In this document: positions 1-64,000 of the stretch, piece after piece | Position numbering within the stretch: position 1 is the stretch's first letter | Layout of the letters: each line of letters starts with the position of its first letter | DNA from: Rhodobacterales bacterium LSUCC0031 | GTDB lineage: Bacteria > Pseudomonadota > Alphaproteobacteria > Rhodobacterales > Rhodobacteraceae | Reading direction: 5' to 3' | NCBI GenBank assembly: GCA_015689735.1 | Contig: WVSP01000004.1 | Span: forward strand, 186,001-250,000 | Length of the DNA: 64,000 nucleotides | Program-made: the position numbers and the translations under genes | The notes under the pieces: generated by a model | Databases searched by the model: none | Told to the model about the DNA's origin: nothing | Seen by the model: the letters and a program-made list of their open reading frames with translations, nothing else

Positions 1-1085
1 GCCATGCAAAAGCCCACCCCTGTCGGAGCAGAGGGAAGCGGGTCAGGCATGCTGAGCGATTGAGCAACTGTATCCAACCGATCGACCATGCCAGCGGCCA
101 ATGGCAGGGCTTCGCACATGAATGGCACTGAAAAGATCTCGGCATTGTTCGACATCGGTGTGACCGAGGCGATGCGTGGATCGCGATCGAATGGCGCGAT
201 CAGCCGCGAGGCCCAATCGGCGGGAACCATGGCATCCGAGTTGAGCAAGACTACATGGCCGATATGGCCCTCGGCCACGGCAAAGCCGCGATTGACCGCG
301 CCGACAAAGCCAAGGTTCTGGGTCAACTCCAGCAAAGTGACCCGGCCCTCATGGGCTTCGGCCCAAGACCGTAGAAAAGGACGGATCCGCGGATCGGTTG
401 AGGCATCATCGATTACGATCGCATGCCAGGCAACATCCGTGTGATCGGCCACTCGCCTCAGGCAGGCGACCAGCGCGTCAAAGGCATCATGCACCGGCAC
501 AATGATCGTGATTGGATGGCGCGCGCGGGGGGTTGGCCCATATCCCAAGAACCGCGGATCGATGGGCAAGCCTTCGCGATGCACCTCAAGCCCGAGCAGG
601 TGCTTGAGCCGGGTGCGCGCAGCTGGGTCGTGTCGCATGCGCGCCCGAAGCGCTGTTGGTGTTGCCCGGACAAGATCGACGAAAAAGGCACGCCACAGCC
701 GGCGACGCGCAGCCCGGCTTGGCGGATCGGCAGGATGGGCCAAAGGCAAAGCGATGTCGCGCCCATCCGCAGGCGTGACATGCAAGGTCAGATCCCTTGC
801 TGCTTCGGGAATATCGATCTCGAAACCGCAATCGATGCGCAAGCCAAAGCGATGCATGACATCGGGTCTTTGGATATGGGGGATACAGTGAACCTCTCCG
901 CCGGGCCAGCTGACCCGCAACGCAGTGGCGCTTGTCCAACCGGCAATCCGCGTGATCCCGTCAACCCGCCAGATCCGTTCGACATGACCCAACTTGCGGC
1001 CGCGGCGACGCGGCATCGAAAAGCCACCCAGCCGATCAGCATGGCGGGCCACATAGCGCAGATAAATGGCGTAAATGCTACTCAC
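1..1085 (-). CDS. Family 2 glycosyltransferase, C-terminus cut by window edge
   Basis: The reading frame is open from a GTG at 1085 (GTG 1088 and TTG 1094 are alternatives; an in-frame stop lies just upstream) to the left edge, about 361 codons, so the C-terminus is missing. Residues 1-185 are a basic N-terminal region I cannot assign. From about residue 192 a GT-A fold is clear: TIIVPVHDAFDALVAC, then VIDDAST near 225, QNLGFVGAVNRGF near 257 and LLNSDAMV near 281, where the NSD is the probable metal/nucleotide-sugar site. These are the signatures of GT2 enzymes of the rhamnosyltransferase type. It is the last visible gene of the dTDP-rhamnose operon, 40 bp after rmlA, so transfer of rhamnose to a surface glycan is a reasonable inference. 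The acceptor is unknown. Confidence 0.85.
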   Translation of the reverse strand, partial: MSSIYAIYLRYVARHADRLGGFSMPRRRGRKLGHVERIWRVDGITRIAGWTSATALRVSWPGGEVHCIPHIQRPDVMHRFGLRIDCGFEIDIPEAARDLTLHVTPADGRDIALPLAHPADPPSRAARRRLWRAFFVDLVRATPTALRARMRHDPAARTRLKHLLGLEVHREGLPIDPRFLGYGPTPRARHPITIIVPVHDAFDALVACLRRVADHTDVAWHAIVIDDASTDPRIRPFLRSWAEAHEGRVTLLELTQNLGFVGAVNRGFAVAEGHIGHVVLLNSDAMVPADWASRLIAPFDRDPRIASVTPMSNNAEIFSVPFMCEALPLAAGMVDRLDTVAQSLSMPDPLPSAPTGVGFCM

Positions 1086-1125
1086 CACGCGCAACCGGGT
1101 TCAAGACGCCATGGATCATTGGCCA

Positions 1126-1995
1126 TCAGATCAACCTTTCCAGATACTTCCCGTAATCGGTCTTGGCGAAAAGCTTGGCACGGTTGGCGAGGTCTTCAGC
1201 GGTGATCCAGCCTTGCTGATAGGCGATTTCTTCGGGGCTACCGGTTTGCATGCCTTGGCGTTGCTCCAGCGTGCGCACGAAGTTGCCGGCATCAAGCAGG
1301 CTCGCGTGGGTGCCGGTATCAAGCCATGCAAAGCCGCGGCCCATGCGGCTGACCTGAAGCGTACCATCGGCAAGGTAGCTTTCCAAAAGCGAGGTGATCT
1401 CCAGCTCGCCGCGCGGCGAGGGTGTGACCGCGGCGGCGCGTTCGGGCGCTGTGCCGTCGAGGAAGTAAAGCCCCGTCACCGCGAAATGCGAGGGCGGTTT
1501 TGCCGGTTTCTCGATGATCGCGCGCACGCTGCCATCGGGGGCGAAATCAACCACGCCGTAGCGCTCGGGGTCGGCGACGCGGTAGCCAAAGACAGTCCCG
1601 CCCGCAGGCCGCGCATCCGCTTCAGCCAGAAGATCGGGCAGGCCATGCCCGAAAAAAATGTTGTCGCCCAAGACCATCGCCGATGGCGCGCCGGCGAGGA
1701 AATCTTGTGCAAGAAGATAGGCCTGCGCCAACCCATCGGGGCTAGGCTGTACGATATAGCGCAGTGACAGGCCCCATTGGCCCCCATCACCCAGCGTGCG
1801 GCGAAACTGCTCTTGGTCTTGCGGGGTGGTGATCACCGCGATCTCGCGGATCCCGGCCAGCATCAACACGCTGAGCGGGTAATAGATCATCGGCTTGTCG
1901 TAGATCGGCAAAAGCTGCTTCGACAGGCCCATGGTGATGGGGTAAAGCCGGGTGCCGGACCCGCCGGCCAGGATGATGCCTTTGCGCCGGATCAT
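1126..1995 (-). CDS. rmlA: Glucose-1-phosphate thymidylyltransferase
   Basis: RmlA makes dTDP-glucose from glucose-1-phosphate and dTTP, the first step of dTDP-L-rhamnose synthesis in the cytoplasm. The 289-residue length is that of the short, homotetrameric family. The nucleotide-binding loop GIILAGGSGTRLYPIT is at residues 6-21, followed by the conserved SKQLLPIYDKPMIYYPLS, then GDNIFFGHGL near 110 and IIEKP near 160. The ATG overlaps the rmlD stop by 4 bp, so translation is coupled. All four rml genes are present here, in the order C, B, (sulfotransferase), D, A along the transcript. No missing catalytic residue was noticed. Confidence 0.97.
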   Translation of the reverse strand: MIRRKGIILAGGSGTRLYPITMGLSKQLLPIYDKPMIYYPLSVLMLAGIREIAVITTPQDQEQFRRTLGDGGQWGLSLRYIVQPSPDGLAQAYLLAQDFLAGAPSAMVLGDNIFFGHGLPDLLAEADARPAGGTVFGYRVADPERYGVVDFAPDGSVRAIIEKPAKPPSHFAVTGLYFLDGTAPERAAAVTPSPRGELEITSLLESYLADGTLQVSRMGRGFAWLDTGTHASLLDAGNFVRTLEQRQGMQTGSPEEIAYQQGWITAEDLANRAKLFAKTDYGKYLERLI

Positions 1996-2843
1996 GGGCG
2001 GGCCTCCAACTCTGAGATGATCGCGTCAAGCCCTGCACGCCAATCGGGGCGGGGAATGCCAAAGGCGGCCTCGGTCGCACTGCAATCCATGCGCGAATTA
2101 AGGGGGCGTTTGGCGGGGGTTGGGTAAGCGCTGGTCGGGATGTCATCAATCCGGCAGGGCAGATTTGCTGCCGCCATGATCGCGCGGGCGAAATCGGCCC
2201 AGCTTGTGTCAGGCGCGCCTGCGAAATGATAGGTGCCGGTCTTGGTCGCATCAGAGACCAACTGACCCGCGATGCTGAGGCAGGCGGCGGCGATGGCGCG
2301 CGCGGGCGTCGGGCCGCCGATCTGGTCGGCGACAACGCTCAACGCTGCGCGTTCGGCCCCCAGCCGCAGCATCGTCTTGACGAAATTCTGCCCATGCGCG
2401 GAAACCACCCAAGAAGTGCGCAAGATCGCATAAACGCCCCCCGCCGCGCGGACCCCCTCTTCGCCCAGGCATTTACTGCGCCCATAGCCCCCCAAGGGCG
2501 CGGTGGGCGCATCGGGGCGCCAAGGGCGGTCGCCCCCGCCCGCAAAGACGTAATCGGTCGAGATATGGACAAAGGGGATGCCCAAATCGGCACAGGCCCG
2601 CGCCATGGCAGCGGGGGCATCGGCATTGATGATGGTGGCCAGCGCCTCTTCGCTTTCGGCGCGGTCGACGGCGGTGTAGGCGGCCGCATTGATCACCGCG
2701 CGGGGGCGATGGGCATGGATCGCGGCGGCACAAGCTGCCGGGTCGGACAGATCCGCCTGCGTGCGCCCCAAGGCCGTGACCGGGGCCAGCGCGCGCAGTT
2801 CCGTGGCCACTTGGCCAGTGGTGCCGAAGACGAGGAAGGTCAT
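1992..2843 (-). CDS. rmlD: dTDP-4-dehydrorhamnose reductase
   Basis: RmlD carries out the last step, NAD(P)H-dependent reduction of dTDP-4-keto-L-rhamnose to dTDP-L-rhamnose. It is a short-chain dehydrogenase of 283 residues, normal for the family. The dinucleotide-binding turn FGTTGQVA starts at residue 6, INAAAYTAVD lies at 51-60, the serine/threonine strand FVHISTDYVFAG at 91-102, and the catalytic Tyr120 and Lys124 are in GGYGRSKCLGE. Its ATG overlaps the stop of the upstream sulfotransferase by 4 bp and its stop overlaps rmlA by 4 bp, so it is embedded in one transcript. Confidence 0.96.
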   Translation of the reverse strand: MTFLVFGTTGQVATELRALAPVTALGRTQADLSDPAACAAAIHAHRPRAVINAAAYTAVDRAESEEALATIINADAPAAMARACADLGIPFVHISTDYVFAGGGDRPWRPDAPTAPLGGYGRSKCLGEEGVRAAGGVYAILRTSWVVSAHGQNFVKTMLRLGAERAALSVVADQIGGPTPARAIAAACLSIAGQLVSDATKTGTYHFAGAPDTSWADFARAIMAAANLPCRIDDIPTSAYPTPAKRPLNSRMDCSATEAAFGIPRPDWRAGLDAIISELEARP

Positions 2844-3529
2844 GGGCGCCCCCCCGGTACGATTTCAATTGGGGTTGCAACATCGGGTTGATACCCGAAT
2901 CTTTCGAAATCCGCGCCGTAGATCTGGGCAATCAGCTCTTGAGCATGATCGCAAAGCTGCGGCACCGGCAGGGCTTTGCGGCCCAAATGGTCGCGCACCT
3001 TCTCCAGGACATTGGCGGGTGCGATGTCGCGCGGGCCGCGCCGCGCGCCTTCGATCTGATCCAACCAATCGATCACCGGGGACAGCCCATCCTCGAGCCG
3101 GAATACCACGGCATCTGTCGGCACAAGATGGGTTGCGGGCCTTGCATGATTGTCAAACTGAAAGGGCCGCTCTGCCAATGAGGCCGCGATGCGCGTGATC
3201 CAATCGACGAAACTGAGACGAGGTGGCACCCGGCGCTCGATATCGCGCTGGAAGCGGAACACCGACAGGATGCGTGCCTGAGGGTGTCGCACGATGGCAA
3301 AGCGATGCGCGATCCAAGGTCGGGGAATGATCCGATCGAAGGCCGCGCACTCGACATGTTGCGGGGATGTCTGAGACCAGCGCTCAGCCGGTGACAGCGC
3401 GTTGAACTGCCGGTCGAGAAAGGCCAAGCGGCCGAACCGCACATGCAGGTAATTCTCGACCGCCGTCCCCGCGCAGCGAGGCACATGCGCGAAATGCAGA
3501 AGCTTACCCTGAACGAAGGCCAGCGGCAT
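2840..3529 (-). CDS. Sulfotransferase-family protein inside the rml operon
   Basis: A 229-residue protein that looks like a compact carbohydrate sulfotransferase of the Sulfotransfer_2 type. The 5'-phosphosulfate-binding loop is HVPRCAGTAVENYL at residues 15-28 (compare the usual H-P-K-x-x-G-T/S), and the 3'-phosphate site is AIVRHPQARILSVFRF at 78-93, with Arg81 and Ser89 as the PAPS contacts. An upstream extension of the frame exists, but ATG 3529 is preferred because it starts 5 bp after the rmlB stop. It sits between rmlB and rmlD, so it probably sulfates the same glycan; the acceptor is unknown. No sulfate-activation genes are in the window. It could also be an inactive relative, because the canonical Lys is Arg. 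Confidence 0.78.
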   Translation of the reverse strand: MPLAFVQGKLLHFAHVPRCAGTAVENYLHVRFGRLAFLDRQFNALSPAERWSQTSPQHVECAAFDRIIPRPWIAHRFAIVRHPQARILSVFRFQRDIERRVPPRLSFVDWITRIAASLAERPFQFDNHARPATHLVPTDAVVFRLEDGLSPVIDWLDQIEGARRGPRDIAPANVLEKVRDHLGRKALPVPQLCDHAQELIAQIYGADFERFGYQPDVATPIEIVPGGRP

Positions 3530-3534
3530 CGCGC

Positions 3535-4575
3535 CTACCCCGCCTTGCCCAAGCGCTGGCCTACCCCATCGCGGGCTTGCAACGCGCGCCACCAATCTTC
3601 GTTGGCGAGATACCAATCAACCGTGCGCGCCAGCCCCTCTTCCACTGTGACCGAGGGCTGCCAGCCCAATTCCTCGCGGATGCGGCTCGCGTCGATGGCG
3701 TAGCGTAGATCGTGGCCGGGGCGGTCGGTGACATAGGTGATCAAACGCTCATGTGGCGCGCCAGCCGAGCGGCGTTCATCAAGCAGGCGGCAAATGGTGC
3801 GAACCAGATCGATGTTCCGCCGCTCGTTATTGCCACCGATATTGTAGCTGCGGCCAACGGCACCCTTCTCGCAGACGAGAAGCAACGCATCGGCGTGATC
3901 TTCGACATAAAGCCAATCGCGGACGTTCTCTCCCCTGCCATAGACGGGGATCGGCTTGCCCGCCAAAGCGTTCAGGATCACGACCGGGATCAGCTTCTCG
4001 GGGAAATGGTAGGGTCCGTAGTTGTTCGAGCAATTGGTGACGACAACCGGCAATCCATAGGTCTCATGCCACGCGCGCACGAGATGGTCCGAGGCCGCTT
4101 TGGACGCCGAATAGGGGCTATTGGGGGCATAAGGGCTGTCTTCGGTGAACAGCCCATCTGTCCCGAGCGTGCCATAGACCTCGTCGGTCGAGATATGGTG
4201 GAAGCGAAACCCATCGGGCCGGCCTGCCGCGGTCCAAAAGCTACGCGCGGCCTCCAACAACGTATAGGTGCCAGTGATATTGGTCGCGATAAACGCGCCT
4301 GGACCATCGATGGACCGATCAACATGGCTTTCGGCAGCCAGATGCATGATCGCATCGGGGCGATGTTGTGCAAGAATGCGATCCATCGCGGCGCGGTCGC
4401 AGATATCGGCCTGTTCAAAGGTGTAAAGCGGGCTGTCCGCCACGGTGGCCAGATTCTCAAGGCAGGCGGCATAGGTCAGCTTGTCGAGATTGATCACCTC
4501 ATGCCCGCGCGCCACCGCCAGCCGCACCACGGCCGAGCCAATAAAGCCTGCGCCGCCTGTCACCAAAAGCTTCAT
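3535..4575 (-). CDS. rmlB: dTDP-glucose 4,6-dehydratase
   Basis: RmlB converts dTDP-glucose to dTDP-4-keto-6-deoxy-glucose using tightly bound NAD+. The protein has 346 residues, the family norm. The Rossmann motif [10 protein letters not shown] is at residues 5-14, [13 protein letters not shown] at 79-90, the STDEVYG signature at 129-135 with catalytic Asp131 and Glu132, and the active-site Tyr155 and Lys159 in [12 protein letters not shown]. The ATG overlaps the rmlC stop by 4 bp, so B follows C by translational coupling. Only the sulfotransferase gene separates it from rmlD. Confidence 0.97.
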
Positions 4576-5144
4576 CCGGCGGCCCCCTCATAGGTAAAGG
4601 GGCTGTCGAACCCGGCAAAGGGACCCGCCACCGCATCCTTGGCGGATAGAAGCGGCGCGGTGTCGCCAAGGCCCCAATCAATGGCAAGATCAGGGTCGTT
4701 CCAGGCCAGCGCCCCCTCTGTCTCGGGGGCATAGATATCCGAACACTTATAGATGATCTCGGTATCAGGGGCGCGGGTCACGAAACCATGGGCAAAGCCC
4801 GCCGGGATCAGCAATTGCTTACCGTTCTCGAAGCTCAGCTCGATCCCGAACCATTTGCCATAGCTGGGTGAGCCGCGCCGGATATCGACAGCCACATCGA
4901 ACAACACCCCCCGCCCACAGCGCACAAGCTTAGCCTGCGCACGCGGCGGCGCTTGAAAGTGTAGGCCCCGCACCGTGCCGACCTGCGCCGACAGCGAGTG
5001 ATTGTCTTGCACGAAATCTTTAGTCACGCCATGGGCGGCCAGCTTCTCACGGCTATAGGTCTCGGCGAAAAAGCCGCGGTGGTCGCCAAAACGCGGCGGC
5101 GTAATGACCCACAAACCGGGGAGACCCGTTTCCTCGACCAACAT
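4572..5144 (-). CDS. rmlC: dTDP-4-dehydrorhamnose 3,5-epimerase
   Basis: RmlC performs the double epimerisation at C3 and C5 of dTDP-4-keto-6-deoxy-glucose. It is a 190-residue cupin, near the usual 180-190. The substrate region [12 protein letters not shown] is at residues 23-34, QDNHSLS at 46-52, the catalytic base His62 in VRGLHFQ, and GFAHGFV near 115-121. It is the first gene of the leftward rml transcript. The 146 bp upstream, before the hemC 3' end, must hold its promoter; I could not identify a convincing -35/-10 pair there. Confidence 0.96.
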
Positions 5145-5210
5145 AAAAGAACTTTCGCGCAGATAAATCTACTAAGGCGCATATAATCGCACGATAGTAA
5201 AAATCACGCA

Positions 5211-5235
5211 CTTGCCCCGCGCGCAACCGGGCAAG
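5211..5235 (-). terminator. Probable intrinsic terminator of hemC
   Basis: CTTGCCC (5211-5217) and GGGCAAG (5229-5235) form a perfect 7-bp stem with an 11-base loop. Read on the minus strand it lies about 55 bases after the hemC stop and is followed within 6 bases by a run of five T. It lies between hemC and rmlC, which are transcribed in the same direction, and would insulate the rml operon from hemC read-through. Confidence 0.6.
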
Positions 5236-5290
5236 CGCATTTATCAGGAACAAAATGTCGAAAAATCGCACCTCGACGGCTGGTGACAGA

Positions 5291-6265
5291 TCAGTGCGAC
5301 CCGTCCTCTGCGTGCCAATCGAAAAAGCCGGGGCCAGCAAGGCGGCGCAGATCATTGGCCATTTCGGCACCCAGCGCCGCGCCATCAGCGATGGGCGCTT
5401 GCCGATCATCGGTCAAAACTTCGGACCCGTCGGGGCGCAAGATCTCACCGCGCAGGCGTAAAGTTGGGCCGTCGATCTCGGCCAGACCAGCGATGGGCGT
5501 CTGGCACGATCCGTCCAGCCCGGCAAGGAATGCGCGCTCGGCGGCCAAACGCTGGCCAGTTGGGACATCGTGAATGGCCTCAAGCATTGCGGCCACACGG
5601 TGATCATCGGCGCGCCGCTCAATCCCGATCGCGCCTTGAGCGACGGCTGGCAGCATCTCATCGACCGCGATCGCGGCCCGAACGACATCATCCATGCCCA
5701 AACGGCGCAGCCCCGCCATGGCAAGAAAGGTGGCATCGACCACGCCATCGCCCAGCTTTTTCATCCGCGTCTGCACATTGCCGCGAAATTCCACGAGAGT
5801 CAGATCGGGGCGGCGTGCCTTGAGTTGCGCACGCCGGCGCAAACTCGATGAGCCGACGACAGCCCCATCTGGCAAGGCGCCCAAGCCTGCATGCGCAAGC
5901 GAGACAAAGGCATCGCGCACATCCTCGCGGGGGAGGTAGCAATCCAACACCAAGCCCGCGGGTTGCAACACCGGCATGTCTTTCATCGAATGAACAGCGA
6001 TGTCAATTTTTCCTGACAAGAGATCGTCTTCGATCTCGCGGGTGAACAAACCCTTACCACCCAACTCCTTGAGCGGCTTGTCAGCGTCGATCAAGGCGCG
6101 GTCATCGCCCATGGTCTTGATCACCACGACCTCGAAAGCCGCTTCCGGCAGATCGAAAGCCGCCATCAGGCGGTGACGGGTTTCATGCGCCTGCGCCAGT
6201 GCAAGTGGCGAACCACGGGTGCCGATGCGGAGCGGTTGGGCGGGGGTCGGTCGATTAGTCGTCAT
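5291..6265 (-). CDS. hemC: Hydroxymethylbilane synthase (porphobilinogen deaminase)
   Basis: HemC polymerises four porphobilinogen units into hydroxymethylbilane, the linear tetrapyrrole used for haem, sirohaem, cobalamin and, where present, bacteriochlorophyll. The 324-residue protein shows IGTRGSPLALAQ at 14-25, the lysine-rich cofactor region GGKGLFTREIE at 69-79, catalytic Asp96 in VHSMKDMP, the arginine cluster GSSSLRRRAQL at 138-148, and the dipyrromethane-carrying Cys254 in GLDGSCQTPIAG. It is divergent from hemE across 105 bp, so the two can share regulation. A ribosome site AGAAAG lies 5 bases before the ATG. Confidence 0.97.
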   Translation of the reverse strand: MTTNRPTPAQPLRIGTRGSPLALAQAHETRHRLMAAFDLPEAAFEVVVIKTMGDDRALIDADKPLKELGGKGLFTREIEDDLLSGKIDIAVHSMKDMPVLQPAGLVLDCYLPREDVRDAFVSLAHAGLGALPDGAVVGSSSLRRRAQLKARRPDLTLVEFRGNVQTRMKKLGDGVVDATFLAMAGLRRLGMDDVVRAAIAVDEMLPAVAQGAIGIERRADDHRVAAMLEAIHDVPTGQRLAAERAFLAGLDGSCQTPIAGLAEIDGPTLRLRGEILRPDGSEVLTDDRQAPIADGAALGAEMANDLRRLAGPGFFDWHAEDGSH

Positions 6266-6281
6266 GCGTTCTTTCTATATC

Positions 6282-6317
6282 TGTCAACTTGACTTGACAA
6301 TCGCCTTTGGGTTGACA
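6282..6317. promoter_or_regulatory. hemC/hemE divergent control region with repeated TTGACA
   Basis: TGTCAA (6282-6287) and TTGACA (6294-6299) make a perfect inverted repeat with a 6-base centre, and a second TTGACA follows at 6312-6317. Each matches the sigma-70 -35 consensus, one reading toward hemC and two toward hemE. Good -10 hexamers are not evident at 16-18 bp, and the hemC-facing copy is too close to the hemC ATG to serve a normal promoter, so the palindrome may be a repressor or activator site instead. No FNR-type TTGAT-N4-ATCAA site was found. Confidence 0.4.
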
Positions 6318-6370
6318 GACTTGATCAGGAGGTCAATTCCTGTCCTCGAAACGACCAAAGGACAATCCCC

Positions 6371-7417
6371 ATGTTTGATGCGCCTGCCGCTGGCCAAAAG
6401 AAATTGCTGCGCTCGCTCGCTGGAGAGGCGATGAATGTGCCGCCAGTTTGGCTGATGCGGCAAGCCGGGCGTTACCTGCCCGAATATCGCGCCACACGGG
6501 CCGAGGCCGGGGATTTCCTGTCGCTATGCTACAATTCCGACTTGGCCGCCGAGGTGACGCTCCAGCCGATCCGGCGTTATGGCTTCGACGCGTCGATTCT
6601 CTTCGCCGATATCCTGCTCATTCCCGATGCGCTGGGGGCCGATCTGTGGTTCGCCACGGGCGAAGGGCCGCGCCTGTCGACGATCACCGGGCCCGAGGGG
6701 CTTAAAACGCTCAAGGGACCCGACGATATTCATGACCATCTCGCCCCGGTTTACGAAACGGTGCGCATCCTGTCGCGTGAACTGCCCAAGGAAACCACGC
6801 TGATCGGCTTTGCGGGCGCGCCTTGGACGGTCGCCACCTACATGATCGCGGGCCGCGGCACGCCCGACCAAGCACCCGCCCATGCGCTGCGCCAGACCGA
6901 TCCGGCCACCTTCGGCGCGCTGATCGACCTGCTGACGGCGGCCACGATCGAATATCTCGACCAACAGGTGCAAGCCGGGGCCGAGGTCATCAAGATCTTC
7001 GACAGCTGGGCAGGCTCGCTCAAGGGGCAGGCATTCCACGATTTCGCGCTGGAACCGGCCAAGCGCATCACCGCCGAACTCAAGCGCCGCCATCCCGGCC
7101 TGCCGATCATCGCCTTCCCCCGCGAGGCAGGCGAGCAGTATGTTGGTTTCGCCAAGGCGGTCGGGGCCGACTGCCTTGCCATCGATACATCCATCGATCC
7201 CGCATGGGCCGCAGAACACCTGCAACCAGATAGCTGCGTGCAGGGCAATCTCGACCCCAAGCACATGATCACCGGCGGCCAAGCGTTGGTGGACGAGACA
7301 CGCCGCATCGTTGATGCGCTCAAGGGCGGTCCGCATATCTTCAACCTCGGTCACGGGATCACCCCTGAGGCCGATCCAGCCAATGTCGAATTGTTGCTGG
7401 ACACCATCCGAGGCTGA
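6371..7417 (+). CDS. hemE: Uroporphyrinogen III decarboxylase
   Basis: HemE removes four carboxyl groups from uroporphyrinogen III to give coproporphyrinogen III; the product feeds hemF, about 2 kb downstream. The 348-residue protein carries the signature [14 protein letters not shown] at about residues 27-40, with the substrate arginines, and [18 protein letters not shown] near 72-89, with the essential aspartate. [14 protein letters not shown] near 146 and FNLGHGI near the C-terminus are also typical. Start ATG 6371 is preceded by AAAGGACAA. It is divergent from hemC. Confidence 0.97.
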
Positions 7418-7449
7418 CCGATCACCCTGTCCCAATTGCGCGGTCGCAT

Positions 7450-7519
7450 GCGTATTTGGGGAAAGATGAAGCGGCGAAAAATTCTGTTCAAATTTTCCTT
7501 CAACTTTCTCTAAATACGC
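7450..7519. repeat. 70-base imperfect palindrome between hemE and the oxidoreductase gene
   Basis: The left arm GCGTATTTGGGGAAAGATGA (7450-7469, continuing AG) and the reverse complement of the right arm, GCGTATTTAGAGAAAGTTGA (continuing AG), agree at 19 of 22 positions. Inside them is a short GAAAAATT / AAATTTTC pair. As RNA this folds into a long hairpin between hemE and the next gene, where it could act as a terminator or mRNA stabiliser. Each arm resembles the dispersed motif GGATATTT..GAAA..GAAG seen at 16206 and 25941 in this window. Confidence 0.65.
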
Positions 7520-7558
7520 TTGTCACGATTTCGGCACCCACGCGGAAAGGTCGGGGAG

Positions 7559-8725
7559 ATGGGCATTGATGTCGCCGTCATCGGACGCGGGCTGCTGGGA
7601 ACGGCCTGTGCGCGCCACCTCGCGCAGGCAGGGGCGGCTGTCGCCCTGGTCGGGCCGGATGAGCCTGCCCTTCCCCGCCAGCATGACGGCCCTTTTGGCA
7701 GCTTTCACGATGCAGGCCGGATCACGCGAACAATCGCGCATGACCCGGTATGGGCGCGACTCTCGGTCAGGTCCATCGCGCGATATGCCGAGCTGCAAGC
7801 TGAAAGCGGGATTGGCTTTTTCACCCCACGCGGCGCATTGATTGCCGGGCCAAGAGATGGACCCATGGCAAAGATGGCGCATGATGTCTTTGCCTGTGCG
7901 GCGGCCTTGGGGCTTGATCATCGGGTGATGGATGATGCGCGCTTTGCCCACGAGTTCCCTGATTTCGACCTTCCACGCGGCAGTATTGGTGCGTTCGATC
8001 CTTTGGGCGGCGTCATCGACCCGCGCGCCATGCGCAAGGCGCATGAAATAATGGCCGTTGCCGCCGGCGCGCATGTCATTGATGACCATGTCACATCGCG
8101 CAACGCCAACACGGTGCAACTGTCGAATGGCGACACGCTTAGTGCCGGTCATGTCGTCTTGGCCATGGGGGGCTGGTCAGGCATGCCCGGTGCGGGTGAT
8201 GCGCGCCTTGCCATGTCCGTCTATCAGCGGACGGTCTTGCTGGTCGCGGTGGATGACGCGCGTGCCGATGCTTTGGCGCATATGCCCAGCCTGATCTTCG
8301 TGCCGGAAGATCGGCATACCGATCTCTATGTTCTGCCGCCAATCCGCTATCCCGACGGGCGGCACTATATCAAAATCGGTGGTGAAGCCCAAAGCCCGAT
8401 CGCGACAGATGCCGATGGGCTGAATGACTGGTTCAAGACCGATGGCAGCCCCACAGCCGCCGCTGTTTTGCGCAACCATCTGGCTGCACTGATGCCCGAT
8501 CTGCCGCTCGCCAAGGTGAAAACTGCCGCCTGTGCTGTCAGCTTCACGGCGACGGGCCATCCCTATATCGGGCGGCTGGATGACGCCACGACCGTGTTGA
8601 CCGGGGGCAATGGCGCGGCAGCAAAATGTGCCGATGAATTGGGCAGGCTGGGGGCAGTTGCGGCCCTCGGCGGCGATGTCACCGCCGAGGGGATCGGCGC
8701 AGAGCTTGCGCCGGTGTGTCTCTGA
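7559..8725 (+). CDS. FAD-dependent oxidoreductase of the DAO (glycine/D-amino acid oxidase) family
   Basis: The start at ATG 7559 is chosen over an upstream TTG because the FAD-binding strand begins directly: IDVAVIGRGLLGTACARHL at residues 3-21, the Rossmann G-x-G-x-x-G. The protein has 388 residues. GSFHDAGRITRTI near 43-56 resembles the substrate side of sarcosine oxidase/SolA-type enzymes, as do GHVVLAMGGWSGM near 200 and TGHPYIGRL followed by GGNGAAAKCADELGR near the C-terminus, which complete the FAD site. The likely reaction is oxidation of a secondary or primary amino acid; the substrate cannot be told from sequence. It follows hemE after a hairpin and appears to be a single gene. Confidence 0.85.
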   Translation: MGIDVAVIGRGLLGTACARHLAQAGAAVALVGPDEPALPRQHDGPFGSFHDAGRITRTIAHDPVWARLSVRSIARYAELQAESGIGFFTPRGALIAGPRDGPMAKMAHDVFACAAALGLDHRVMDDARFAHEFPDFDLPRGSIGAFDPLGGVIDPRAMRKAHEIMAVAAGAHVIDDHVTSRNANTVQLSNGDTLSAGHVVLAMGGWSGMPGAGDARLAMSVYQRTVLLVAVDDARADALAHMPSLIFVPEDRHTDLYVLPPIRYPDGRHYIKIGGEAQSPIATDADGLNDWFKTDGSPTAAAVLRNHLAALMPDLPLAKVKTAACAVSFTATGHPYIGRLDDATTVLTGGNGAAAKCADELGRLGAVAALGGDVTAEGIGAELAPVCL

Positions 8726-8728
8726 CCC

Positions 8729-9322
8729 TCAAAAACGGAAATTCACCGATACCGCGGCGGTCGTCGCATCAGCGGACATCCCGCCCAAATCAAAGCTGTC
8801 GAATTCATGGTAAAGCAGTTCCGCACCAAGGCTGAGCGCCTCTGTCATTGCCATCTCGTAGCCCAAACCGGCAAACCAACCATCGCTGTCGCCAACGCCG
8901 CCGCCACTGATCTGTGCCTGCGCCCAACCGGCGGTTGCGTACAGCCAGTCATCGATCAGATCGATCCCGCCGCGCAATCCGACCCGTGTGACCGCATCCA
9001 ACGTGGCCACACCCCCAAGGTCGAGATTGGTTGTGTCATATTGCAGACCGCCCCCGAGGATAAAATCGCCGAAATCATAGTCATAATGGGCGCGCAGACC
9101 CAACAAGACGTCATCGCCCGCCAATGCGGGGCCACTTGTGGACACATCGCCATAGCCAAGCGTCAGGCCCACCGACGCGCCGGTCCAATTGCGGCCGAAA
9201 GCTGCAACAGGCGCGGGCGCAATCACGACGGGCTGTGGTTCGGGTGCCGCGACGCCACCAGCAAGCACAGGCCCCGCGGCCATTGTGGCAAATGCCATGA
9301 CGAGAATCAGGGAAGACTGCAT
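8729..9322 (-). CDS. Small outer-membrane beta-barrel protein (OmpA-like/opacity type)
   Basis: A 197-residue secreted protein. Residues 1-22 are a Sec signal peptide, with the cleavage region GPVLAGG. A proline-rich linker (EPQPVVIAPAPVAAFGRNWTG) leads into alternating hydrophobic/aromatic strands: ASVGLTLGYGDV, LRAHYDYDFGDFILGGGL, WLYATAGWAQAQI, WFAGLGYEMAM. It ends in VNFRF, the terminal phenylalanine recognised by BAM. This is the layout of the eight-stranded porin_OmpA_L/opacity family. It is convergent with the oxidoreductase gene, 3 bp away, and its promoter region (9323-9566) carries a perfect inverted repeat at 9378-9401. Confidence 0.85.
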   Translation of the reverse strand: MQSSLILVMAFATMAAGPVLAGGVAAPEPQPVVIAPAPVAAFGRNWTGASVGLTLGYGDVSTSGPALAGDDVLLGLRAHYDYDFGDFILGGGLQYDTTNLDLGGVATLDAVTRVGLRGGIDLIDDWLYATAGWAQAQISGGGVGDSDGWFAGLGYEMAMTEALSLGAELLYHEFDSFDLGGMSADATTAAVSVNFRF

Positions 9323-9377
9323 GATAAAAACTCCTTACGCGCACATCCGTCGGAGGGTTGCGGCCAGCGCGCACACC

Positions 9378-9401
9378 GCATGCACAAGAGCCTATGCATG
9401 C
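9378..9401. promoter_or_regulatory. Perfect inverted repeat upstream of the outer-membrane protein gene
   Basis: GCATGCA (9378-9384) and TGCATGC (9395-9401) flank a 10-base spacer, 56 bp upstream of the barrel protein start, in the 244-bp gap before the hemF 3' end. The 17-bp half-site spacing fits a dimeric repressor or activator. No regulator family could be matched, and nothing else in this gap was recognised. Confidence 0.35.
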
Positions 9402-9566
9402 GCCAAGCCCACGCAACGCAGCGCCCGGACACGAAACCGAGAGATGCCAGCCAATGGCCGATCTGCGCGCATGGGATGCGAAGAGACCGGCAAGAACACG
9501 CCGGAAAAGGGGGCAAGCCGCGCGCATTGATCGCGCCGCTTGCCACGGGTTACGCCAAGACGTGCC

Positions 9567-10448
9567 TCAGGTCCATTTAGCGATGGGCGGCAAGCTCATC
9601 AGCACGGCATTGGCATCATGGCCTGTTTCAAGCCCGAACTTGGTGCCACGATCATAGACAAGATTATACTCCGCATAGAGGCCACGATGCACCAGCTGTG
9701 CTTCACGGTCATCTTCGGTCCACGTGCTATGGCGACGCTTTTCGACCAGCGGCACGAAAGCGGGCAGGAAAGCGCGCCCGACATCTTGGGTAAAGGCGAA
9801 GTCCGCCTCCCAATCACCGGTGTTCAGATCGTCGTAGAAAATTCCGCCAACACCACGCGCGCGGTGACGGTGTGGGATGTAGAAGTATTCATCGGCCCAC
9901 GCCTTGAAGCGGTCATAGTAATCGGGCGCATGCGGGGCGCAATGGGCGCGCAGCACATCGTGAAAATGGCCGGTATCCTCGGCATATTCGATAGCAGGGT
10001 TCAAATCGGTACCACCACCAAACCAGCTGGCGACCGGTGTCCAGAACATGCGCGTATTCATATGCACGGCGGGCGCATGGGGGTTGCGCATATGCGCGAC
10101 CAGCGAAATTCCCGAGGCCCAGAAGGTCGGATCATCCTTCAGCGCCGACAAATCCTTGCGGGCGGCCATCGCGGCCACGGCGCGCGGGCCAAGCTGCCCA
10201 TAAACGGTCGAGACATTCACCCCGACCTTTTCGAAGACGCGGCCGCCGCGCATCACGCTCATCAATCCGCCGCCGGCATCTTGCCCGTCATCAGAATGGC
10301 GTTTTGTCTCTGTCACCTCGAAACGCCCGGCAGGCAGATCGCCGGTTTGCGTATCCTCGAGCGCTTCGAAGGCGGCGACGATCTCGTCGCGCAAGCTACG
10401 AAACCATGCCGAGGCACGGGTCTTGCGGTCATTATAGTTGTCCGTCAC
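9567..10448 (-). CDS. hemF: Oxygen-dependent coproporphyrinogen III oxidase
   Basis: HemF uses O2 to decarboxylate two propionates of coproporphyrinogen III, giving protoporphyrinogen IX under aerobic conditions. The GTG at 10448 is preferred because the protein then starts at the conserved DRKTRASAWFRSLRDEI and has a GAAAGGA ribosome site; longer starts give an unrelated N-terminus. The product has 293 residues. Key regions include ISLVAHMRNPHAPAVHMNTR, with the substrate arginine, FGGGTDLNPAIEY, YFYIPHRHRARGVGGIFYDD and LVYDRGTKFGL near the end. It is divergent from the DD-carboxypeptidase gene. The 247-bp upstream region contains a CTCGCGC/GCGCGAG inverted repeat (10498-10523). Confidence 0.96.
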   Translation of the reverse strand: MTDNYNDRKTRASAWFRSLRDEIVAAFEALEDTQTGDLPAGRFEVTETKRHSDDGQDAGGGLMSVMRGGRVFEKVGVNVSTVYGQLGPRAVAAMAARKDLSALKDDPTFWASGISLVAHMRNPHAPAVHMNTRMFWTPVASWFGGGTDLNPAIEYAEDTGHFHDVLRAHCAPHAPDYYDRFKAWADEYFYIPHRHRARGVGGIFYDDLNTGDWEADFAFTQDVGRAFLPAFVPLVEKRRHSTWTEDDREAQLVHRGLYAEYNLVYDRGTKFGLETGHDANAVLMSLPPIAKWT

Positions 10449-10497
10449 GGGCAATGTCCTTTCTCGTCTTGTCGGAGGTTGTATCAGAGCCGTTTCA

Positions 10498-10523
10498 CTC
10501 GCGCTATGCGGTGTTTGCGCGAG
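10498..10523. promoter_or_regulatory. Inverted repeat in the hemF/DD-carboxypeptidase intergenic region
   Basis: CTCGCGC (10498-10504) and GCGCGAG (10517-10523) form a perfect 7-bp inverted repeat 50 bp upstream of hemF. It may be an operator or only a GC-rich hairpin. The rest of 10449-10695 shows no other feature I can name. Confidence 0.3.
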
Positions 10524-10695
10524 CAGAGGTGCGCCCTGGCGATAGCTTCCGCCATCGCGCAACGAAAGATATTGCCTAAGCCCATGACAGAAGCCGTTTT
10601 CTGCGCAAAGCCCCGTAGATTTTTGAATGTGGATCGCCTAGACTTAAAAAAATCGCCGCAAAAGACGGCACCCCGAGGCAGAGCGAGCAGGCTCC

Positions 10696-12198
10696 GTGAG
10701 ACGAAGAACCGCCATTCCGGCCTTTTTTGGGCTGGTGTTATGTGTTTGCGCGACCCTCATGGGTGGCGCACTCAAGGCTGCGCCCTATGCGGCGATGGTC
10801 ATGGATGCGCGCACCGGCGAAGTACTGCATGCGCGCAATGCCGATACGCGGTTACATCCGGCCTCCCTCACCAAGATGATGACGCTCTACATCGCGTTCG
10901 AGGCGATCCGTCTCGGTGAGATTACGCTCGACACGCCGGTACGCATCTCGCAACACGCAGCATCGGAACCCCCCTCACGGCTTGGCTTGCGGGCCGGATC
11001 GACGATCCGCTTTCGCTATCTGATCCGTGCGGCTGCCATCCGCTCGGCCAATGATGCCGCTACGGCGATCGGCGAGGCGATTTCAGGGTCCGAAGCAGCC
11101 TTTGCCCAGCGCATGAATCGCACGGCCCAAGCACTTGGCATGACGCGGACGACCTTTCGCAACGCGCATGGATTGACCCAAGAGGGGCATCTATCGACCG
11201 CAAGCGACATGACGATCTTGGGGCGGCGCCTGTTTTACGATTATCCGCAATATTACAACATCTTCTCTCGCCGTCAGGATGATGCGGGGATCGCGACGGT
11301 CCGCAACACGAACCGCGCGCTGCTCGATGCATATCGTGGCGCAGACGGGATCAAGACGGGCTATACCCGCGCGGCAGGCTTCAACCTCGTCGCCTCGGCC
11401 GAACGCGGCAATGTGCGGGTGATCGCGACGGTGTTTGGCGGCCAATCCACTGCTTGGCGCAACCAGCGGATCATGGAATTGATGGATATGGGCTTTGCCC
11501 GCGCACCTGCTCGGGCGACCGAGCGCCGCCCGGCACTGCCAAGCTATGGCCCAAGCAATAGTGGCAACGGCGCGGCCGTGCTGACCTCGGGGATCGTATC
11601 GCAATCGCTGCGTCCGCTGCCACGGCCCGGCGCAGCCCAAGGCACGCGCGTTCCAGAACCGGCACTGCTTGCTGCGATCGAAGACGCGGTGGATCAAGCG
11701 ATACAGGCTGCCACGGCACCCGCGCCTGTCATCGAAACCGAGGCCGAGGCCGCGGCGACACCTGCCCCAAGCTTGCAGCCTATACCAAGGCCGCAAGCGC
11801 AGCAGGCGGTGATGCAAACCCAAAGCGACACCCCAGGCGAAACAACCGAGATCGCGCAATCGCAACCCATCCCGCCACGCCCTGCTGACGTGGCAGAGCC
11901 GATCGTGGTCGCAAGCCCGCTTGAGCCTGAGGTGATCACGCGCGCCTCCTCCAGCGGATCGCGGCTTTTTGGTGTGTCGCTGGGTGCGCAGCCTTCGCAC
12001 CATGCGGCAGAGCGTCTGTTGCTGCGCACCGCACTGAGTGAAATCGGCACATTTGACCAAGCCTTGCGCCGCGTGGTGCAGCGCAATGGCGGCTACGAGG
12101 CCCGCTTCCAAGGCTTGACCGAGGATCAGGCTGAGCGCGCCTGTGCAAGGCTGTCGGCACGCGCGATCCCGTGCGAGCCCTTTGGCCCTGCCTCTTGA
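10696..12198 (+). CDS. D-alanyl-D-alanine carboxypeptidase with C-terminal SPOR domain
   Basis: A low-molecular-weight penicillin-binding protein (peptidase S11, DacA/DacF group) that trims the terminal D-Ala of peptidoglycan stem peptides in the periplasm. It begins at GTG 10696 with a signal peptide (residues 1-29, ending GGALKAAP). All three active-site motifs are present: Ser57-x-x-Lys60 in HPASLTKMM, Ser117-Ala-Asn119 in IRSANDA, and Lys220-Thr-Gly in IKTGYTRAAGFN. Residues about 270-410 are a proline/alanine/glutamate-rich linker, and about 415-500 form a SPOR-like domain (FDQALRRVVQRNGGYEARF) expected to bind denuded septal glycan. It is convergent with the lytic transglycosylase gene, 3 bp away. 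Confidence 0.93.
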   Translation: MRRRTAIPAFFGLVLCVCATLMGGALKAAPYAAMVMDARTGEVLHARNADTRLHPASLTKMMTLYIAFEAIRLGEITLDTPVRISQHAASEPPSRLGLRAGSTIRFRYLIRAAAIRSANDAATAIGEAISGSEAAFAQRMNRTAQALGMTRTTFRNAHGLTQEGHLSTASDMTILGRRLFYDYPQYYNIFSRRQDDAGIATVRNTNRALLDAYRGADGIKTGYTRAAGFNLVASAERGNVRVIATVFGGQSTAWRNQRIMELMDMGFARAPARATERRPALPSYGPSNSGNGAAVLTSGIVSQSLRPLPRPGAAQGTRVPEPALLAAIEDAVDQAIQAATAPAPVIETEAEAAATPAPSLQPIPRPQAQQAVMQTQSDTPGETTEIAQSQPIPPRPADVAEPIVVASPLEPEVITRASSSGSRLFGVSLGAQPSHHAAERLLLRTALSEIGTFDQALRRVVQRNGGYEARFQGLTEDQAERACARLSARAIPCEPFGPAS

Positions 12199-12201
12199 CG
12201 G

Positions 12202-14145
12202 TTATCTCACCAAGCGCTGCGACAGGCCCAGGTCTGGAAGCTGGCCCGTCAACTGCGCCTCGTAAATCGCAAGGCTTTCGGTGACGCGCATGATGTAGTT
12301 GCGCGTTTCGGTAAAGGGGATCGCCTCGATCCAAAAGATGACGTCATCGACACGGCGCGGATCGCCAAAACGGGCAACCCATTCATCAGCACGGCTTGGC
12401 CCAGCATTATAAGCGGCCGCCACTAACACCGGATTATCGCGATACCGTGCGCCAAGCTCGGCCAGATAGCTGGCCCCAATCCTGACATTATAGGCGACAT
12501 CGTTGAGCAGTTGATCTTGTGAAAAAGATAGGCCCAGCGCGCGTGCGGTATCGCGGCCGGTTCCGGGCATGACTTGCATCAAGCCCAGCGCGCCCGCGGG
12601 GCTGACCACGCTTGGGTCGAACTCGGATTCGCGCCGCGCTATCGCCAGCACCAAGGCAGGCGGCGCAGCCAAGCGGGCATCGACCAAAGCGGGCATGATC
12701 GGATAGTAGGGGCGCATGATTTCATGGCCAGCTTGGGCGGCACGCTTAGCAATCCGAAGCGCGACATGCACATCGCCGATCTCGAGCGCGAAATCGCCCA
12801 ATTGCCCAGCGTCTTGCCGACTGAGGCTCTCGGTCAGATGGGTCAAGAAACGCTCAGCGGGCCATTCCTCGCCAATGTCGAAATATAAAAGTGCCGCATG
12901 AAAGACGCTTGATCGGGTAAAGGCCGCCTGCCGCCAATCGCCGTATTGCTCGCGTGCCAGAAAGGCCGGATCGACGGGTAACCCGCCCCGCTCTGCGGCA
13001 AGCTGGCCGTAAAAGCTGGATTGGAAGCGCGCGCCGAATTGATAGGCGTTGGCTGCCGCCGCGCGATCACCGCGTGCCTCATGCGCGCGGCCCAGCCAGT
13101 AGCCTGCGCGTCCAAGCGAGATGGGGCTTGCAACACTGTCGCGGAAGGTTTCGAAATGGCGAACGGCCACATCGGCGCGCCCCAACCGATAAGCGCAGTA
13201 GCCCGCCAGCCATTCATTCTCGGAAAAGGCGCTATCCTCGCGCGCGGGGTCGACGCGATGATCGGCGGCGTAGCGATAGCAGGACGCGAAATCACCCTCG
13301 CGCATCACATCGCGCGCCAGATCGGCGCGCCTGTCGGCCCATGCTAAAGGCCGCCCCAAAGATTGGCGCGAGCCTGACCGTTCTGCCATGAGCGCGGCAG
13401 CGCTGTCCCAATTGCCCGCCCGCATGCGCCAAAGGAACCGCTCATAGGCTAGACCCGGATGATCGGCCAATGCGGCAGGCACCGCCGCGATCAGCGCGGT
13501 GACGCCATCTTGACGGGCGCGCAAGGCGATCCGTGCCATGGCCAGCTTTTGCCAAGCCTCCGGCACCAAGGGCAGCATGGCGCGGGCGCGCTCTTCGGCC
13601 CCTTCCCAAAGCAGGTTATCAAGCCGCGCGATATGATAATCGCCGCGGTTAAGCACATCACCAAAGGCTGTGCGCATCGCCGCCGCCTCCTCGGCGGTCA
13701 TCACGATGGTGGTCCAGCCACGGATCGCTTCCGCCTCGGCGGCGACACGATCACCGCGCGCGGCATGAGCAAGGGCAAGCGCGCGTGAGCCTGCGCCCGT
13801 GGTAGGCATGGCATCGCCGAAATAGGCGATGACGGCGGCGGGATCGGCGTTGTCCGGGATCGCGGCCTCACCTTGGGTGCGCAGATAGGGCAAGCCCGGC
13901 CAATCGGGGTTGCGCGACAGGAAATCGCGATAGGCGCGCCACTCTGCGGCGGCAGGCGCGCTACGCAATAGGGTCCACGTCACGATATCGCGCGCAATCG
14001 GATCGTCGATCCGCGCCGCCGCTTGTGTCGCAGCCGCATAATCGCCCTGCACCAACGCATCCAGCGCCGCGCGCAATGCCATGGGCTGCGCAACCGCCGA
14101 GATCGGCGCGATCAAAAGGAAAACACTCAGTAAAACCCGCCGCAT
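12202..14145 (-). CDS. Soluble lytic murein transglycosylase (Slt70-like)
   Basis: It cleaves the MurNAc-GlcNAc bond of peptidoglycan to give 1,6-anhydro ends. The open frame extends much further upstream, but ATG 14145 gives a signal peptide ([20 protein letters not shown]) and leaves room for the divergent dapA. The 647-residue protein has the family shape: a long alpha-helical superhelix (about residues 25-470), then a GH23 catalytic domain with the acid Glu in ARRESEFDP, followed by [16 protein letters not shown] and AAYNAGPSR near the end. Its products are the anhydro-muropeptides recycled through AmgK/MurU, encoded at 41 kb. Confidence 0.93.
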
Positions 14146-14295
14146 GACCTGCCTCGCTGCTCTTTTCGACAGGATATGCGACCTGTCAGCAGAGGCAACA
14201 CACGAACTTGGCATTCCCGCGCGCCAAGGATAGTGTCCGCAGCGATTTGCCGGGGCATCTTGCTCCAGCCCCCACCAAGAAAAAGGATGCGTGTC

Positions 14296-15165
14296 ATGCT
14301 CCAAGGCTCGATGCCCGCTTTGGTCACGCCGTTCAAGGACGGCGCGGTGGATTTTGACGCGCTCAAACGTTTGGTGGAGTGGCAGATCGCCGAAGGCTCG
14401 CACGGGCTTGTGCCGGTTGGCACGACAGGCGAAAGCCCGACGCTGACCCATGACGAGCATGAGCGCGTGATCGAAGCCGTCGTGGCGACCGCTGCGGGCC
14501 GCGTGCCGGTAATCGCGGGGGCAGGCAGCAACAACACGGTCGAGGCGATCCGCTTTGTCGAATTCGCAAAGACCGTGGGCGCCAATGCCGCGCTGGTCGT
14601 CACCCCCTATTACAACAAGCCCACACAAAAAGGGCTAATCGCGCATTTTTCAGCGCTGAACGAGATTGGTATCCCGATCATCATCTACAACATCCCGCCA
14701 CGCTCGGTCGTTGATATGCTGCCCGCCACCATGGGGGAACTTGCCAAGCTGCCCAATATCGTGGGCGTAAAGGATGCAACGGGCGACCTGAGCCGCGTGC
14801 CAAAGCAGCGCATCACTTGCGGCACCGAATTCATCCAGCTCTCGGGCGAAGATGCGACCGCCGTTGGCTTCAACGCGCAAGGCGGCGTGGGCTGCATCAG
14901 CGTGACGGCGAATGTGGCACCCAGGCTTTGCGCACAGATGCAGGCCGCGACGCTTGCCGGCGATTACACGGCCGCGCTGGCCTATCAGGACCGGCTCATG
15001 CCGCTGCACGAAGCGATTTTCACCGAGCCGGGGGTCTGCGGGGCGAAATACGGCCTGTCGCTTCTGGGCCACGTGCGTGAAGATGTGCGGCTGCCGCTCA
15101 CTGGCCTGTCCGATGCGACCAAGGCGCAGATCGCGGCCGCGATGCGCCACGCAGGGATCTTGTGA
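14296..15165 (+). CDS. dapA: 4-hydroxy-tetrahydrodipicolinate synthase
   Basis: DapA condenses pyruvate with aspartate semialdehyde in the lysine/diaminopimelate pathway. ATG 14296 is chosen, with the AAGGA site 9 bases upstream; it gives 290 residues, the family norm, and starts at the usual [10 protein letters not shown]. The pyruvate Schiff-base Lys159 is in VGVKDATGD, the catalytic Tyr131 in [10 protein letters not shown], and the Thr43-Thr44 pair in [19 protein letters not shown] precedes them. Its TGA overlaps the GTG of trmO, and smpB follows, so the three genes form one operon. Confidence 0.97.
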
Positions 15166-15644
15166 AGCGGGAGGGCGAGATCGCCCTGCCCTTCGACCCC
15201 GCCGAACGGGTCGCGGCGGGCCTCACCTTTATCGGGCATATCCGGTCTAGCTGGGCCAAGGGGACCGCACCCAAGAACGTGCGCGCAGCGCGCGAGACGG
15301 GCCAAGCCGCGCGGATCGAGCTTTTGCCGGGATACGCCGCGGGGCTTACCGGTCTGGCCGTGGGCCAAGCGATCCAGATCCTCTACTGGGTCGATCGCGG
15401 GGTGCGCGACCTGATCGTGCAAGTTCCAGCTCACACCAATAGCCCGCGCGGCACATTCGCCCTGCGCTCGCCCGTGCGGCCCAACCCCATCGCGCTTGGA
15501 ACTGTGGTGATCACTTCGCTCGACCTTGCGGCGGGCATCGTCGGCATCGACGCAACCGATGCCTATGACGGCACGCCGCTTCTCGATATCAAGCCGTGGA
15601 TCGACACGGTAGATGTGCCACCGGGCTGGCGGCCCGCCCCTTGA
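15162..15644 (+). CDS. trmO: tRNA (N6-threonylcarbamoyladenosine-37) methyltransferase-like protein
   Basis: TrmO/YaeB proteins methylate t6A37 in threonine tRNAs, using a beta-barrel SAM fold. This 160-residue protein has the family sequence [20 protein letters not shown] near residues 25-45, [22 protein letters not shown] near 60, [18 protein letters not shown] near 100-117, with the conserved R-S-P-x-R-P-N-P, and [15 protein letters not shown] near 135-150. It starts at GTG 15162, overlapping the dapA stop. It is the TrmO core without the C-terminal extension of E. coli TsaA. The tRNA-Thr at 58.5 kb is a plausible target class. Confidence 0.88.
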
Positions 15645-15662
15645 GCGCATATATCGGCGCGC

Positions 15663-16136
15663 ATGGCCAAGGGTAACGACAACAAGAACTACAAGGTGAT
15701 CGCCGAGAACCGGCGCGCGCGCTTCGATTACGCCATCGAGGAAGACCTCGAGGTTGGCATCGTCTTGCAGGGCTCGGAGGTCAAAAGTCTGCGTCAAGGT
15801 GCGGCCAATATCGCCGAAAGCTATGCCGCCGTCGAAGAAGGTGAGCTGTGGCTGGTGAATTGCTACATCGCGCCCTATGCGCAGGCCAAGACTTGGGGCC
15901 ATGAGGAACGCCGCCGCCGCAAGATGCTGGCCAGCAAGCGGGAATTGTCGCGGATGTGGAACGCGACCCAGCGTCAAGGCATGACGCTGGTACCGATCGT
16001 GATGTATTTCAACGACAAGGGCTTTGTGAAGCTCAAGCTTGGGATCGCCAAGGGCAAGAAGCTCGCCGACAAGCGCGAGACCAGTGCAGAGCGTGATTGG
16101 AACCGGCAGAAACAGCGGCTGTTGAAGCAGCATTAA
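15663..16136 (+). CDS. smpB: SsrA-binding protein SmpB
   Basis: SmpB binds tmRNA and delivers it to stalled ribosomes for trans-translation. The 157-residue protein shows [20 protein letters not shown] at 6-25, [15 protein letters not shown] near 35-50, and a lysine-rich tail, with [18 protein letters not shown] then [13 protein letters not shown], which inserts into the mRNA channel. ATG 15663 follows trmO by 18 bp. The tmRNA gene itself is not visible here. A second rescue factor, arfB, lies about 3.8 kb downstream. Confidence 0.97.
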
Positions 16137-16205
16137 GTCTTGGGCAAATGACGCCGCGCGATTGGGGGCTGGTGTGCCTTTTGCCAGCGGCGGCGGCCTC
16201 CGGCG

Positions 16206-16229
16206 GGGATATTTTTGAAACGAAGAAGC
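16206..16229 (+). repeat. Dispersed GGGATATTT..GAAACGAAGAAGC element
   Basis: A copy of a short motif, preceded by a GC-rich hairpin-prone segment (GCGGCGGCCTCCGGCGGGG), in the gap between smpB and the sulfurtransferase gene. It aligns almost base for base with 25941-25964, inside an RNA methyltransferase gene, and with the arms of the palindrome at 7450-7519. I infer a small non-coding repeat family; its mobility or function is not shown by the sequence. Confidence 0.55.
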
Positions 16230-16318
16230 ACAAGGCGCGGCGCGGGGATGCTTGCCTTGGGCGCAGCGGCGACGTAGGGCTAGTGGCTGGAACGACGGCC
16301 AATGCCCCGGAGGCCCCG

Positions 16319-17170
16319 ATGGCGACAGACGACCCCAAGACGCTGGTTTCGACCGCATGGCTTGCAGCGCATCTTGATGACCCTGATCTGCGGGTATTGG
16401 ATGCCTCCTACTATCTGCCCGATGCAGGACGCGATGGCCGCGCCGAGTACATGGCAAGCCATATCCCCGGCGCGCGGTTCTTCGATATCGATGATATTGC
16501 CGATGCCCGCAGCGCATTGCCGCATATGGCGGCACCGCCTGAAAAATTCATGAGCCGGTTGCGCGCCTTGGGCGTGGGCGATGGGCATCAGGTGGTGGTC
16601 TATGACGGGGCCGGCCTGTTTTCGGCGGCGCGGGTGTGGTGGAATTTCCGCCTGATGGGCAAGACCGATATCGCGGTGCTGGATGGCGGTTTCCCGAAGT
16701 GGCAGGCGGAAGGTCGCCCGGTTGAGGATTTGCCGCCTGTGATCCGTGACCGCCACATGACGGTACAGCGCCAAGCCCATCTGGTGAAGGATGTGACCCA
16801 AGTTGCCGCCGCGGCCAAGCTTGGCGATTGGCAGATCGTCGATGCACGCGCGCCTGCCCGTTTCCGCGGCGACGCGCCTGAGCCGCGCGCGGGCCTCAGG
16901 GCCGGGCATATCCCGGGCGCAAAGAACGTGCATTACGCGACGCTCTTGAACGCGGATGGCACGATGAAGGGGCTGGATGAATTGCGCGCAGCCTTTGCGA
17001 CGGCGGATGTCGATGTGAACCGGCGCACCATCACCACCTGCGGCTCGGGCGTGACAGCGGCGATCGTGATGCTCGCCCTGACGCGGTTGGGCAATGCCGA
17101 TGTGGCCCTTTACGACGGCTCGTGGACCGAATGGGGCCAGTTCGAACAGTTGCAGGTCGCCAAGGGATGA
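16319..17170 (+). CDS. sseA: 3-mercaptopyruvate/thiosulfate sulfurtransferase
   Basis: A two-domain rhodanese of 283 residues. The N-terminal domain is non-catalytic (VLDASYYLPDAGRD, HIPGARFFDID). The C-terminal domain holds the active-site Cys, about residue 241, in the loop CGSGVTA, which is the form typical of 3-mercaptopyruvate sulfurtransferases rather than thiosulfate enzymes. ATG 16319 gives the family N-terminus. The ATGA at 17167-17170 couples it to the GNAT gene downstream. The repeat element at 16206 lies in its upstream region. Confidence 0.9.
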   Translation: MATDDPKTLVSTAWLAAHLDDPDLRVLDASYYLPDAGRDGRAEYMASHIPGARFFDIDDIADARSALPHMAAPPEKFMSRLRALGVGDGHQVVVYDGAGLFSAARVWWNFRLMGKTDIAVLDGGFPKWQAEGRPVEDLPPVIRDRHMTVQRQAHLVKDVTQVAAAAKLGDWQIVDARAPARFRGDAPEPRAGLRAGHIPGAKNVHYATLLNADGTMKGLDELRAAFATADVDVNRRTITTCGSGVTAAIVMLALTRLGNADVALYDGSWTEWGQFEQLQVAKG

Positions 17171-17733
17171 GCCTGACCCCTGCCGGGACCGAGGTCGCCT
17201 ATCGCGTGACCTATCTGGAGATGACCGCGCGCCCCGACTGGCCCATGCCGCGCCTGCCCGACCATATCCGGATCGAGCGCGCAATCGACCCGCCGGTATG
17301 GTATTTCCTGTCGCTTTATGACGCGGTGGGCCGCGATTACGAATGGCAGGACCGCTTCGTCGAGGCCGAGGAAGACCCCGCAGCGCTACAGGCCTTTGTG
17401 CGCGACCCCGATGTTGTGATCTGGACCGCGATGGGTATCGGCTGGCCGCAAGGTTTTTTCATGCTGGATTGGCGAGAGGCAGGGGTCTGTGACCTTGCCT
17501 ATTTCGGGCTTGTGCCGCAGGCGGTGGGCATGGGCTGGGGCAAGGCCTTGCTGCAAACGGCGATCCTGACGGGATGGGCGCGCGATGGCGTGACGAAGAT
17601 GACCGTCAACACTTGCACACTGGATCATCCGCGCGCCTTGACGCTGTATCAGCGCTTGGGCTTTGCGCCCGTGGGCTATGAGGACCGACGCCGCGTCTTG
17701 GTCCATGACCGCGATCCATCCCGCTTCCCTTGA
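17167..17733 (+). CDS. GNAT-family N-acetyltransferase
   Basis: A 188-residue protein whose C-terminal half is a GNAT fold: CDLAYFGLVPQAVGMGWGKA near 118-137 contains the acetyl-CoA pyrophosphate loop (G-M-G-x-G-K), and VNTCTLDHPRALTLYQRLGF near 155-175 is the usual end of the domain. It begins in the stop codon of sseA and ends 8 bp before the aminotransferase, so the three are one operon. The acetyl acceptor cannot be inferred; a small amino acid or amine is possible given the neighbouring transaminase. Confidence 0.85.
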   Translation: MSLTPAGTEVAYRVTYLEMTARPDWPMPRLPDHIRIERAIDPPVWYFLSLYDAVGRDYEWQDRFVEAEEDPAALQAFVRDPDVVIWTAMGIGWPQGFFMLDWREAGVCDLAYFGLVPQAVGMGWGKALLQTAILTGWARDGVTKMTVNTCTLDHPRALTLYQRLGFAPVGYEDRRRVLVHDRDPSRFP

Positions 17734-17741
17734 GGGTCCCC

Positions 17742-18917
17742 ATGTTCGAAACAGTAAACCCGCCGGAACTGGACAAGATCATCCGCCTGATGGGCATGTT
17801 CGCCGCCGACCCGCGCGAGGGTAAGGTCGATCTGGGCGTGGGCGTCTATCGCTCGCCCGAAGGCAAGACGCCGGTGATGGCCGCCGTCAAAGAGGCCGAG
17901 CATCGGATCTGGGCCGCGCAGGACAGCAAGACCTATGTCGGGCTGCGCGGCGATCTTGGGTTTCTTGACGCGATGCGCCGCCTGCTCTTTGGCGAGAGTG
18001 TCGCGCCCATCCGGGTGGCCGCCGCCGGCACGCCGGGGGGCACGGGGGCGGTGCGGCAAGTGCTGGAGACCGTACATCGGCTGAACCCCCAAGCCACCGT
18101 CTGGATCAGCGATCCGACATGGCCGAACCACCCTGCGATCATCGATCATCTGGGGCAGAGGCGGCAAAGCTATCGCTACTATGACGCAAGCACCGGCGGC
18201 ATCGACCGCGACGGTATGCTGGCCGATCTGGCGGGGGCGGGCCGGGGCGATCTGATCTTGCTGCATGGCTGTTGCCACAACCCGACCGGCGCCGATCTGT
18301 TGCCCGATGATTGGCAAAAGATCGCGGCGATTTGCGCGCGCACAGGCGCGATTCCCTTCGTGGACATGGCCTATCAGGGCTTTGGGCTGGGGCTGGACGA
18401 AGATGCGGCAGGCCTGCGGCTATTGGCGGAGAGCCTGCCCGAGGTGCTGATCGCGGCCAGTTGTTCCAAGAATTTCGGCCTTTACCGTGAGCGTGTGGGC
18501 GTGGTGCTGATCGTGACCGAAGGCAAGGCCGCGGCCGAGGGCGTCTTGGCGGGCATGAACCGGCAGAATTTCGCCTTTCCGCCCGATCATGGCGCGCGGG
18601 TGGTACAGGAAATCCTTGGAGATGAGGCACTTGGCGCGCTTTGGCGGGGTGAGTTGGAGGGAATGCGCCGCGCGATGGAGAGTAATCGCCGCGCATTGGC
18701 CGAGGCGTTGCGGGTCGAAACAGGATCGGACCGCTTCGGCTTTTTGGCCGGGCATCAGGGGATGTTCTCGCTGATCGGGGCCACGCCCGCGCAGGTGGAC
18801 CGCTTGCGCGAGGACCATGGCATCTATCTCGTAGGCGATGGGCGGATGAATGTCGCGGGGTTGACGCCCGAGACCATCCCGCGTGTGGCGCGCGCCTTGG
18901 CCGAGGTGCTTGCCTGA
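17742..18917 (+). CDS. Aromatic amino acid aminotransferase (class I, TyrB/AspC type)
   Basis: A PLP-dependent aminotransferase of fold type I, 391 residues from ATG 17742. LGVGVYRSPEGKTPVM at 31-46 is the substrate-specificity segment of the TyrB/AspC subgroup. The PLP pocket includes GTPGGTGAV near 97-105, WISDPTWPNH at 121-130, HGCCHNPTGADL at 175-186, FVDMAYQGFG at 206-215, the Schiff-base Lys243 in ASCSKNFGLYRERVG, and the substrate Arg near the C-terminus. It most likely transaminates phenylalanine, tyrosine or aspartate with 2-oxoglutarate. The 82 bp after it lead into the preQ1 riboswitch. Confidence 0.92.
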   Translation: MFETVNPPELDKIIRLMGMFAADPREGKVDLGVGVYRSPEGKTPVMAAVKEAEHRIWAAQDSKTYVGLRGDLGFLDAMRRLLFGESVAPIRVAAAGTPGGTGAVRQVLETVHRLNPQATVWISDPTWPNHPAIIDHLGQRRQSYRYYDASTGGIDRDGMLADLAGAGRGDLILLHGCCHNPTGADLLPDDWQKIAAICARTGAIPFVDMAYQGFGLGLDEDAAGLRLLAESLPEVLIAASCSKNFGLYRERVGVVLIVTEGKAAAEGVLAGMNRQNFAFPPDHGARVVQEILGDEALGALWRGELEGMRRAMESNRRALAEALRVETGSDRFGFLAGHQGMFSLIGATPAQVDRLREDHGIYLVGDGRMNVAGLTPETIPRVARALAEVLA

Positions 18918-18962
18918 GCGCGCGATGAGGTATAGGAGGCGGCCGTCCGCGATGGGCGCGGG

Positions 18963-18993
18963 CCAAGTCTCCGACTACCTTGTAAAAACGGAT
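18963..18993 (+). promoter_or_regulatory. preQ1-I riboswitch controlling yhhQ
   Basis: Stem CAAG (18964-18967) / CTTG (18979-18982) encloses the 11-base loop TCTCCGACTAC, followed by the A-rich tail TAAAAACGGA (18983-18992). Loop TCCG (18970-18973) can pair with tail CGGA (18989-18992) to form the H-type pseudoknot of class I preQ1 aptamers. The Bacillus aptamer has the same order, with loop UUCUAGCUACA and tail AUAAAAAACUAA; here the pseudoknot pairs have changed together while the CUAC and A-tract stay. CGGA is also the only purine-rich ribosome site 7 bases before the yhhQ ATG, so ligand would block translation. Confidence 0.75.
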
Positions 18994-18999
18994 TATATC

Positions 19000-19623
19000 A
19001 TGAATTCAAAGTACTTGCCGGGTATACTGGCGATGGCTGCCGTTGTCGTGGCCTCAAATATCCTTGTGCAGTTCCTGTTCGGGAACTGGCTGACTTGGGG
19101 GGCGTTTACCTATCCGCTCGCCTTTCTGATCACCGATATCATGAACCGGGTTTACGGCGTGCAAGCCGCGCGGCGCGTTGTTTTCGCAGGCTTTTTGGTC
19201 GGAGTAGCTTGCTCGTTGATCGGCACGCAGATCATGGGCGAGTTCGGACCGCTGGTGACGCTCAGGATCGCACTGGGATCGGGGATCGCCTTCCTAACCG
19301 CGCAGCTGTTGGATGTGGCGATTTTCGACCGGCTGCGCAATGGCGGGTGGTGGCAAGCGCCTGTTTTGTCAAGCATTATTGGATCTTCTGTCGATACGGC
19401 GCTGTTCTTTTCCATCGCCTTTTCGGGGGCGTTGTCCTTCCTCGAGCCGGGCAATGATGTGTCTTGGGCGGGCGAGGTTTTGCCGATCTTGGGCGTGAGG
19501 CCGATGGCGCCCTTGTGGGTCTCGCTCGCGGTGGCCGATTGGGGGGTGAAGCTGGCGATCGCCCTGATCGCGCTGATCCCGTTCCGGATCATCACGCGCA
19601 AAATGATGGCACAGGTGGTATAA
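19000..19623 (+). CDS. yhhQ: Queuosine precursor transporter (YhhQ family)
   Basis: A 207-residue inner-membrane protein with about six hydrophobic segments, typical of the YhhQ/DUF165 vitamin-transporter-like family that imports preQ0/preQ1. Motifs include TWGAFTYPLAFLITDIMNRVYG (about residues 30-51; the P-x-x-F-x-x-T/S-D-x-x-N is characteristic), ARRVVFAGF near 54, VSSIIGSSVDTALFFSIAF (about 128-145) and VADWGVKLAIALIALIPFRI near the end. ATG 19000 starts the family N-terminus MNSKYLPGILAM. The preQ1-I riboswitch directly upstream supports the substrate assignment independently. Confidence 0.93.
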   Translation: MNSKYLPGILAMAAVVVASNILVQFLFGNWLTWGAFTYPLAFLITDIMNRVYGVQAARRVVFAGFLVGVACSLIGTQIMGEFGPLVTLRIALGSGIAFLTAQLLDVAIFDRLRNGGWWQAPVLSSIIGSSVDTALFFSIAFSGALSFLEPGNDVSWAGEVLPILGVRPMAPLWVSLAVADWGVKLAIALIALIPFRIITRKMMAQVV

Positions 19624-19677
19624 AAGGTTTTGACAACCGCAAAATCTGTGTCAGGCTGGGGTTAACGGCAACCCATT

Positions 19678-19750
19678 GAAAGGAGGTGATCCAGTGGTCA
19701 GAGAAGCATTGGAGAATGATAACGGGACAGCTTGGGAGGTGCGCCTCTAA
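19678..19750 (+). CDS. 18-codon ORF with an extended perfect Shine-Dalgarno, in the leader upstream of arfB
   Basis: GTG 19694 to TAA 19748-19750 encodes VVREALENDNGTAWEVRL, 18 residues. The feature start includes its ribosome site: GAAAGGAGGTGATCC (19678-19692) is complementary over 15 bases to the 3' end of 16S rRNA, far longer than any other site seen in the window, with a 7-base spacing to the GTG. I do not recognise the peptide. It lies between yhhQ and arfB and is followed by mutually exclusive stems and an intrinsic terminator. It may be a leader peptide, a small protein, or part of an sRNA. Confidence 0.5.
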
Positions 19751-19821
19751 GGCAGCCCTTGGGGGTTTTCGCCCCTCCCAGGTGGGATTTCCTAACCGAT
19801 ATCCACCTCCTGATTTCTCGA
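19733..19821 (+). promoter_or_regulatory. Competing RNA stems containing an anti-Shine-Dalgarno
   Basis: TGGGAGG (19733-19739, inside the small ORF) can pair with CCTCCCA (19774-19780). AGGTGG (19780-19785) can pair with CCACCT (19803-19808). The same CACCTCCT (19804-19811) is also the exact complement of the small ORF's AGGAGGTG (19681-19688) and matches the anti-Shine-Dalgarno of 16S rRNA. These pairings exclude one another, so ribosome occupancy of the small ORF could choose the fold before the terminator at 19822. This is read from complementarity only. Confidence 0.45.
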
Positions 19822-19848
19822 AAGGGTCGCCGCAAGGCGGCCCTTTTT
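19822..19848 (+). terminator. Strong intrinsic terminator upstream of arfB
   Basis: AAGGGTCGCC (19822-19831), GCAA loop, GGCGGCCCTT (19836-19845) gives a 10-bp stem, with one G-T pair, followed directly by T residues. It ends any transcript from yhhQ or the small ORF 66 bases before the arfB ATG. Whether it is constitutive or conditional on the preceding stems is not known. Confidence 0.85.
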
Positions 19849-19870
19849 CGTTGGGTCGGCCGGTCACAGC

Positions 19871-19900
19871 GCGTACACAGGGCGTACACACCCCGTACAT
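19871..19900 (+). promoter_or_regulatory. Three helically phased GTACA repeats upstream of arfB
   Basis: GTACA occurs at 19873, 19884 and 19895, exactly 11 bp apart, in the context GCGTACACAGG / GCGTACACACC / CCGTACATATG. The array lies between the terminator and the arfB ATG at 19914. Spacing of one helical turn is typical of cooperative protein binding on one DNA face, but the short tandem repeat could also be chance or a slippage product. Confidence 0.4.
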
Positions 19901-19913
19901 ATGCGTGGCCCCC

Positions 19914-20333
19914 ATGCCCCTGACGATCAACGACCGCATCACCATCGCCGATTGGGAGCTGACCGAGCAGTTTGTCCGCGCCTCCGGCCCCGGCGGGCAG
20001 AATGTGAACAAGGTGTCAACGGCGGTGGAACTGCGGTTCGAGGCGGCGCGCTCGCCCCATCTGCCCGACCCGGTGAAGCGGCGGCTGGAACGGCTGGCGG
20101 GGCGGCGCTGGACCAAGGATGGCGCGGTGGTGATCCAGGTGGAGGAGACGCGCAGCCAAGCCCAGAACCGCGAGATCGCGCGGGAGCGGTTGGCCGAACT
20201 GATCCGCGCGGCGCTGGTGGTGCCGAAACCCCGGCGGCCGACACGACCCACCAAGGGGTCGGTCGAGCGGCGCATCAAGGCGAAGAAGGTGCGCGGGGAC
20301 GTGAAGGCGGGGCGGGGGAAGGTGGAGGAGTGA
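19914..20333 (+). CDS. arfB: Alternative ribosome-rescue factor B (peptidyl-tRNA hydrolase YaeJ)
   Basis: ArfB enters the A site of ribosomes stalled without a stop codon and hydrolyses the peptidyl-tRNA. ATG 19914 gives 139 residues, the family size. The catalytic GGQ motif is at residues 27-29 in RASGPGGQNVNKVSTAVELR, and the C-terminus is the basic tail needed for ribosome binding (KPRRPTRPTKGSVERRIKAK). It lacks the decoding domains of RF1/RF2. Just upstream are a terminator, the structured small-ORF leader and three phased repeats, so its expression may be conditional, which fits a backup to SmpB/tmRNA. Confidence 0.95.
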   Translation: MPLTINDRITIADWELTEQFVRASGPGGQNVNKVSTAVELRFEAARSPHLPDPVKRRLERLAGRRWTKDGAVVIQVEETRSQAQNREIARERLAELIRAALVVPKPRRPTRPTKGSVERRIKAKKVRGDVKAGRGKVEE

Positions 20334-20371
20334 TTGATGCCGGGTGTGATACTGGGCCTACGGGATGTGAT

Positions 20372-20419
20372 GTAGGGTGGGTATTCTGCCCACCATTGTG
20401 GGGTGGCACCCCACCCTAC
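20372..20419. repeat. 48-base palindromic element with GTAGGGTG/CACCCTAC ends
   Basis: Outer arms GTAGGGTGGG (20372-20381) and CCCACCCTAC (20410-20419) are perfect inverted repeats. Inside, GGTGGG..CCCACC and GGGGTG..CACCCC form further hairpins. A second element with the same 8-base ends but a different core lies at 51706-51768. This is the look of a REP/MITE-like family. It marks the left side of the GC-poor two-gene cassette. Confidence 0.65.
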
Positions 20420-20547
20420 GGCGCGGCGGGGGTGTGTGGGGAGGTCACCCGCCTTACAATGCTACACTTGCTTGTTTGCTATTGGAGCTATGCACACAAC
20501 ATGTTACCAGATCGAAAGATACTAAGAGTACGAGTGGAGAGTATTAG

Positions 20548-21723
20548 TTGACTGTCATAGTGGACCTAAAGGCAAGACGGTTTTCGGCGGACGATGCCGT
20601 TTGGCGACTCTTTCCTGGAAGTAATTACCGTCACTACAACGCAATGAAAAATAATGGCGTGGTATTTTTGGACTTGCCTCGGCTACCACCACCAGGCTCT
20701 GCCGGATACATTAAAGACGAGGCCACGGCAGAAAATCTAGCAAGATCATTAGACTTGTCGCAGTTTTCTTTACGAAAAGATGAGGCCGCACTTGAAAAAT
20801 TTTCTGAAATCATTTCAAATAATTATCAAGGCGCGCGCTGGTCTCAAAGACGCTCCTTGGCGCTTGGTTGGATTAATGGACTTTATTCAGAGGCGAAAGT
20901 TGGAGACGTAATCGTAGTTCCAGCGCCCGCGTTTGTAAGGGATCCTGATGGAAATACACAGACTGCTGATACACTTATTGGCGAGATATCTGGTGGTCCG
21001 GAAAGATGGATAGAGGGCGCTCCTGAAGAATACCGCAACGCACGATACCTAGTGCGCCGAGTCAAATGGTTTGAAAGCGTTTCAGAAAATGATTTAAGCT
21101 TCAGATCAACACTTTCTCTGCGAACCCAAAACGCCTTGGTGCGTTTGCGCGCTGAACATTTGGACCAAGTTCTTGGCGCAGCATATAAGAATGTAATGTT
21201 GGATGACGAGTTCTTGGCTCGATTTCTGACACGAAATGCTGACTTTCGATCTTTTGAAGCTTACCACTTTCTCGGCTTTGTAATGGGCTGTACGGCAGCA
21301 TACCGGGCGTTTGAGTCCAAGGAGACACTTGAAGGCACGTCGCTTTATGAAATCGCTGCTCGTCTACCCCGCGATCTTCAATTTGTCGCCGAGCAGGACG
21401 CAAGCATCCACTCCCCGGGATACTCTACGCTCAAGGCTACGCGACTCACCCCTTTTGTGACTATGTGTTTGTTTTCCATCGCCGTTTCTGGCGACGCGCA
21501 GCCTTTCGATGAAGATGGACGGGCGGACGTTCAAGTGATAAACTCAGAGAGCTTGGCGCTTGACCCGTGCGCACCGGATATCGGCGTGGATGAGGCCGTT
21601 CGGGAAACATTAAACATTATTGGCTATGACAGATGGCAACGGTTCTGTGAAGCTGCGCTCCATGCACACGAGCATGAAGGCTTCGAACCTCAATCAGAAG
21701 TGGTCCATGGCACAACGCAGTAA
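20548..21723 (+). CDS. Uncharacterised protein with a PUA/EVE-like central region, in a GC-poor cassette
   Basis: A 391-residue protein I cannot name. TTG 20548 is chosen because GGAGA lies 7 bases upstream; GTG 20560 is the alternative. Residues about 105-180 (LGWINGLYSEAKVGDVIVVP, TLIGEISGGPERW, YRNARYLVRRVKWFESV) read like a PUA/EVE-like domain of the kind placed before restriction or defence effectors: a G-D-x-V-x-V-P strand, I-G-E-I and R-R-V-K-W-F. Residues 200-391 are mixed alpha helical with no motif I recognise, and no catalytic signature was seen. GC is near 48-50 % in lines I counted, well below its neighbours. It overlaps the next gene by 17 bp, so the two act together. Confidence 0.7.
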   Translation: MTVIVDLKARRFSADDAVWRLFPGSNYRHYNAMKNNGVVFLDLPRLPPPGSAGYIKDEATAENLARSLDLSQFSLRKDEAALEKFSEIISNNYQGARWSQRRSLALGWINGLYSEAKVGDVIVVPAPAFVRDPDGNTQTADTLIGEISGGPERWIEGAPEEYRNARYLVRRVKWFESVSENDLSFRSTLSLRTQNALVRLRAEHLDQVLGAAYKNVMLDDEFLARFLTRNADFRSFEAYHFLGFVMGCTAAYRAFESKETLEGTSLYEIAARLPRDLQFVAEQDASIHSPGYSTLKATRLTPFVTMCLFSIAVSGDAQPFDEDGRADVQVINSESLALDPCAPDIGVDEAVRETLNIIGYDRWQRFCEAALHAHEHEGFEPQSEVVHGTTQ

Positions 21724-22195
21724 CAGGCTGCAAACTTGGTTTTCACGAACCGAAACACCCCGGTGGCAATTGCTTACCGGAGCGGTGGTCTTGTTCGTTG
21801 CCCAGAGCGTATTCAGTTACTTTCTTCTGGTTTCTGAAAACCGCCAAAGTGTGGAGAACGCGATAGTTGCCGAACTACGCCTCTCAGCAATTGACTTTCA
21901 GACTTACGCTGCAAATTATGTAGCGGCAGTACTTGAAAATGGTGAAAGCGCTCAATTCGCGCGGCAAACTTTGGTCGATTCAATTGTCTCACAGCATTCT
22001 CATCTAGATTTAGCTACGCAATATCTTTCGCAAAGCGAAGTGGTCTTGGCAGCGCGTTACCGAGAGCAATTACGTCGTTTGGCCGAGGTAGTCTCGGAAA
22101 TTGATGATCCAATCCAGCTTGGAGAATTTTGGAAAGTCACTTCCGATGTCATTGAGGCTCGAAATGATTTTCTAGCAGCTATAATTACATCCTAA
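21707..22195 (+). CDS. Uncharacterised single-pass membrane protein, partner of the preceding gene
   Basis: A 162-residue protein from ATG 21707, overlapping the upstream frame by 17 bp, which implies coupled translation. One strong transmembrane segment spans about residues 20-42 ([20 protein letters not shown]). The rest is predicted helical and polar, with glutamine/glutamate-rich stretches that may form a coiled coil ([15 protein letters not shown]). No enzyme motif is visible. It is as GC-poor as its partner and ends tail to tail with pncB. The pairing of a putative sensor with a small membrane protein resembles two-gene abortive-infection systems, but that is only an inference. Confidence 0.65.
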
Positions 22196-23484
22196 ACCAC
22201 CACTTCAACCCGCTCCTGCTCGCCCACCCCAAACACCCGCTTGTAGCGGGCGATCTCCGCCTCTGGCCCCATCGCCTTTTCGGGGTTGTCGGACAGCTTG
22301 ACCGTGGGTCGGCCGTTCGCTGCCACAGCCTTGCAGACCAGCGAGAACGGCGCAAGCGCGTCGTCCGTCACCAGCCCGCGGAAGTCGTTGGTGAGCAGCG
22401 TGCCCCAGCCAAAGCTCACCCGCACGCGGCCCGAGAATTGGGCGTGCAGCGCCGCGATGCGGTCGACGTCGAGGCCGTCGGAGAAGATCACCAGTTTCTC
22501 GCGCGGGTCCTCGCCGCGGGATTGCCACCAGCGGATCGCGGTCTCGGCCCCCTTTGCGGGGTCGCCGCTGTCGATGCGGATGCCGGTCCAGCCCGCCAGC
22601 CAATCGGGGGCGCGCTTGAGGAACCCCTCGGTCCCGTAGGTATCGGGCAGGATGATGCGCAGGTTGCCCGAGTGCTCCTCGTGCCAATCGGACAGCACGT
22701 CATAGGGGGCGCGGGCCAGCCCCTCGTCGGTCTCAGACAGCGCGGCATAGACCATCGGCAGTTCATGGGCGTTGGTGCCGATCGCCTCGAGGTCGCGGTT
22801 TTTCGCGATCAGGCAGTTGGAGGTGCCGGCGAATGCGCGGCCCAGCCCCTCGTCCATCGCTTGCACGCACCAATCCTGCCACAGGAAGGAGTGGCGGCGG
22901 CGGGTGCCGAAATCGGCGATGCGCAGGTCGGGGATGGCTTGCAGGCGCTCGATCTTTTCCCACAGTTTCGTCATCGCGCGGGCGTAGAGCACCTGAAGCT
23001 CGAAGCGGCCCATCTGGTGGAGGACGGCGCGGCCGCGCAGCTCCATCAGCACGGCAAGGGCGGGGATTTCCCACATCATCACCTCGGGCCAAGCGCCTTC
23101 GAAGGTAAGCTCGTATTGGTCGCCGACGCGTTCGAGGTGGTAGGGGGGCAGGCGCAGCGCCTCGAACCATTCCATGAATGCGGGCGTAAACATCTGGCGC
23201 TTGCCGTAGAACATGTTGCCGCGCAGCCATGTGCTTTCGCCGCGCGTGAGCCGCAGGGTGCGGATATGGTCGAGCTGTTCGCGGAGTTCCCCCTCGTCGA
23301 TGAGATGGGCGAGCGGGATGCGCGTGGTGCGGTTGATGAGCGAAAAGGTGACGGTGGTGTCGGGTTTGTTGCGGAACACCGACTGGCACATCAGGAGCTT
23401 GTAGAAATCGGTATCGATGAGCGACCGTACGATGGGGTCGATCTTCCATTTGTGGTTGTGGACACGGGTGGCGATGTCGACCAT
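22192..23484 (-). CDS. pncB: Nicotinate phosphoribosyltransferase
   Basis: PncB joins nicotinate to PRPP to make nicotinate mononucleotide in NAD salvage; the nicotinamidase that supplies nicotinate is pncA at 27.6 kb. The 430-residue protein shows [18 protein letters not shown] near 22-39, [14 protein letters not shown] near 192-205, [22 protein letters not shown] near 220-240 and, near the C-terminus, [14 protein letters not shown] and [13 protein letters not shown]. The stop codon overlaps the end of the GC-poor cassette on the other strand. Confidence 0.95.
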
Positions 23485-23536
23485 GACGCATTCCTCTGCA
23501 CTTGCGTGAGGTTAGAGCAAGGGGTGGGCCGCTTGT

Positions 23537-24544
23537 CTAGGCGGGTGGTGTCCATTGCACATCGGACAGGCGCGGCGCGCCTGTCGCGAGCATGACCAGC
23601 CGGTCAAAGCCCAAGGCGCAGCCCGCAGCGGGGGGCATTTGGGCCAGCGCCGAAAGAAGATCCTCATCCAGCGGGTAGCGGGTGCCGTAAATCCGTTCCT
23701 TGGCGTCCATGTCGGCGATGAAGCGCGCGCGCTGCTCGGCGGGGTCGGTCAATTCGCCAAAGGCATTGGCGAGTTCGACGCCACAGGCGAAAAGCTCGAA
23801 GCGTTCGGCGGTGCGCGGATCGGCGGGGGATTTGCGGGCAAGCGCCGCCTCGGGGGCGGGATAGGCATCGAGGATCACGGGGCCGGGACCGAGGTTTGGT
23901 TCGATCCGGGCGGTCAGCAGGCGCGAGAAGAGGTCGGACCATGTGTCATCGGCGGCGGATGGGATGCCGATGGCGGCAAGCTGGGCGGCAAGGCGCGGCG
24001 GATCGTCGAGGGTGGCCAAGAGATCGACGCCATGGCGCGCGGCCTGCGCTGCAAGCGTGGTGCGGTGGGGCGGCGCGTGGGGGTCGCAAGTGATGTCACG
24101 GTGGCGGAATGTGCTGACACCCGCAGCTTCGGCGGCGATCTTCAGGATCGCGGCGCAATCTTGCATCAGCTCCTCGTAGCCCTCGCCCGCGCGATACCAT
24201 TCGAGCATGGTGAACTCGACCGCGTGGCGCGGCCCGCCCTCGCGGTTGCGCCAGACACGGGAGAGGGTGAAGATCCGCTCCTCGCCCGCCGCGAGCAGTT
24301 TCTTCATCGCGAATTCGGGCGAGGTGTGGAGGTAGCGGGCGCGAGGCGTCAAGCTGTCGTCGATCGCCACGGTTTCAAAAGCGTGCAGATGCGTCTCGTT
24401 GCCCGGCGAGACGACCAGATAGGCGGGGTCGACCTCGAGAAAGCCCTGATCGGTGAACCAATGCCGGATCGCGGCCATGATGCGGCCGCGCGCCAAGAGC
24501 AGGGGGCGACGGTCGGCATGGGTGTCAGGATGCCACCATGTCAT
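23537..24544 (-). CDS. epmA: Elongation factor P--(R)-beta-lysine ligase
   Basis: EpmA (PoxA/GenX) is a truncated class II lysyl-tRNA synthetase that attaches beta-lysine to a conserved lysine of EF-P. The 335-residue protein lacks the anticodon-binding domain, as expected. [13 protein letters not shown] at about 48-60 and [15 protein letters not shown] at about 71-85 come first, motif 2 is [16 protein letters not shown] then [12 protein letters not shown], and motif 3 is [12 protein letters not shown] near the end. It is divergent from efp by 88 bp. The aminomutase EpmB is not in the window. Confidence 0.93.
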
Positions 24545-24632
24545 GGCTGGCCCTTTCGCGGCGGATGGGGTAACGGCTGCGTCTAACGCGGGGGGCGCGC
24601 CCCCTCAAGCGGCAACAATTCCGGAGGCTTCC

Positions 24633-25199
24633 ATGAAGGTCATCGCATCCCAGCTTCGCAAGGGCAATGTCGTCGATATCGATGGCGTGCTTTACGTCAT
24701 TCTCAAGGCGGAGAATTTCCACCCCGGCAAAGGCACGCCTGTGACGCAGGTCGATATGCGCCGGATCGACAACGGCACCAAGGTCAGCGAACGCTGGAAA
24801 ACCACCGAGGGCGTGATGCGCGCCCATGTGGAGGACAGCGTTTATAACTTCCTCTATGCCGATGGCGAAGGCTTCCATTTCATGGAACCCACGAGCTATG
24901 AGCAGATCACCGTGACCGAGGAGGTCGTGGGCGATGCCAAGGTCTGGCTGCAAGACGGCATGTCGGTGCATCTATCGGTGCATAACGGTGTCGCGATCGC
25001 GATCGAGTTGCCGCAGAAGGTGACGGTCGAGATCATGGAGACCGAACCGGTGGTGAAGGGCCAGACGGCGTCATCCTCTTACAAGCCCGCGATGGCCGAT
25101 AACGGCGTGCGCGTGATGGTGCCACCCCATATCGGAGTCGGCACGCGGGTCGTCGTCAATACCGAGGACGCCACCTATGTCGAGCGGGCCAAGGACTGA
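24633..25199 (+). CDS. efp: Translation elongation factor P
   Basis: EF-P relieves ribosome stalling at polyproline by entering the E site. From ATG 24633, with GGAGG 8 bases upstream, the protein has 188 residues, normal for bacteria. The modification loop [12 protein letters not shown] places the acceptor lysine at Lys33, the residue charged by EpmA. The three OB-like domains are continuous: [17 protein letters not shown], then [23 protein letters not shown], then [24 protein letters not shown]. The divergent epmA supports beta-lysylation here. Confidence 0.97.
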
Positions 25200-25209
25200 G
25201 TTTTCAGGC

Positions 25210-26343
25210 ATGAGCGATGATGCGCCCGGCCCGGTCGTTGGGACGGGCGTTGTCTTTCTGGTCGCCCAGCCGGGGCTGGAAGCGGCCCTTTTGGCCGAGG
25301 TCGCAGCGGCGGGCTTTGCCGATGCACGGCAGGTTGCCGGTGGTGTCGAGGTCGCGGGCGGGCTGGCGGAGGCTGTGCGGGCCAACCATATCTTGCGCCG
25401 TGCTGTGCGGGTCTTGTGGCGGGTCGCAGCTTTCCGCGCGCTGCATCTGGCACAGCTTGACAAGCGGGCGCGGAGACTGGCCTGGCGCGACTGGCTGATG
25501 CCCGATGTGCCGGTCAGGGTCGAAGCGGTTTGTCGATCCTCGAAAATCTATCATGACAAGGCGGCGGCGCAGCGGATCGCTGGGGCGCTGACGGCGGCGG
25601 GGATCGCCGTGGCCCCCGAAGCAGCGGTGGTGGTCAAGGCGCGGATCGAGGATGATCTTTGCACAATATCCATCGACACGAGTGGCGAACCCCTGCATCG
25701 GCGCGGCCACAAGACATTCGTCGGCAAGGCCCCCTTGCGCGAGACGATGGCGGCGGGGTTCTTGTGGCAGATGGGCTATGACGGCAGCCAAGCGGTGGTC
25801 GATCCGATGTGCGGATCGGGGACGATTGTGCTGGAAGCGGCCGAGATCGCGGCGGGGCTGTTGCCGGGGCGGTCACGCGATTTCGCCTTTCAATCGCTGG
25901 TAGGCGGCGGGGACGAGGGGCGCTGCCCCTCGCGCTCCCCGGGATATTTGGAAAACGAAGAAGCGGTGGTGCGGTTTTTCGGGTTCGACCGCGATGACGG
26001 GGCGATCCTGGGGGCGCGGGGCAATGCAGAGCGCGCCGGCGTTGCAGGGCTTTGTCGTTTTGCGCGCCAGGCGGTGAGTGATCTTGAGCCGCCCGCAGGG
26101 GTGGCGCCGGGGATCGTTTTGACCAATCCGCCCTATGGGGCGCGGATCGGGGAGCGCAAGCTGCTTTTCGCGGTCTATGGCGCGCTGGGGGCGGCGCTGA
26201 AGGCGCGGTTCGCGGGCTGGCGGGTCGGGATCGTGACGTCTGACAAAGGCTTGGCGCAGGCGACGGGGTTGGGGTTGACGCCGCTCGGGCCGATCGATCA
26301 TTCCGGCACCAAGGTCTGGCTGTGGCAGGGCGTGATCGGCTGA
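25210..26343 (+). CDS. THUMP-type class I SAM-dependent RNA methyltransferase (RlmL-like)
   Basis: A 377-residue protein related to the RlmL/YcbY N-terminal half and to TrmN-type enzymes, which methylate N2 of guanosine in rRNA or tRNA. Residues 1-165 form a ferredoxin/THUMP-like RNA-binding region. The SAM site is VVDPMCGSGTIVLEAAEIAAG (about 197-217), and the catalytic N-P-P-Y is in VLTNPPYGARIGE near 303. Residues about 235-252 (DEGRCPSRSPGYLENEEA) are encoded by a dispersed repeat, where relatives have a conserved loop. It follows efp by 10 bp. Confidence 0.85.
   Translation: MSDDAPGPVVGTGVVFLVAQPGLEAALLAEVAAAGFADARQVAGGVEVAGGLAEAVRANHILRRAVRVLWRVAAFRALHLAQLDKRARRLAWRDWLMPDVPVRVEAVCRSSKIYHDKAAAQRIAGALTAAGIAVAPEAAVVVKARIEDDLCTISIDTSGEPLHRRGHKTFVGKAPLRETMAAGFLWQMGYDGSQAVVDPMCGSGTIVLEAAEIAAGLLPGRSRDFAFQSLVGGGDEGRCPSRSPGYLENEEAVVRFFGFDRDDGAILGARGNAERAGVAGLCRFARQAVSDLEPPAGVAPGIVLTNPPYGARIGERKLLFAVYGALGAALKARFAGWRVGIVTSDKGLAQATGLGLTPLGPIDHSGTKVWLWQGVIG
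25915..25964 (+). repeat. Dispersed repeat inserted in frame within the RNA methyltransferase gene
   Basis: A GAGGGGC/GCCCCTC hairpin (25915-25931) is followed by CGCTCCCC and then GGGATATTTGGAAAACGAAG (25941-25960, continuing AAGC). The last 24 bases match the intergenic element at 16206-16229 closely. It sits wholly inside the coding frame and adds about 17 codons without a stop. Confidence 0.65.
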
Positions 26344-26417
26344 TCGTGAAGATAGGGACCGGCGTTGGGACATCAGGACGACAGGCTTTGTTTTGTCGCG
26401 GATGCGGTGGCTCGTTG

Positions 26418-26429
26418 GAACATATGTTC
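26418..26429. promoter_or_regulatory. Palindrome GAACATATGTTC upstream of the YeeE/YedE gene
   Basis: A perfect 12-bp palindrome 109 bp before the transporter start, flanked by CTCG and CGAG. It could be a repressor operator. It resembles the Gram-positive LexA box rather than the alphaproteobacterial GTTC-N7-GTTC, so SOS control is not inferred. The rest of 26344-26537 shows nothing else I can name. Confidence 0.35.
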
Positions 26430-26537
26430 TGCGAGCGAGCACTCTGAGGCGATTTTCGTCTGATCGCAGCATTTGCCAGACATGAAGGGACAAGCTAGAT
26501 CGCAGGGCTGGCCAATCCGGCCTGTCGGAGCCTTGTC

Positions 26538-27575
26538 ATGTTCGAGACCTTGAACCTTGGGATCACGCCGCAGGACGCGGCGCTGTGGGTGGGCGCAGCC
26601 CTTGGGCTGTGCTTCGGCGGATTGGCACAGGTGACGCGATTTTGCTTGCGTCGCGCCTTGATCGGCACGCCGGGCGAGCGGGCCGAGGCGCGCGGTGTCT
26701 GGGCCATGGCGCTGATCGTGGCGGTGATCGGCACGCAAGCAGCGGTGGCCGCGGGGCTGGTGTCGTTCGCGGGGCATCGTTTCGGCGCAGAAGCCGTGCC
26801 GGTTGCGGGCTTGGTGCTGGGGGGGCTGCTGTTTGGTCTTGGCACGGTTTTGGCGCGGGGCTGTCTGTCGCGGCTGACGATCTTGTCGGCGACGGGGAAT
26901 TTGCGCGCTTTGGTGGCGATATTGGTGGCTGCCATCGCGGCGCAGGCAAGTTTGCAAGGTGCGCTTGCACCGCTGCGCGTGGCGCTGGGGGCAATGACCG
27001 TCGATCTGGGAGCGTTGCCCGGCGCGGCTTGGCTTTGGGCCGCGGTGATCGTTGCGGCGGCCCTGTTGGTTTTGCTGCGTGCGCGCATGTCGCTCTCTTT
27101 GCTGGTGGGTGGCGCGCTGATCGGGGCGTTGGTGCCACTGGCATGGGTGGCGACGGGCCATGTGCTTTACGATGAATTCGACCCCATCGCCTTGGAGGGC
27201 ATGGGCTTTACCGGGCCATGGGCCGAGGCGTTGTTCTGGGGCGTGGCGGCACAGGTCAGCGATATCGGCTTTGGCGGCGGGCTGATCGGGGGCGTGCTGG
27301 CGGGGGCGCTGATCGCGGCGCTGATCGCGGGGCAGTTTCGGTGGGAAGGCTTCGAAAGCGTGGGCCAGATGGGGCGCAGCCTTGGTGGCGCAGTGCTGAT
27401 GGGTGTGGGCGGTGTCTTGGCGGGCGGATGCACCGTGGGCGCGGGGCTGGCCGGTGTGCCGACATTGGGTGTGTCAGCCTTGATCGCCTTTGGAGCGGTC
27501 GTTGTGGGTATCGTTGTCGCCGATCTGGTGCTGAACCGGGCGCGGCTTGGTGGGGGGATCGTGCCGGCGGCGTAG
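26538..27575 (+). CDS. YeeE/YedE-family thiosulfate/sulfur transporter
   Basis: A 345-residue inner-membrane protein with about nine hydrophobic helices and the two cysteine/glycine signatures of the YeeE (TsuA) family: LARGCLSRL near residue 113 and LAGGCTVGAGLAG near 300, plus a Cys near 37 in QVTRFCLRRAL. In characterised members, conserved cysteines relay thiosulfate by transient S-S contacts. Full-length fused form (two YeeE repeats). It is a lone gene with no adjacent TusA-like partner; sulfurtransferases occur elsewhere in the window (sseA, trhO). Confidence 0.85.
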   Translation: MFETLNLGITPQDAALWVGAALGLCFGGLAQVTRFCLRRALIGTPGERAEARGVWAMALIVAVIGTQAAVAAGLVSFAGHRFGAEAVPVAGLVLGGLLFGLGTVLARGCLSRLTILSATGNLRALVAILVAAIAAQASLQGALAPLRVALGAMTVDLGALPGAAWLWAAVIVAAALLVLLRARMSLSLLVGGALIGALVPLAWVATGHVLYDEFDPIALEGMGFTGPWAEALFWGVAAQVSDIGFGGGLIGGVLAGALIAALIAGQFRWEGFESVGQMGRSLGGAVLMGVGGVLAGGCTVGAGLAGVPTLGVSALIAFGAVVVGIVVADLVLNRARLGGGIVPAA

Positions 27576-27587
27576 GCGGCGGCGCGA

Positions 27588-28193
27588 TCAGGCGAGGGTC
27601 ACACCTGCCCGCATCATGCCAGCGCAGGCGGCGGACAATGATCCGCCCAGATCGATCGCACGGCAGAGATCTTGGCGGACGGTGACCGAAAAGCCCAGCC
27701 TTGCAGCATCAACGGCCGAGTAATTCACGCAAAAATCGGTGGCGAGGCCCGCGAGGGTGAGCGTTGTGATGCCGCGTGTGCGCAGATACCCCTCGAGCCC
27801 TGTCGGGGTCGTGCGATCATTCTCGAAAAAGGCGGAGTAGCTATCGATGGCGGGGTTTGTCCCTTTGCGGATGATCAGATCCGCCCGATCGGTGGCAAGC
27901 GCGGGGTGAAAGCGCGCGCCATCCGTGCCTTGGACACAGTGATCGGGCCAGAGCACCTGTGGGCCATAGGGCATTTGCGTTAGCTCCATCGGTGCGCGGC
28001 CGGGGTGCTGGCTTGCGAAGGAGGCGTGGCCGGCCGGGTGCCAATCCTGGGTCAGGATCACGGCGGCGAAGTCATCCATCAGCGCGTTGATGCCCGGCAC
28101 GATCAGGTCGCCCGCAGGCACGGCGAGCGCGCCGCCGGGGCAGAAATCATTCTGAACATCGATGACGAGCAGGGCGTGGGTCGGATCTTGCAT
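27588..28193 (-). CDS. pncA: Nicotinamidase
   Basis: PncA hydrolyses nicotinamide to nicotinate, which pncB at 22.2 kb re-uses. The 201-residue isochorismatase-fold protein has the catalytic Asp at residue 10 in LLVIDVQNDFCPGG, the metal-binding segment TQDWHPAGHASF near 49-60, the Lys in IIRKGTNPAIDSYSAF near 110, and the nucleophilic Cys in LAGLATDFCVNYSA near 157. It is convergent with the YeeE gene (12 bp) and divergent from trhO. Confidence 0.95.
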   Translation of the reverse strand: MQDPTHALLVIDVQNDFCPGGALAVPAGDLIVPGINALMDDFAAVILTQDWHPAGHASFASQHPGRAPMELTQMPYGPQVLWPDHCVQGTDGARFHPALATDRADLIIRKGTNPAIDSYSAFFENDRTTPTGLEGYLRTRGITTLTLAGLATDFCVNYSAVDAARLGFSVTVRQDLCRAIDLGGSLSAACAGMMRAGVTLA

Positions 28194-28271
28194 CGGGGCC
28201 TCTGAGCGCTTTGGGCATCGGAATATAGCCTAAGGGTTGAGCGGCGTGGCGCAAAGGCGTATCTGGCGCAG

Positions 28272-29171
28272 ATGATCACCATTGCCGCACTTTATCACTT
28301 TACCCCCTTTCCCGACCCCGCCGGTTTGCGCGGGCCGCTTGCGGATTTATGCGCAGCCCAGGGTGTGCGCGGCACGCTGCTTTTGGCCGAAGAAGGGATC
28401 AATGGCACCATTGCGGGGACGCGCGCGGGCATCGATGCGGTGCTGGCCCATATCTGCGCCCTGCCCGGTTGTGACGCGCTGGAGTGGAAGGAAAGCAGCG
28501 CCGCGACCCAGCCCTTTGGGCGGATGAAGGTGCGCCTGAAGCGCGAGATCGTGACGATGGGCGTGCCGGGGACGGACCCGCGCAGCATCGTGGGCAGCTA
28601 TGTGGCACCCGTCGATTGGAATGCGCTGATCTCGGCCCCCGATGTGGCGGTAATCGACACACGCAATGACTACGAAGTGGCGATCGGCACCTTCCGGGGC
28701 GCGGTTGACCCGGAAACGGAAACTTTCCGCGATTTTCCGGCATGGTGGGCCGCCAACAAGGAGCGCTTTCACAACAAGCGCATCGCCATGTTCTGCACCG
28801 GCGGTATCCGTTGCGAGAAATCGACGGCCTTCCTCAAGGCGCAAGGGGTGGAGGAGGTCTATCACCTGAAAGGTGGGATCTTGAAATATCTCGAAGAAGT
28901 GCCTGAGGAGGAGAGCCTTTGGGAAGGTGGCTGTTTCGTCTTTGATGAACGCGTCGCCGTGGGCCATGGGCTGCGCACCCTGCCCCATGAGCTATGCCGT
29001 GCCTGCCGGCGGCCGATCCTGCCCGAAGACCGTGCGCGGCCGGAATTCGAGGATGGGGTGCAATGCCACCAATGCATCGGCGAATATACCGATGCCGACC
29101 GCGCGCGGTTTCGGGAGCGGCAGCGCCAGATCACATTGGCCGCAGCGCGGGGCGAGATGCATCTGGGATAG
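28272..29171 (+). CDS. trhO: tRNA uridine(34) hydroxylase (rhodanese-related)
   Basis: TrhO (YceA) hydroxylates U34 of certain tRNAs as the first step toward 5-oxyacetyl- or methoxyuridine. The 299-residue protein has the family N-terminal ferredoxin-like domain ([19 protein letters not shown] near 36-54), a rhodanese domain with the catalytic Cys in [16 protein letters not shown] near 176-190, and a C-terminal cysteine cluster ([20 protein letters not shown]). Divergent from pncA. It ends 73 bp before the terminator shared with amtB. Confidence 0.93.
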
Positions 29172-29244
29172 ATGTGGGTGCGCCATACGGCGGACCGCAG
29201 CCCGACGATGCGCCCTCAGGCGTATCCGATCGCCAAATAAAAAA

Positions 29245-29264
29245 GGGGCGCCCGAAGGCGCCCC
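29245..29264 (-). terminator. Intrinsic terminator of amtB
   Basis: GGGGCGCC, CGAA loop, GGCGCCCC is a perfect 8-bp stem. On the minus strand it is followed by TTTTTTATTT, so it ends the glnK-amtB transcript 27 bases after the amtB stop. It may also end trhO from the other side, though the U-run there is poor. Confidence 0.85.
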
Positions 29265-29291
29265 GAGAGTGATCCGAAGGGAGGAGACGGA

Positions 29292-30629
<1,338 letters not shown>

Positions 30630-30664
30630 CTCTACGATATCCTTTTCGTCGAAAGGGCGCGGGA

Positions 30665-31006
<342 letters not shown>

Positions 31007-31272
31007 TTACCCCTTCCGGTTGCTGTTCCGGTTGCTTTGGCCGACCCGATCATTTGCGGTCGACACCGCCTCAAAACATGCAGCAAGCGTGGTAGGAGCA
31101 ATGATCGCCGCACTCATCGTCACAACTGGAGGGCGAAGTTGCATTATTTTTGCGCATTTTTATTTCAATGACTAATTTTTGTGCGAAGTTAAGATGCGGC
31201 AGCGCAGCGAATTGAGTGCACAAGCGACTCAAATTTGACTATGTTTCGCGGAAAACGAGGCAGGTCAGTGAG

Positions 31273-33447
31273 ATGAGTAGTTCCGGCAATGGGCGCAGGC
31301 CCGGCTCAGGCGGTCGCCGCATTGTTGCGGATCGGCGCGGTGCGGCTGCGCCGCAGCCTGCGCGCAAAAGCCCGCCTCAGCGGCGGAAATCCAAGCCAGC
31401 GCGGCCACGATCAACGGGGCTGCGGGGATGGATTGGCGCGTTTTTCCGTTTCATCTGGCGCATCGTCTGGGGGCTGATCTGGCGCAGCACAGCGGTGGTC
31501 ATGCTGATCTTGGGGGCTGCGACCACCTTTTATTACGCGCAACTGCCCGATTTGGCGGCCGTGGTGGATGCACGCACGCGCGGCTCGGTCACGATGCTGG
31601 ACCGCGACGGGACGGTGTTTGCGTGGCGCGGCGACCAGTTCGGCGGCGCGATTGATCCGGCCAGCGTCAGCCCGCATCTGGTCAATGCGATCGTGGCGAC
31701 CGAGGATCGGCGCTTTTACCGCCATGTCGGTATCAGCCCGCGCGGGATCGCGAGCGCTATTCGCATCAACCTAAGCGAGGGGCGCGGCCCGCTTTCGGGG
31801 CATGGCGGATCGACCATCACCCAGCAGGTCGCCAAGCTGATGTGCTTAGGCGTGCCATATGACCCCGCGGCCTGGGAGAACGAAGCCGCCTATGAGCAGG
31901 ATTGCCGCCGCACGACGCTGTGGCGCAAGATACAGGAGATGCCCTTCGCGCTGGCGATGGAGTTGCGGTATTCCAAGGACGAGATCCTGGCGATCTACAT
32001 GAACCGCGCTTTCCTTGGGGCAGGCACGCGCGGTTTCGAGGCGGCGGCGCAGCGCTATTTCGGCGTCTCGGCGGCGGCGGTGAACCCGCAACAGGCCGCG
32101 ATGTTGGCGGGGCTTTTGGTGGCGCCCTCATACTACGCGCCGACGCGCAACCTTGAGCGCGCGCAACGCCGGGCAGCGACCGTGCTGCGGCTGATGGAGG
32201 ATCAGGGCTATCTGAGCGCGACCGAAGCCACCGCCGCACAAGCCGCACCTGCCACGCTGTCGCAAGCGGCACGCCAAGATCGCGGCGGCGCATTTGCCGA
32301 TTGGATCATGGCAAGCGGTCCCGATTTCCTGACGCGCGACACGACCGAGGATGTAATCATCCGCACGACCTTTGACCCGGCGATGCAGGCCGCGGCCGAA
32401 AGCGCGTTGGCGGAAGTGTTTGATAACCAGGTGCGCGCAGGCTCGGAGGCGCAGGCCGCGATCGTGGTGATGTCGGCTGATGGTGCAGTGCGCGCGATGG
32501 TAGGCGGGCGCGACACCGCTGGAACGGGCCTATTCAACCGCGCGACACAGGCGATGCGGCAGACGGGATCGAGCTTCAAACCCTTTGTCTATGCGGCAGC
32601 CCTCGATCTGGGATGGCGCTTTGACGATCTGATCCTTGATGCGCCGCTGACGATCAACATTCCCGGATCAGGCCCATGGTCGCCGGAGAACTATACGGGC
32701 GAATTCTATGGCGAGGTGACGCTGACCGAGGCGTTGGCGCGGTCGCTCAACACCGCCGCCGTGCGGCTCTCCGAAGAGGTTGGCCGCGATCTGGTGCGCA
32801 CGGTTGCCGCCGAGTTTGGCATCGCCAGCGATCTGGCGGCGGGGCCTGCACTGGCGCTAGGGGCATCCGAGGCGACCTTGATCGAGATGACGGGGGCCTA
32901 TGCCGGTATTCTGAACGGCGGCTCGGCGGTATTGCCATATGGGGTGCAGGAATTGCGCCTGGTGGGCGACAGCGAGGCGATGTTTGCCCAGATGACGGGG
33001 ATACAGGAGCGCGTGATTTCCGAAGGTGCGGCGCGGCAGTTGACCTATATGATGGCGATGGCCGTGGCCGAGGGGACAGGCCAACGCGCGCGCCTGCTCG
33101 ATCGGGCAGTGGCAGGCAAGACTGGCACCACCAACAGCCAGCGAGACGCGTGGTTCATCGGCTTTACGGGCGACTACGTCGCGGGTGTCTGGATGGGCTA
33201 TGACGATAACAGCCCATTGACCGGGGTCACGGGCGGCGGGCTTCCGGCCGAGATCTGGCGTCAGACGATGGAACGCATCCATCGCGATCTGCCGCCGCGC
33301 CCTTTGCCGAGCATCGACCCAGTGGCCGAAGCACAGGCAAGACCGCAGATGGTGCCACCGCGCGGCGACCCGTTTGGCGCAGGCGCGCAAGACGATGCCG
33401 AGCAAATCCTGATGCGGGTCTTGAACGGGCTGTTGGGGCGCAACTGA
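31273..33447 (+). CDS. Class A penicillin-binding protein (PBP1A type)
   Basis: A bifunctional peptidoglycan glycosyltransferase/transpeptidase, 725 residues from ATG 31273 (a GTG at 31216 would add 19). A basic cytoplasmic tail (residues 1-50) is followed by one membrane segment (about 57-85). The GT51 domain has ATEDRRFYRHVGISPRGIAS and GHGGSTITQQVAKL, with the catalytic Glu in the first. The transpeptidase has Ser-x-x-Lys in RQTGSSFKPFVYA, Ser-Leu-Asn in ARSLNTAAVRL and Lys-Thr-Gly in AGKTGTTNSQRDAWF. The tail beyond about 660 is proline-rich. It is divergent from glnK. Confidence 0.93.
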   Translation: MSSSGNGRRPGSGGRRIVADRRGAAAPQPARKSPPQRRKSKPARPRSTGLRGWIGAFFRFIWRIVWGLIWRSTAVVMLILGAATTFYYAQLPDLAAVVDARTRGSVTMLDRDGTVFAWRGDQFGGAIDPASVSPHLVNAIVATEDRRFYRHVGISPRGIASAIRINLSEGRGPLSGHGGSTITQQVAKLMCLGVPYDPAAWENEAAYEQDCRRTTLWRKIQEMPFALAMELRYSKDEILAIYMNRAFLGAGTRGFEAAAQRYFGVSAAAVNPQQAAMLAGLLVAPSYYAPTRNLERAQRRAATVLRLMEDQGYLSATEATAAQAAPATLSQAARQDRGGAFADWIMASGPDFLTRDTTEDVIIRTTFDPAMQAAAESALAEVFDNQVRAGSEAQAAIVVMSADGAVRAMVGGRDTAGTGLFNRATQAMRQTGSSFKPFVYAAALDLGWRFDDLILDAPLTINIPGSGPWSPENYTGEFYGEVTLTEALARSLNTAAVRLSEEVGRDLVRTVAAEFGIASDLAAGPALALGASEATLIEMTGAYAGILNGGSAVLPYGVQELRLVGDSEAMFAQMTGIQERVISEGAARQLTYMMAMAVAEGTGQRARLLDRAVAGKTGTTNSQRDAWFIGFTGDYVAGVWMGYDDNSPLTGVTGGGLPAEIWRQTMERIHRDLPPRPLPSIDPVAEAQARPQMVPPRGDPFGAGAQDDAEQILMRVLNGLLGRN

Positions 33448-33518
33448 ACCGCCGCTTAGGTTTTTCCTATTGCGACCTTTGGGTGGGGGCGGCTTGTCGG
33501 CATGGCTTTGCACCGCCA

Positions 33519-33548
33519 CCTCTCATGGCATGGCGATGCAATGAGAGG
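33519..33548. promoter_or_regulatory. Inverted repeat CCTCTCAT..ATGAGAGG before the 52-codon gene
   Basis: Perfect 8-bp arms (33519-33526 and 33541-33548) with a 14-base centre that itself can pair (GGCAT / ATGC), ending 11 bases before the small membrane protein's ATG. The GAGAGGGG of the right arm is the only candidate ribosome site, so this hairpin could limit translation of that gene, or be an operator or weak terminator of the PBP gene. Confidence 0.4.
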
Positions 33549-33559
33549 GGTGTGTTGCG

Positions 33560-33718
33560 ATGACCGACAAGAAGCCAGAGACGGAATTGACCGCCACAGG
33601 TAAGGGCCATGACCTGTCGGCGTGGTTGCGCGGGGATTTAACACTGACATTGCCGCGCTGGGCGCTGGTGGCCGTGGGCCTTGCCGCGTTCATCTTGTTG
33701 CTGGTGGCCTTGGATTGA
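33560..33718 (+). CDS. Small single-pass membrane protein of unknown function
   Basis: A 52-residue ORF from ATG 33560. The N-terminal 30 residues are polar (MTDKKPETELTATGKGHDLS), followed by a transmembrane helix at about 33-51 (WALVAVGLAAFILLLVALD) that reaches the C-terminus. GAGAGGGG lies 11 bases upstream. It ends 11 bp before the BOF-domain gene, and the two look co-transcribed. I do not recognise a family. Confidence 0.6.
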   Translation: MTDKKPETELTATGKGHDLSAWLRGDLTLTLPRWALVAVGLAAFILLLVALD

Positions 33719-33729
33719 GGGGGCCGGGC

Positions 33730-34095
33730 ATGAAGTTGCACCTCGGACCGGCGGCGCTTTTGGCCGCGTCTTTCGCCGTCGCGGCCCCGTCGCTGGTTGC
33801 GGCGGCCACGAGCAAGGGCGAGATGGCCCAGACCCAAAAGATCGCGACGGTCGCGCCGGGCCAAATGGTCACGCTGCAAGGTGTCGTGCTGCGCATCACG
33901 GATGAGGATGAATTCATCCTGTCCGATGCCAGCGGGCAAATCCCCGTCTATGTCGGCCCGAACGCAGTACCCGCCGTGACCGGCGAGGCGATCACCGTGA
34001 CGGGACGGGTCGATGATGATGGCCCGCGCGAGATCTATGCCCAAGCGATCACCCGCGCCGATGGCACGTTGATCACGCTGTCGCATCGCTATTGA
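33730..34095 (+). CDS. Periplasmic OB-fold (BOF, YgiW/YdeI-like) protein
   Basis: A 121-residue protein from ATG 33730 with a signal peptide of about 24 residues (MKLHLGPAALLAASFAVAAP), then a short linker and a bacterial OB-fold: VTLQGVVLRITDEDEFILSD, GQIPVYVGP, ITVTGRVDDDGPREIYAQAI. This is the BOF family found in periplasmic stress proteins such as YgiW/VisP. Ligand unknown. It ends at a bidirectional terminator. Confidence 0.75.
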   Translation: MKLHLGPAALLAASFAVAAPSLVAAATSKGEMAQTQKIATVAPGQMVTLQGVVLRITDEDEFILSDASGQIPVYVGPNAVPAVTGEAITVTGRVDDDGPREIYAQAITRADGTLITLSHRY

Positions 34096-34100
34096 ACGCA

Positions 34101-34124
34101 AAAGGCGCCCCGAGGGGCGCCTTT
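34101..34124. terminator. Bidirectional intrinsic terminator
   Basis: AAAGGCGCCCC, GA, GGGGCGCCTTT forms an 11-bp stem flanked by A-runs on the left and T-runs on the right. It lies between the convergent BOF-protein gene (6 bases after its stop) and trxA, and can serve both. Confidence 0.85.
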
Positions 34125-34150
34125 CATCTTGGGATGGGCGGGTGTTGGTG

Positions 34151-34471
34151 TCACACCGCCTCGTCAATCCATTTTTGCAGCGCGGCCTTGGGGGCGGCGC
34201 CGATCTTGTTCGAGACGACCTCGCCATCCTTGAACATGAAGAGCGCGGGGATGCCGCGCACGCCCATCTGCATGGGGGCTTGCGGGTTCTCGTCGACATT
34301 AACCTTCACGATCTTGACGCGGCCGGCATATTCCTCGGACAGTTCCTCGAGGGCGGGGCCGATCTGTTTGCAGGGGCCGCACCATTCGGCCCAGAAATCC
34401 ACCACGACGGGGATATCGGACTGGCGCACTTCGGCGTCGAATGTAGCATCGGAAACGGCGTGTGTGGCCAT
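34151..34471 (-). CDS. trxA: Thioredoxin
   Basis: A 106-residue cytoplasmic thioredoxin from ATG 34471, with AGGAGG upstream. The redox motif WCGPC is at residues 30-34 in [18 protein letters not shown], the cis-Pro loop is [13 protein letters not shown], and NVDENPQAP precedes it. It is the last gene of the leftward run that includes addB and addA, 61 bp after addA; this addA-trxA linkage recurs in alphaproteobacteria. A longer open frame upstream is an artefact of the high GC. Confidence 0.97.
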
Positions 34472-34532
34472 GGCATCTGCCCTCCTGGCGAATGGGATCG
34501 AGTGAAGAAGGTAAGGATGGCTGGGGGCAGGG

Positions 34533-37500
34533 TCAAGCGCCCCCCGCGCGCACCAGTGCCGCAGCGACCAGCGGGCCGGGCAGGCGCATAAGCGTGGCGC
34601 TGCGGGTCCACAAGATTGCCGTGTCGATCCGGCGCGCGGGATAGATCGCGGCGAGCATCTCGGCATAGGCGCCCATCTGGCGCAAAAGCCCCTCTGGCAC
34701 CGTGGCGGGTTCATCAGGGATGACGGCATTGGTCTTGAAATCTACCGCCAGCACATGGGTATCCGAGACAATAAGCCGGTCGATGACGCCGAGCATCTGG
34801 CCGCCGAGCGCCGGAGTGTCGGCGGTCAGTGTCACCTCGGCCAAGGTGTCGCGCGCAAAGAGATAAGCAAGTGCGGGATCGGTCAGGTTTGCCACGGCTT
34901 CTGCCAGCAATTCTGTCACCTCGTCAGGTGGTACGCCGCCGGGTTCGCGGGCAAGGATTGCCGGTGCGGCGGCGGCCCAAGCGGCAGGCGGGATCGGCGG
35001 CAGATGTTCGAACAGAAGATGGATCAGCCGACCCCGGCGCAGCGCCGCGGCCTCGGCCAGACCGTCATCGGCACCGGCCACGATCTTGTCGCCGCCCAGA
35101 TCCGAGGGGCTGCGCCCCTGCTCGGCCCGGCGCTCCGGCGATGCGGGGATCGTGGCCCAATCGGGCAGGACGATCTTGGGCGGCGGCGGGTCGGCGGGGG
35201 TGGTGATGGGCGACCAATCCCCGGCTTGCAAGCGCAAGCCCCCTTGATCGGGAATGTCCGGCGGCGCGTAGGGCATGGCCCCGCTTGCCTGCATCGCATC
35301 GGCGATCGTGGCATACCAGCTATCTGTTGGATCACCGTCCTTGTTGGTGACCTTGCCCGCCGCGGCCACGATCAGCCAGCTTTCGGCGCGTGTCATCGCC
35401 ACATAGAGCAGGCGATTGCGCTCTTCGTCTTGCGCCTGCGCATGGGCAGCAAGGGCGTCGCGCACGGATGGGATGGCCGTGTCGCGCTGCGGCCAGTGAC
35501 AGGGGCCGTCATCGGGTGTGAACAGGTCGATCCGATGGCCGCCGCCATGATGCGGAATGGCGGTGTCGGGGAGGAATACCACGGGGGCCTCGAGCCCCTT
35601 GGCGCCATGCACGGTCATCACGCGGATCTGGCCGTTGGGCTTGGCCAAGTCGCGTTTCACCGTCACCTCGCCTGCCTCAAGCCAACCGACGAAGCCGGTC
35701 AGACTTGGCACCTCCATCGCCTCGTAGGAGAGCGCTTGGTCGAGCATGGCGGCGATTGCATCCTCGGCCTCGGGGCCAAGGCGCGCGATCAGCCGACCGC
35801 GCGCACCGTGATCGACCAAGGCCCGCGCGAGGAGATCGTAGGGGCGCAGGAAATCGGCCTGATCGCGCAGGTCGCGCAGCATGGCGACCGTATCGGGCCA
35901 GCGGTCTTGGGCTTGGCGCAAAGCCTGCCAGAGAGTGGTGTTTTCGCCCCGTGGTTGGGCCAGAGCATAAAGCGCCTCTTCATCCCAGCCGCAGATGGGC
36001 GAGCGCAGCAAGGTGGCAAGCGACAGATCATCCTCGGGCAGGGAGAGAAAGCGCATGAGCGCGATCAGATCCTTGACGGCCAAAGGCTCGGCGATGGCGG
36101 CGCGGTCCACCCCAGCCACGGGCAATTCAGCGGTCTTGAGGGCGGCGATGATCTTGTGAAACAGGCCCGAGCGGCGCTGGACGAGGATCAGGATATCGCC
36201 CGCCGTCACGGCGCGGCGTTCATCCTTGATCATGATCGGCTCACCATCGGCGATCATCGCGGCGATGCGCTTGGCGATGGCATTGGCCAAGAGGCTGGTA
36301 TGGTGATCGGCGGTCACGAGGTCTTGGGGGTCGTCCCACGCAACCTTGTCGCGCTTGGGGGTTTCAGGAATGGCGGGCCAAAGATCGACGCGGCCAGGGC
36401 GTGTTTCGTGATGGGCTTTGTGCAGCACACCTGGCCCCACACCCAGCGCCCCCGCACCATTGGCCACGCGGTCAACCAGCGACAAGATCACCGGGGAGGA
36501 GCGGAAGGAATAGAGCAACTCGCCGGGGTGAAAGGGCAAGTCCACCTCGGCCAGACGGGCGGCGAAATGGTCGCGCATCAGGTCAAAGCCGGTCGGATCG
36601 GCGCCTTGGAAGGAATAGATCGACTGTTTCTTGTCACCCACAACAAAGATGGTGCGAGCAATCTCTGTGCGGGCGCCCTCGCCTGCGGCAAACTCGGCGG
36701 CGAGGGTTTTGACGATCTCCCACTGGGCGGGGCTGGTATCTTGCGCCTCGTCCACAAGGATATGATCGATCCCGCCATCGAGACGAAAAAGCACCCATTG
36801 GGCCATCTTTTCGGTGGTCAAAAGCCGCCGCGTGGCGCGGATCAGATCGTCGAAGTCGAGCCAGCCGCGCAGCGCCTTGGCGTGGCGGTAGCGGGGCAAG
36901 AACGCGGCAGCGAAACGGTGCAGCGCATGGGTTCGGCGCGCGGTCATCAGGCCAAGGCGCAAGGGGCGGGCTGCGGCGACACGTTCGGCCAAGGCGTCGT
37001 AAGCAGCGACAAGATCGGCCCCCATCGCCTTGCGCACGGTTGTATTGGCGATGGCTTTGGGCATCCCCTCATGCGTGCCTGACATGGTCAGGCAGGCGGC
37101 CTCAAGCTCGGCCAGATCGGAAAGCTGCATGGCCGCCCATGGCATGTCACCCAGCCGCGAGGCCAACTTGGCCTGTGCCTTGTTGGCGAGGTCGAGATGG
37201 GCGACCAAAGCCTTGGCGAGATCGGCCTCGCCGCCATCAAGGGCGATGGCGAAGACCTGATCCTCGGTCAGGTCGGGGGCGATCCCTGCCCAATCGCAGA
37301 TCGCCGCCCAATCCCAGGGGTCCGACAACGCGTCTTGTGCATCGGCCACAGCGCGGGCGAGCTTGCGCAGCCCGTCATCATCGCTGAGCAGATCAGCCAC
37401 CGTGTCGAGGGCGGCCGCCTCCGGGCTATCAGCCAGATCGTCGAGCAGCTCGGCGATCAGCCGGGCCTGTACGCGCTCGTCGATTTCCGTAAATCCGGGG

Positions 37501-37913
37501 CTGACCCCGGCCTCGAGCGGGAAGCGGCGCAGAACGGTAGCGCAGAAGGAATGGATCGTCTGGATCTTGAGACCACCCGGCGCCTCGATCGCGCGGGCAA
37601 ACAGGGTGCGCGCACGGCTAAGACGGGCGGGGTCAATCGCATCCTCGCCGATCTCGGCAAGCGTCGCGCGCAGCTTGGCGTCGGGCATCATCGCCCACGC
37701 GCCCAAGCGCTGGAACAGGCGGTTTTGCATCTCCATCGCGGCGGCCTTGGTGTAGGTCAGGCACAAGATGCGCTCAGGACCAACCCCTTGCAGCAACAGC
37801 CGTGCCACGCGATCGGTCAGCACGCGCGTCTTTCCCGACCCGGCATTAGCCGAAAGCCAGACGGACGTCGCGGGCGCTGCGGCCTTGATCTGGGCAAGGC
37901 TGGCCGCGTTCAT
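34533..37913 (-). CDS. addA: Double-strand break repair helicase-nuclease AddA
   Basis: AddA is the UvrD-like helicase and nuclease subunit of AddAB, which processes DNA ends for RecA. The protein has 1126 residues. Walker A is [20 protein letters not shown] at residues 19-38; the Walker B region is [19 protein letters not shown] near 387; further helicase motifs include [15 protein letters not shown] near 430, [20 protein letters not shown] near 770 and [12 protein letters not shown] near 840. The C-terminal RecB-like nuclease shows [12 protein letters not shown] near 1060. The ATG overlaps the addB stop by 4 bp. Confidence 0.96.
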
Positions 37914-40888
37914 GCCGCACCCCCTTGGCCCACGGGGATGATCTGGGGGGCATCGGTTTCATCCCATTCGCCATAGCGGGCAAGCTGGTCGAAATCGCCC
38001 TTGATCCGGGTATTGGTGACAGCGCGACGGGCGGAAAAGCCCCAAGCGGGGTCTTGCATGTGGCCAAGCCGCTTGGCCAGCCGCGCGGCGATATCGGACA
38101 GCTGATCGGGTGTCGGATCGTGGGCCACGATCTCGGGTTTGGTGCCAAGGCCGACATAGGCGATATGGCCTGCGACACTTCCCTTGGGCAGGCCGAAACA
38201 GCCCGCAGCCACCATCAGCGCCTCGATCCAGAGTTGCTTGTTGAAGTACTCTTGCTGCTCTTGGGTCGGCGGCGCGCCGGTCTTGTAGTCGTAAAGGGCG
38301 AAGCGACCATCCGCCATCCTGTCGATCCGATCGGCCCGACCGATCAGTGTCACGCCGGTGCCGGGGACCGGCCATTCCGATTTCGCCTCGGGGGCCAAGG
38401 GCGCGCCACGTTGGCGGCGGATAATCTCGGTCTCGAGGAAGAACCGCGCCGCGCGCGCCATGCGGGCGCGCCACATGCGGCGGACGGCGGGGAACGGCGC
38501 CTCCTCGTCCAGCACGCGGTCGGTGAGCGACAGCAAGAGCGCCAAGGCGTCATCGGCTGGCGGCAGGCCATCAAGGGTTTCCTTCAGGAAGAGTTCCAGC
38601 ACCTTGTGAAGGATCGTGCCGCGCAGCCGCGCGTCGGGATCACTGCGCAACGGGTCAAGCGCGCGCAGGCCAAGCACATGGGTGGCATAGATTGCGTAAG
38701 GATCGCGGATCAGTTTCTCGACCTCGGTCAGGGCAAGGCGTTTGGGACGGCTGGCGGCGGGCGGAGCGGGCGCTGGACGCGGCGCAAAGGGAATCGTCTG
38801 CGGCGGCGTCACGAAGGCTTCGGCCAAGGCAAGGCTTGCATCACCGCGATCGCGCATCTGTTTGAGGGCGGCGCGGGTTTCGTCATTGGCGCCTTCCATC
38901 AGGTTGATCAGACGATTGAGCCACCGTGAAGGGATGGTATCGGTTTCGGCGTTGCGTGCGGCACGGGTCAGCCAGACCTCGGGGGCGCAGATCGCCTGTT
39001 GGAAATCATGCGCCGACAGCCCGATCACCCGGTCAGGCAAGCGCAGCCCGACAGCGGCGCGCAAAGCGCGGTTCAGCCAAGGATCGGCGGTCGGCGCGGG
39101 TGGCCAGATACCATCGTTCAGCCCTGCGCAGATCAACAGGTCGGCCCCTTGCACGCGGGCCTCTTGCGTACCCCAGATCAGCACATCGGCATGGGGGAAA
39201 AGCGGCTGGCGCACGTCGCGGTCGCGCGTCAACCCATCGAAGAGATCGCGGTAATCCATGGCCGAGATTGCGCCGGCATGGGCGGCCTCGGCCTGTAAGT
39301 CGTTCATGAGGGCAGCGGCGGCCTCGCCTGCGGCTTCGTGATAGAGTTCGCCGCTTCCCTCCTGCCCCGGACCGGCGGCAAGGGCGTTGGCGCGCGCGAT
39401 ATGGCGCGCGACGCGATCGGCAAAGGGGATGGGGCCGGGCGCGGGTGGGGCCATGATGTGATCGGCAAGCCAGCCCACCCAGGCGATCGCGCCGGGATCT
39501 TTGACTCGCTTTTCGGCCCAGGCGAACAGGGCCGCGCGGGGAGGCATACCGGGGGTGCGGCGCAAGAGCTGCACCTCGAGATCGCGGCTGCGCACAAGGT
39601 GATCGCCGCGATCCAACCCTGTGTGGCACAAGGGATGCTTGAGGATAATGGCAAGGCTTTCGGGATCGGGGGCGCGCACCTCGAGTGCTGCGACATGGCG
39701 CAAGAAGCGACCGGGCGCGGCCAGCGACAAGGGTTGGCCCGCGCTGTCATCGGGGCGGATTCCCCAGCGTGCCAAGGCAGCTGTGATCTGACGCGTCAGC
39801 ACCCGGTCAGGCGAGATGACGGCGGCGCGCCGCCCTTCGGCAACCGCTTGGCGCAGGCGCAGCGCGATGGCCATGGCCTCGGCCTGTGGGTTGGGGGCTT
39901 CGAGCAAGGTCACACCGGCCATGGCAGGGCCGACATCGCGCAAGGCTGGCCCTTCGCGCAGCCATTGATCGGTGACGGGTGCCGGGCGTAGCGCCAGCGA
40001 TACCAGCGCATCGCGGCTACCCATGGGGCGGCTGGCCGTGGGCCAATCGGGGATAGCATGGGGATCAAGCCCCAACCGATGCGCGAATTTCGCGATGCGG
40101 TATTGGGGGTGATCTTCGCCTTCCAGACCGGCATGGCGGTCTTGCAAGAGCTGCGCCCAGATCGCGGCGGGCATGGCGCGATCAAGCCCGGGCAAGATCA
40201 CCGCCCCTTGCGGCAGGCCCGCCACCGCCGTCATCAGCTGCGCGGTTGCCCCGCGCGACCCGGTGGAGCCTGCGACGATCACCGGATGGCTGGGGGGATC
40301 GTCGCGCCACCGCGCGGCAAGAGCCGCGACGATCCGGGTTTGGCGTGCGGCTTGGGTCAGCGCGGCCTCGTCGGCCATGAAATGGGTCACGATCTTGAGG
40401 AAGCTTTGTGCGCGCTGCCAATGCTCGGCATGCTCGGCGACATCAAGGGCGGCGACATTGGTCGGGCTGACGCCTTCTTCGAACATCTCGCTCATCAGCT
40501 CGGCCAAGCTATCGGCCAGATCGTAAAGGGCCGACCGCGGCGCAAGTTCGGGGGTGTGATCGAGCAGCGCACCGATCAAGCGCACGAGGTCAAGCCTCAG
40601 CCGCAAGGGCGAAATGGCGGCGGGGATGCCCGCGATATCGGCATCTTCGCCCAATGCCATCACGGGGCGGATGCGCGGCAGGAAGCCCGCGCCGCGCTGG
40701 GCATAAAGGCTACGCAAGCGCCGCTCCATCCGCGCATTGGCGACATAAAGATGAACACGGGCGATCGCCTCGGGCGGGTGATCCGCCAAAAGCCGGTCAA
40801 GCCCTGCAATCAGCGCAGCGCAGAAATCGACGCCCAAGGGCGTCGCGAACAGGCGGGGGCCAGTGGTGGGGGGGAAAAGATCATGCAT
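37910..40888 (-). CDS. addB: Double-strand break repair protein AddB (alphaproteobacterial type)
   Basis: AddB is the second helicase-like and nuclease subunit of AddAB. ATG 40888 is chosen over a longer frame because it overlaps the murU stop by 8 bp and starts MHDLFPPTTGPRLFATPLG; the product has 992 residues. The N-terminal half is the inactivated helicase core typical of alphaproteobacterial AddB. LLICAGLNDGIWPPAPTADP near 570 and LALTEVEKLIRDPYAIYATH near 760 lead into the nuclease, with the catalytic motif FALYDYKTGAPPTQEQ near 905. Confidence 0.94.
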   Translation of the reverse strand: MHDLFPPTTGPRLFATPLGVDFCAALIAGLDRLLADHPPEAIARVHLYVANARMERRLRSLYAQRGAGFLPRIRPVMALGEDADIAGIPAAISPLRLRLDLVRLIGALLDHTPELAPRSALYDLADSLAELMSEMFEEGVSPTNVAALDVAEHAEHWQRAQSFLKIVTHFMADEAALTQAARQTRIVAALAARWRDDPPSHPVIVAGSTGSRGATAQLMTAVAGLPQGAVILPGLDRAMPAAIWAQLLQDRHAGLEGEDHPQYRIAKFAHRLGLDPHAIPDWPTASRPMGSRDALVSLALRPAPVTDQWLREGPALRDVGPAMAGVTLLEAPNPQAEAMAIALRLRQAVAEGRRAAVISPDRVLTRQITAALARWGIRPDDSAGQPLSLAAPGRFLRHVAALEVRAPDPESLAIILKHPLCHTGLDRGDHLVRSRDLEVQLLRRTPGMPPRAALFAWAEKRVKDPGAIAWVGWLADHIMAPPAPGPIPFADRVARHIARANALAAGPGQEGSGELYHEAAGEAAAALMNDLQAEAAHAGAISAMDYRDLFDGLTRDRDVRQPLFPHADVLIWGTQEARVQGADLLICAGLNDGIWPPAPTADPWLNRALRAAVGLRLPDRVIGLSAHDFQQAICAPEVWLTRAARNAETDTIPSRWLNRLINLMEGANDETRAALKQMRDRGDASLALAEAFVTPPQTIPFAPRPAPAPPAASRPKRLALTEVEKLIRDPYAIYATHVLGLRALDPLRSDPDARLRGTILHKVLELFLKETLDGLPPADDALALLLSLTDRVLDEEAPFPAVRRMWRARMARAARFFLETEIIRRQRGAPLAPEAKSEWPVPGTGVTLIGRADRIDRMADGRFALYDYKTGAPPTQEQQEYFNKQLWIEALMVAAGCFGLPKGSVAGHIAYVGLGTKPEIVAHDPTPDQLSDIAARLAKRLGHMQDPAWGFSARRAVTNTRIKGDFDQLARYGEWDETDAPQIIPVGQGGAA

Positions 40889-41570
40889 CGGCCAACAAAG
40901 CCTCGGCATGTGCCAGCCCTTCGGGGTGGCCGACATCGGCCCAATGGCCGGGATAGGTGACGCCAAAAAGCCGACCTTGGTCGATCAAGGCTTGCCAGAT
41001 TTCGCGCAGCGAAAAGACCTCGGCGGGGTGGTCGGCCAAAAGGGCGGGCGCGATCAGCTGTGCGCCGGTATGCACAAGGCCCGCATCCGAGCGGTCCCAG
41101 GCAAGCCGCCCCTGCGCATCGGGGGAAACATCGCCGCCGCCTTGCCGCCCCACGGCGCGGTCGCCCGGCACAAGCAGCATCAGCGCCCCCATGCGCGCGC
41201 CGTCCCATGCCTGTGCCAGCACCGACAGCGGGTCAGGCCCAGCCCAGACCGCATCGGCGTTGAGCGTGGCGATGGGGTCGCTGCCGAGATAGGGCAGTGC
41301 GCGCTTGATGCCGCCGCCGGAATCAAGGATCGCGGGGGCCTCGACCGAGAGCGCAATATCGGGGTGGTGAGCGGCCAGATGCGCCGCGATCTGGTCGGCG
41401 CGGTAATGGGCATTGACCGCAATCTTGCCGCCACCCGCGCGCGCGGCGGTGATGGCGTGATCGAGAAGCGCGCGGCCTGCGACGGGGATCAGCGGCTTTG
41501 GTCGCGCGGCGGTCAGCGCGCCCATGCGGGTGCCGAAACCGGCGGCGAGGATCATCACATCGGGCCTCAT
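40881..41570 (-). CDS. murU: N-acetylmuramate alpha-1-phosphate uridylyltransferase
   Basis: MurU makes UDP-MurNAc from MurNAc-1-phosphate and UTP in the cell-wall recycling route that bypasses de novo synthesis. The 229-residue nucleotidyltransferase starts at ATG 41570 with MILAAGFGTRMGALTAARPK at residues 6-25, followed by the SGGGIKRALPYLG region near 91 and the metal-binding LNADAVW near 111. It overlaps the amgK stop by 4 bp; the AmgK-MurU pair is diagnostic. A general sugar-nucleotide transferase is the alternative if the context is ignored. Confidence 0.9.
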   Translation of the reverse strand: MRPDVMILAAGFGTRMGALTAARPKPLIPVAGRALLDHAITAARAGGGKIAVNAHYRADQIAAHLAAHHPDIALSVEAPAILDSGGGIKRALPYLGSDPIATLNADAVWAGPDPLSVLAQAWDGARMGALMLLVPGDRAVGRQGGGDVSPDAQGRLAWDRSDAGLVHTGAQLIAPALLADHPAEVFSLREIWQALIDQGRLFGVTYPGHWADVGHPEGLAHAEALLADA

Positions 41571-42541
41571 GCGCGGACCCCGTCGGCCCAAGGGGCAGTC
41601 AGCACACGCAAGGCGGCCACGGGCGCACGCAACGCGGCCAAGGCGGGATCGGCCACGGCGCGGTCGATCAATGCCCCCGTGCGCGACAGGTAGGCGCGAT
41701 AGCGCGGCTTGCCCCCCTGCCCTGCCAAGCGGTGGAAAATGCCCAAGATGCGCAAGTTGCGCAAAAGCGACAGTGTCGCGATGCGCGAGTTTGCATGATC
41801 TAGGGGTAGTCCGTGATCGGCGGCAAAGCGCGCGATCATCGTCGCGCGCCATTCGGCGGGAACCGCGCGACGCGGATCATCCACCAGCGAGGCCAGATCA
41901 TAGCCCAACGGCAGCGCGACGGCGTCTTGGAAATCAAGAAGCCCGATGCGTGCCACGCCGTCACGCGCGTGCAGCCAGATCAGGTTATCGCCGTGATAGT
42001 CGCGCAAAGCCAAAACCGGGGGGCCATCGGCGTGGGCACTCAGGGCTGTGGCAAGCATGGGCTCGAGTTCGGCCAGACCATGCCCGCGCGGTAGAAAATC
42101 GAGGGTGAGCGCAATCATTTTCGCCTGTGCCTTCGGGTCGGGGCGGGCAATCCAATCGGGCAGTTCCGCCTGCGCCAGCGCTGCGGTCACATCGCCTGCA
42201 ACCTGATAGGCGGCATGGGCGCTGCGCGGATCCTCCTGCAACAGACGGGCAAGTGTGGCATCGCCAAAATCCTCAAGCAAGATCAGACCTTGGTCGGGAT
42301 CGGCAGCGATGACCCTGGGTGCCGAAAGGCCGAGCGCTGCAAGATGTGCGCCGATGCGCAGGAAAGCAGAAAGGCTGTCACGATCGGCAGCGGTCGCCAC
42401 AGGGGCGAGCATCACGATCGCGCGATCATCGCCGCGCGAGAGGCGCAGGTAAGCCCGGCTCGAGGCATCACCTGCCAAGGGGGCTTGCGCCGCCGCCTGC
42501 CATCCAGCCGCGCACAGAAAATGGGTGAGGGCCGCACTCAT
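41567..42541 (-). CDS. amgK: N-acetylmuramate/N-acetylglucosamine kinase
   Basis: AmgK phosphorylates the anomeric carbon of MurNAc, giving the substrate of MurU. It is a 324-residue member of the aminoglycoside phosphotransferase (APH) fold. The kinase lobe has PLAGDASSRAYLRLSRGDDR near 21-40, and the catalytic loop LRDYHGDNLIWLHARDGVAR near 183-202 is followed by the metal Asp in IGLLDFQDAVALPLGYDLASL. The ATG overlaps the tsaE stop by 4 bp, as its own stop overlaps murU. APH-like resistance is not implied. Confidence 0.9.
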   Translation of the reverse strand: MSAALTHFLCAAGWQAAAQAPLAGDASSRAYLRLSRGDDRAIVMLAPVATAADRDSLSAFLRIGAHLAALGLSAPRVIAADPDQGLILLEDFGDATLARLLQEDPRSAHAAYQVAGDVTAALAQAELPDWIARPDPKAQAKMIALTLDFLPRGHGLAELEPMLATALSAHADGPPVLALRDYHGDNLIWLHARDGVARIGLLDFQDAVALPLGYDLASLVDDPRRAVPAEWRATMIARFAADHGLPLDHANSRIATLSLLRNLRILGIFHRLAGQGGKPRYRAYLSRTGALIDRAVADPALAALRAPVAALRVLTAPWADGVRA

Positions 42542-43107
42542 GGGCCTGCCATCGCAGGACCAAGGCGCGCGGCCAGATCGCAATCGGGCCGGGCGAACAG
42601 CGTCGCATGCCGCGCATCGGGGTTGTGCGGCGGCGTGTCGAGGCGCAGACAGACAGAGGTGTCAGGCCAATCGGGCGCGATGCGGTCGGGCCATTCTACC
42701 ACGCAGACCACCTGTTCCATCGCGACATCAAGGCCAAGCTCGCCAATCTCGTCAGGATCAGAGAGTCGGTAAAGATCGGCGTGCCAGACCTCTCCCATGG
42801 GGGTGTCATAGCTTTGGACAAGGGTAAAACTGGGCGAGGGGATATCGGTCGTCTGCCCCGCGGGGCCAAGCAGCGCGCGGATCAAGGCGCGGGCAAAATG
42901 GCTTTTTCCGGCGCCAAGCTGACCTTGCAGCAAGATCGTATCGCCGGGGCGCAAGGCCGGGGCCATGCGCGCGGCCAGATCGGCCGTCGCCACAGGATCG
43001 GCAAGCACCATGCACGCCGCGGCTCGCCAGCCCAAAGGCTGCGGTGCCAGGTCAGGATCAAAGGCTGGGGTATCTTCGGCGCACATCACGTCGCAGAGTT
43101 TAGCCAT
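42538..43107 (-). CDS. tsaE: tRNA threonylcarbamoyladenosine biosynthesis ATPase TsaE
   Basis: TsaE is the ATPase that supports TsaB/TsaD in making t6A37 in tRNAs. From ATG 43107 it has 189 residues, about 30 more than usual, with an extra N-terminus (a later ATG at 43086 is possible). Walker A is LLQGQLGAGKSHFARALIRA, then PSPSFTLVQSY with the switch residues and VWHADLYRLSDPDEIGELGL. Its partner TsaD is encoded at 53.6 kb. It precedes amgK in the operon and follows the PAS gene by 39 bp. Confidence 0.93.
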   Translation of the reverse strand: MAKLCDVMCAEDTPAFDPDLAPQPLGWRAAACMVLADPVATADLAARMAPALRPGDTILLQGQLGAGKSHFARALIRALLGPAGQTTDIPSPSFTLVQSYDTPMGEVWHADLYRLSDPDEIGELGLDVAMEQVVCVVEWPDRIAPDWPDTSVCLRLDTPPHNPDARHATLFARPDCDLAARLGPAMAGP

Positions 43108-43146
43108 CCCGCCCAAAGCTGCAACGCGCGATCGCGATGTGCGGCG

Positions 43147-44835
43147 CTATTCCTTGCCGTCGCATGCAGGACGATAATCGGCAGTGGCTTCGGCAAAGTA
43201 GGGTTGCACAGGCGCAGGCGGTGGCGCGAAAGCGGCAGGAAACGGCGCTTCGACACAAGGGGTCGCGGGATCATGCGCGCGGTGATGGAACCCAACCATC
43301 ATGGCGCCCCCTGACAACGGGGTCACATCGAGGTGCAAGGCGCGCCCATCGGTCAGGACGATCCCCCTATCCCATGCGGCACGGTCGGGTTGCGGATTGG
43401 AAAAGTTGGAAATCGCGACCCAAGCATCGCTGGTATTTGCCTGCGCCTGCCAATCGCGGATCGCATCGCGGACGGTCAAGGCACCAACGATGGCACCCAG
43501 ATCGACCTGCCAGAGCTTCGCATAGGCGGTATTGGCCAAGGCCAACCGCCCATCGGCAGCAAAAACGGCAATGGCTTGCGGCAAGGTATCGAGGAGCGAT
43601 TGATGCAAGTCCAGATCGCCGCGGAATTTCCGGGTCAGCGACACCTCGGCGGTGATGTCTTCGAACATGAAGGCCAAGGCACCATCTGGGTGGGGCCGCC
43701 CGATCACACGAAAGCTTTGCCCGCCGGGCAGCGTCCAGAGTTCTTGAAAGGTCCCATCTTCCGCCCCGCGTTCCAGCCGCGCAATCTCATCGCGCCAAGA
43801 GCGGTAATTCTTGGGCTCGGGCATGCGCTGGTGATCACGCAACGCATCGAGAAAGGCAAAAAAGCCCGGTCGCGCGGAAAGGAACTGTGGCGAGAGCGTC
43901 GAGAGCGTGACCAGCGAGGGATTGAACAAGACCAGTTCGCGCCGCTTGTCAAAGATCGCCAAGCCGATGGGAAGTTGCGCGAAGGTCTTGGACAGGGTTT
44001 GCACGAAATTGCGCAACGAGATCTCGGCCCCGACCAACCGGTCGCTGGGCAGAGCGGTACACCACAGGCTGTCGTCAGATTGGCGGGTGACGGCAATCTC
44101 GAACCACAGCGCACCCTCATGCGCGGTCGCGATGGCTGGATCATGGGGCAAAAGCGGCAGGTGACAGCGGCGCAGGCTCCCTGGTTCGGGGGGCGGATCG
44201 AGATGATCGGCAAAGAGGTTTGGCAATGCCCATGGCGCGCGTGAATGGTGGCTGGCCATGAGACGCTCGGCCAAGGCGACATAGGCGGCATTGGCCCAAA
44301 CGACACCACCATCGGGGGCCATGCGCCAAATCGGGCAGCGCGCCCCATCGAGGCCATGACGCAAATCGCCAATCTCGCCGTTGAGCGCCAAGAGGGTTGC
44401 ACCGTCGATGACCTGTCGGCCACTGCCCGGCTCGCTTGGGCCGATGGTGATGACCAGCCGATCATCTTCGAGCCGACCGGCGATCGACAAGAGATCTTGG
44501 CCAAAGGTCGCGGGCAGCAAGAACGCCTCGCCCCGTCGGGCGAGGCCTGCAAAACGCGCGGGCAAATCGGGGTTAAGCGGCTTGAGCGCGCGCGACAAAA
44601 GGTCAAAAGCGGTGCTGCGGTCGGTATCGACGCGCAGGAAGGCATCGTTGGGGTCGATGGCCGAAAGCAGATAGCCCTGGCGGAACTCGTAGCGGCGGGG
44701 CGCATCGGCAAAGACGATGCCCTTGGTCGATTGCAGGCTGCGCGCACCAATAAGGGTGCTGGCAACCCAAAGCCCGAATGCCGCGCTGAGCAAGCTGACA
44801 CCGGCGAAAAAGACCACGCTGGAGAGTTCTGGCAA
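43147..44835 (-). CDS. Membrane-anchored PAS-domain protein without an output domain
   Basis: A 562-residue protein starting at TTG 44835. One N-terminal membrane segment (residues 5-27, VVFFAGVSLLSAAFGLWVAS) is followed by a soluble region and at least two PAS-like domains: about 285-395, with FDKRRELVLFNPSLVTLSTL then ALAFMFEDITAEVSL, and about 410-520, with LLDTLPQAIAVFAADGRLAL. The C-terminus is proline/alanine-rich. No histidine kinase, GGDEF, EAL or HTH domain follows. It lies 128 bp downstream of regB, so it may feed into that redox pathway or act through a partner; this is inference. Confidence 0.78.
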   Translation of the reverse strand: MPELSSVVFFAGVSLLSAAFGLWVASTLIGARSLQSTKGIVFADAPRRYEFRQGYLLSAIDPNDAFLRVDTDRSTAFDLLSRALKPLNPDLPARFAGLARRGEAFLLPATFGQDLLSIAGRLEDDRLVITIGPSEPGSGRQVIDGATLLALNGEIGDLRHGLDGARCPIWRMAPDGGVVWANAAYVALAERLMASHHSRAPWALPNLFADHLDPPPEPGSLRRCHLPLLPHDPAIATAHEGALWFEIAVTRQSDDSLWCTALPSDRLVGAEISLRNFVQTLSKTFAQLPIGLAIFDKRRELVLFNPSLVTLSTLSPQFLSARPGFFAFLDALRDHQRMPEPKNYRSWRDEIARLERGAEDGTFQELWTLPGGQSFRVIGRPHPDGALAFMFEDITAEVSLTRKFRGDLDLHQSLLDTLPQAIAVFAADGRLALANTAYAKLWQVDLGAIVGALTVRDAIRDWQAQANTSDAWVAISNFSNPQPDRAAWDRGIVLTDGRALHLDVTPLSGGAMMVGFHHRAHDPATPCVEAPFPAAFAPPPAPVQPYFAEATADYRPACDGKE

Positions 44836-44963
44836 TATCCTGCTCCCTTCGCATCTGTGCTGTCACGCAGACTGGCAGGGAACGGTTAACAGGGTATTAA
44901 GTCGGCACCGGCGCCGAAAGCCTATCTTTGCACATGGGGCGGATCGGGCCGCCCCTGCGAGAT

Positions 44964-46370
44964 CTAGATCGGGATGGGCTGGTTCTCGCCCAAGGGGGCG
45001 CTGGTGGTCTCAGGGGCGCGCGCGATCGCGGCAAAGGCCCAGACCACCGCGACCACGGCACCGGATTTCTCCGTCTTGTCCTCGACCGACAGGAACGGAT
45101 CGGTCGCGTTCTCGAAGCTGACGCGCGCGCCTGAGCGTTCCAGCAGGGTCTTGGCAATGAACAGCCCCAGCCCCATCCCCTCGTAGCCGGGGCGGGCGGG
45201 GCTTTGCGCGCGGGCGCGGCGGCTGAGGAAGGGATCACCCAAGCGGCCGAGCAGATCTTGTGGATAGCCCGGACCGTCATCGGTGATGAAAAGCCTGATC
45301 TGATGAGCATCCCAGCGCGCCTCGATCCAGATCTGAGTGGCGGCGAAATCAACCGCGTTTTGCACAAGATTACGCAGGCCGTGGATCACCTCGGGTTTGC
45401 GCCAGATTACCGGCTGAGGCGTCTCGGCCTCCCCCTCGGCGACGAAATCGTAATTGATCGCCACACCGCGCGCGGCATGGGGTTCGGCGGCTTCGCGCAC
45501 CACCGCGGCCAAGGGGGCCGAGCGCATATGCAGATCGTCCTTCCCCGCCCGCCCCATGGAACGCAAGATATCGCGGCAGCGGTCGGCCTGATCGCGGATC
45601 AGTTTGGCGTCTTCGGCGAGTTGGGGGTGATCACCCAATTCATCGACCAATTCGGTCGAGACAAGTTTGATCGTGGCCAGGGGCGTGCCAAGCTCATGGG
45701 CGGCAGCCGCGACGACACCGCCCAGATCGGTCAGCTTTTGCTCGCGTGCAAGGGCCATCTGGGTCGCCAGGAGCGCCTGGCTCATCGAATGTGTCTCGGA
45801 GGTGATCCGCCGCGCATAGGCGGACAAAAAGACGATGCCGATGCAGATCGCCATCCAGAAACCCATGATGAACATGGGCGGCAGTTCCAAGATTTCGCCC
45901 GATTGCAGCGTGAGCGGGACATGAAACAGCCCCAAAAGCGTGATCATCAAAACCGCCAAGACACCCAAGATGATCGTCGAGCGCACGGTCAGCGCGGTTG
46001 CCGAGATGGTCACCGGCGCAAGGATCAACAGCGCAAAAGGGTTGTTCAGCCCGCCGGTCAGGAACAACAGGAAGCTCAGCTGCGACAGGTCGAACAGCAG
46101 CGTCAGCATCGCATCGCGATCTGAAAGGCGTTGGTTCTCGGGGAAGATGGTCATCGCCACGAGGTTCGAGACAACCGACGCGCCAATGGCCAGAAAGCAC
46201 AGCCCCAGTTCGACCCGTAGCCCAAGCTGAAAGGCAGCAAAGACCACTGTCACCGTCTGCCCCAGGATCGCCAGCCAGCGCAGCACCAAGAGCGTGCGCA
46301 GACGCACCCAATCGCTGCGGGCGTCTTGGCGGACGAAATCAAAGGCTGGATCGCGTGGCGCGCTGGCCAT
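44964..46370 (-). CDS. regB: Redox sensor histidine kinase RegB/PrrB
   Basis: RegB senses redox state through quinones and a cysteine and phosphorylates RegA, the global regulator of photosynthesis, respiration and fixation genes in this group. The 468-residue protein has six membrane helices (about 25-185). The quinone-binding motif GGLNNPF is between them. The H-box is AAAAHELGTPLATIKL near 220, and the redox-active cysteine is in QADRCRDILRSMGRAGKDD near 265. The ATPase domain has N-box LRNLVQNAVDFA, DDGPGYP and YEGMGLGLFIAKT. It is divergent from senC-regA, the conserved arrangement. Confidence 0.95.
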   Translation of the reverse strand: MASAPRDPAFDFVRQDARSDWVRLRTLLVLRWLAILGQTVTVVFAAFQLGLRVELGLCFLAIGASVVSNLVAMTIFPENQRLSDRDAMLTLLFDLSQLSFLLFLTGGLNNPFALLILAPVTISATALTVRSTIILGVLAVLMITLLGLFHVPLTLQSGEILELPPMFIMGFWMAICIGIVFLSAYARRITSETHSMSQALLATQMALAREQKLTDLGGVVAAAAHELGTPLATIKLVSTELVDELGDHPQLAEDAKLIRDQADRCRDILRSMGRAGKDDLHMRSAPLAAVVREAAEPHAARGVAINYDFVAEGEAETPQPVIWRKPEVIHGLRNLVQNAVDFAATQIWIEARWDAHQIRLFITDDGPGYPQDLLGRLGDPFLSRRARAQSPARPGYEGMGLGLFIAKTLLERSGARVSFENATDPFLSVEDKTEKSGAVVAVVWAFAAIARAPETTSAPLGENQPIPI

Positions 46371-46480
46371 TGGGGGGGCTTTCTGTCACAGGGGCCGGGT
46401 CGTGAATTGATAGAGCGACAGGGTTAAGTAGGCAACGCCGCCCATTCACGGTGCCTATATTGATATCGGAGAAGCTGACG

Positions 46481-47119
46481 ATGACCCGCATCTATGCCCT
46501 TGCCTCGGCCGTGTTGATCGGCGCGCTTATGCTTGGTGCCGCGGTTGCCGTGTACCTGGGACAGATGCGCGGCGGATCGGAGGACCAATTTGCTCAGTGC
46601 CGCGCCAGTGTGGTCGCCGGTGGCGCGGGCGCCATTGGCGGACCCTTCACGCTGGTGGATGAAACCGGCACGACTGTGAGCGATGCCGATGTCATCACAA
46701 AGCCCACGCTTTTGTATTTCGGCTATACGTTCTGCCCTGATGTCTGCCCCCTCGACACGGTGCGCAATGCCGAAGCGGTCGATATCCTCGCGGCGGATGG
46801 CCATGATGTGCTGCCGGTGATGATCTCGGTTGATCCGACGCGCGACACACCCGAGGTGATGGCGGCCTTCACTGCCAATATCCACGAACGCATGCTGGGG
46901 TTGACCGGCACACCAGAACAGACAGACGCCGCCGCGCGGGCCTATCGCGTCTATTATCGATCGAACCGCGAAGGCGACGATCCTTATTACCTGGTCGATC
47001 ATACGGCTTTTACCTATCTTGTGTTGCCCGAGCATGGTTTCGTCGAGTTCTTTAGCCGCGAGACCGCGCCGCAAGAAATGGCCGAACGGACGGAATGTTT
47101 CGTCGAAGCAGGCGGTTGA
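46481..47119 (+). CDS. senC: SCO1/SenC copper-binding thioredoxin-like protein
   Basis: SenC/PrrC delivers copper for cbb3/aa3 oxidase assembly and can influence RegB signalling. The 212-residue protein starts at ATG 46481 with an uncleaved membrane anchor (residues 3-26). The thioredoxin-like domain carries the copper motif C-x-x-x-C in YTFCPDVCPLDT near residue 87, VMISVDPTRDTPEVM near 120, and the third ligand His in YYLVDHTAFTYLV near 175. It lies between regB and regA with 94 bp to regA. Confidence 0.95.
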   Translation: MTRIYALASAVLIGALMLGAAVAVYLGQMRGGSEDQFAQCRASVVAGGAGAIGGPFTLVDETGTTVSDADVITKPTLLYFGYTFCPDVCPLDTVRNAEAVDILAADGHDVLPVMISVDPTRDTPEVMAAFTANIHERMLGLTGTPEQTDAAARAYRVYYRSNREGDDPYYLVDHTAFTYLVLPEHGFVEFFSRETAPQEMAERTECFVEAGG

Positions 47120-47213
47120 CCCGTTATCATTGTCGCTGCAACGTTAAATTGACCGCTTCGGTCGATTGCCTGTAAGAGGGATCAACCAGCACTCGCCCAG
47201 AAGGAGAAGCCGC

Positions 47214-47771
47214 ATGTCACAAGAGCGTAGCCTCAGAGACATCGGACCCGACAAGACCTTGCTGCTCGTCGATGATGACGAGCCGTTTCTGCGTCGTCTG
47301 GAGCGGGCGATGGAAAAGCGGGGCTTCACGGTCGAGGCCGCCGAGACGGTCGCCGCCGGAAAGGCCATCGCCCATGCCCGCCCCCCGGCTTACGCGGTGG
47401 TCGATCTGCGGCTTGAGGATGGCAACGGGCTGGACGTGGTCGAAGCGCTGCGCGCCAAGCGGCCTGATTGCCGGATTGTCGTGCTGACGGGTTACGGCGC
47501 GATTGCGACCGCGGTGGCTGCGGTCAAGATCGGGGCGACCGACTATCTGTCGAAACCCGCCGATGCCAATGATATCACCGCCGCCCTATTGGCCGATGAG
47601 GAAGAATTGCCGCCGCCGCCGGAAAACCCGATGTCGGCTGACCGGGTGCGCTGGGAACACATCCAGCGTGTCTATGAGCTATGCGACCGCAATGTCAGTG
47701 AAACGGCCCGGCGGCTGAATATGCATCGTCGGACGTTGCAGCGTATTCTCGCCAAACGCTCGCCGCGCTAA
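47214..47771 (+). CDS. regA: Redox response regulator RegA/PrrA
   Basis: RegA is the DNA-binding response regulator phosphorylated by RegB. The 185-residue protein starts at ATG 47214, with AAGGAG upstream. The receiver domain has the acidic pair in LLLVDDDEP, the phospho-acceptor Asp64 in YAVVDLRLEDGNGLD, Thr in VVLTGYGAIATAV and Lys in DYLSKPADANDI. After a proline linker (EEELPPPPENP) comes the Fis-type helix-turn-helix NVSETARRLNMHRRTLQRIL, which is almost invariant in the family. Confidence 0.97.
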   Translation: MSQERSLRDIGPDKTLLLVDDDEPFLRRLERAMEKRGFTVEAAETVAAGKAIAHARPPAYAVVDLRLEDGNGLDVVEALRAKRPDCRIVVLTGYGAIATAVAAVKIGATDYLSKPADANDITAALLADEEELPPPPENPMSADRVRWEHIQRVYELCDRNVSETARRLNMHRRTLQRILAKRSPR

Positions 47772-47812
47772 AAGCCCATCATCGACCGTCCCTTGCCTCC
47801 TTGGAGAAGCTG

Positions 47813-48313
47813 ATGTCCCTGCGTGCCATGATCGCTGTTTGTGCGGCGCTTGCCCTGTCGGCTTGCCTCACCACGCCGCGTGAACCGCCGCCACCGCCGA
47901 TCTCGCTCGATGCGCAGGGGATCCAGCCCACGGTCAGCGGCTTACGCATCGATTTTGGTCGCGCGCAGGTGGGGGTGATCGACACCGTCTCGCGGCTGTT
48001 GGGTGAAGGGCCGGACGAAATCGTGACCAGCGCCGAATGTGGGCCAGGGCCGATCACGGCGGCAGCCTGGGAAAACGGGCTGACGCTGAACTTTCAAGAT
48101 GGCGCTTTCGTGGGGTGGGTGAACACCGATCCCGATCTGGCGGTGGCGGGCGGGTTCCGCGCCGGACAGCCGCGGCTTGAGATGCCGCCGGTCAGTTTCC
48201 AGATCACCTCGCTCGGGACAGAGTTTGCACGCTCGGACATCGCGGGACTTTTGACCGAGGGTGACGCGGCGATCCGGCTGCTTTGGGCCGGGCGGACCTG
48301 TTTCGCAAGGTAA
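47813..48313 (+). CDS. Putative lipoprotein of unknown function
   Basis: A 166-residue protein from ATG 47813 (GGAGAA 6 bases upstream), with a lipoprotein signal MSLRAMIAVCAALALSAC; the lipobox LSAC puts the acylated cysteine at residue 18. A short proline-rich stretch (PREPPPPPI) precedes a small domain with no motif I recognise. Two further cysteines (AECGPGPIT and GRTCFAR) may form a disulfide. It follows regA by 41 bp and could be read from the same transcript. Confidence 0.75.
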   Translation: MSLRAMIAVCAALALSACLTTPREPPPPPISLDAQGIQPTVSGLRIDFGRAQVGVIDTVSRLLGEGPDEIVTSAECGPGPITAAAWENGLTLNFQDGAFVGWVNTDPDLAVAGGFRAGQPRLEMPPVSFQITSLGTEFARSDIAGLLTEGDAAIRLLWAGRTCFAR

Positions 48314-48320
48314 GTGCGCG

Positions 48321-48809
48321 TCAGTCCAGATCGTAGCGTTTGAGGATCTTGTCGACGATCAGCCCATTGGCCATGCGATAGCCGGAAATCCGGCCGTAAT
48401 CGGCAAAACCGCGCGATTGGTAATAGGTCAGACCGCTGACATTGTCGGCACGGATATTGGCGCTGATCCAATGATAGCCAAGCGCGCGGGCAGCCACGCA
48501 TGTGGCCGAAAAAAGCGCCGAGCCGATCCCAAGCCCTTGGTGGCCGGGTTTGGCAAAGGTCGCGATATCGGCGGCTTCGGGTGGTAAGGCGGTGCTGGGG
48601 GCGATCCACTGAAAGCCCACGATCTGGCCGCCTTCGGTTTCGGCCACGTGCCATGCCGAGGCTTGGGGCGCGTCCTGCATCCAATCCCGGATGGTGGCGG
48701 CGTCAACCTCGCCGGTGATAGCGGTAGTGCCGCCGATGGCGATGACCTCGGCCAAGATCGCGGCCATGTCGCGTGCATCAAGCGGATGGGCGGGGCGTAC
48801 CGTGATCAT
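48321..48809 (-). CDS. GNAT-family N-acetyltransferase
   Basis: A 162-residue GNAT protein: IVGFQWIAPS near 68 (beta-4), IATFAKPGHQGLGIGSALFS near 90-110 with the acetyl-CoA loop (Q-G-L-G-I-G-S), and SANIRADNVSGLTYYQSRGF near 128-148. The family resembles phosphinothricin-type acetyltransferases, but the substrate is not determined. Its ATG overlaps the stop of the HD-domain gene by 4 bp, so the pair is translationally coupled. Confidence 0.85.
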   Translation of the reverse strand: MITVRPAHPLDARDMAAILAEVIAIGGTTAITGEVDAATIRDWMQDAPQASAWHVAETEGGQIVGFQWIAPSTALPPEAADIATFAKPGHQGLGIGSALFSATCVAARALGYHWISANIRADNVSGLTYYQSRGFADYGRISGYRMANGLIVDKILKRYDLD

Positions 48810-49402
48810 AGTGCTGCCATCAGGGCCGCATGGCGCGCGGTAAAGGCGTCCCGCACCGCGATGGGCGGGCGCAAGACCAGTTCCAACCCCGCGATCAAGG
48901 CCGGATCGGGCGCGCCAAAAAAGCGGTCGGCCTCGGCCACGGAGAAACCGGCAAGCTGTGTCGCCTCAAGCCATGCAGACACCTTGTCGGCGCGTTTGAT
49001 CAGCGCCTTAACCGGGGCGGGCAGCAAGGCCGGCAGGCCAAAACGCAGATGGATCGCCGCCGTCAACCGCTGGTCCAGCGCACCATAGCCGGGGCCGACC
49101 GCCGCCTTGACCGGGGAAATCATGTCGCCGATCACGTATTCGGGAGCATCGTGCAAAAGGGCGGCAAGGTGCCATTTGGCGGGCCAATCAGGCTTAAGGC
49201 GGCGACAAATCACCTCGACCAGCAGGGAATGTTCGGCCACGGAATAGGCGTAATCGCCGCGCGTCTGCCCGTTCCAGCGCGCGACGAAGGCCAGCCCATG
49301 GGCGATATCAACGATCTCGATATCGACCGGGGTCGGGTCGAGAAGGTCAAGCCTGCGGCCCGACAGCATGCGTTGCCACGCGCGGGGTGGTGTCTTGGGC
49401 AT
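48806..49402 (-). CDS. HD-domain phosphohydrolase (YfbR-like)
   Basis: A 198-residue metal-dependent phosphohydrolase. The frame is open further upstream, but ATG 49402 starts at [20 protein letters not shown], which matches the family. Metal ligands are in [19 protein letters not shown] near 60-78 (first His), [17 protein letters not shown] near 88-104 (the H-D pair) and [11 protein letters not shown] near 146 (distal Asp). It is probably a 5'-deoxynucleotidase. It is divergent from ahcY by 139 bp. Confidence 0.85.
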
Positions 49403-49541
49403 GGGCCACCTTTCGGGTTTTGGCGGCTTGATAGCATCTGTGCCGGTTTGGGCCAGCCCCCCCATTGGCCGCTTGGCATTGCCGGAAAGGTGTTCGGGTG
49501 CTAAGTGCGCCACAAAATACCCGAGAGTAAGGATAGACCAA

Positions 49542-50927
49542 GTGAACGATTACATCGTCAAGGACATCGCGCTGGCCGAGTTTGGCCGCAAGGAACTGGA
49601 TATCGCCGAAACGGAAATGCCGGGCCTGATGGCGCTGCGCGAGGAATATGGCGCGAAAAAACCGCTTGCTGGCGCGCGCATCGTGGGCTCGCTTCATATG
49701 ACGATCCAGACCGCGGTTCTGATCGAAACCTTGGCCGATCTGGGCGCCGATGTGCGTTGGGCCAGCTGCAACATCTTTTCGACGCAAGATCACGCGGCGG
49801 CCGCCATCGCCAAAGCGGGTATCCCGGTTTTCGCGATCAAGGGTCAAACCCTCGAGGAGCATTGGGATTATCTCGACAAATCCTTCCAGTTCGCGGATGG
49901 GCCGAACATGATCCTCGACGATGGTGGGGATGCGACGCTCTATGTGCTGCTCGGCGCGCGCGCCGAAGCGGGCGAAGAAATCATCCCCGTGCCGCAATCC
50001 GAGGAAGAAGAGGTCATCAAGGCCCAGATCAAGAAGCGCATGGCCCAAAGCCCCGGCTGGTTCACAAAGATCAAGGCCCAGATCAAGGGCGTGTCCGAGG
50101 AAACCACCACGGGCGTGCATCGGCTTTATGAATTGCAGAAGTCGGGCCAGCTGCCCTTCCCCGCGATCAACGTCAATGACAGCGTCACCAAGTCGAAATT
50201 CGACAACAAGTACGGCTGCAAGGAATCGCTCGTCGACGGTATCCGCCGCGCCACCGACACGATGATGGCGGGCAAGGTTGCGGTCGTCTGCGGCTATGGC
50301 GATGTGGGCAAGGGCTCGGCGGCCAGCTTGCGCGGCGCGGGTGCGCGCGTGAAGGTGACCGAGGCCGATCCGATCTGCGCGCTGCAAGCGGCGATGGACG
50401 GGTTCGAAGTGGTGCTGCTCGAGGATGTGGTGGATAGCGCCGACATCTTCATCACCACGACCGGTAACCGCGACGTCATCCGCATCGAGCATATGCGCGC
50501 GATGAAGGACATGGCGATCGTGGGCAACATCGGCCATTTCGACAATGAGATCCAGGTCGCGGCCCTACGCAACCACAAATGGACCAACATTAAGGACCAG
50601 GTGGACATGATCGAGATGCCCTCGGGTTCGCGCATCATCCTGTTGTCCGAGGGGCGTTTGCTCAACCTGGGCAATGCGACCGGCCACCCGTCTTTCGTGA
50701 TGTCGGCCAGCTTCACCAACCAGGTTCTGGCGCAGATCGAGCTGTGGACCCGTGGTGAGGCCTATGGCAACGAGGTCTATGTCCTGCCCAAGGTGCTGGA
50801 TGAAAAGGTCGCGCGCCTGCATCTGGCCAAGATCGGCGTGAAGCTTACGCCGCTGTCCAAGGATCAGGCCGACTATATCGGTGTGGCGCAGGAAGGGCCG
50901 TTTAAGCCCGAGCATTACCGCTATTGA
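49542..50927 (+). CDS. ahcY: S-adenosylhomocysteinase
   Basis: AhcY hydrolyses S-adenosylhomocysteine, the product of SAM-dependent methylation, to adenosine and homocysteine. From GTG 49542 (AAGGA 10 bases upstream) it has 461 residues, typical of the alphaproteobacterial form with a mid-protein insertion ([20 protein letters not shown]). Signatures include [19 protein letters not shown] near 47-65, [15 protein letters not shown] near 226, the NAD site [20 protein letters not shown] near 247-266, and [10 protein letters not shown] near 329. Proximity to the reg genes is known in Rhodobacter. A short GGGT/ACCC hairpin lies in its leader. Confidence 0.97.
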
Positions 50928-50950
50928 GATGGCCCGCATCGCGCTGGATT

Positions 50951-50977
50951 GGCCGCCCCCTTGGGGGCGGCCTTTTT
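50951..50977 (+). terminator. Intrinsic terminator of ahcY
   Basis: GGCCGCCCCC, TT, GGGGGCGGCC is a perfect 10-bp stem followed by five T, starting 24 bases after the ahcY stop. Confidence 0.9.
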
Positions 50978-51119
50978 CATGGCACTTTGTGGCTGCGCTG
51001 CGTCGTATCACCTTTCTTTTGAATTAATCTTTTGACAGAGGGGCCACCTTGGGTAACGTCGCAGCAGAGCTTGGCCGCATGTGGCAAGCCCGTGACCTGC
51101 GTGACGAGGAGTAAAGAGT

Positions 51120-51461
51120 ATGGGTAAGCGCGACGATCTGATCGCAAGATATGCCGACGATCTGAAGAACAAATGCGGCATGACGCCGGACATGGACCTT
51201 TTGACCAAGGTAACGATCGGCTGCGGCCCGTCGATCTATGACGCCGATGCCTCGACCGTTGCGGGCAGCCAGCCAGGTGAGATCGAGACGGTCAAGAAGA
51301 ATTTCCTGATCAAGAAGCTGGGGTTGGCCGATGGGCCGGCACTTGATGCCGCGATCGCATCGGTGATCGAGACCTATGGCCGGTCCGAGCGCAACAAGTA
51401 TCGCGCGGTGATCTATTACATGCTGACCAAGCAATTCGGCAAAGAAAGCGTTTACGGCTAA
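51120..51461 (+). CDS. DUF2853 family protein
   Basis: A 113-residue soluble protein starting at ATG 51120, with GAGGAG 9 bases upstream. It is rich in helices with a repeated hydrophobic pattern (YADDLKNKCGMTPDMDLLTK, then ASVIETYGRSERNKYRAVIY) and ends FGKESVYG. It matches my memory of the DUF2853 family, which has a solved structure but no assigned function. It is an isolated gene with a hairpin terminator 26 bases after the stop. Confidence 0.75.
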   Translation: MGKRDDLIARYADDLKNKCGMTPDMDLLTKVTIGCGPSIYDADASTVAGSQPGEIETVKKNFLIKKLGLADGPALDAAIASVIETYGRSERNKYRAVIYYMLTKQFGKESVYG

Positions 51462-51486
51462 GCCACGGCTCTGCTGTGCCGCATCT

Positions 51487-51511
51487 GGGCCTGTCCCGCA
51501 GGGATAGGCCC
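51487..51511 (+). terminator. Terminator after the DUF2853 gene
   Basis: GGGCCTGTCCC, GCA, GGGATAGGCCC pairs over 11 bp (one G-T). A T-poor tail (TTCGCATTT) follows, so termination may be partial. Confidence 0.6.
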
Positions 51512-51519
51512 TTCGCATT

Positions 51520-51690
51520 TGTGGAAAATACAGCGTGAATGCGACAGGTTATTTCTTTGCCTGCGCCCTTTGCGTGGGGTATCACGATGCCAATACCCGA
51601 CCAGGATGGACGGGCCTAACATCAAGAACACGCGGAGCGAGTGAGCGCGTGGGTGGTGGAGGGCCTCGCGCTGTCGGGGCCCTCCTTTTT
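51520..51690 (+). ncRNA. Candidate small RNA ending in a strong terminator
   Basis: The 310-bp gap between the DUF2853 gene and the DUF1761 gene has no ORF with a ribosome site. It contains a GGGTAT..ATACCC-type stem (about 51577-51600), a CACGCG/CGCGTG hairpin (51629-51651) and then GGAGGGCC/GGCCCTCC (51658-51685) followed by five T. A complete intrinsic terminator this far beyond the DUF2853 terminator suggests a separate short transcript. The 5' end and promoter are not defined, and I cannot match it to a known RNA family. Confidence 0.35.
51658..51690 (+). terminator. Intrinsic terminator of the candidate small RNA
   Basis: GGAGGGCC (51658-51665) pairs perfectly with GGCCCTCC (51678-51685) and is followed by TTTTT. 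Confidence 0.8.
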
Positions 51691-51705
51691 CATTTGGCCG
51701 CATCT

Positions 51706-51768
51706 GTAGGGTGCCTCGTGATCGGCGCACCATGCGACCGGCGGTGCGCCGATCACGGCGCACCCTAC
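51706..51768. repeat. 63-base palindromic element with GTAGGGTG/CACCCTAC ends
   Basis: Outer arms GTAGGGTGC and GCACCCTAC, and inner arms CGTGATCGGCGCACC / GGTGCGCCGATCACG (15 bp, perfect), make a near-complete cruciform. The ends match the element at 20372-20419 while the cores differ, which supports a repeat family defined by its termini. It lies 4 bp from the 3' end of the DUF1761 gene. Confidence 0.7.
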
Positions 51769-51771
51769 GGT

Positions 51772-52176
51772 TCAGCCCACACCGAAAAGGCCCAGCACCA
51801 AACCGATCAAGGTGCATCCTGTCACGGCATAGCCGCCGTCAATCACCGTCAGCATCACCCGTCGCCCGGCATAGGCATTGTTGATCATCACCCATGGTGC
51901 AACGAAGAATAGCCCAACGCCAAAGCCGCTTGCTGCTGCGGGAATTGCCCCCGACACGCCGGACATGACCAACATATGGCGCATCATGCCAGCCACCAGG
52001 AGCATTGCGAGCGCAGACAAAATAAAGGGCAGCGGGGTACCACCGTGCAATGGTTTGCCATCCGCATCACAGGGGATCGCGGCCGCGCGCAGCCATGGGC
52101 GGGACCAGGCCATGTACCAGCCCGCACCCCAGAACCAAGCGACGGCTGCCGCCACGATCACCGCAAAAATTTCCAT
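51772..52176 (-). CDS. DUF1761 family membrane protein
   Basis: A 134-residue inner-membrane protein with four hydrophobic segments. The N-terminus IFAVIVAAAVAWFWGAGWYM and the mid-region FFVAPWVMINNAYAGRR (about 90-106) are the recognisable features of DUF1761, whose members are of unknown function. The C-terminal helix is YAVTGCTLIGLVLGLFGVG. It is a single gene, separated from the EVE-domain gene by 55 bp. Confidence 0.8.
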   Translation of the reverse strand: MEIFAVIVAAAVAWFWGAGWYMAWSRPWLRAAAIPCDADGKPLHGGTPLPFILSALAMLLVAGMMRHMLVMSGVSGAIPAAASGFGVGLFFVAPWVMINNAYAGRRVMLTVIDGGYAVTGCTLIGLVLGLFGVG

Positions 52177-52231
52177 CGCCGCTTACCTTGAAACGTACAT
52201 CCCCACAGCCTGCCGTGGCCGTTTCATCGCG

Positions 52232-52648
52232 TCAATCCAATCCGCCCATCTGGCAGATGATCGCCCATTGATCAGCGCTTACCGGCTGCACGGACAGGCG
52301 CGGACTTTTGACCAGCGCCATGTCGGCCAGATCGGGCTGCGCCTTGATCGCGGCCAGCGTCACGGGACGCGGCAAAGCGCGCTCGGCCTTGAGGTTGACC
52401 GCATCCCATGCGGGATCATCGCTGGTGCTGTCTGGATGTGCCGTGGCAATGACAGAAACGATGCCCACCACCGCCTTGTCGCTTTGGGAATGGTAAAAGA
52501 ACCCCAGATCACCGAGCGCCATCTCGCGCATGAAATTGCGCGCCTGGTAGTTGCGCACGCCTGACCACTCCTCGCCCAGAGCGCCCTTGGCCACCTGTTG
52601 ATCCCATGACCATGCATCGGGTTCGGATTTGAAGAGCCAGTAGCGCAT
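52232..52648 (-). CDS. EVE domain-containing protein
   Basis: A 138-residue single-domain EVE (PUA-like) protein. It begins RYWLFKSEPDAWSWDQQVAK and continues WSGVRNYQARNFMREMALGD, LGFFYHSQSDKAVVGIVSV and HPDSTSDDPAWDAVNLKAER, the full signature including the aromatic cage that binds modified bases. Stand-alone EVE proteins are common in alphaproteobacteria. It is downstream of gpsA by 4 bp and is the last gene of the tsaD-gpsA-EVE transcript. Confidence 0.92.
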   Translation of the reverse strand: MRYWLFKSEPDAWSWDQQVAKGALGEEWSGVRNYQARNFMREMALGDLGFFYHSQSDKAVVGIVSVIATAHPDSTSDDPAWDAVNLKAERALPRPVTLAAIKAQPDLADMALVKSPRLSVQPVSADQWAIICQMGGLD

Positions 52649-52652
52649 CGGT

Positions 52653-53597
52653 TCACTCGGGCTTGAGGGGGCGGTTGAGCAGGGCCTCCACGATCATTCG
52701 CAGATTGGCCCGCCCATCGGCAAGGGCGGCCACCGCATCTGCGATGGGGGTGTCGAGATCTGCCCGTGCCGCGATCTCGCGCGCGGTGTGCAGCCCCTCG
52801 ACCGTCACATCGGGGCCGAGGCTTTCGCCGCGGGCCAGCGCCATGCCGTAGCGGAAATTGCGTGATTTCTGCGAGGTGCAGGTCAGCACCAGATCGCCCA
52901 GCCCCGACAGGCCTTGCAAGGTTTCGGGGCGGGCGCCTTGGGCGGTGGCAAGGCGCGTCATCTCGGCCAGCCCCCGGGTGATCAGCGCGGCGCGCGCGCT
53001 TTCGCCATAGCCGGCGCCGACCACGACACCCGCGGCAATCGCGACCACGTTCTTGAACGCACCACCGAGTTCCGCGCCGATCACATCGGTCGTGCGGTAA
53101 AGCCGCAAGAGCGGTGTGGAGAGCCGATCTTGCAGCATCGCCCCCGCCCGGTCATCAGCGCAGGCCAAGGTGAGCGCGGTAGGCAGGCCCGCTGCGATAT
53201 CGACCGCAAAGCTCGGGCCGGTCAGCTGTGCCGCCCGGGCGGCGGTATGGCGCGCGATCAGCGCCGTGGGGCCAAGCCCGGTCGCGCGATCGATCCCCTT
53301 GGCGCAAGAGACCAGTATTTGTGCGCCAAGCGGTGTTGTGGCCAAAAACGCACCAAGCCTTTGCGTAGGCAAGGCCAAGAGCGCCAGATCGGCGGTCAGA
53401 TTGGCGGCATCTTCGGTCACATGCAGACCGAGGGGAAAGGCAAAACCCGGCAAGCGACCGGCGTTTTCGCCTGCCTGCGCCATAGCGGCGGCGTCGCCTC
53501 GGACCAGAAGGGTGACGTGATGACCCGCCGAAGCATAGGTGATGGCAAGTGCGGTGCCAAAGGCGCCTGCGCCGATGATGTCAATGCGCGCGCTCAT
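52653..53597 (-). CDS. gpsA: NAD(P)H-dependent glycerol-3-phosphate dehydrogenase
   Basis: GpsA reduces dihydroxyacetone phosphate to sn-glycerol-3-phosphate for phospholipid synthesis. The 314-residue protein has the dinucleotide site [20 protein letters not shown] at 8-27, [12 protein letters not shown] near 131, [16 protein letters not shown] near 170, and the active-site Lys in [20 protein letters not shown] near 202. [21 protein letters not shown] near 250 completes the C-terminal domain. It overlaps the tsaD stop by 4 bp. Confidence 0.95.
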
Positions 53598-54682
53598 GCC
53601 TTGGCGCCCTTCTTGCCCGAGCCGATCAAAGGTGTCGCATCGCGGTCAAGCGGCCAGCGCGGGCGCGCCGACAGGGTCAGATCGTCGATCCGTCCCGCTT
53701 GCAGCGCCAAAAGCCCGGCAAAGGCGATCATCGCGGCATTATCGGTGCAAAGTGCCAAGGGCGGCGCGACAAAAGGCAGGCGCGCATCGGCGGCCACCGC
53801 CATCAGCCGCGCGCGCAAGACACGGTTCGCAGCCACACCGCCGGCCACGGCAAAGCCTGTCAGCCCGGGCTGACCAGCGAGCGCACGGGCGGATTTGAGC
53901 GCCAGAATATCGGCGACCGCCGCTTGGAACCCGGCGCAGAGATCGGCGCGATCTTGTTCAGACACCCCGCCTTGGGCTGCGATCAGTTGGTCGCGCGCCC
54001 GTAAAACAGCCGTTTTCAGCCCCGAAAAGCTGAGATCGCATCCGGGCCTGTCCAATAGCGGGCGGGGCAGGTCGAAACGTGCAGGATCACCGGCAAGGGC
54101 AGCGGCCTCGACCGCCGGACCGCCGGGCTGAGAAAGGCCCAAAAGCCGCGCGACCTTGTCGAAGGCCTCGCCGGGGGCGTCGTCGATGGTGCCGCCAAGG
54201 CGCGTGAATGCATCCGCGCCATCCACGCGCAAGAACTGGCAATGCCCACCTGAGACCAGGAGCATCAGATAAGGAAAGGCCAGCCCATCGGTCAAAACCG
54301 GGGTCAGCGCATGCCCGGCAAGATGGTTCACCCCGACCAAGGGCTTGCCCAGACCCATCGCCAGCCCCTTGGCCGCCATGACGCCCGACAAGACCCCGCC
54401 GATCAGCCCTGGCCCAGCGGTGACGGCAATCGCGTCGATCTGCGACAAGGTCATGTCGGCGACGGCCAAGGCCTGTTCTACCACGAGATCGAGCTTTTCG
54501 GCATGCGCGCGTGCTGCAATCTCTGGGACCACACCACCATAGGCCGCGTGCAGATCGGTTTGGGCGGCAACGACGCTGGCCAAGATCGCGGGCGCCACGC
54601 CGCGCGCATGCAAGATTGCAGCGGCAGTGTCGTCGCAGCTCGATTCGATGCCGAGAATGGTCAGGGCTAAGGTCATGGGCAT
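53594..54682 (-). CDS. tsaD: tRNA N6-adenosine threonylcarbamoyltransferase TsaD
   Basis: TsaD transfers the threonylcarbamoyl group to A37 of ANN-decoding tRNAs. The 362-residue ASKHA-fold protein starts [20 protein letters not shown] (an ATG two codons later is equally possible). [20 protein letters not shown] near 51 holds the metal-binding His residues of the H-x-x-x-H type, [20 protein letters not shown] near 85 is diagnostic, and VNHLAGHAL and LLVSGGHCQ follow. Its partner TsaE is at 42.5 kb. It is divergent from hemD by 40 bp. Confidence 0.95.
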
Positions 54683-54722
54683 GCGTTGTCAGATCATCCC
54701 TTGGCAGGTAACACTCGCCCCC

Positions 54723-55448
54723 ATGCCTGACAATGCCGCAGCCATTGCACCCTTGATCTTGCTGACCCGCCCAAAGGCGGCGTCGGACGCATTCGCCTTT
54801 GCTTTGCGATCGGCGCTTGGGCCGGTTGACATCATCATCGCGCCGGTGATGGCGATCGTTGCAATCGGCGGTTTTCCCGATCTGGCCGATGCGGATGGGC
54901 TGATATTTACCTCGGCGGCCGGCGTGGATGCTTTTGCCGCGCAAAGCGAGCGGCGCGATCTGCCCGCTTGGTGTGTGGGCGCGCGCACAGCGGCGGCGGC
55001 CACGGCCATCGGGCTGCGCGCGCAAAGCGCCGATGGTGATGCCGATGCTTTGGTGGCTTTGCTGGTGCAATGCGCGCCGCGCGGGCGGTTGGTGCATCTT
55101 TGCGGCACACATCAACGCGGTGATGTCGCGGCACGGCTGAGCGCCGCCGGGCTTTGGGCCGAGGCCATCGCGATCTATGATCAAAGGGCCGTTCGGCCCA
55201 ACCCTGATCTTGCCATGGCGCTTGCGCATCCGGGGCCGATCATCGCGCCGCTGTTTTCACCCCGCAGCGCCACGCTTTTCGCGCAAGCAGCCGGTGATGC
55301 CATGGTTACACCCGTCGCGCTGAGCGCGGCCGTGCGCGATGTCCTACCCGCCGCGATGGCGGCGCGTTGCCATCTGGCCAGCCATCCCGATGCGCCGGCG
55401 ATGATCCGCGCAGTGGCGAAGTTGATTTCTGCGCATGCGGCGGGTTGA
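54723..55448 (+). CDS. hemD: Uroporphyrinogen-III synthase
   Basis: HemD cyclises hydroxymethylbilane, the HemC product, to uroporphyrinogen III with inversion of ring D. The 241-residue protein from ATG 54723 has the low-conservation two-domain fold: ILLTRPKAASDAFAFALRSA at 11-30, GLIFTSAAGVDAFAAQ near 58-73, WCVGARTAAAATAIG near 82, LVHLCGTHQRGDVAARL near 121, and LFSPRSATLFAQAA near 176. hemC lies 49 kb away. It is followed by the mitofilin-like and HemY genes, a context seen widely in alphaproteobacteria, which raises confidence. Confidence 0.9.
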   Translation: MPDNAAAIAPLILLTRPKAASDAFAFALRSALGPVDIIIAPVMAIVAIGGFPDLADADGLIFTSAAGVDAFAAQSERRDLPAWCVGARTAAAATAIGLRAQSADGDADALVALLVQCAPRGRLVHLCGTHQRGDVAARLSAAGLWAEAIAIYDQRAVRPNPDLAMALAHPGPIIAPLFSPRSATLFAQAAGDAMVTPVALSAAVRDVLPAAMAARCHLASHPDAPAMIRAVAKLISAHAAG

Positions 55449-55536
55449 GGGGTCGGTTAGGCTGGTCTAGGTTGTTCAGGGCGCAACTGTAAGCTGCGCT
55501 GGACATTTGAGAGTGTACATTCAAAGGACATATCAG

Positions 55537-56889
55537 GTGGTAGGCGCAAGCGCGAAAAGCTCAACCAGCACAGGCAATCGGCGCAAGGCAAAAGGCCGGT
55601 CCGACGCCACCGAAACCCAGCCACAAGGTGCCGCGGAACCTGTCGAAACCGCCGCCACCGATTCGGCCATGACCGCTGCAAGCGAGGCATCTCCAAACGT
55701 ATCCGAGGGGAGCGCGGCGGATAGCGTGTCGGCTGAGGCCCCGAATACGATCGTGGCGGCGGCGGTGCTGGACGCCACCGGCACTGCCGAGAATGTGATC
55801 GAAGACCTGCGAGAGCCGCCCGCCGCGCCGCCGCCCCCCGCACCGCAACAGCGCGCAAGCATGGTGCCGCTGGTGATCGGTGGGATTGTCGCTGCCGCGA
55901 TTGGCTATGGCGCGGCCTATATGGGCCTGTTGCCCGCGCGCCAAGACCCAGGCAGCGCCGATCCAGCCGTGGCAACGGCCCTGACCGAGCAAGGGGCGAC
56001 CCTGGCCGCGCTTCAAGACCAACTCGCCACGCTGACCGCAACGGTCGCACAGACCACGCCGCTCGCCATGGGTGAGGTGGACCTGTCGCCGGTGATCGAC
56101 CAAATCGCGGCGCTGTCTGCGCAGATCGACGCGGCGGGCAGCGGGATCACCCGTTTGGCAGATCGGGTCGATGCCTTGGAAAACCGCCCCATGTTTACCG
56201 GCAATGCCGATGCGGATGTGGTGGCCGCCCAACAAGCCGCCGATGCACGTGCGGCCGCCCTCGCCGCAGAGCGCGACGCCCTCGCCGCCGAAGCCGCCGC
56301 GCGCGAAGCCGCAGCCGCAGAGGCCGCGACGCAAGCCGCCGAAGCTGAGGCCTCTGCCGCCCAAGCAATCGCCGCGGCCGAGGCGGCCCTTGCCCGCGCC
56401 GCCGCCGAAGCGGCCCTTGGCCAGGTTCAGGCTGCCCTCGTGAGCGGGTCGGGCTTTGCCGCGCCGCTTGCCACCATTGCGGCCACGGTCGATATCCCTG
56501 CCGCGCTGCAAGCGGTGGCCGAGGCCGGTGTACCGACACAAGATGCGCTGGCGCGCGGCTTTGCCCCCTTGGCGCGCGCAGCCCTGCCCGTCGCCTTGCA
56601 GGAAACTGCCGGCGAAAGCATGGGCGAGCGGCTTGGCGCTTTCGTCATAGGCCAGATCGGTGGCCGGGCGGTAACCCCGCGCGAAGGCGACGACCCTGAT
56701 GCCGTGCTCAGCCGCGTCGGAGCGGCCGTCGCGGATGGCGATCTGGACACGGCCTTGGCCGAGATCGCGGCATTGCCGCAAGGCGCGCGAGACGTTCTGG
56801 CGCCTTGGGTTGCCGATGTCGAAGCGCGGCGCGCGGCAGAGGCGGGGCTGGCAACGCTCGGCACCGCGCTTGCGGCAACCGGCAACTGA
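55537..56889 (+). CDS. Mitofilin/Mic60-like inner-membrane protein
   Basis: A 450-residue protein. GTG 55537 is preferred for its AAAGGA site 8 bases upstream. The N-terminal 100 residues are a low-complexity acidic and proline-rich stretch, followed by one membrane helix at about 108-130 (MVPLVIGGIVAAAIGYGAAY). An alanine-rich coiled coil follows, with repeated AAEAAAREAAAAEAATQ-like heptads (about 165-300), and a C-terminal mitofilin-signature-like domain. This is the layout of alphaproteobacterial Mic60, which shapes intracytoplasmic membranes. It sits between hemD and hemY, as is usual for Mic60. Confidence 0.85.
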   Translation: MVGASAKSSTSTGNRRKAKGRSDATETQPQGAAEPVETAATDSAMTAASEASPNVSEGSAADSVSAEAPNTIVAAAVLDATGTAENVIEDLREPPAAPPPPAPQQRASMVPLVIGGIVAAAIGYGAAYMGLLPARQDPGSADPAVATALTEQGATLAALQDQLATLTATVAQTTPLAMGEVDLSPVIDQIAALSAQIDAAGSGITRLADRVDALENRPMFTGNADADVVAAQQAADARAAALAAERDALAAEAAAREAAAAEAATQAAEAEASAAQAIAAAEAALARAAAEAALGQVQAALVSGSGFAAPLATIAATVDIPAALQAVAEAGVPTQDALARGFAPLARAALPVALQETAGESMGERLGAFVIGQIGGRAVTPREGDDPDAVLSRVGAAVADGDLDTALAEIAALPQGARDVLAPWVADVEARRAAEAGLATLGTALAATGN

Positions 56890-56901
56890 AAGGGTGCGGC
56901 G

Positions 56902-58398
56902 ATGCTATGGTCCTTGCTGAAAGTCCTGATCTTCGTCGCCCTGATCGGCGGGCTGACATATGGCGCGGGCCATCTCATGGAGATGGGCGAACTTGCGCTT
57001 CTGACGGTGATGGGGCGCGAATTCGTGCTGACGCCGCTTCTGGCGATCCTTGGGGCGATCGTCTTGCTCGTCGCGGTATGGCTGTTGTTCAAGCTGGTCG
57101 GGCTATTGGTGGCGAGTTTGCGGTTCCTCAATGGTGACGAGACCGCGATCACCCGCTATTTCAACCGCCGCGCCGAGCGCAAGGGCTACGAGGCGCTGGC
57201 CGAGGGGATGATGGCGCTCGCCGCAGGCGAAGGGCGGCTGGCGATCCGCAAGGCCGAGCGGGCCGAAGCCTATCTTGGCCGCCCCGAATTGACCAAGCTG
57301 GTCGTCGCCCAAGGGGCCGAGATGGTCGGTGATGCCGCTTTGGCGACCGCGACATTCAAGGCTTTGGTGGCCGACGATCGCACCCGCTTTGTCGGCGTAC
57401 GCGGCCTGATGAAGCAAAAGCTTGCCGCAGGTGATACCGAAACGGCGATGAAGCTGGCCGAGAAGGCGCTCGCGCTACGCCCGCGCAACGAAGAGGTGCA
57501 GACCACGCTTCTCCAGCTTCAGGCGCAGCACGAGGATTGGTCGGGCGCACGCGCAACACTGGCCGCCGCGCTGAAATCGGGGAACCTGCCGCGCGATGTG
57601 CATAAGCGCCGCGATGCGGTGCTGGCGCTTGCCCATGCCCGCGACGCGATGGCCGAAGGCAAGATCGCCGAGGCGACGCGCGATGCGGAAAGCGCGCAGC
57701 GCATGGCGCCGGGGCTGGTGCCAGCCGCAGTCATGGCTGCACGGTTAGCCATCGCCGAAGGCAAGGCAAAACAGGCCGAAAAGATCGTGAAGGCCGCTTG
57801 GGCGACCGACCCGCACCCCGATCTGGCCGCCGCTTTTGCCGAGATCGCACCGAACGAGACACCTGCCGAACGCGTCAAACGCTTCAAGCCGCTGATCGCC
57901 AAGCATGCAGGCCACCCCGAGGCCAAGATGCTCGAGGCGGAATTGCAGATCGCCGCCGAGGATTTCCCCGCCGCACGGCGCGCACTAGGCGATCTGACCC
58001 AGACACATCCAACCGCGCGCGCCCTGACCATCATGGCCGCGATCGAACGTGGCGCAGGGGCCGAGGATCGGCTTGTGCGCGCATGGCTGGCCAAAGCGGT
58101 GATGGCCCCGCGCGGCATGCAATGGGTCTGTAACAGTTGCGGGCATGTCCATGCGGAATGGCGCCCGGTCTGTGGCCATTGCGGCAGCTTCGACAGCCTC
58201 AGCTGGCAAGAGATTGCCCAAAGCGAGGCAGCGCTGACCGGCCCGTCGCAGATGCTCCCCCTGATCGTCGGCGCGCTGGAAGGTCACCGCCAATCGACCG
58301 ATGACGCCGAGATCGCGCTAGACCAAGCCAGCCAAGCCTCAGCTGACATGGATCGCCCAGCGCAAGGCAGCAATGGCAGCGAGACGGACCGAAAATAG
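56902..58398 (+). CDS. hemY: HemY-like TPR membrane protein with C-terminal zinc-ribbon motif
   Basis: A 498-residue protein of the proteobacterial HemY family (not the oxygen-dependent protoporphyrinogen oxidase of the same name). Two N-terminal membrane segments (about 3-22 and 43-68) precede a long helical TPR-like array (about 85-400), with repeats such as AMKLAEKALALRPRNEEVQT. Near residue 411 four cysteines in WVCNSCGHVHAEWRPVCGHC form a rubredoxin/zinc-ribbon-like knuckle, then a Gln/Ser-rich tail. It is 12 bp after the mitofilin-like gene in the hemD-mic60-hemY cluster. Its exact role in tetrapyrrole metabolism is not settled. Confidence 0.88.
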   Translation: MLWSLLKVLIFVALIGGLTYGAGHLMEMGELALLTVMGREFVLTPLLAILGAIVLLVAVWLLFKLVGLLVASLRFLNGDETAITRYFNRRAERKGYEALAEGMMALAAGEGRLAIRKAERAEAYLGRPELTKLVVAQGAEMVGDAALATATFKALVADDRTRFVGVRGLMKQKLAAGDTETAMKLAEKALALRPRNEEVQTTLLQLQAQHEDWSGARATLAAALKSGNLPRDVHKRRDAVLALAHARDAMAEGKIAEATRDAESAQRMAPGLVPAAVMAARLAIAEGKAKQAEKIVKAAWATDPHPDLAAAFAEIAPNETPAERVKRFKPLIAKHAGHPEAKMLEAELQIAAEDFPAARRALGDLTQTHPTARALTIMAAIERGAGAEDRLVRAWLAKAVMAPRGMQWVCNSCGHVHAEWRPVCGHCGSFDSLSWQEIAQSEAALTGPSQMLPLIVGALEGHRQSTDDAEIALDQASQASADMDRPAQGSNGSETDRK

Positions 58399-58508
58399 GG
58401 CTAGGCATGCCTCACCGGGCTTGCTAAGAGGCCCCCCAGCGCAAGGCGGCAAGATGAAATACACCGCCGCCTGCGCGACTTGGGACACGCGCCCAAACTG
58501 AGAAGAAG

Positions 58509-58584
58509 GCCGCTGTAGCTCAGCTGGTAGAGCACGTCATTCGTAATGATGGGGTCGGGGGTTCGAGTCCCTTCAGCGGCACCA
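58509..58584 (+). tRNA. tRNA-Thr (anticodon CGT)
   Basis: Acceptor GCCGCTG pairs with CAGCGGC, discriminator A, and CCA is encoded (58582-58584). The D arm is GCTC-AGCTGGTAG-AGC. The anticodon stem CGTCA/TGATG (one G-T) closes loop TTCGTAA, giving anticodon CGT, which reads ACG codons. The T arm is CGGGG-GTTCGAG-TCCCT-like. The gene is 110 bp after hemY. TrmO and TsaD/TsaE in this window modify A37 of this class of tRNA. Confidence 0.95.
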
Positions 58585-58686
58585 TTCTTCTCTCCGACAT
58601 CATCCGATGACATCCTGAACGGCCTTTTTTATAAGGGCATTGCGAGATGCCTTTGTCCGATGTTGTCCGGGCATGTGTGAAGAAGC

Positions 58687-58708
58687 GCCCCCAGATCGGG
58701 GGCTTTCT
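58687..58708 (+). terminator. Possible terminator downstream of tRNA-Thr
   Basis: GCCCCC, AGATC, GGGGGC (58687-58703) is followed by TTTCTT. A T-run without a clear stem at about 58622-58630 may be an earlier end for the tRNA transcript. The remaining bases to 58801 show no other feature. Confidence 0.5.
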
Positions 58709-58801
58709 TGGGGGCATCGCGCATATGATCTGATCGAGGGAAATCGGACCATTTGGGCCTGAAGTTTTCCGCTACGCTGTCCTAGCCGGGAGGGGCATGG
58801 A

Positions 58802-60742
58802 TCAATGGCAGGTCGGCGCCGACATGATCCTTGCGTGCCGCACATCACGCCACATCAAGGCCGCTCCGACGGCCACACCAACAATATCGGTGATCACGGC
58901 ACCGGGAAATAGCCCCGATGGCAGGAGTGCCATCATCCCCGCAACCGCGAAGGCGCCGCGGGTCAAGATGGAAAGCTGGGTTGCAAAATAGCCCGCCAGA
59001 GCCGCCGAGATCAACCATACACCAATCACTGCGGTCATTACCGCCAAGGCAATCTCCTGCGGCGCGCCGATCAAGATCAGTGTCGGTGAGAATACGAACA
59101 AAAATGGGATGATGTACGCCGACCAGCCAAAGCGCATCGCAGCCCAACCCGTTGCCATTGCAGGTGCGCGCGCGATGGCCGCCGCCGAGAATGCAGCCAA
59201 GGCGATCGGCGGCGTGATCATCGACATCATGCCAAAATAGAGCACATACAGATGTGCCGCGATCGGTTCGATCCCCAGTTGCACCAGCGCAGGCGCCACG
59301 AGGGCCGCAAGCAAAACGTAAACCCCCAGTGTCGGGAGCCCCATACCAAGGATAATGCAGACCAAAGCCGACAACGCCAACAGCAAGATCACGCTGCCGC
59401 CACCGATTTGAACCAGCAGATAGGTCAAGTTGAAGCTAAGCCCCGAGATGTTGAGCACGGCGATCACGACCCCCGATGCTGCCGAGATCAGCAAGATCTC
59501 GACCACGCCATGGCCCGTTTGCGACAGCGCGGAAACCAGCTTGCCCATACCCGGCCGCAAACCGCGATACCCCAGCACTAGGGAGGTGAAAATCAACATG
59601 GCCGCCGCCCAAAGCGCTGCACGTTCAGGCTGAAACCCTTGCCAAAACAACAGATAGATCAACACCGCGAAGGCGAGCAGGAAATGCGTGCCGCCCAACA
59701 CCGATTTTGGACGTGGGATCTCTTCCTTGGGGATCGCCTTGATCCCCAGACGCGCGGCCTCCAGATCAGCTTGGATGAACAGGGCGACATAGTAAAGGAG
59801 CGCGGGGACGAGCGCGGCCAGAACCACCTCAGAATAGGGAATAGCCAAGAACTCGGCCATCAAAAACGCGGCAGCCCCCATCACGGGCGGCATCAGTTGC
59901 CCTCCGGTCGAGGCGACCGCCTCGATCGCGGCGGCCTTGTGCGCTGGATAGCCATCGCGCTTGATCATCGGGATGGTGACGACGCCCGTGCCAACCACAT
60001 TGGCAACCGCCGACCCGCTAATGGAGCCAAACAGCCCCGAAGCCAGAACCGCGATCTTCATCGCGCCGCCCCGAAACCGCCCCATGGCCACCATCGCAGC
60101 ATCGGTAAAGAACGTGGCCCCGCCCGTCAGGTTCAACAGCGTCCCAAAAAGAATGAATGAGACAACAACCGTTGCCGCCACCGACATCGGCAGGCCCAAA
60201 ATACCGTTAGAATCGAGCGCGATATAGCCGGTCAGCATATCCCAGCTTTGTACCCGCCCCTGAAGTCGCCCCGGCACGACGTCGCCGAACAAGCCGTAAA
60301 GGATGAAGACTGCGATGATGATCACCAAAGCCCAACCTGTGGCACGCCGCAGCGCTTCGAGGGTCAGCAAGATTACGATCAAGCTCGGCACCCAGACCTC
60401 CGGGGGGCGCGAAAAGATCTTCAGCACCAAGACAGGATATTGATGCGCGATGTAACCCACCGCACCGATCGACAGAACGGCAAACAGCAGATCATAAACC
60501 GGGACGCTCTCGCGCTTGGTCCCACGCTGCATGGGCAGCGTGAGAAAGGCGATGGGCAGCACAAACAGCATGATCGCTGCAAAGTACTGCTGCGGATAGA
60601 GGCCAAGGCCGATCTGGCGATGGAGCGACAAGGCCCAACCGATCGCTGTCAGCGTCAAAAACGCCGCCAGGATATCGGCCAATGGCCGCCAATATTTTGG
60701 GGCAAGGCTCCACCTTGCCCCTTGAGATGTCGCATTTTCCAT
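58802..60742 (-). CDS. TRAP transporter fused permease (4TM-12TM)
   Basis: A 646-residue inner-membrane protein fusing the small (DctQ-like) and large (DctM-like) subunits of a TRAP carrier, the form that pairs with TAXI binding proteins. About 16 hydrophobic segments are visible. Signatures include GLFGSISGSAVANVVGTGVV near 240-259, with the S-G-S-x-x-A-N substrate region, STGGQLMPPVMGAAAFLMAE near 280, and MGLPTLGVYVLLAALVAPAL near 475. It lies 26 bp downstream of the binding-protein gene and imports an organic acid by sodium symport; the substrate is not known. Confidence 0.93.
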   Translation of the reverse strand: MENATSQGARWSLAPKYWRPLADILAAFLTLTAIGWALSLHRQIGLGLYPQQYFAAIMLFVLPIAFLTLPMQRGTKRESVPVYDLLFAVLSIGAVGYIAHQYPVLVLKIFSRPPEVWVPSLIVILLTLEALRRATGWALVIIIAVFILYGLFGDVVPGRLQGRVQSWDMLTGYIALDSNGILGLPMSVAATVVVSFILFGTLLNLTGGATFFTDAAMVAMGRFRGGAMKIAVLASGLFGSISGSAVANVVGTGVVTIPMIKRDGYPAHKAAAIEAVASTGGQLMPPVMGAAAFLMAEFLAIPYSEVVLAALVPALLYYVALFIQADLEAARLGIKAIPKEEIPRPKSVLGGTHFLLAFAVLIYLLFWQGFQPERAALWAAAMLIFTSLVLGYRGLRPGMGKLVSALSQTGHGVVEILLISAASGVVIAVLNISGLSFNLTYLLVQIGGGSVILLLALSALVCIILGMGLPTLGVYVLLAALVAPALVQLGIEPIAAHLYVLYFGMMSMITPPIALAAFSAAAIARAPAMATGWAAMRFGWSAYIIPFLFVFSPTLILIGAPQEIALAVMTAVIGVWLISAALAGYFATQLSILTRGAFAVAGMMALLPSGLFPGAVITDIVGVAVGAALMWRDVRHARIMSAPTCH

Positions 60743-60767
60743 CGCGTTTCCTGCGCTTATTGCTGCG

Positions 60768-61721
60768 TCAGTTCAGGCCAGCCTCTTCAAAAAAGCGCAG
60801 CGCACCGGGGTGGAACTGCCCGACACCGGGATCGCCGCGCATATCGTTGGGTTTGAAGGCGGCCATCGGCGGAAATGTCTGAACCATGGTGTCGGCCTTC
60901 TCATACATCGCGCGCGTCAGGGCATAAACGACATCGTCGGGGACATTGGCATGGGTAAAGACAACCTGTGGGAAAGCGATATAGACGGTATCCTCTAGCA
61001 CACCGGGTGCCGCACCCGCGGGCAGCGTCGTAAAGTACGCCGTTGGCCAATGTGCGCGCGCACCCGCAAGTGCCGCATCGCTGGTATCTGCGACACCCAA
61101 GGCGCGCAAGCCACCAACCGAGGCATCAGCCTCGCGGACCTTGCCTGCACCATGGGCAAAGATAAAGCCGACCACATCGCCGGCCATGAAAGCATCAGCC
61201 CCCGCGGTCACAGATGCGACGCTGACCGGGACCATGTCGTCGCGGGTCATGCCGGCGGTCGAATAAAAGGCGTCAAGCTGCGGCAGAATGGTGTTTTGTG
61301 CAGTGAAGCCATCGGTCATCGGTTGGCCGCGCAACTGCTCGAGCGTGGTGATGCCACTATCGGCGCGCACGAAAATCCCTTCGACCAAGGGCTGCAAGAA
61401 GGCGACGATGCGCAGATTTTCGTTGGGATTGCCGGTCCACCATGCCTCGCCGGTCAGCGCGTAGTTGACCTCTTGGAGGTTGGCCACGCCGAACTCGATC
61501 CCGCCCGAATTGAGGAAAGGGATGAATTGGTTGGGGCTGGTTGCGGGCGTGATGGTCGTGTTCAGCCCAGCTTCGTTGGCCGCATTGGCCACGGCGGTGC
61601 CGATATTGTGGAACAAAGAGCCGGGGTTTGACGTCGCAATGCCAACCGTCTGCGCGCTTGCCGTCCCTACGCAAAAAGCCAGCCCCGCAATGGCGGCAGC
61701 CGTTGAAATCATCTTGGTCAT
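60768..61721 (-). CDS. TAXI-family TRAP transporter solute-binding protein
   Basis: A 317-residue periplasmic protein from ATG 61721 (GGGAGG 9 bases upstream; a second ATG two codons earlier is possible), with a signal peptide of about 23 residues (ISTAAAIAGLAFCVGTASAQ). The mature start TVGIATSNPGSLFHNIGTAV contains the TAXI-type ligand loop, and SGGIEFGVANLQEVNYAL near 73 and LEQLRGQPMTDGF near 130 follow. It is the first gene of the TRAP operon, divergent from the ThDP-enzyme gene, and should capture the substrate for the fused permease. Confidence 0.92.
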   Translation of the reverse strand: MTKMISTAAAIAGLAFCVGTASAQTVGIATSNPGSLFHNIGTAVANAANEAGLNTTITPATSPNQFIPFLNSGGIEFGVANLQEVNYALTGEAWWTGNPNENLRIVAFLQPLVEGIFVRADSGITTLEQLRGQPMTDGFTAQNTILPQLDAFYSTAGMTRDDMVPVSVASVTAGADAFMAGDVVGFIFAHGAGKVREADASVGGLRALGVADTSDAALAGARAHWPTAYFTTLPAGAAPGVLEDTVYIAFPQVVFTHANVPDDVVYALTRAMYEKADTMVQTFPPMAAFKPNDMRGDPGVGQFHPGALRFFEEAGLN

Positions 61722-61763
61722 GGTCATCCTCCCTGTGGCGCCGCCTCTCCCAGGCGACAAATA

Positions 61764-61782
61764 AATCTCAATAAATGAGATT
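61764..61782. promoter_or_regulatory. Operator-like inverted repeat in the TRAP/ThDP divergent promoter
   Basis: AATCTCA (61764-61770), ATAAA, TGAGATT (61776-61782) is a perfect 7-bp inverted repeat in the AT-rich 146-bp gap between the TRAP and ThDP-enzyme genes. A TTGAGA half-site and a TTGACC -35-like hexamer follow toward the ThDP gene. One repressor could control both directions. No regulator gene is in the window. Confidence 0.5.
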
Positions 61783-61867
61783 AAGTTGAGAGTTGACCTT
61801 GTGCATGCGACAGATCAAGCAGAATCTCAAGCCAACGGTGAGGACATTCCAGCCAAGAGGGGCAGAC

Positions 61868-63592
61868 ATGGGACAGGCTACTGCACATGGGACAACACCA
61901 GACACCCCAAAGACCGGGGCAGAGGCGCTCTTGATCGCGCTCAAGAACAACGGGGTTGAGTGGCTTTTTGCCAATGCAGGGACGGATTTCCCGCCTGTAA
62001 TTGAAGCTCTCGCTGGTGCGGCCCCCGGCACCATGCCAACCCCTGTCACCGTTCCCCACGAGACGGCAGCCGTGGCGATGGCACATGGTCACTACCTTGT
62101 CTCAGGACATCCGCAGGCCGTCATGGTGCATGTCAATGTGGGCCTTGCCAATGCGGTTATGGGGGTGATCAACGCAGCCTCGGACAATATCCCCATGGTG
62201 GTGATGTCGGGGCGCACACCGCTGACCGAAACCGGCCGGGCGGGCCGACGCATGACGCCCATCCAATATGGCCAGGAAATGTTTGATCAGGCAGCGATGG
62301 TCCGCGAGCCGGTAAAATTCGAATACGAGATGCGCTACCCAGAGCAGGGCGGTGTCATGGTTTCGCGGGCCGTTGCGGCTGCGATGACCGCGCCGCGTGG
62401 CCCGGTCTATCTCAGCTTGCCACGCGAACCTTTGGGTGCCGAGATCACGGCAAGCGCCCCTGCCGATGTGACGCCGCGCCCCGCTGCCAGCCCTGCGGCA
62501 CCCGATCGCCAAGTATTGGCCGAAGCGGCGGCGATTTTGTCACAAGCCGCAAATCCGCTGGTGATCTGCCAGCGTGGCGATACCGAAGGTCGGCTTGCAG
62601 CAGCCTTGTCAGCCCTTGGGACACAACATGGGATCGGAACGGTCGCACCCTTCGTCGTGCGCAACCTTTTGGCTGATGAAGACCCTGCAAACCTTGGCTA
62701 TGCGCCGACCCATATCCGAGAGGCCGATGCCGTGGTGGTGGTAGATAGCCCTGTTCCTTGGATCGAAGCGTTGCATGCACCAGACCCGGTCGTGCCGATC
62801 ATTCACATTGGCCCTGACCCCGCCTTTAGCCGAATGCCCATGCGGTCTTATCGCGGCACGCTCGCCATTACCGGCGATCCGGCCGCCACAATCACCGCGC
62901 TGACACAAGCGATCGCAACCTCACCCGATGTTCTGGCAACACGACAAGCAGCTTTGGCAAGGCGTGCGCGCTTGCGCGCCGCGGCACGTCAAGACCAGAT
63001 CGCGCACGCACACCGAAGCGACCCGATGGGTGCCGAATGGCTCAGTCATTGCTTGTCAGAGGTGATGGATGAGGATGCGGTGATTTTCTCGGAACTTGGC
63101 TTGGTCCCAGCAGCCCTGCGCCTCAAGGGACCAAACCGGCTTTTTTCCAACCCGCATTCGGGCGGACTGGGCTGGGCGTTTCCAGCCGCTTTGGGCGCGC
63201 AATTAGCAAGGCCCGGCAAATTGACCATCGCGGCAATGGGCGATGGTTCTTATATCTTCGCGAACCCTGTTGCCTGCCACCAGATCGCCGAAGCGCTTCG
63301 CCTGCCGGTTCTGATCATCATCAAGAACAACGCGATGTGGAACGCGGTGCGCCGCTCAGTCGCCCTCGCCTATCCCGATGGGGCGGCCATGCGCGCCAAT
63401 GAGATGCCGCTGACGGCGCTTCACCCGGTGCCGGATTTTTCAGCGATCGCACGCGCGAGCCGCGCCCATAGCGCCCTTGTCGCGACCGCCGACGCCTTGC
63501 CCGAGGCGCTTACCCAAGCCGTGCGCATCATCCGCGAGGAAGGGCGGTCTGCGCTTCTTGATGTACGCGTGGCAGTCTCTGACACACATTGA
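61868..63592 (+). CDS. Thiamine diphosphate-dependent enzyme (acetolactate synthase-like)
   Basis: A 574-residue three-domain ThDP enzyme. ATG 61868 is chosen for its GAGGGG site; upstream ATGs lie in the promoter region. The N-terminal Pyr domain has EWLFANAGTDFPPVIEAL near 28-45 and the cofactor Glu in VPHETAAVAMAHGHYLVSGH. The C-terminal PP domain has AMGDGSYIFANPVACHQIAE near 460, then IIKNNAMWNAVRRS, the G-D-G-S-x26-N-N motif that binds Mg-diphosphate. It resembles large acetolactate-synthase relatives with no small subunit nearby, so a decarboxylase or lyase acting on an imported 2-oxo acid is more likely. Divergent from the TRAP operon. Confidence 0.85.
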   Translation: MGQATAHGTTPDTPKTGAEALLIALKNNGVEWLFANAGTDFPPVIEALAGAAPGTMPTPVTVPHETAAVAMAHGHYLVSGHPQAVMVHVNVGLANAVMGVINAASDNIPMVVMSGRTPLTETGRAGRRMTPIQYGQEMFDQAAMVREPVKFEYEMRYPEQGGVMVSRAVAAAMTAPRGPVYLSLPREPLGAEITASAPADVTPRPAASPAAPDRQVLAEAAAILSQAANPLVICQRGDTEGRLAAALSALGTQHGIGTVAPFVVRNLLADEDPANLGYAPTHIREADAVVVVDSPVPWIEALHAPDPVVPIIHIGPDPAFSRMPMRSYRGTLAITGDPAATITALTQAIATSPDVLATRQAALARRARLRAAARQDQIAHAHRSDPMGAEWLSHCLSEVMDEDAVIFSELGLVPAALRLKGPNRLFSNPHSGGLGWAFPAALGAQLARPGKLTIAAMGDGSYIFANPVACHQIAEALRLPVLIIIKNNAMWNAVRRSVALAYPDGAAMRANEMPLTALHPVPDFSAIARASRAHSALVATADALPEALTQAVRIIREEGRSALLDVRVAVSDTH

Positions 63593-63660
63593 ACCGCCTG
63601 GAGTGAAACGCAGCCACCCAATCTCAGCCGTGATCAAACTTACCCAAAGGTGAGGAGGCT

Positions 63661-63723
63661 ATGGGTGTTGACACCAGGCATGCTGTCGAGTGCATCGTTG
63701 GGTCGATTGCCGCGACAGATTAG
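63661..63723 (+). CDS. 20-codon ORF with a strong ribosome site, upstream of the binding-protein gene
   Basis: ATG 63661 to TAG 63723 encodes MGVDTRHAVECIVGSIAATD. AGGTGAGGAGG lies directly before it. I do not recognise the peptide. It may be a leader peptide, the decayed N-terminus of a lost gene, or chance. It lies in the 187-bp gap between the ThDP-enzyme gene and the solute-binding protein gene, which shows nothing else. Confidence 0.3.
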   Translation: MGVDTRHAVECIVGSIAATD

Positions 63724-63779
63724 ATCACAAAACACTCTGTGTGATCGGCGATCGGCCAGCACATCAAGGAGACTTCTGC

Positions 63780-64000
63780 GTGACCACTTTCGAAGCAGAC
63801 CCAAGCGTTCGGGCCGAACTTGCACCGAACGGCATTCTTCGCGCAGGCATCAACACCGGGAACTTCCTTTTGGTGACGGATCGTGCGGAAAATGGCGATC
63901 CTGTGGGCGTATCGCCCGATGTTGCCGCTGAAATCGCGCGCCGCCTTGGTGTTGCGCTCAAAATGATCCCATATGCTGACCCCGGAAGTCTGGCCGACGC
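63780..64000 (+). CDS. Family 3 extracellular solute-binding protein, C-terminus cut by window edge
   Basis: The frame is open from GTG 63780 (AAGGAG 8 bases upstream) to the right edge, about 73 codons. The sequence LAPNGILRAGINTGNFLLVT, then PVGVSPDVAAEIARRLGVAL, is the start of the SBP_bac_3 fold that binds amino acids and similar polar ligands. Unusually there is no signal peptide: the fold begins about 15 residues after the start codon with polar residues (TTFEADPSVRAE). It may therefore be cytoplasmic or have a mis-assigned role. It is in the same direction as the ThDP-enzyme gene. Confidence 0.75.
   Translation, partial: MTTFEADPSVRAELAPNGILRAGINTGNFLLVTDRAENGDPVGVSPDVAAEIARRLGVALKMIPYADPGSLAD

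Follow-up and report, generated by a model that had tools for sequence, protein, structure and literature searches.

A small RNA gene with an extended Shine-Dalgarno sequence, most likely free-standing, upstream of arfB

Comparative analysis of the window (the whole 64,000-nucleotide stretch of DNA, to which all positions refer) indicated that the element lying upstream of arfB is most likely a free-standing small RNA gene of many Alphaproteobacteria and not an arfB switch. We are highly confident of the anatomy and the autonomy of this element. The fuller reading, that of an autonomous gene, present in single copy, whose short translated RNA is a divergent relative of CC2171, docks onto 30S subunits, and refolds, is favored with slightly better than even confidence. 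The first-pass annotation had taken the element for a leader of arfB and had named an independent small RNA or small protein gene as the alternative. It is the alternative that fits better: the element has a conserved promoter-like place and its own terminator, and it looks independent of arfB.

Table 1. Features of the element and of its neighbors in the window.
Feature	Position	Strand	Description
Upstream neighbor, queuosine precursor transporter family (Vut_1)	18883-19623 (start unrefined)	+	TIGR00697 above cut-off; outside the element
Promoter-like place (predicted)	-35 TTGACA 19630-19635; -10 about 19652-19658	+	predicted from sequence
Extended Shine-Dalgarno (SD) GAAAGGAGGTGATCC	19678-19692	+	complement of the single-stranded 16S tail
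Start-codon hairpin, Rhodobacteraceae form	19690-19713	+	19690-19696 with 19707-19713
18-codon ORF, translation VVREALENDNGTAWEVRL	19694-19750	+	GTG start 19694-19696; TAA stop 19748-19750
P1 long-range helix, 5' strand GAGAAG (codons 3-5)	19701-19706	+	class-wide helix; present in the SD-blocked fold
SD partner CACCTCCT (RNA CACCUCCU)	19804-19811	+	free fold: pairing with 19681-19688; conservation limited to Rhodobacteraceae
P1 3' strand UUUCUC	19814-19819	+	immediately 5' of the terminator; class-wide helix; SD-blocked fold
Intrinsic terminator	19821-19848	+	11-bp stem with one G-U, GCAA loop, T-run
Downstream neighbor arfB	19914-20333	+	NCBIfam ArfB equivalog, 193 bits vs. cut-off of 100; outside the element

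Every feature described in the first-pass annotation was found in its place. The GCAA-loop hairpin of the terminator is real, with a stem of 11 bp (19821-19831 with 19836-19846, followed by TTTTT) instead of the 10 bp reported, and the distance of 66 bases between the terminator and arfB was confirmed. An AGGTGG motif lies at 19780-19785, and folding of the region 19624-19913 gave z = -4.28. Among family loci, 108 of 134 have their best TTG hexamer 47-50 bases 5' of the SD, and among class loci 40 of 62 have it 47-51 bases 5' of the SD. TTGAC was present in 104 of 134 family loci vs. 23 of 133 control stretches, the controls being longer. We infer a transcription start near 19664 and an RNA of about 185 nt.

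The element is widespread in the family and in the class. A plain DNA search gave matches in 28 of 61 relatives; at two loci (L029 and L030) only the terminator part was matched. Among 295 family genomes, sampled as one per genus, the pattern GAAAGGAGGTGNTYCRGTG occurred in 179 with no control matches, and the covariance model R1, built on the first 80 positions with the SD included, matched 250 (221 of 260 good assemblies), a second match being present in one genome only (G221). Of 385 class genomes, 53 carried the pattern GAAAGGAGGTGNTYCRRTG, which had no control matches. In the phylum sample, the stricter pattern GAAAGGAGGTGRTCCRRTGTC, which the window itself does not fit, was present in 44 of the 86 alphaproteobacteria and in none of the 213 other genomes, the split being our own count of rows. 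In the named-genome scan, 76 of the 80 matches listed bore alphaproteobacterial names, three were labeled Proteobacteria, and one Gemmatimonadota. The last one, a metagenome-assembled genome (L236), carries the SD pattern and a 21-codon frame; chance, contamination, or transfer may be the source of this copy.

Judged by base-pairing across the loci, the long-range helix P1, in which codons 2-6 pair with the strand immediately preceding the terminator and which shows compensatory changes, is the predicted structural core shared across the class. In 48 class loci (62 loci minus six duplicates gave 56, of which eight were dropped for lack of a terminator) the early codons paired with their own pre-terminator strand at -17.5 kcal/mol vs. 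-11.9 kcal/mol with exchanged strands (permutation p 5e-5), and 19 of the 48 single loci beat 95% of the exchanged partners. The larger set, in which 91 of 108 loci were scored (17 dropped, a few Rhodobacteraceae included), gave a P1 helix score of 15.35 for own and 12.12 for exchanged strands, p being at most 2e-4. A further count took the 58 loci that have TCN CAN next to the start codon; in 42 of them a purine-rich stretch following [AG]TG served as the anchor. In these 42, 279 of 294 P1 cells were paired (best of 500 shuffles: 266), but for observed and shuffled strands alike the anchor itself presupposes pairs 1 and 2 and, in part, pair 3. Pair 4, free of the anchor, appeared as U-A in 28 loci, G-C in eight, C-G in two, and A-U in one, i.e., in all four Watson-Crick forms. 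The tree-based covariation test, run with 30 simulated alignments, yielded no pair below E = 0.33; this best value belonged to codon 4 with the P1 strand (GC 93, AT 29), and a clade signal followed close behind.

The second structure, the start-codon hairpin, is a feature of the Rhodobacteraceae and was not seen in the same form across the class. At least eight of its nine pairs were present in 126 of 134 family loci. In 43 thinned rows, 92.2% of the cells were paired vs. 38-50% for slid partners, none of 500 shuffles being as high, and six cells were changed on both sides (0 of 500 shuffles). Two of the five measures, the count of doubly changed pairs and that of pair types, were not above the shuffles (220 and 251 of 500).

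An ordinary base-pairing sRNA with mRNA targets, its ORF and long SD contributing to stability or being secondary, is an unlikely description of the element. It would agree with the predicted short transcript unit closed by a terminator, with the type (sRNA) assigned to CC2171 in Rfam, and with a conserved CCTAAC that could be a seed, but the most conserved stretch is the 16S-tail match, and no interior 6-mer was found in more than 33 of 108 loci, the top 6-mers being mostly P1 or terminator strands.

The 18-codon GTG ORF noticed at the outset is under selection as a frame. After setting aside one of the 135 family loci (L058, with a 26-codon frame and neither neighbor gene), the ORF was found to have exactly 18 codons in 128 of 134. 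Codon 19 was TGA in 65 loci, TAG in 42, and TAA in 21, with other codons in six; TGG was never found vs. 21.3 cases expected under free mixing of A and G. As the loci are related, a probability calculated from independent draws would be too small; in a thinned set of 45 loci there were 43 stops at codon 19 and no TGG. A premature in-frame stop occurred in one of 134 family loci; the alternative frames had such stops in 62 and 73. The start-codon frame of the class loci comprised 18-30 codons in 48 of 56 distinct loci vs. 3 and 10 in the other frames. With the call resting on the selection on frame and stop, we regard the ORF as very probably translated.

The selection on the peptide is another matter. 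Mean entropy at codon positions 1, 2, and 3 amounted to 0.84, 0.92, and 0.89 bits, and such equal variability does not demonstrate a selected peptide, selected though the frame is. At some residues the codon itself is fixed, more tightly than the amino acid requires: AGA in 117 of 117 loci with Arg at codon 3, ACA in 121 of 121 with Thr, and TTG in 114 of 120 with Leu. Codon 5 has a purine-pyrimidine-purine form in at least 109 of 128 loci, the form that it needs to pair with the start codon. A small-protein gene, acting through its peptide and using the RNA structure just to adjust translation, seems improbable too. The selected frame and stop and the V.R..LE.GVGT pattern common to most family loci speak for it, as do the class ORFs, mostly 18-30 codons long, three of which (L067, L079, and L080) have 54-57 codons and a start that resembles a signal peptide by eye. 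On the other side, between orders the peptides (VSHCH- types in Caulobacterales, Methylobacterium, and Bosea, MSHGS- in Sphingomonadales, MSSD/E- in other groups, VSRxxLExGVGT in Rhodobacteraceae) share little but the usual V/M-S start, and the codon-level constraints listed above lie outside the amino acid sequence.

The SD itself is unusually long. The 15-base complementarity of GAAAGGAGGTGATCC to the 16S rRNA 3' end was confirmed, and it grows to 17 bases when A19693 and G19694 are included. The spacing of 7 bases to the start codon, as first described, holds from GGAGG to GTG, but the full 16S match stops one base short of GTG. The alphaproteobacterial 16S tail, CTGGATCACCTCCTTTCT, was read directly in two fetched genomes; the search for the 16S 3' end covered 20 genomes and found it in these two, the window's own 16S end not being among the finds. 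A 40-base 16S end used as the query matched 309 plasmid records, and among the 25 of 309 matches listed, alphaproteobacterial going by recognized names, all 40 bases were covered at 97.5% identity, with one mismatch somewhere in the 40. The 14-mer AAAGGAGGTGATCC occurs once in the window with up to two mismatches allowed (0.36 expected), and that occurrence is exact; with up to one mismatch it is found twice in the 3.0-Mb genome, exact only at the locus described here. Since the element is conserved in relatives, a chance origin of the 16S match is untenable. Most of the aligned family loci were found via the SD pattern, so the invariance of the SD in the alignments is partly built in. Relatives detected by other means also retain the SD fully or almost fully: of six covariance-model matches that the pattern had missed and that were fetched, five retain AAGGAGGTGATCCAG and one has GAAAGGAGGTGACCCAG, while in two loci from the plain DNA search (L026 and L027) the SD end after GGAGGTG is altered.

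The SD complement pointed out by the first-pass annotation was confirmed as well, and its pairing is conserved within the Rhodobacteraceae. In 105 of 112 anchored loci, all seven bases of the consensus CNYCUCC could pair with GGAGGUG, vs. 9.1% in shuffles, counted within 30 bases 5' of the anchor, with 22 of 134 loci left unanchored. Thus, both the 18-codon ORF and the SD pairing, proposed initially as a check of conservation in this family, turned out to be kept. Over the whole 3' region, the SD duplex energy had a mean z of -1.81 and exceeded all 60 shuffles in 17% of loci. At the class level, the lock on the SD was absent (15 of 48 loci vs. 10.8 expected).

The free minimum-energy fold of the window element has the SD paired with its partner and the start codon in the hairpin, and P1 is absent. 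When positions 19678-19694 were blocked, the predicted fold contained P1 with 6 bp, one of them G-U. The initial suggestion that the fold changes with the state of the ribosome is thus borne out as a predicted change upon occupation of the SD by the 16S tail. The calculated energy of the SD-tail duplex, 29.7 kcal/mol, compares with a cost of 8.9 kcal/mol for blocking 19678-19694, both values referring to isolated RNA. We also considered the freed anti-SD as the output of the switch and dropped this idea, since CUCCU (19807-19811) re-pairs in the SD-blocked fold with 19708 and 19711-19714 (codons 5-7).

Small RNAs with CCUCC (anti-SD) loops occur in alphaproteobacteria. The element could act as a sponge for them, given that the class-conserved fold leaves GGAGGUG unpaired and in principle able to capture CACCUCC or CCUCC loops, but the complementarity spans the whole 16S tail, well past CCUCC, and we consider this role very improbable.

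The gene context was analyzed in 135 family loci. Both neighbors were present in 103 of them, the transporter gene only in 20, arfB only in nine, and neither in three, so that the transporter gene precedes the element in 123 loci and arfB follows it on the same strand in 112, with the match starting 180-354 bases past the SD in 110; one family stretch ends 488 bases after the SD. The synteny with arfB, which the first-pass annotation had wished to see conserved, therefore exists in the family, but arfB or the transporter gene was found beside the element in none of the 62 class loci (56 distinct; three with less than 330 bases downstream) within the fetched flanks. The fetched stretch lacked arfB in 23 of the 135 family loci, and 21 such genomes were searched together with a control (G087) that has arfB adjacent. 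A displaced arfB was present in 20 of the 21: on another contig in seven, on the same contig at least 12 kb away in five, and in the remaining eight in the same orientation about 1.5-5 kb downstream, separated from the element by other DNA. In one genome (G150), arfB was not found by the search. As the element persists where arfB is displaced or absent, on these data the gene looks autonomous and the arfB synteny inherited; the link with arfB looks positional.

The scenario proposed at first, a cis-acting leader in which the fold, and with it read-through into arfB, is governed by translation of the ORF or by the supply of free 30S subunits, draws on the proximity of the terminator to arfB, on the frequent adjacency of element and arfB in the family, and on the eight further genomes with arfB about 1.5-5 kb downstream, but must be judged very improbable in view of the class loci, of the 12 of 20 genomes in which the element persists with arfB on another contig or at least 12 kb away, and of the element having its own terminator and no antiterminator recognized by eye. 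The stretch GGCAGCCC is similar to the 3' strand of the terminator but looks constant in the consensus by eye.

Several other observations concern the surroundings of the element. A frame of 215 amino acids runs from GTG 19686 through arfB, and its first 75 residues matched no Pfam family. The gap between the terminator and arfB contains an imperfect 11-base tandem repeat of 3.2 copies (19865-19899), and similar TGTACG-rich stretches are also present in relatives. The window carries smpB at 15663-16136 (+ strand; NCBIfam equivalog, 210 bits), about 3.8 kb upstream of arfB, which places two ribosome-rescue genes near each other. In a Hyphomonadaceae locus beyond the 62 (L263), arfB is divergent and lies about 175 bases upstream of the element. 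An alpha tmRNA gene is located about 1.2 kb from the CC2171 copy of one class locus (L075). A general link with ribosome rescue was rejected, as ARAGORN, applied to 129 other loci (stretches of up to 8 kb), detected no further tmRNA.

For the free-standing RNA gene we propose a 30S-gated mechanism, modeled on the predicted folds; it is the function we consider likeliest, though held tentatively, with less than even confidence. The RNA would dock 30S subunits via the entire 16S tail. In the Rhodobacteraceae, docking would open the lock (SD with CNYCUCC, start codon in the hairpin) and let P1 form, and a ribosome translating the ORF would next have to unwind P1. The conformation of the RNA, and hence its lifetime or its partners, would depend on free 30S subunits and on initiation, and the RNA would work in trans or while bound to 30S subunits instead of as an arfB leader. 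In a more specific version, which we hold to be rather doubtful, the RNA, one per genome, reads out free 30S subunits by flipping from the locked to the open state on binding, is reset by translation of a peptide of no fixed sequence, and so reports or buffers ribosome availability.

The finding extends a little-studied Rfam sRNA family to relatives across a bacterial class, normally one per genome, and gives it mRNA features: a selected frame, a structurally selected start region, and an SD that matches the 16S tail in full. Were the 30S-gated mechanism true, the RNA would be a direct sensor or buffer of free small subunits; to our knowledge, few bacterial sensors of this kind have been described. 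Even without 30S gating, the extent of the family, the ORF, and the structure make it an unexplained conserved RNA that is testable in model strains.

The first-pass annotation knew of no described system with this layout, but a homologous RNA, CC2171 (RF01867), is already in Rfam; its name probably goes back to Landt et al. in 2008. The window matched the full model (1-159) with 31.5 bits (E 3.4e-5) vs. a gathering score of 75, and this match is the sole one in its genome (E 7.8e-5). Being full-length but below the gathering score, the window is called a divergent relative and not a certified member of RF01867. The genome scan with RF01867 matched 15 of 58 genomes, one above the cut-off, and among 14 controls only Caulobacter vibrioides. 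By cmscan, 15 of 40 class loci reached the gathering score, four of 20 in the first batch (L063-L082) and 11 of 20 in the second, which was partly hand-picked; these 15 loci were found via the SD pattern and carry the ORF.

The window shares with CC2171 the 5' block GAAAGGAGGUGAUCCAGUGUC and the pairing of the start region with the pre-terminator strand, formed in the window only with the SD blocked. It reads GUGGUC vs. the CC2171 consensus GUGUC, and most relatives have S (GUGUC) at codon 2. It differs from CC2171 in the sequence of P1, in the 18-codon peptide of the VxRxxLExGVGT type, and in the extra lock on the SD. In the literature searched, with partial coverage, no description of a function, an ORF, or a 16S match of CC2171 was found, nor anything relevant under the SD and peptide strings; term searches of two Caulobacter sRNA papers returned nothing on this RNA. 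According to the Rfam 15 paper, R-scape gave RF01867 one additional covarying pair, and a single RF01867 candidate is listed in a survey of Mesorhizobium huakuii. Two earlier Caulobacter ncRNAs were reported as translated and most ncRNA regions as untranslated by Schrader et al. 2014 (PMC4117421).

Three other kinds of systems resemble the element in part. The dual-function sRNAs, e.g., SgrS/SgrT and RNAIII, contain a small ORF, and like them the element is a short, regulatory-type RNA with a putatively translated frame; Pos19 of Rhodobacter sphaeroides reportedly belongs to this group. Unlike in these sRNAs, the peptide varies between orders, and the SD complements the whole 16S tail. The attenuator leader peptides of the trpL type combine a short ORF, alternative pairing, and a terminator, as does the element, but no conserved downstream gene was seen outside the family and no antiterminator was recognized. 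Finally, the extended SD motifs of Staphylococcus aureus, presented as a general feature of initiation (PMC13009471), also join long SD-anti-SD pairing to small ORFs, whereas the element described here occupies one locus per genome.
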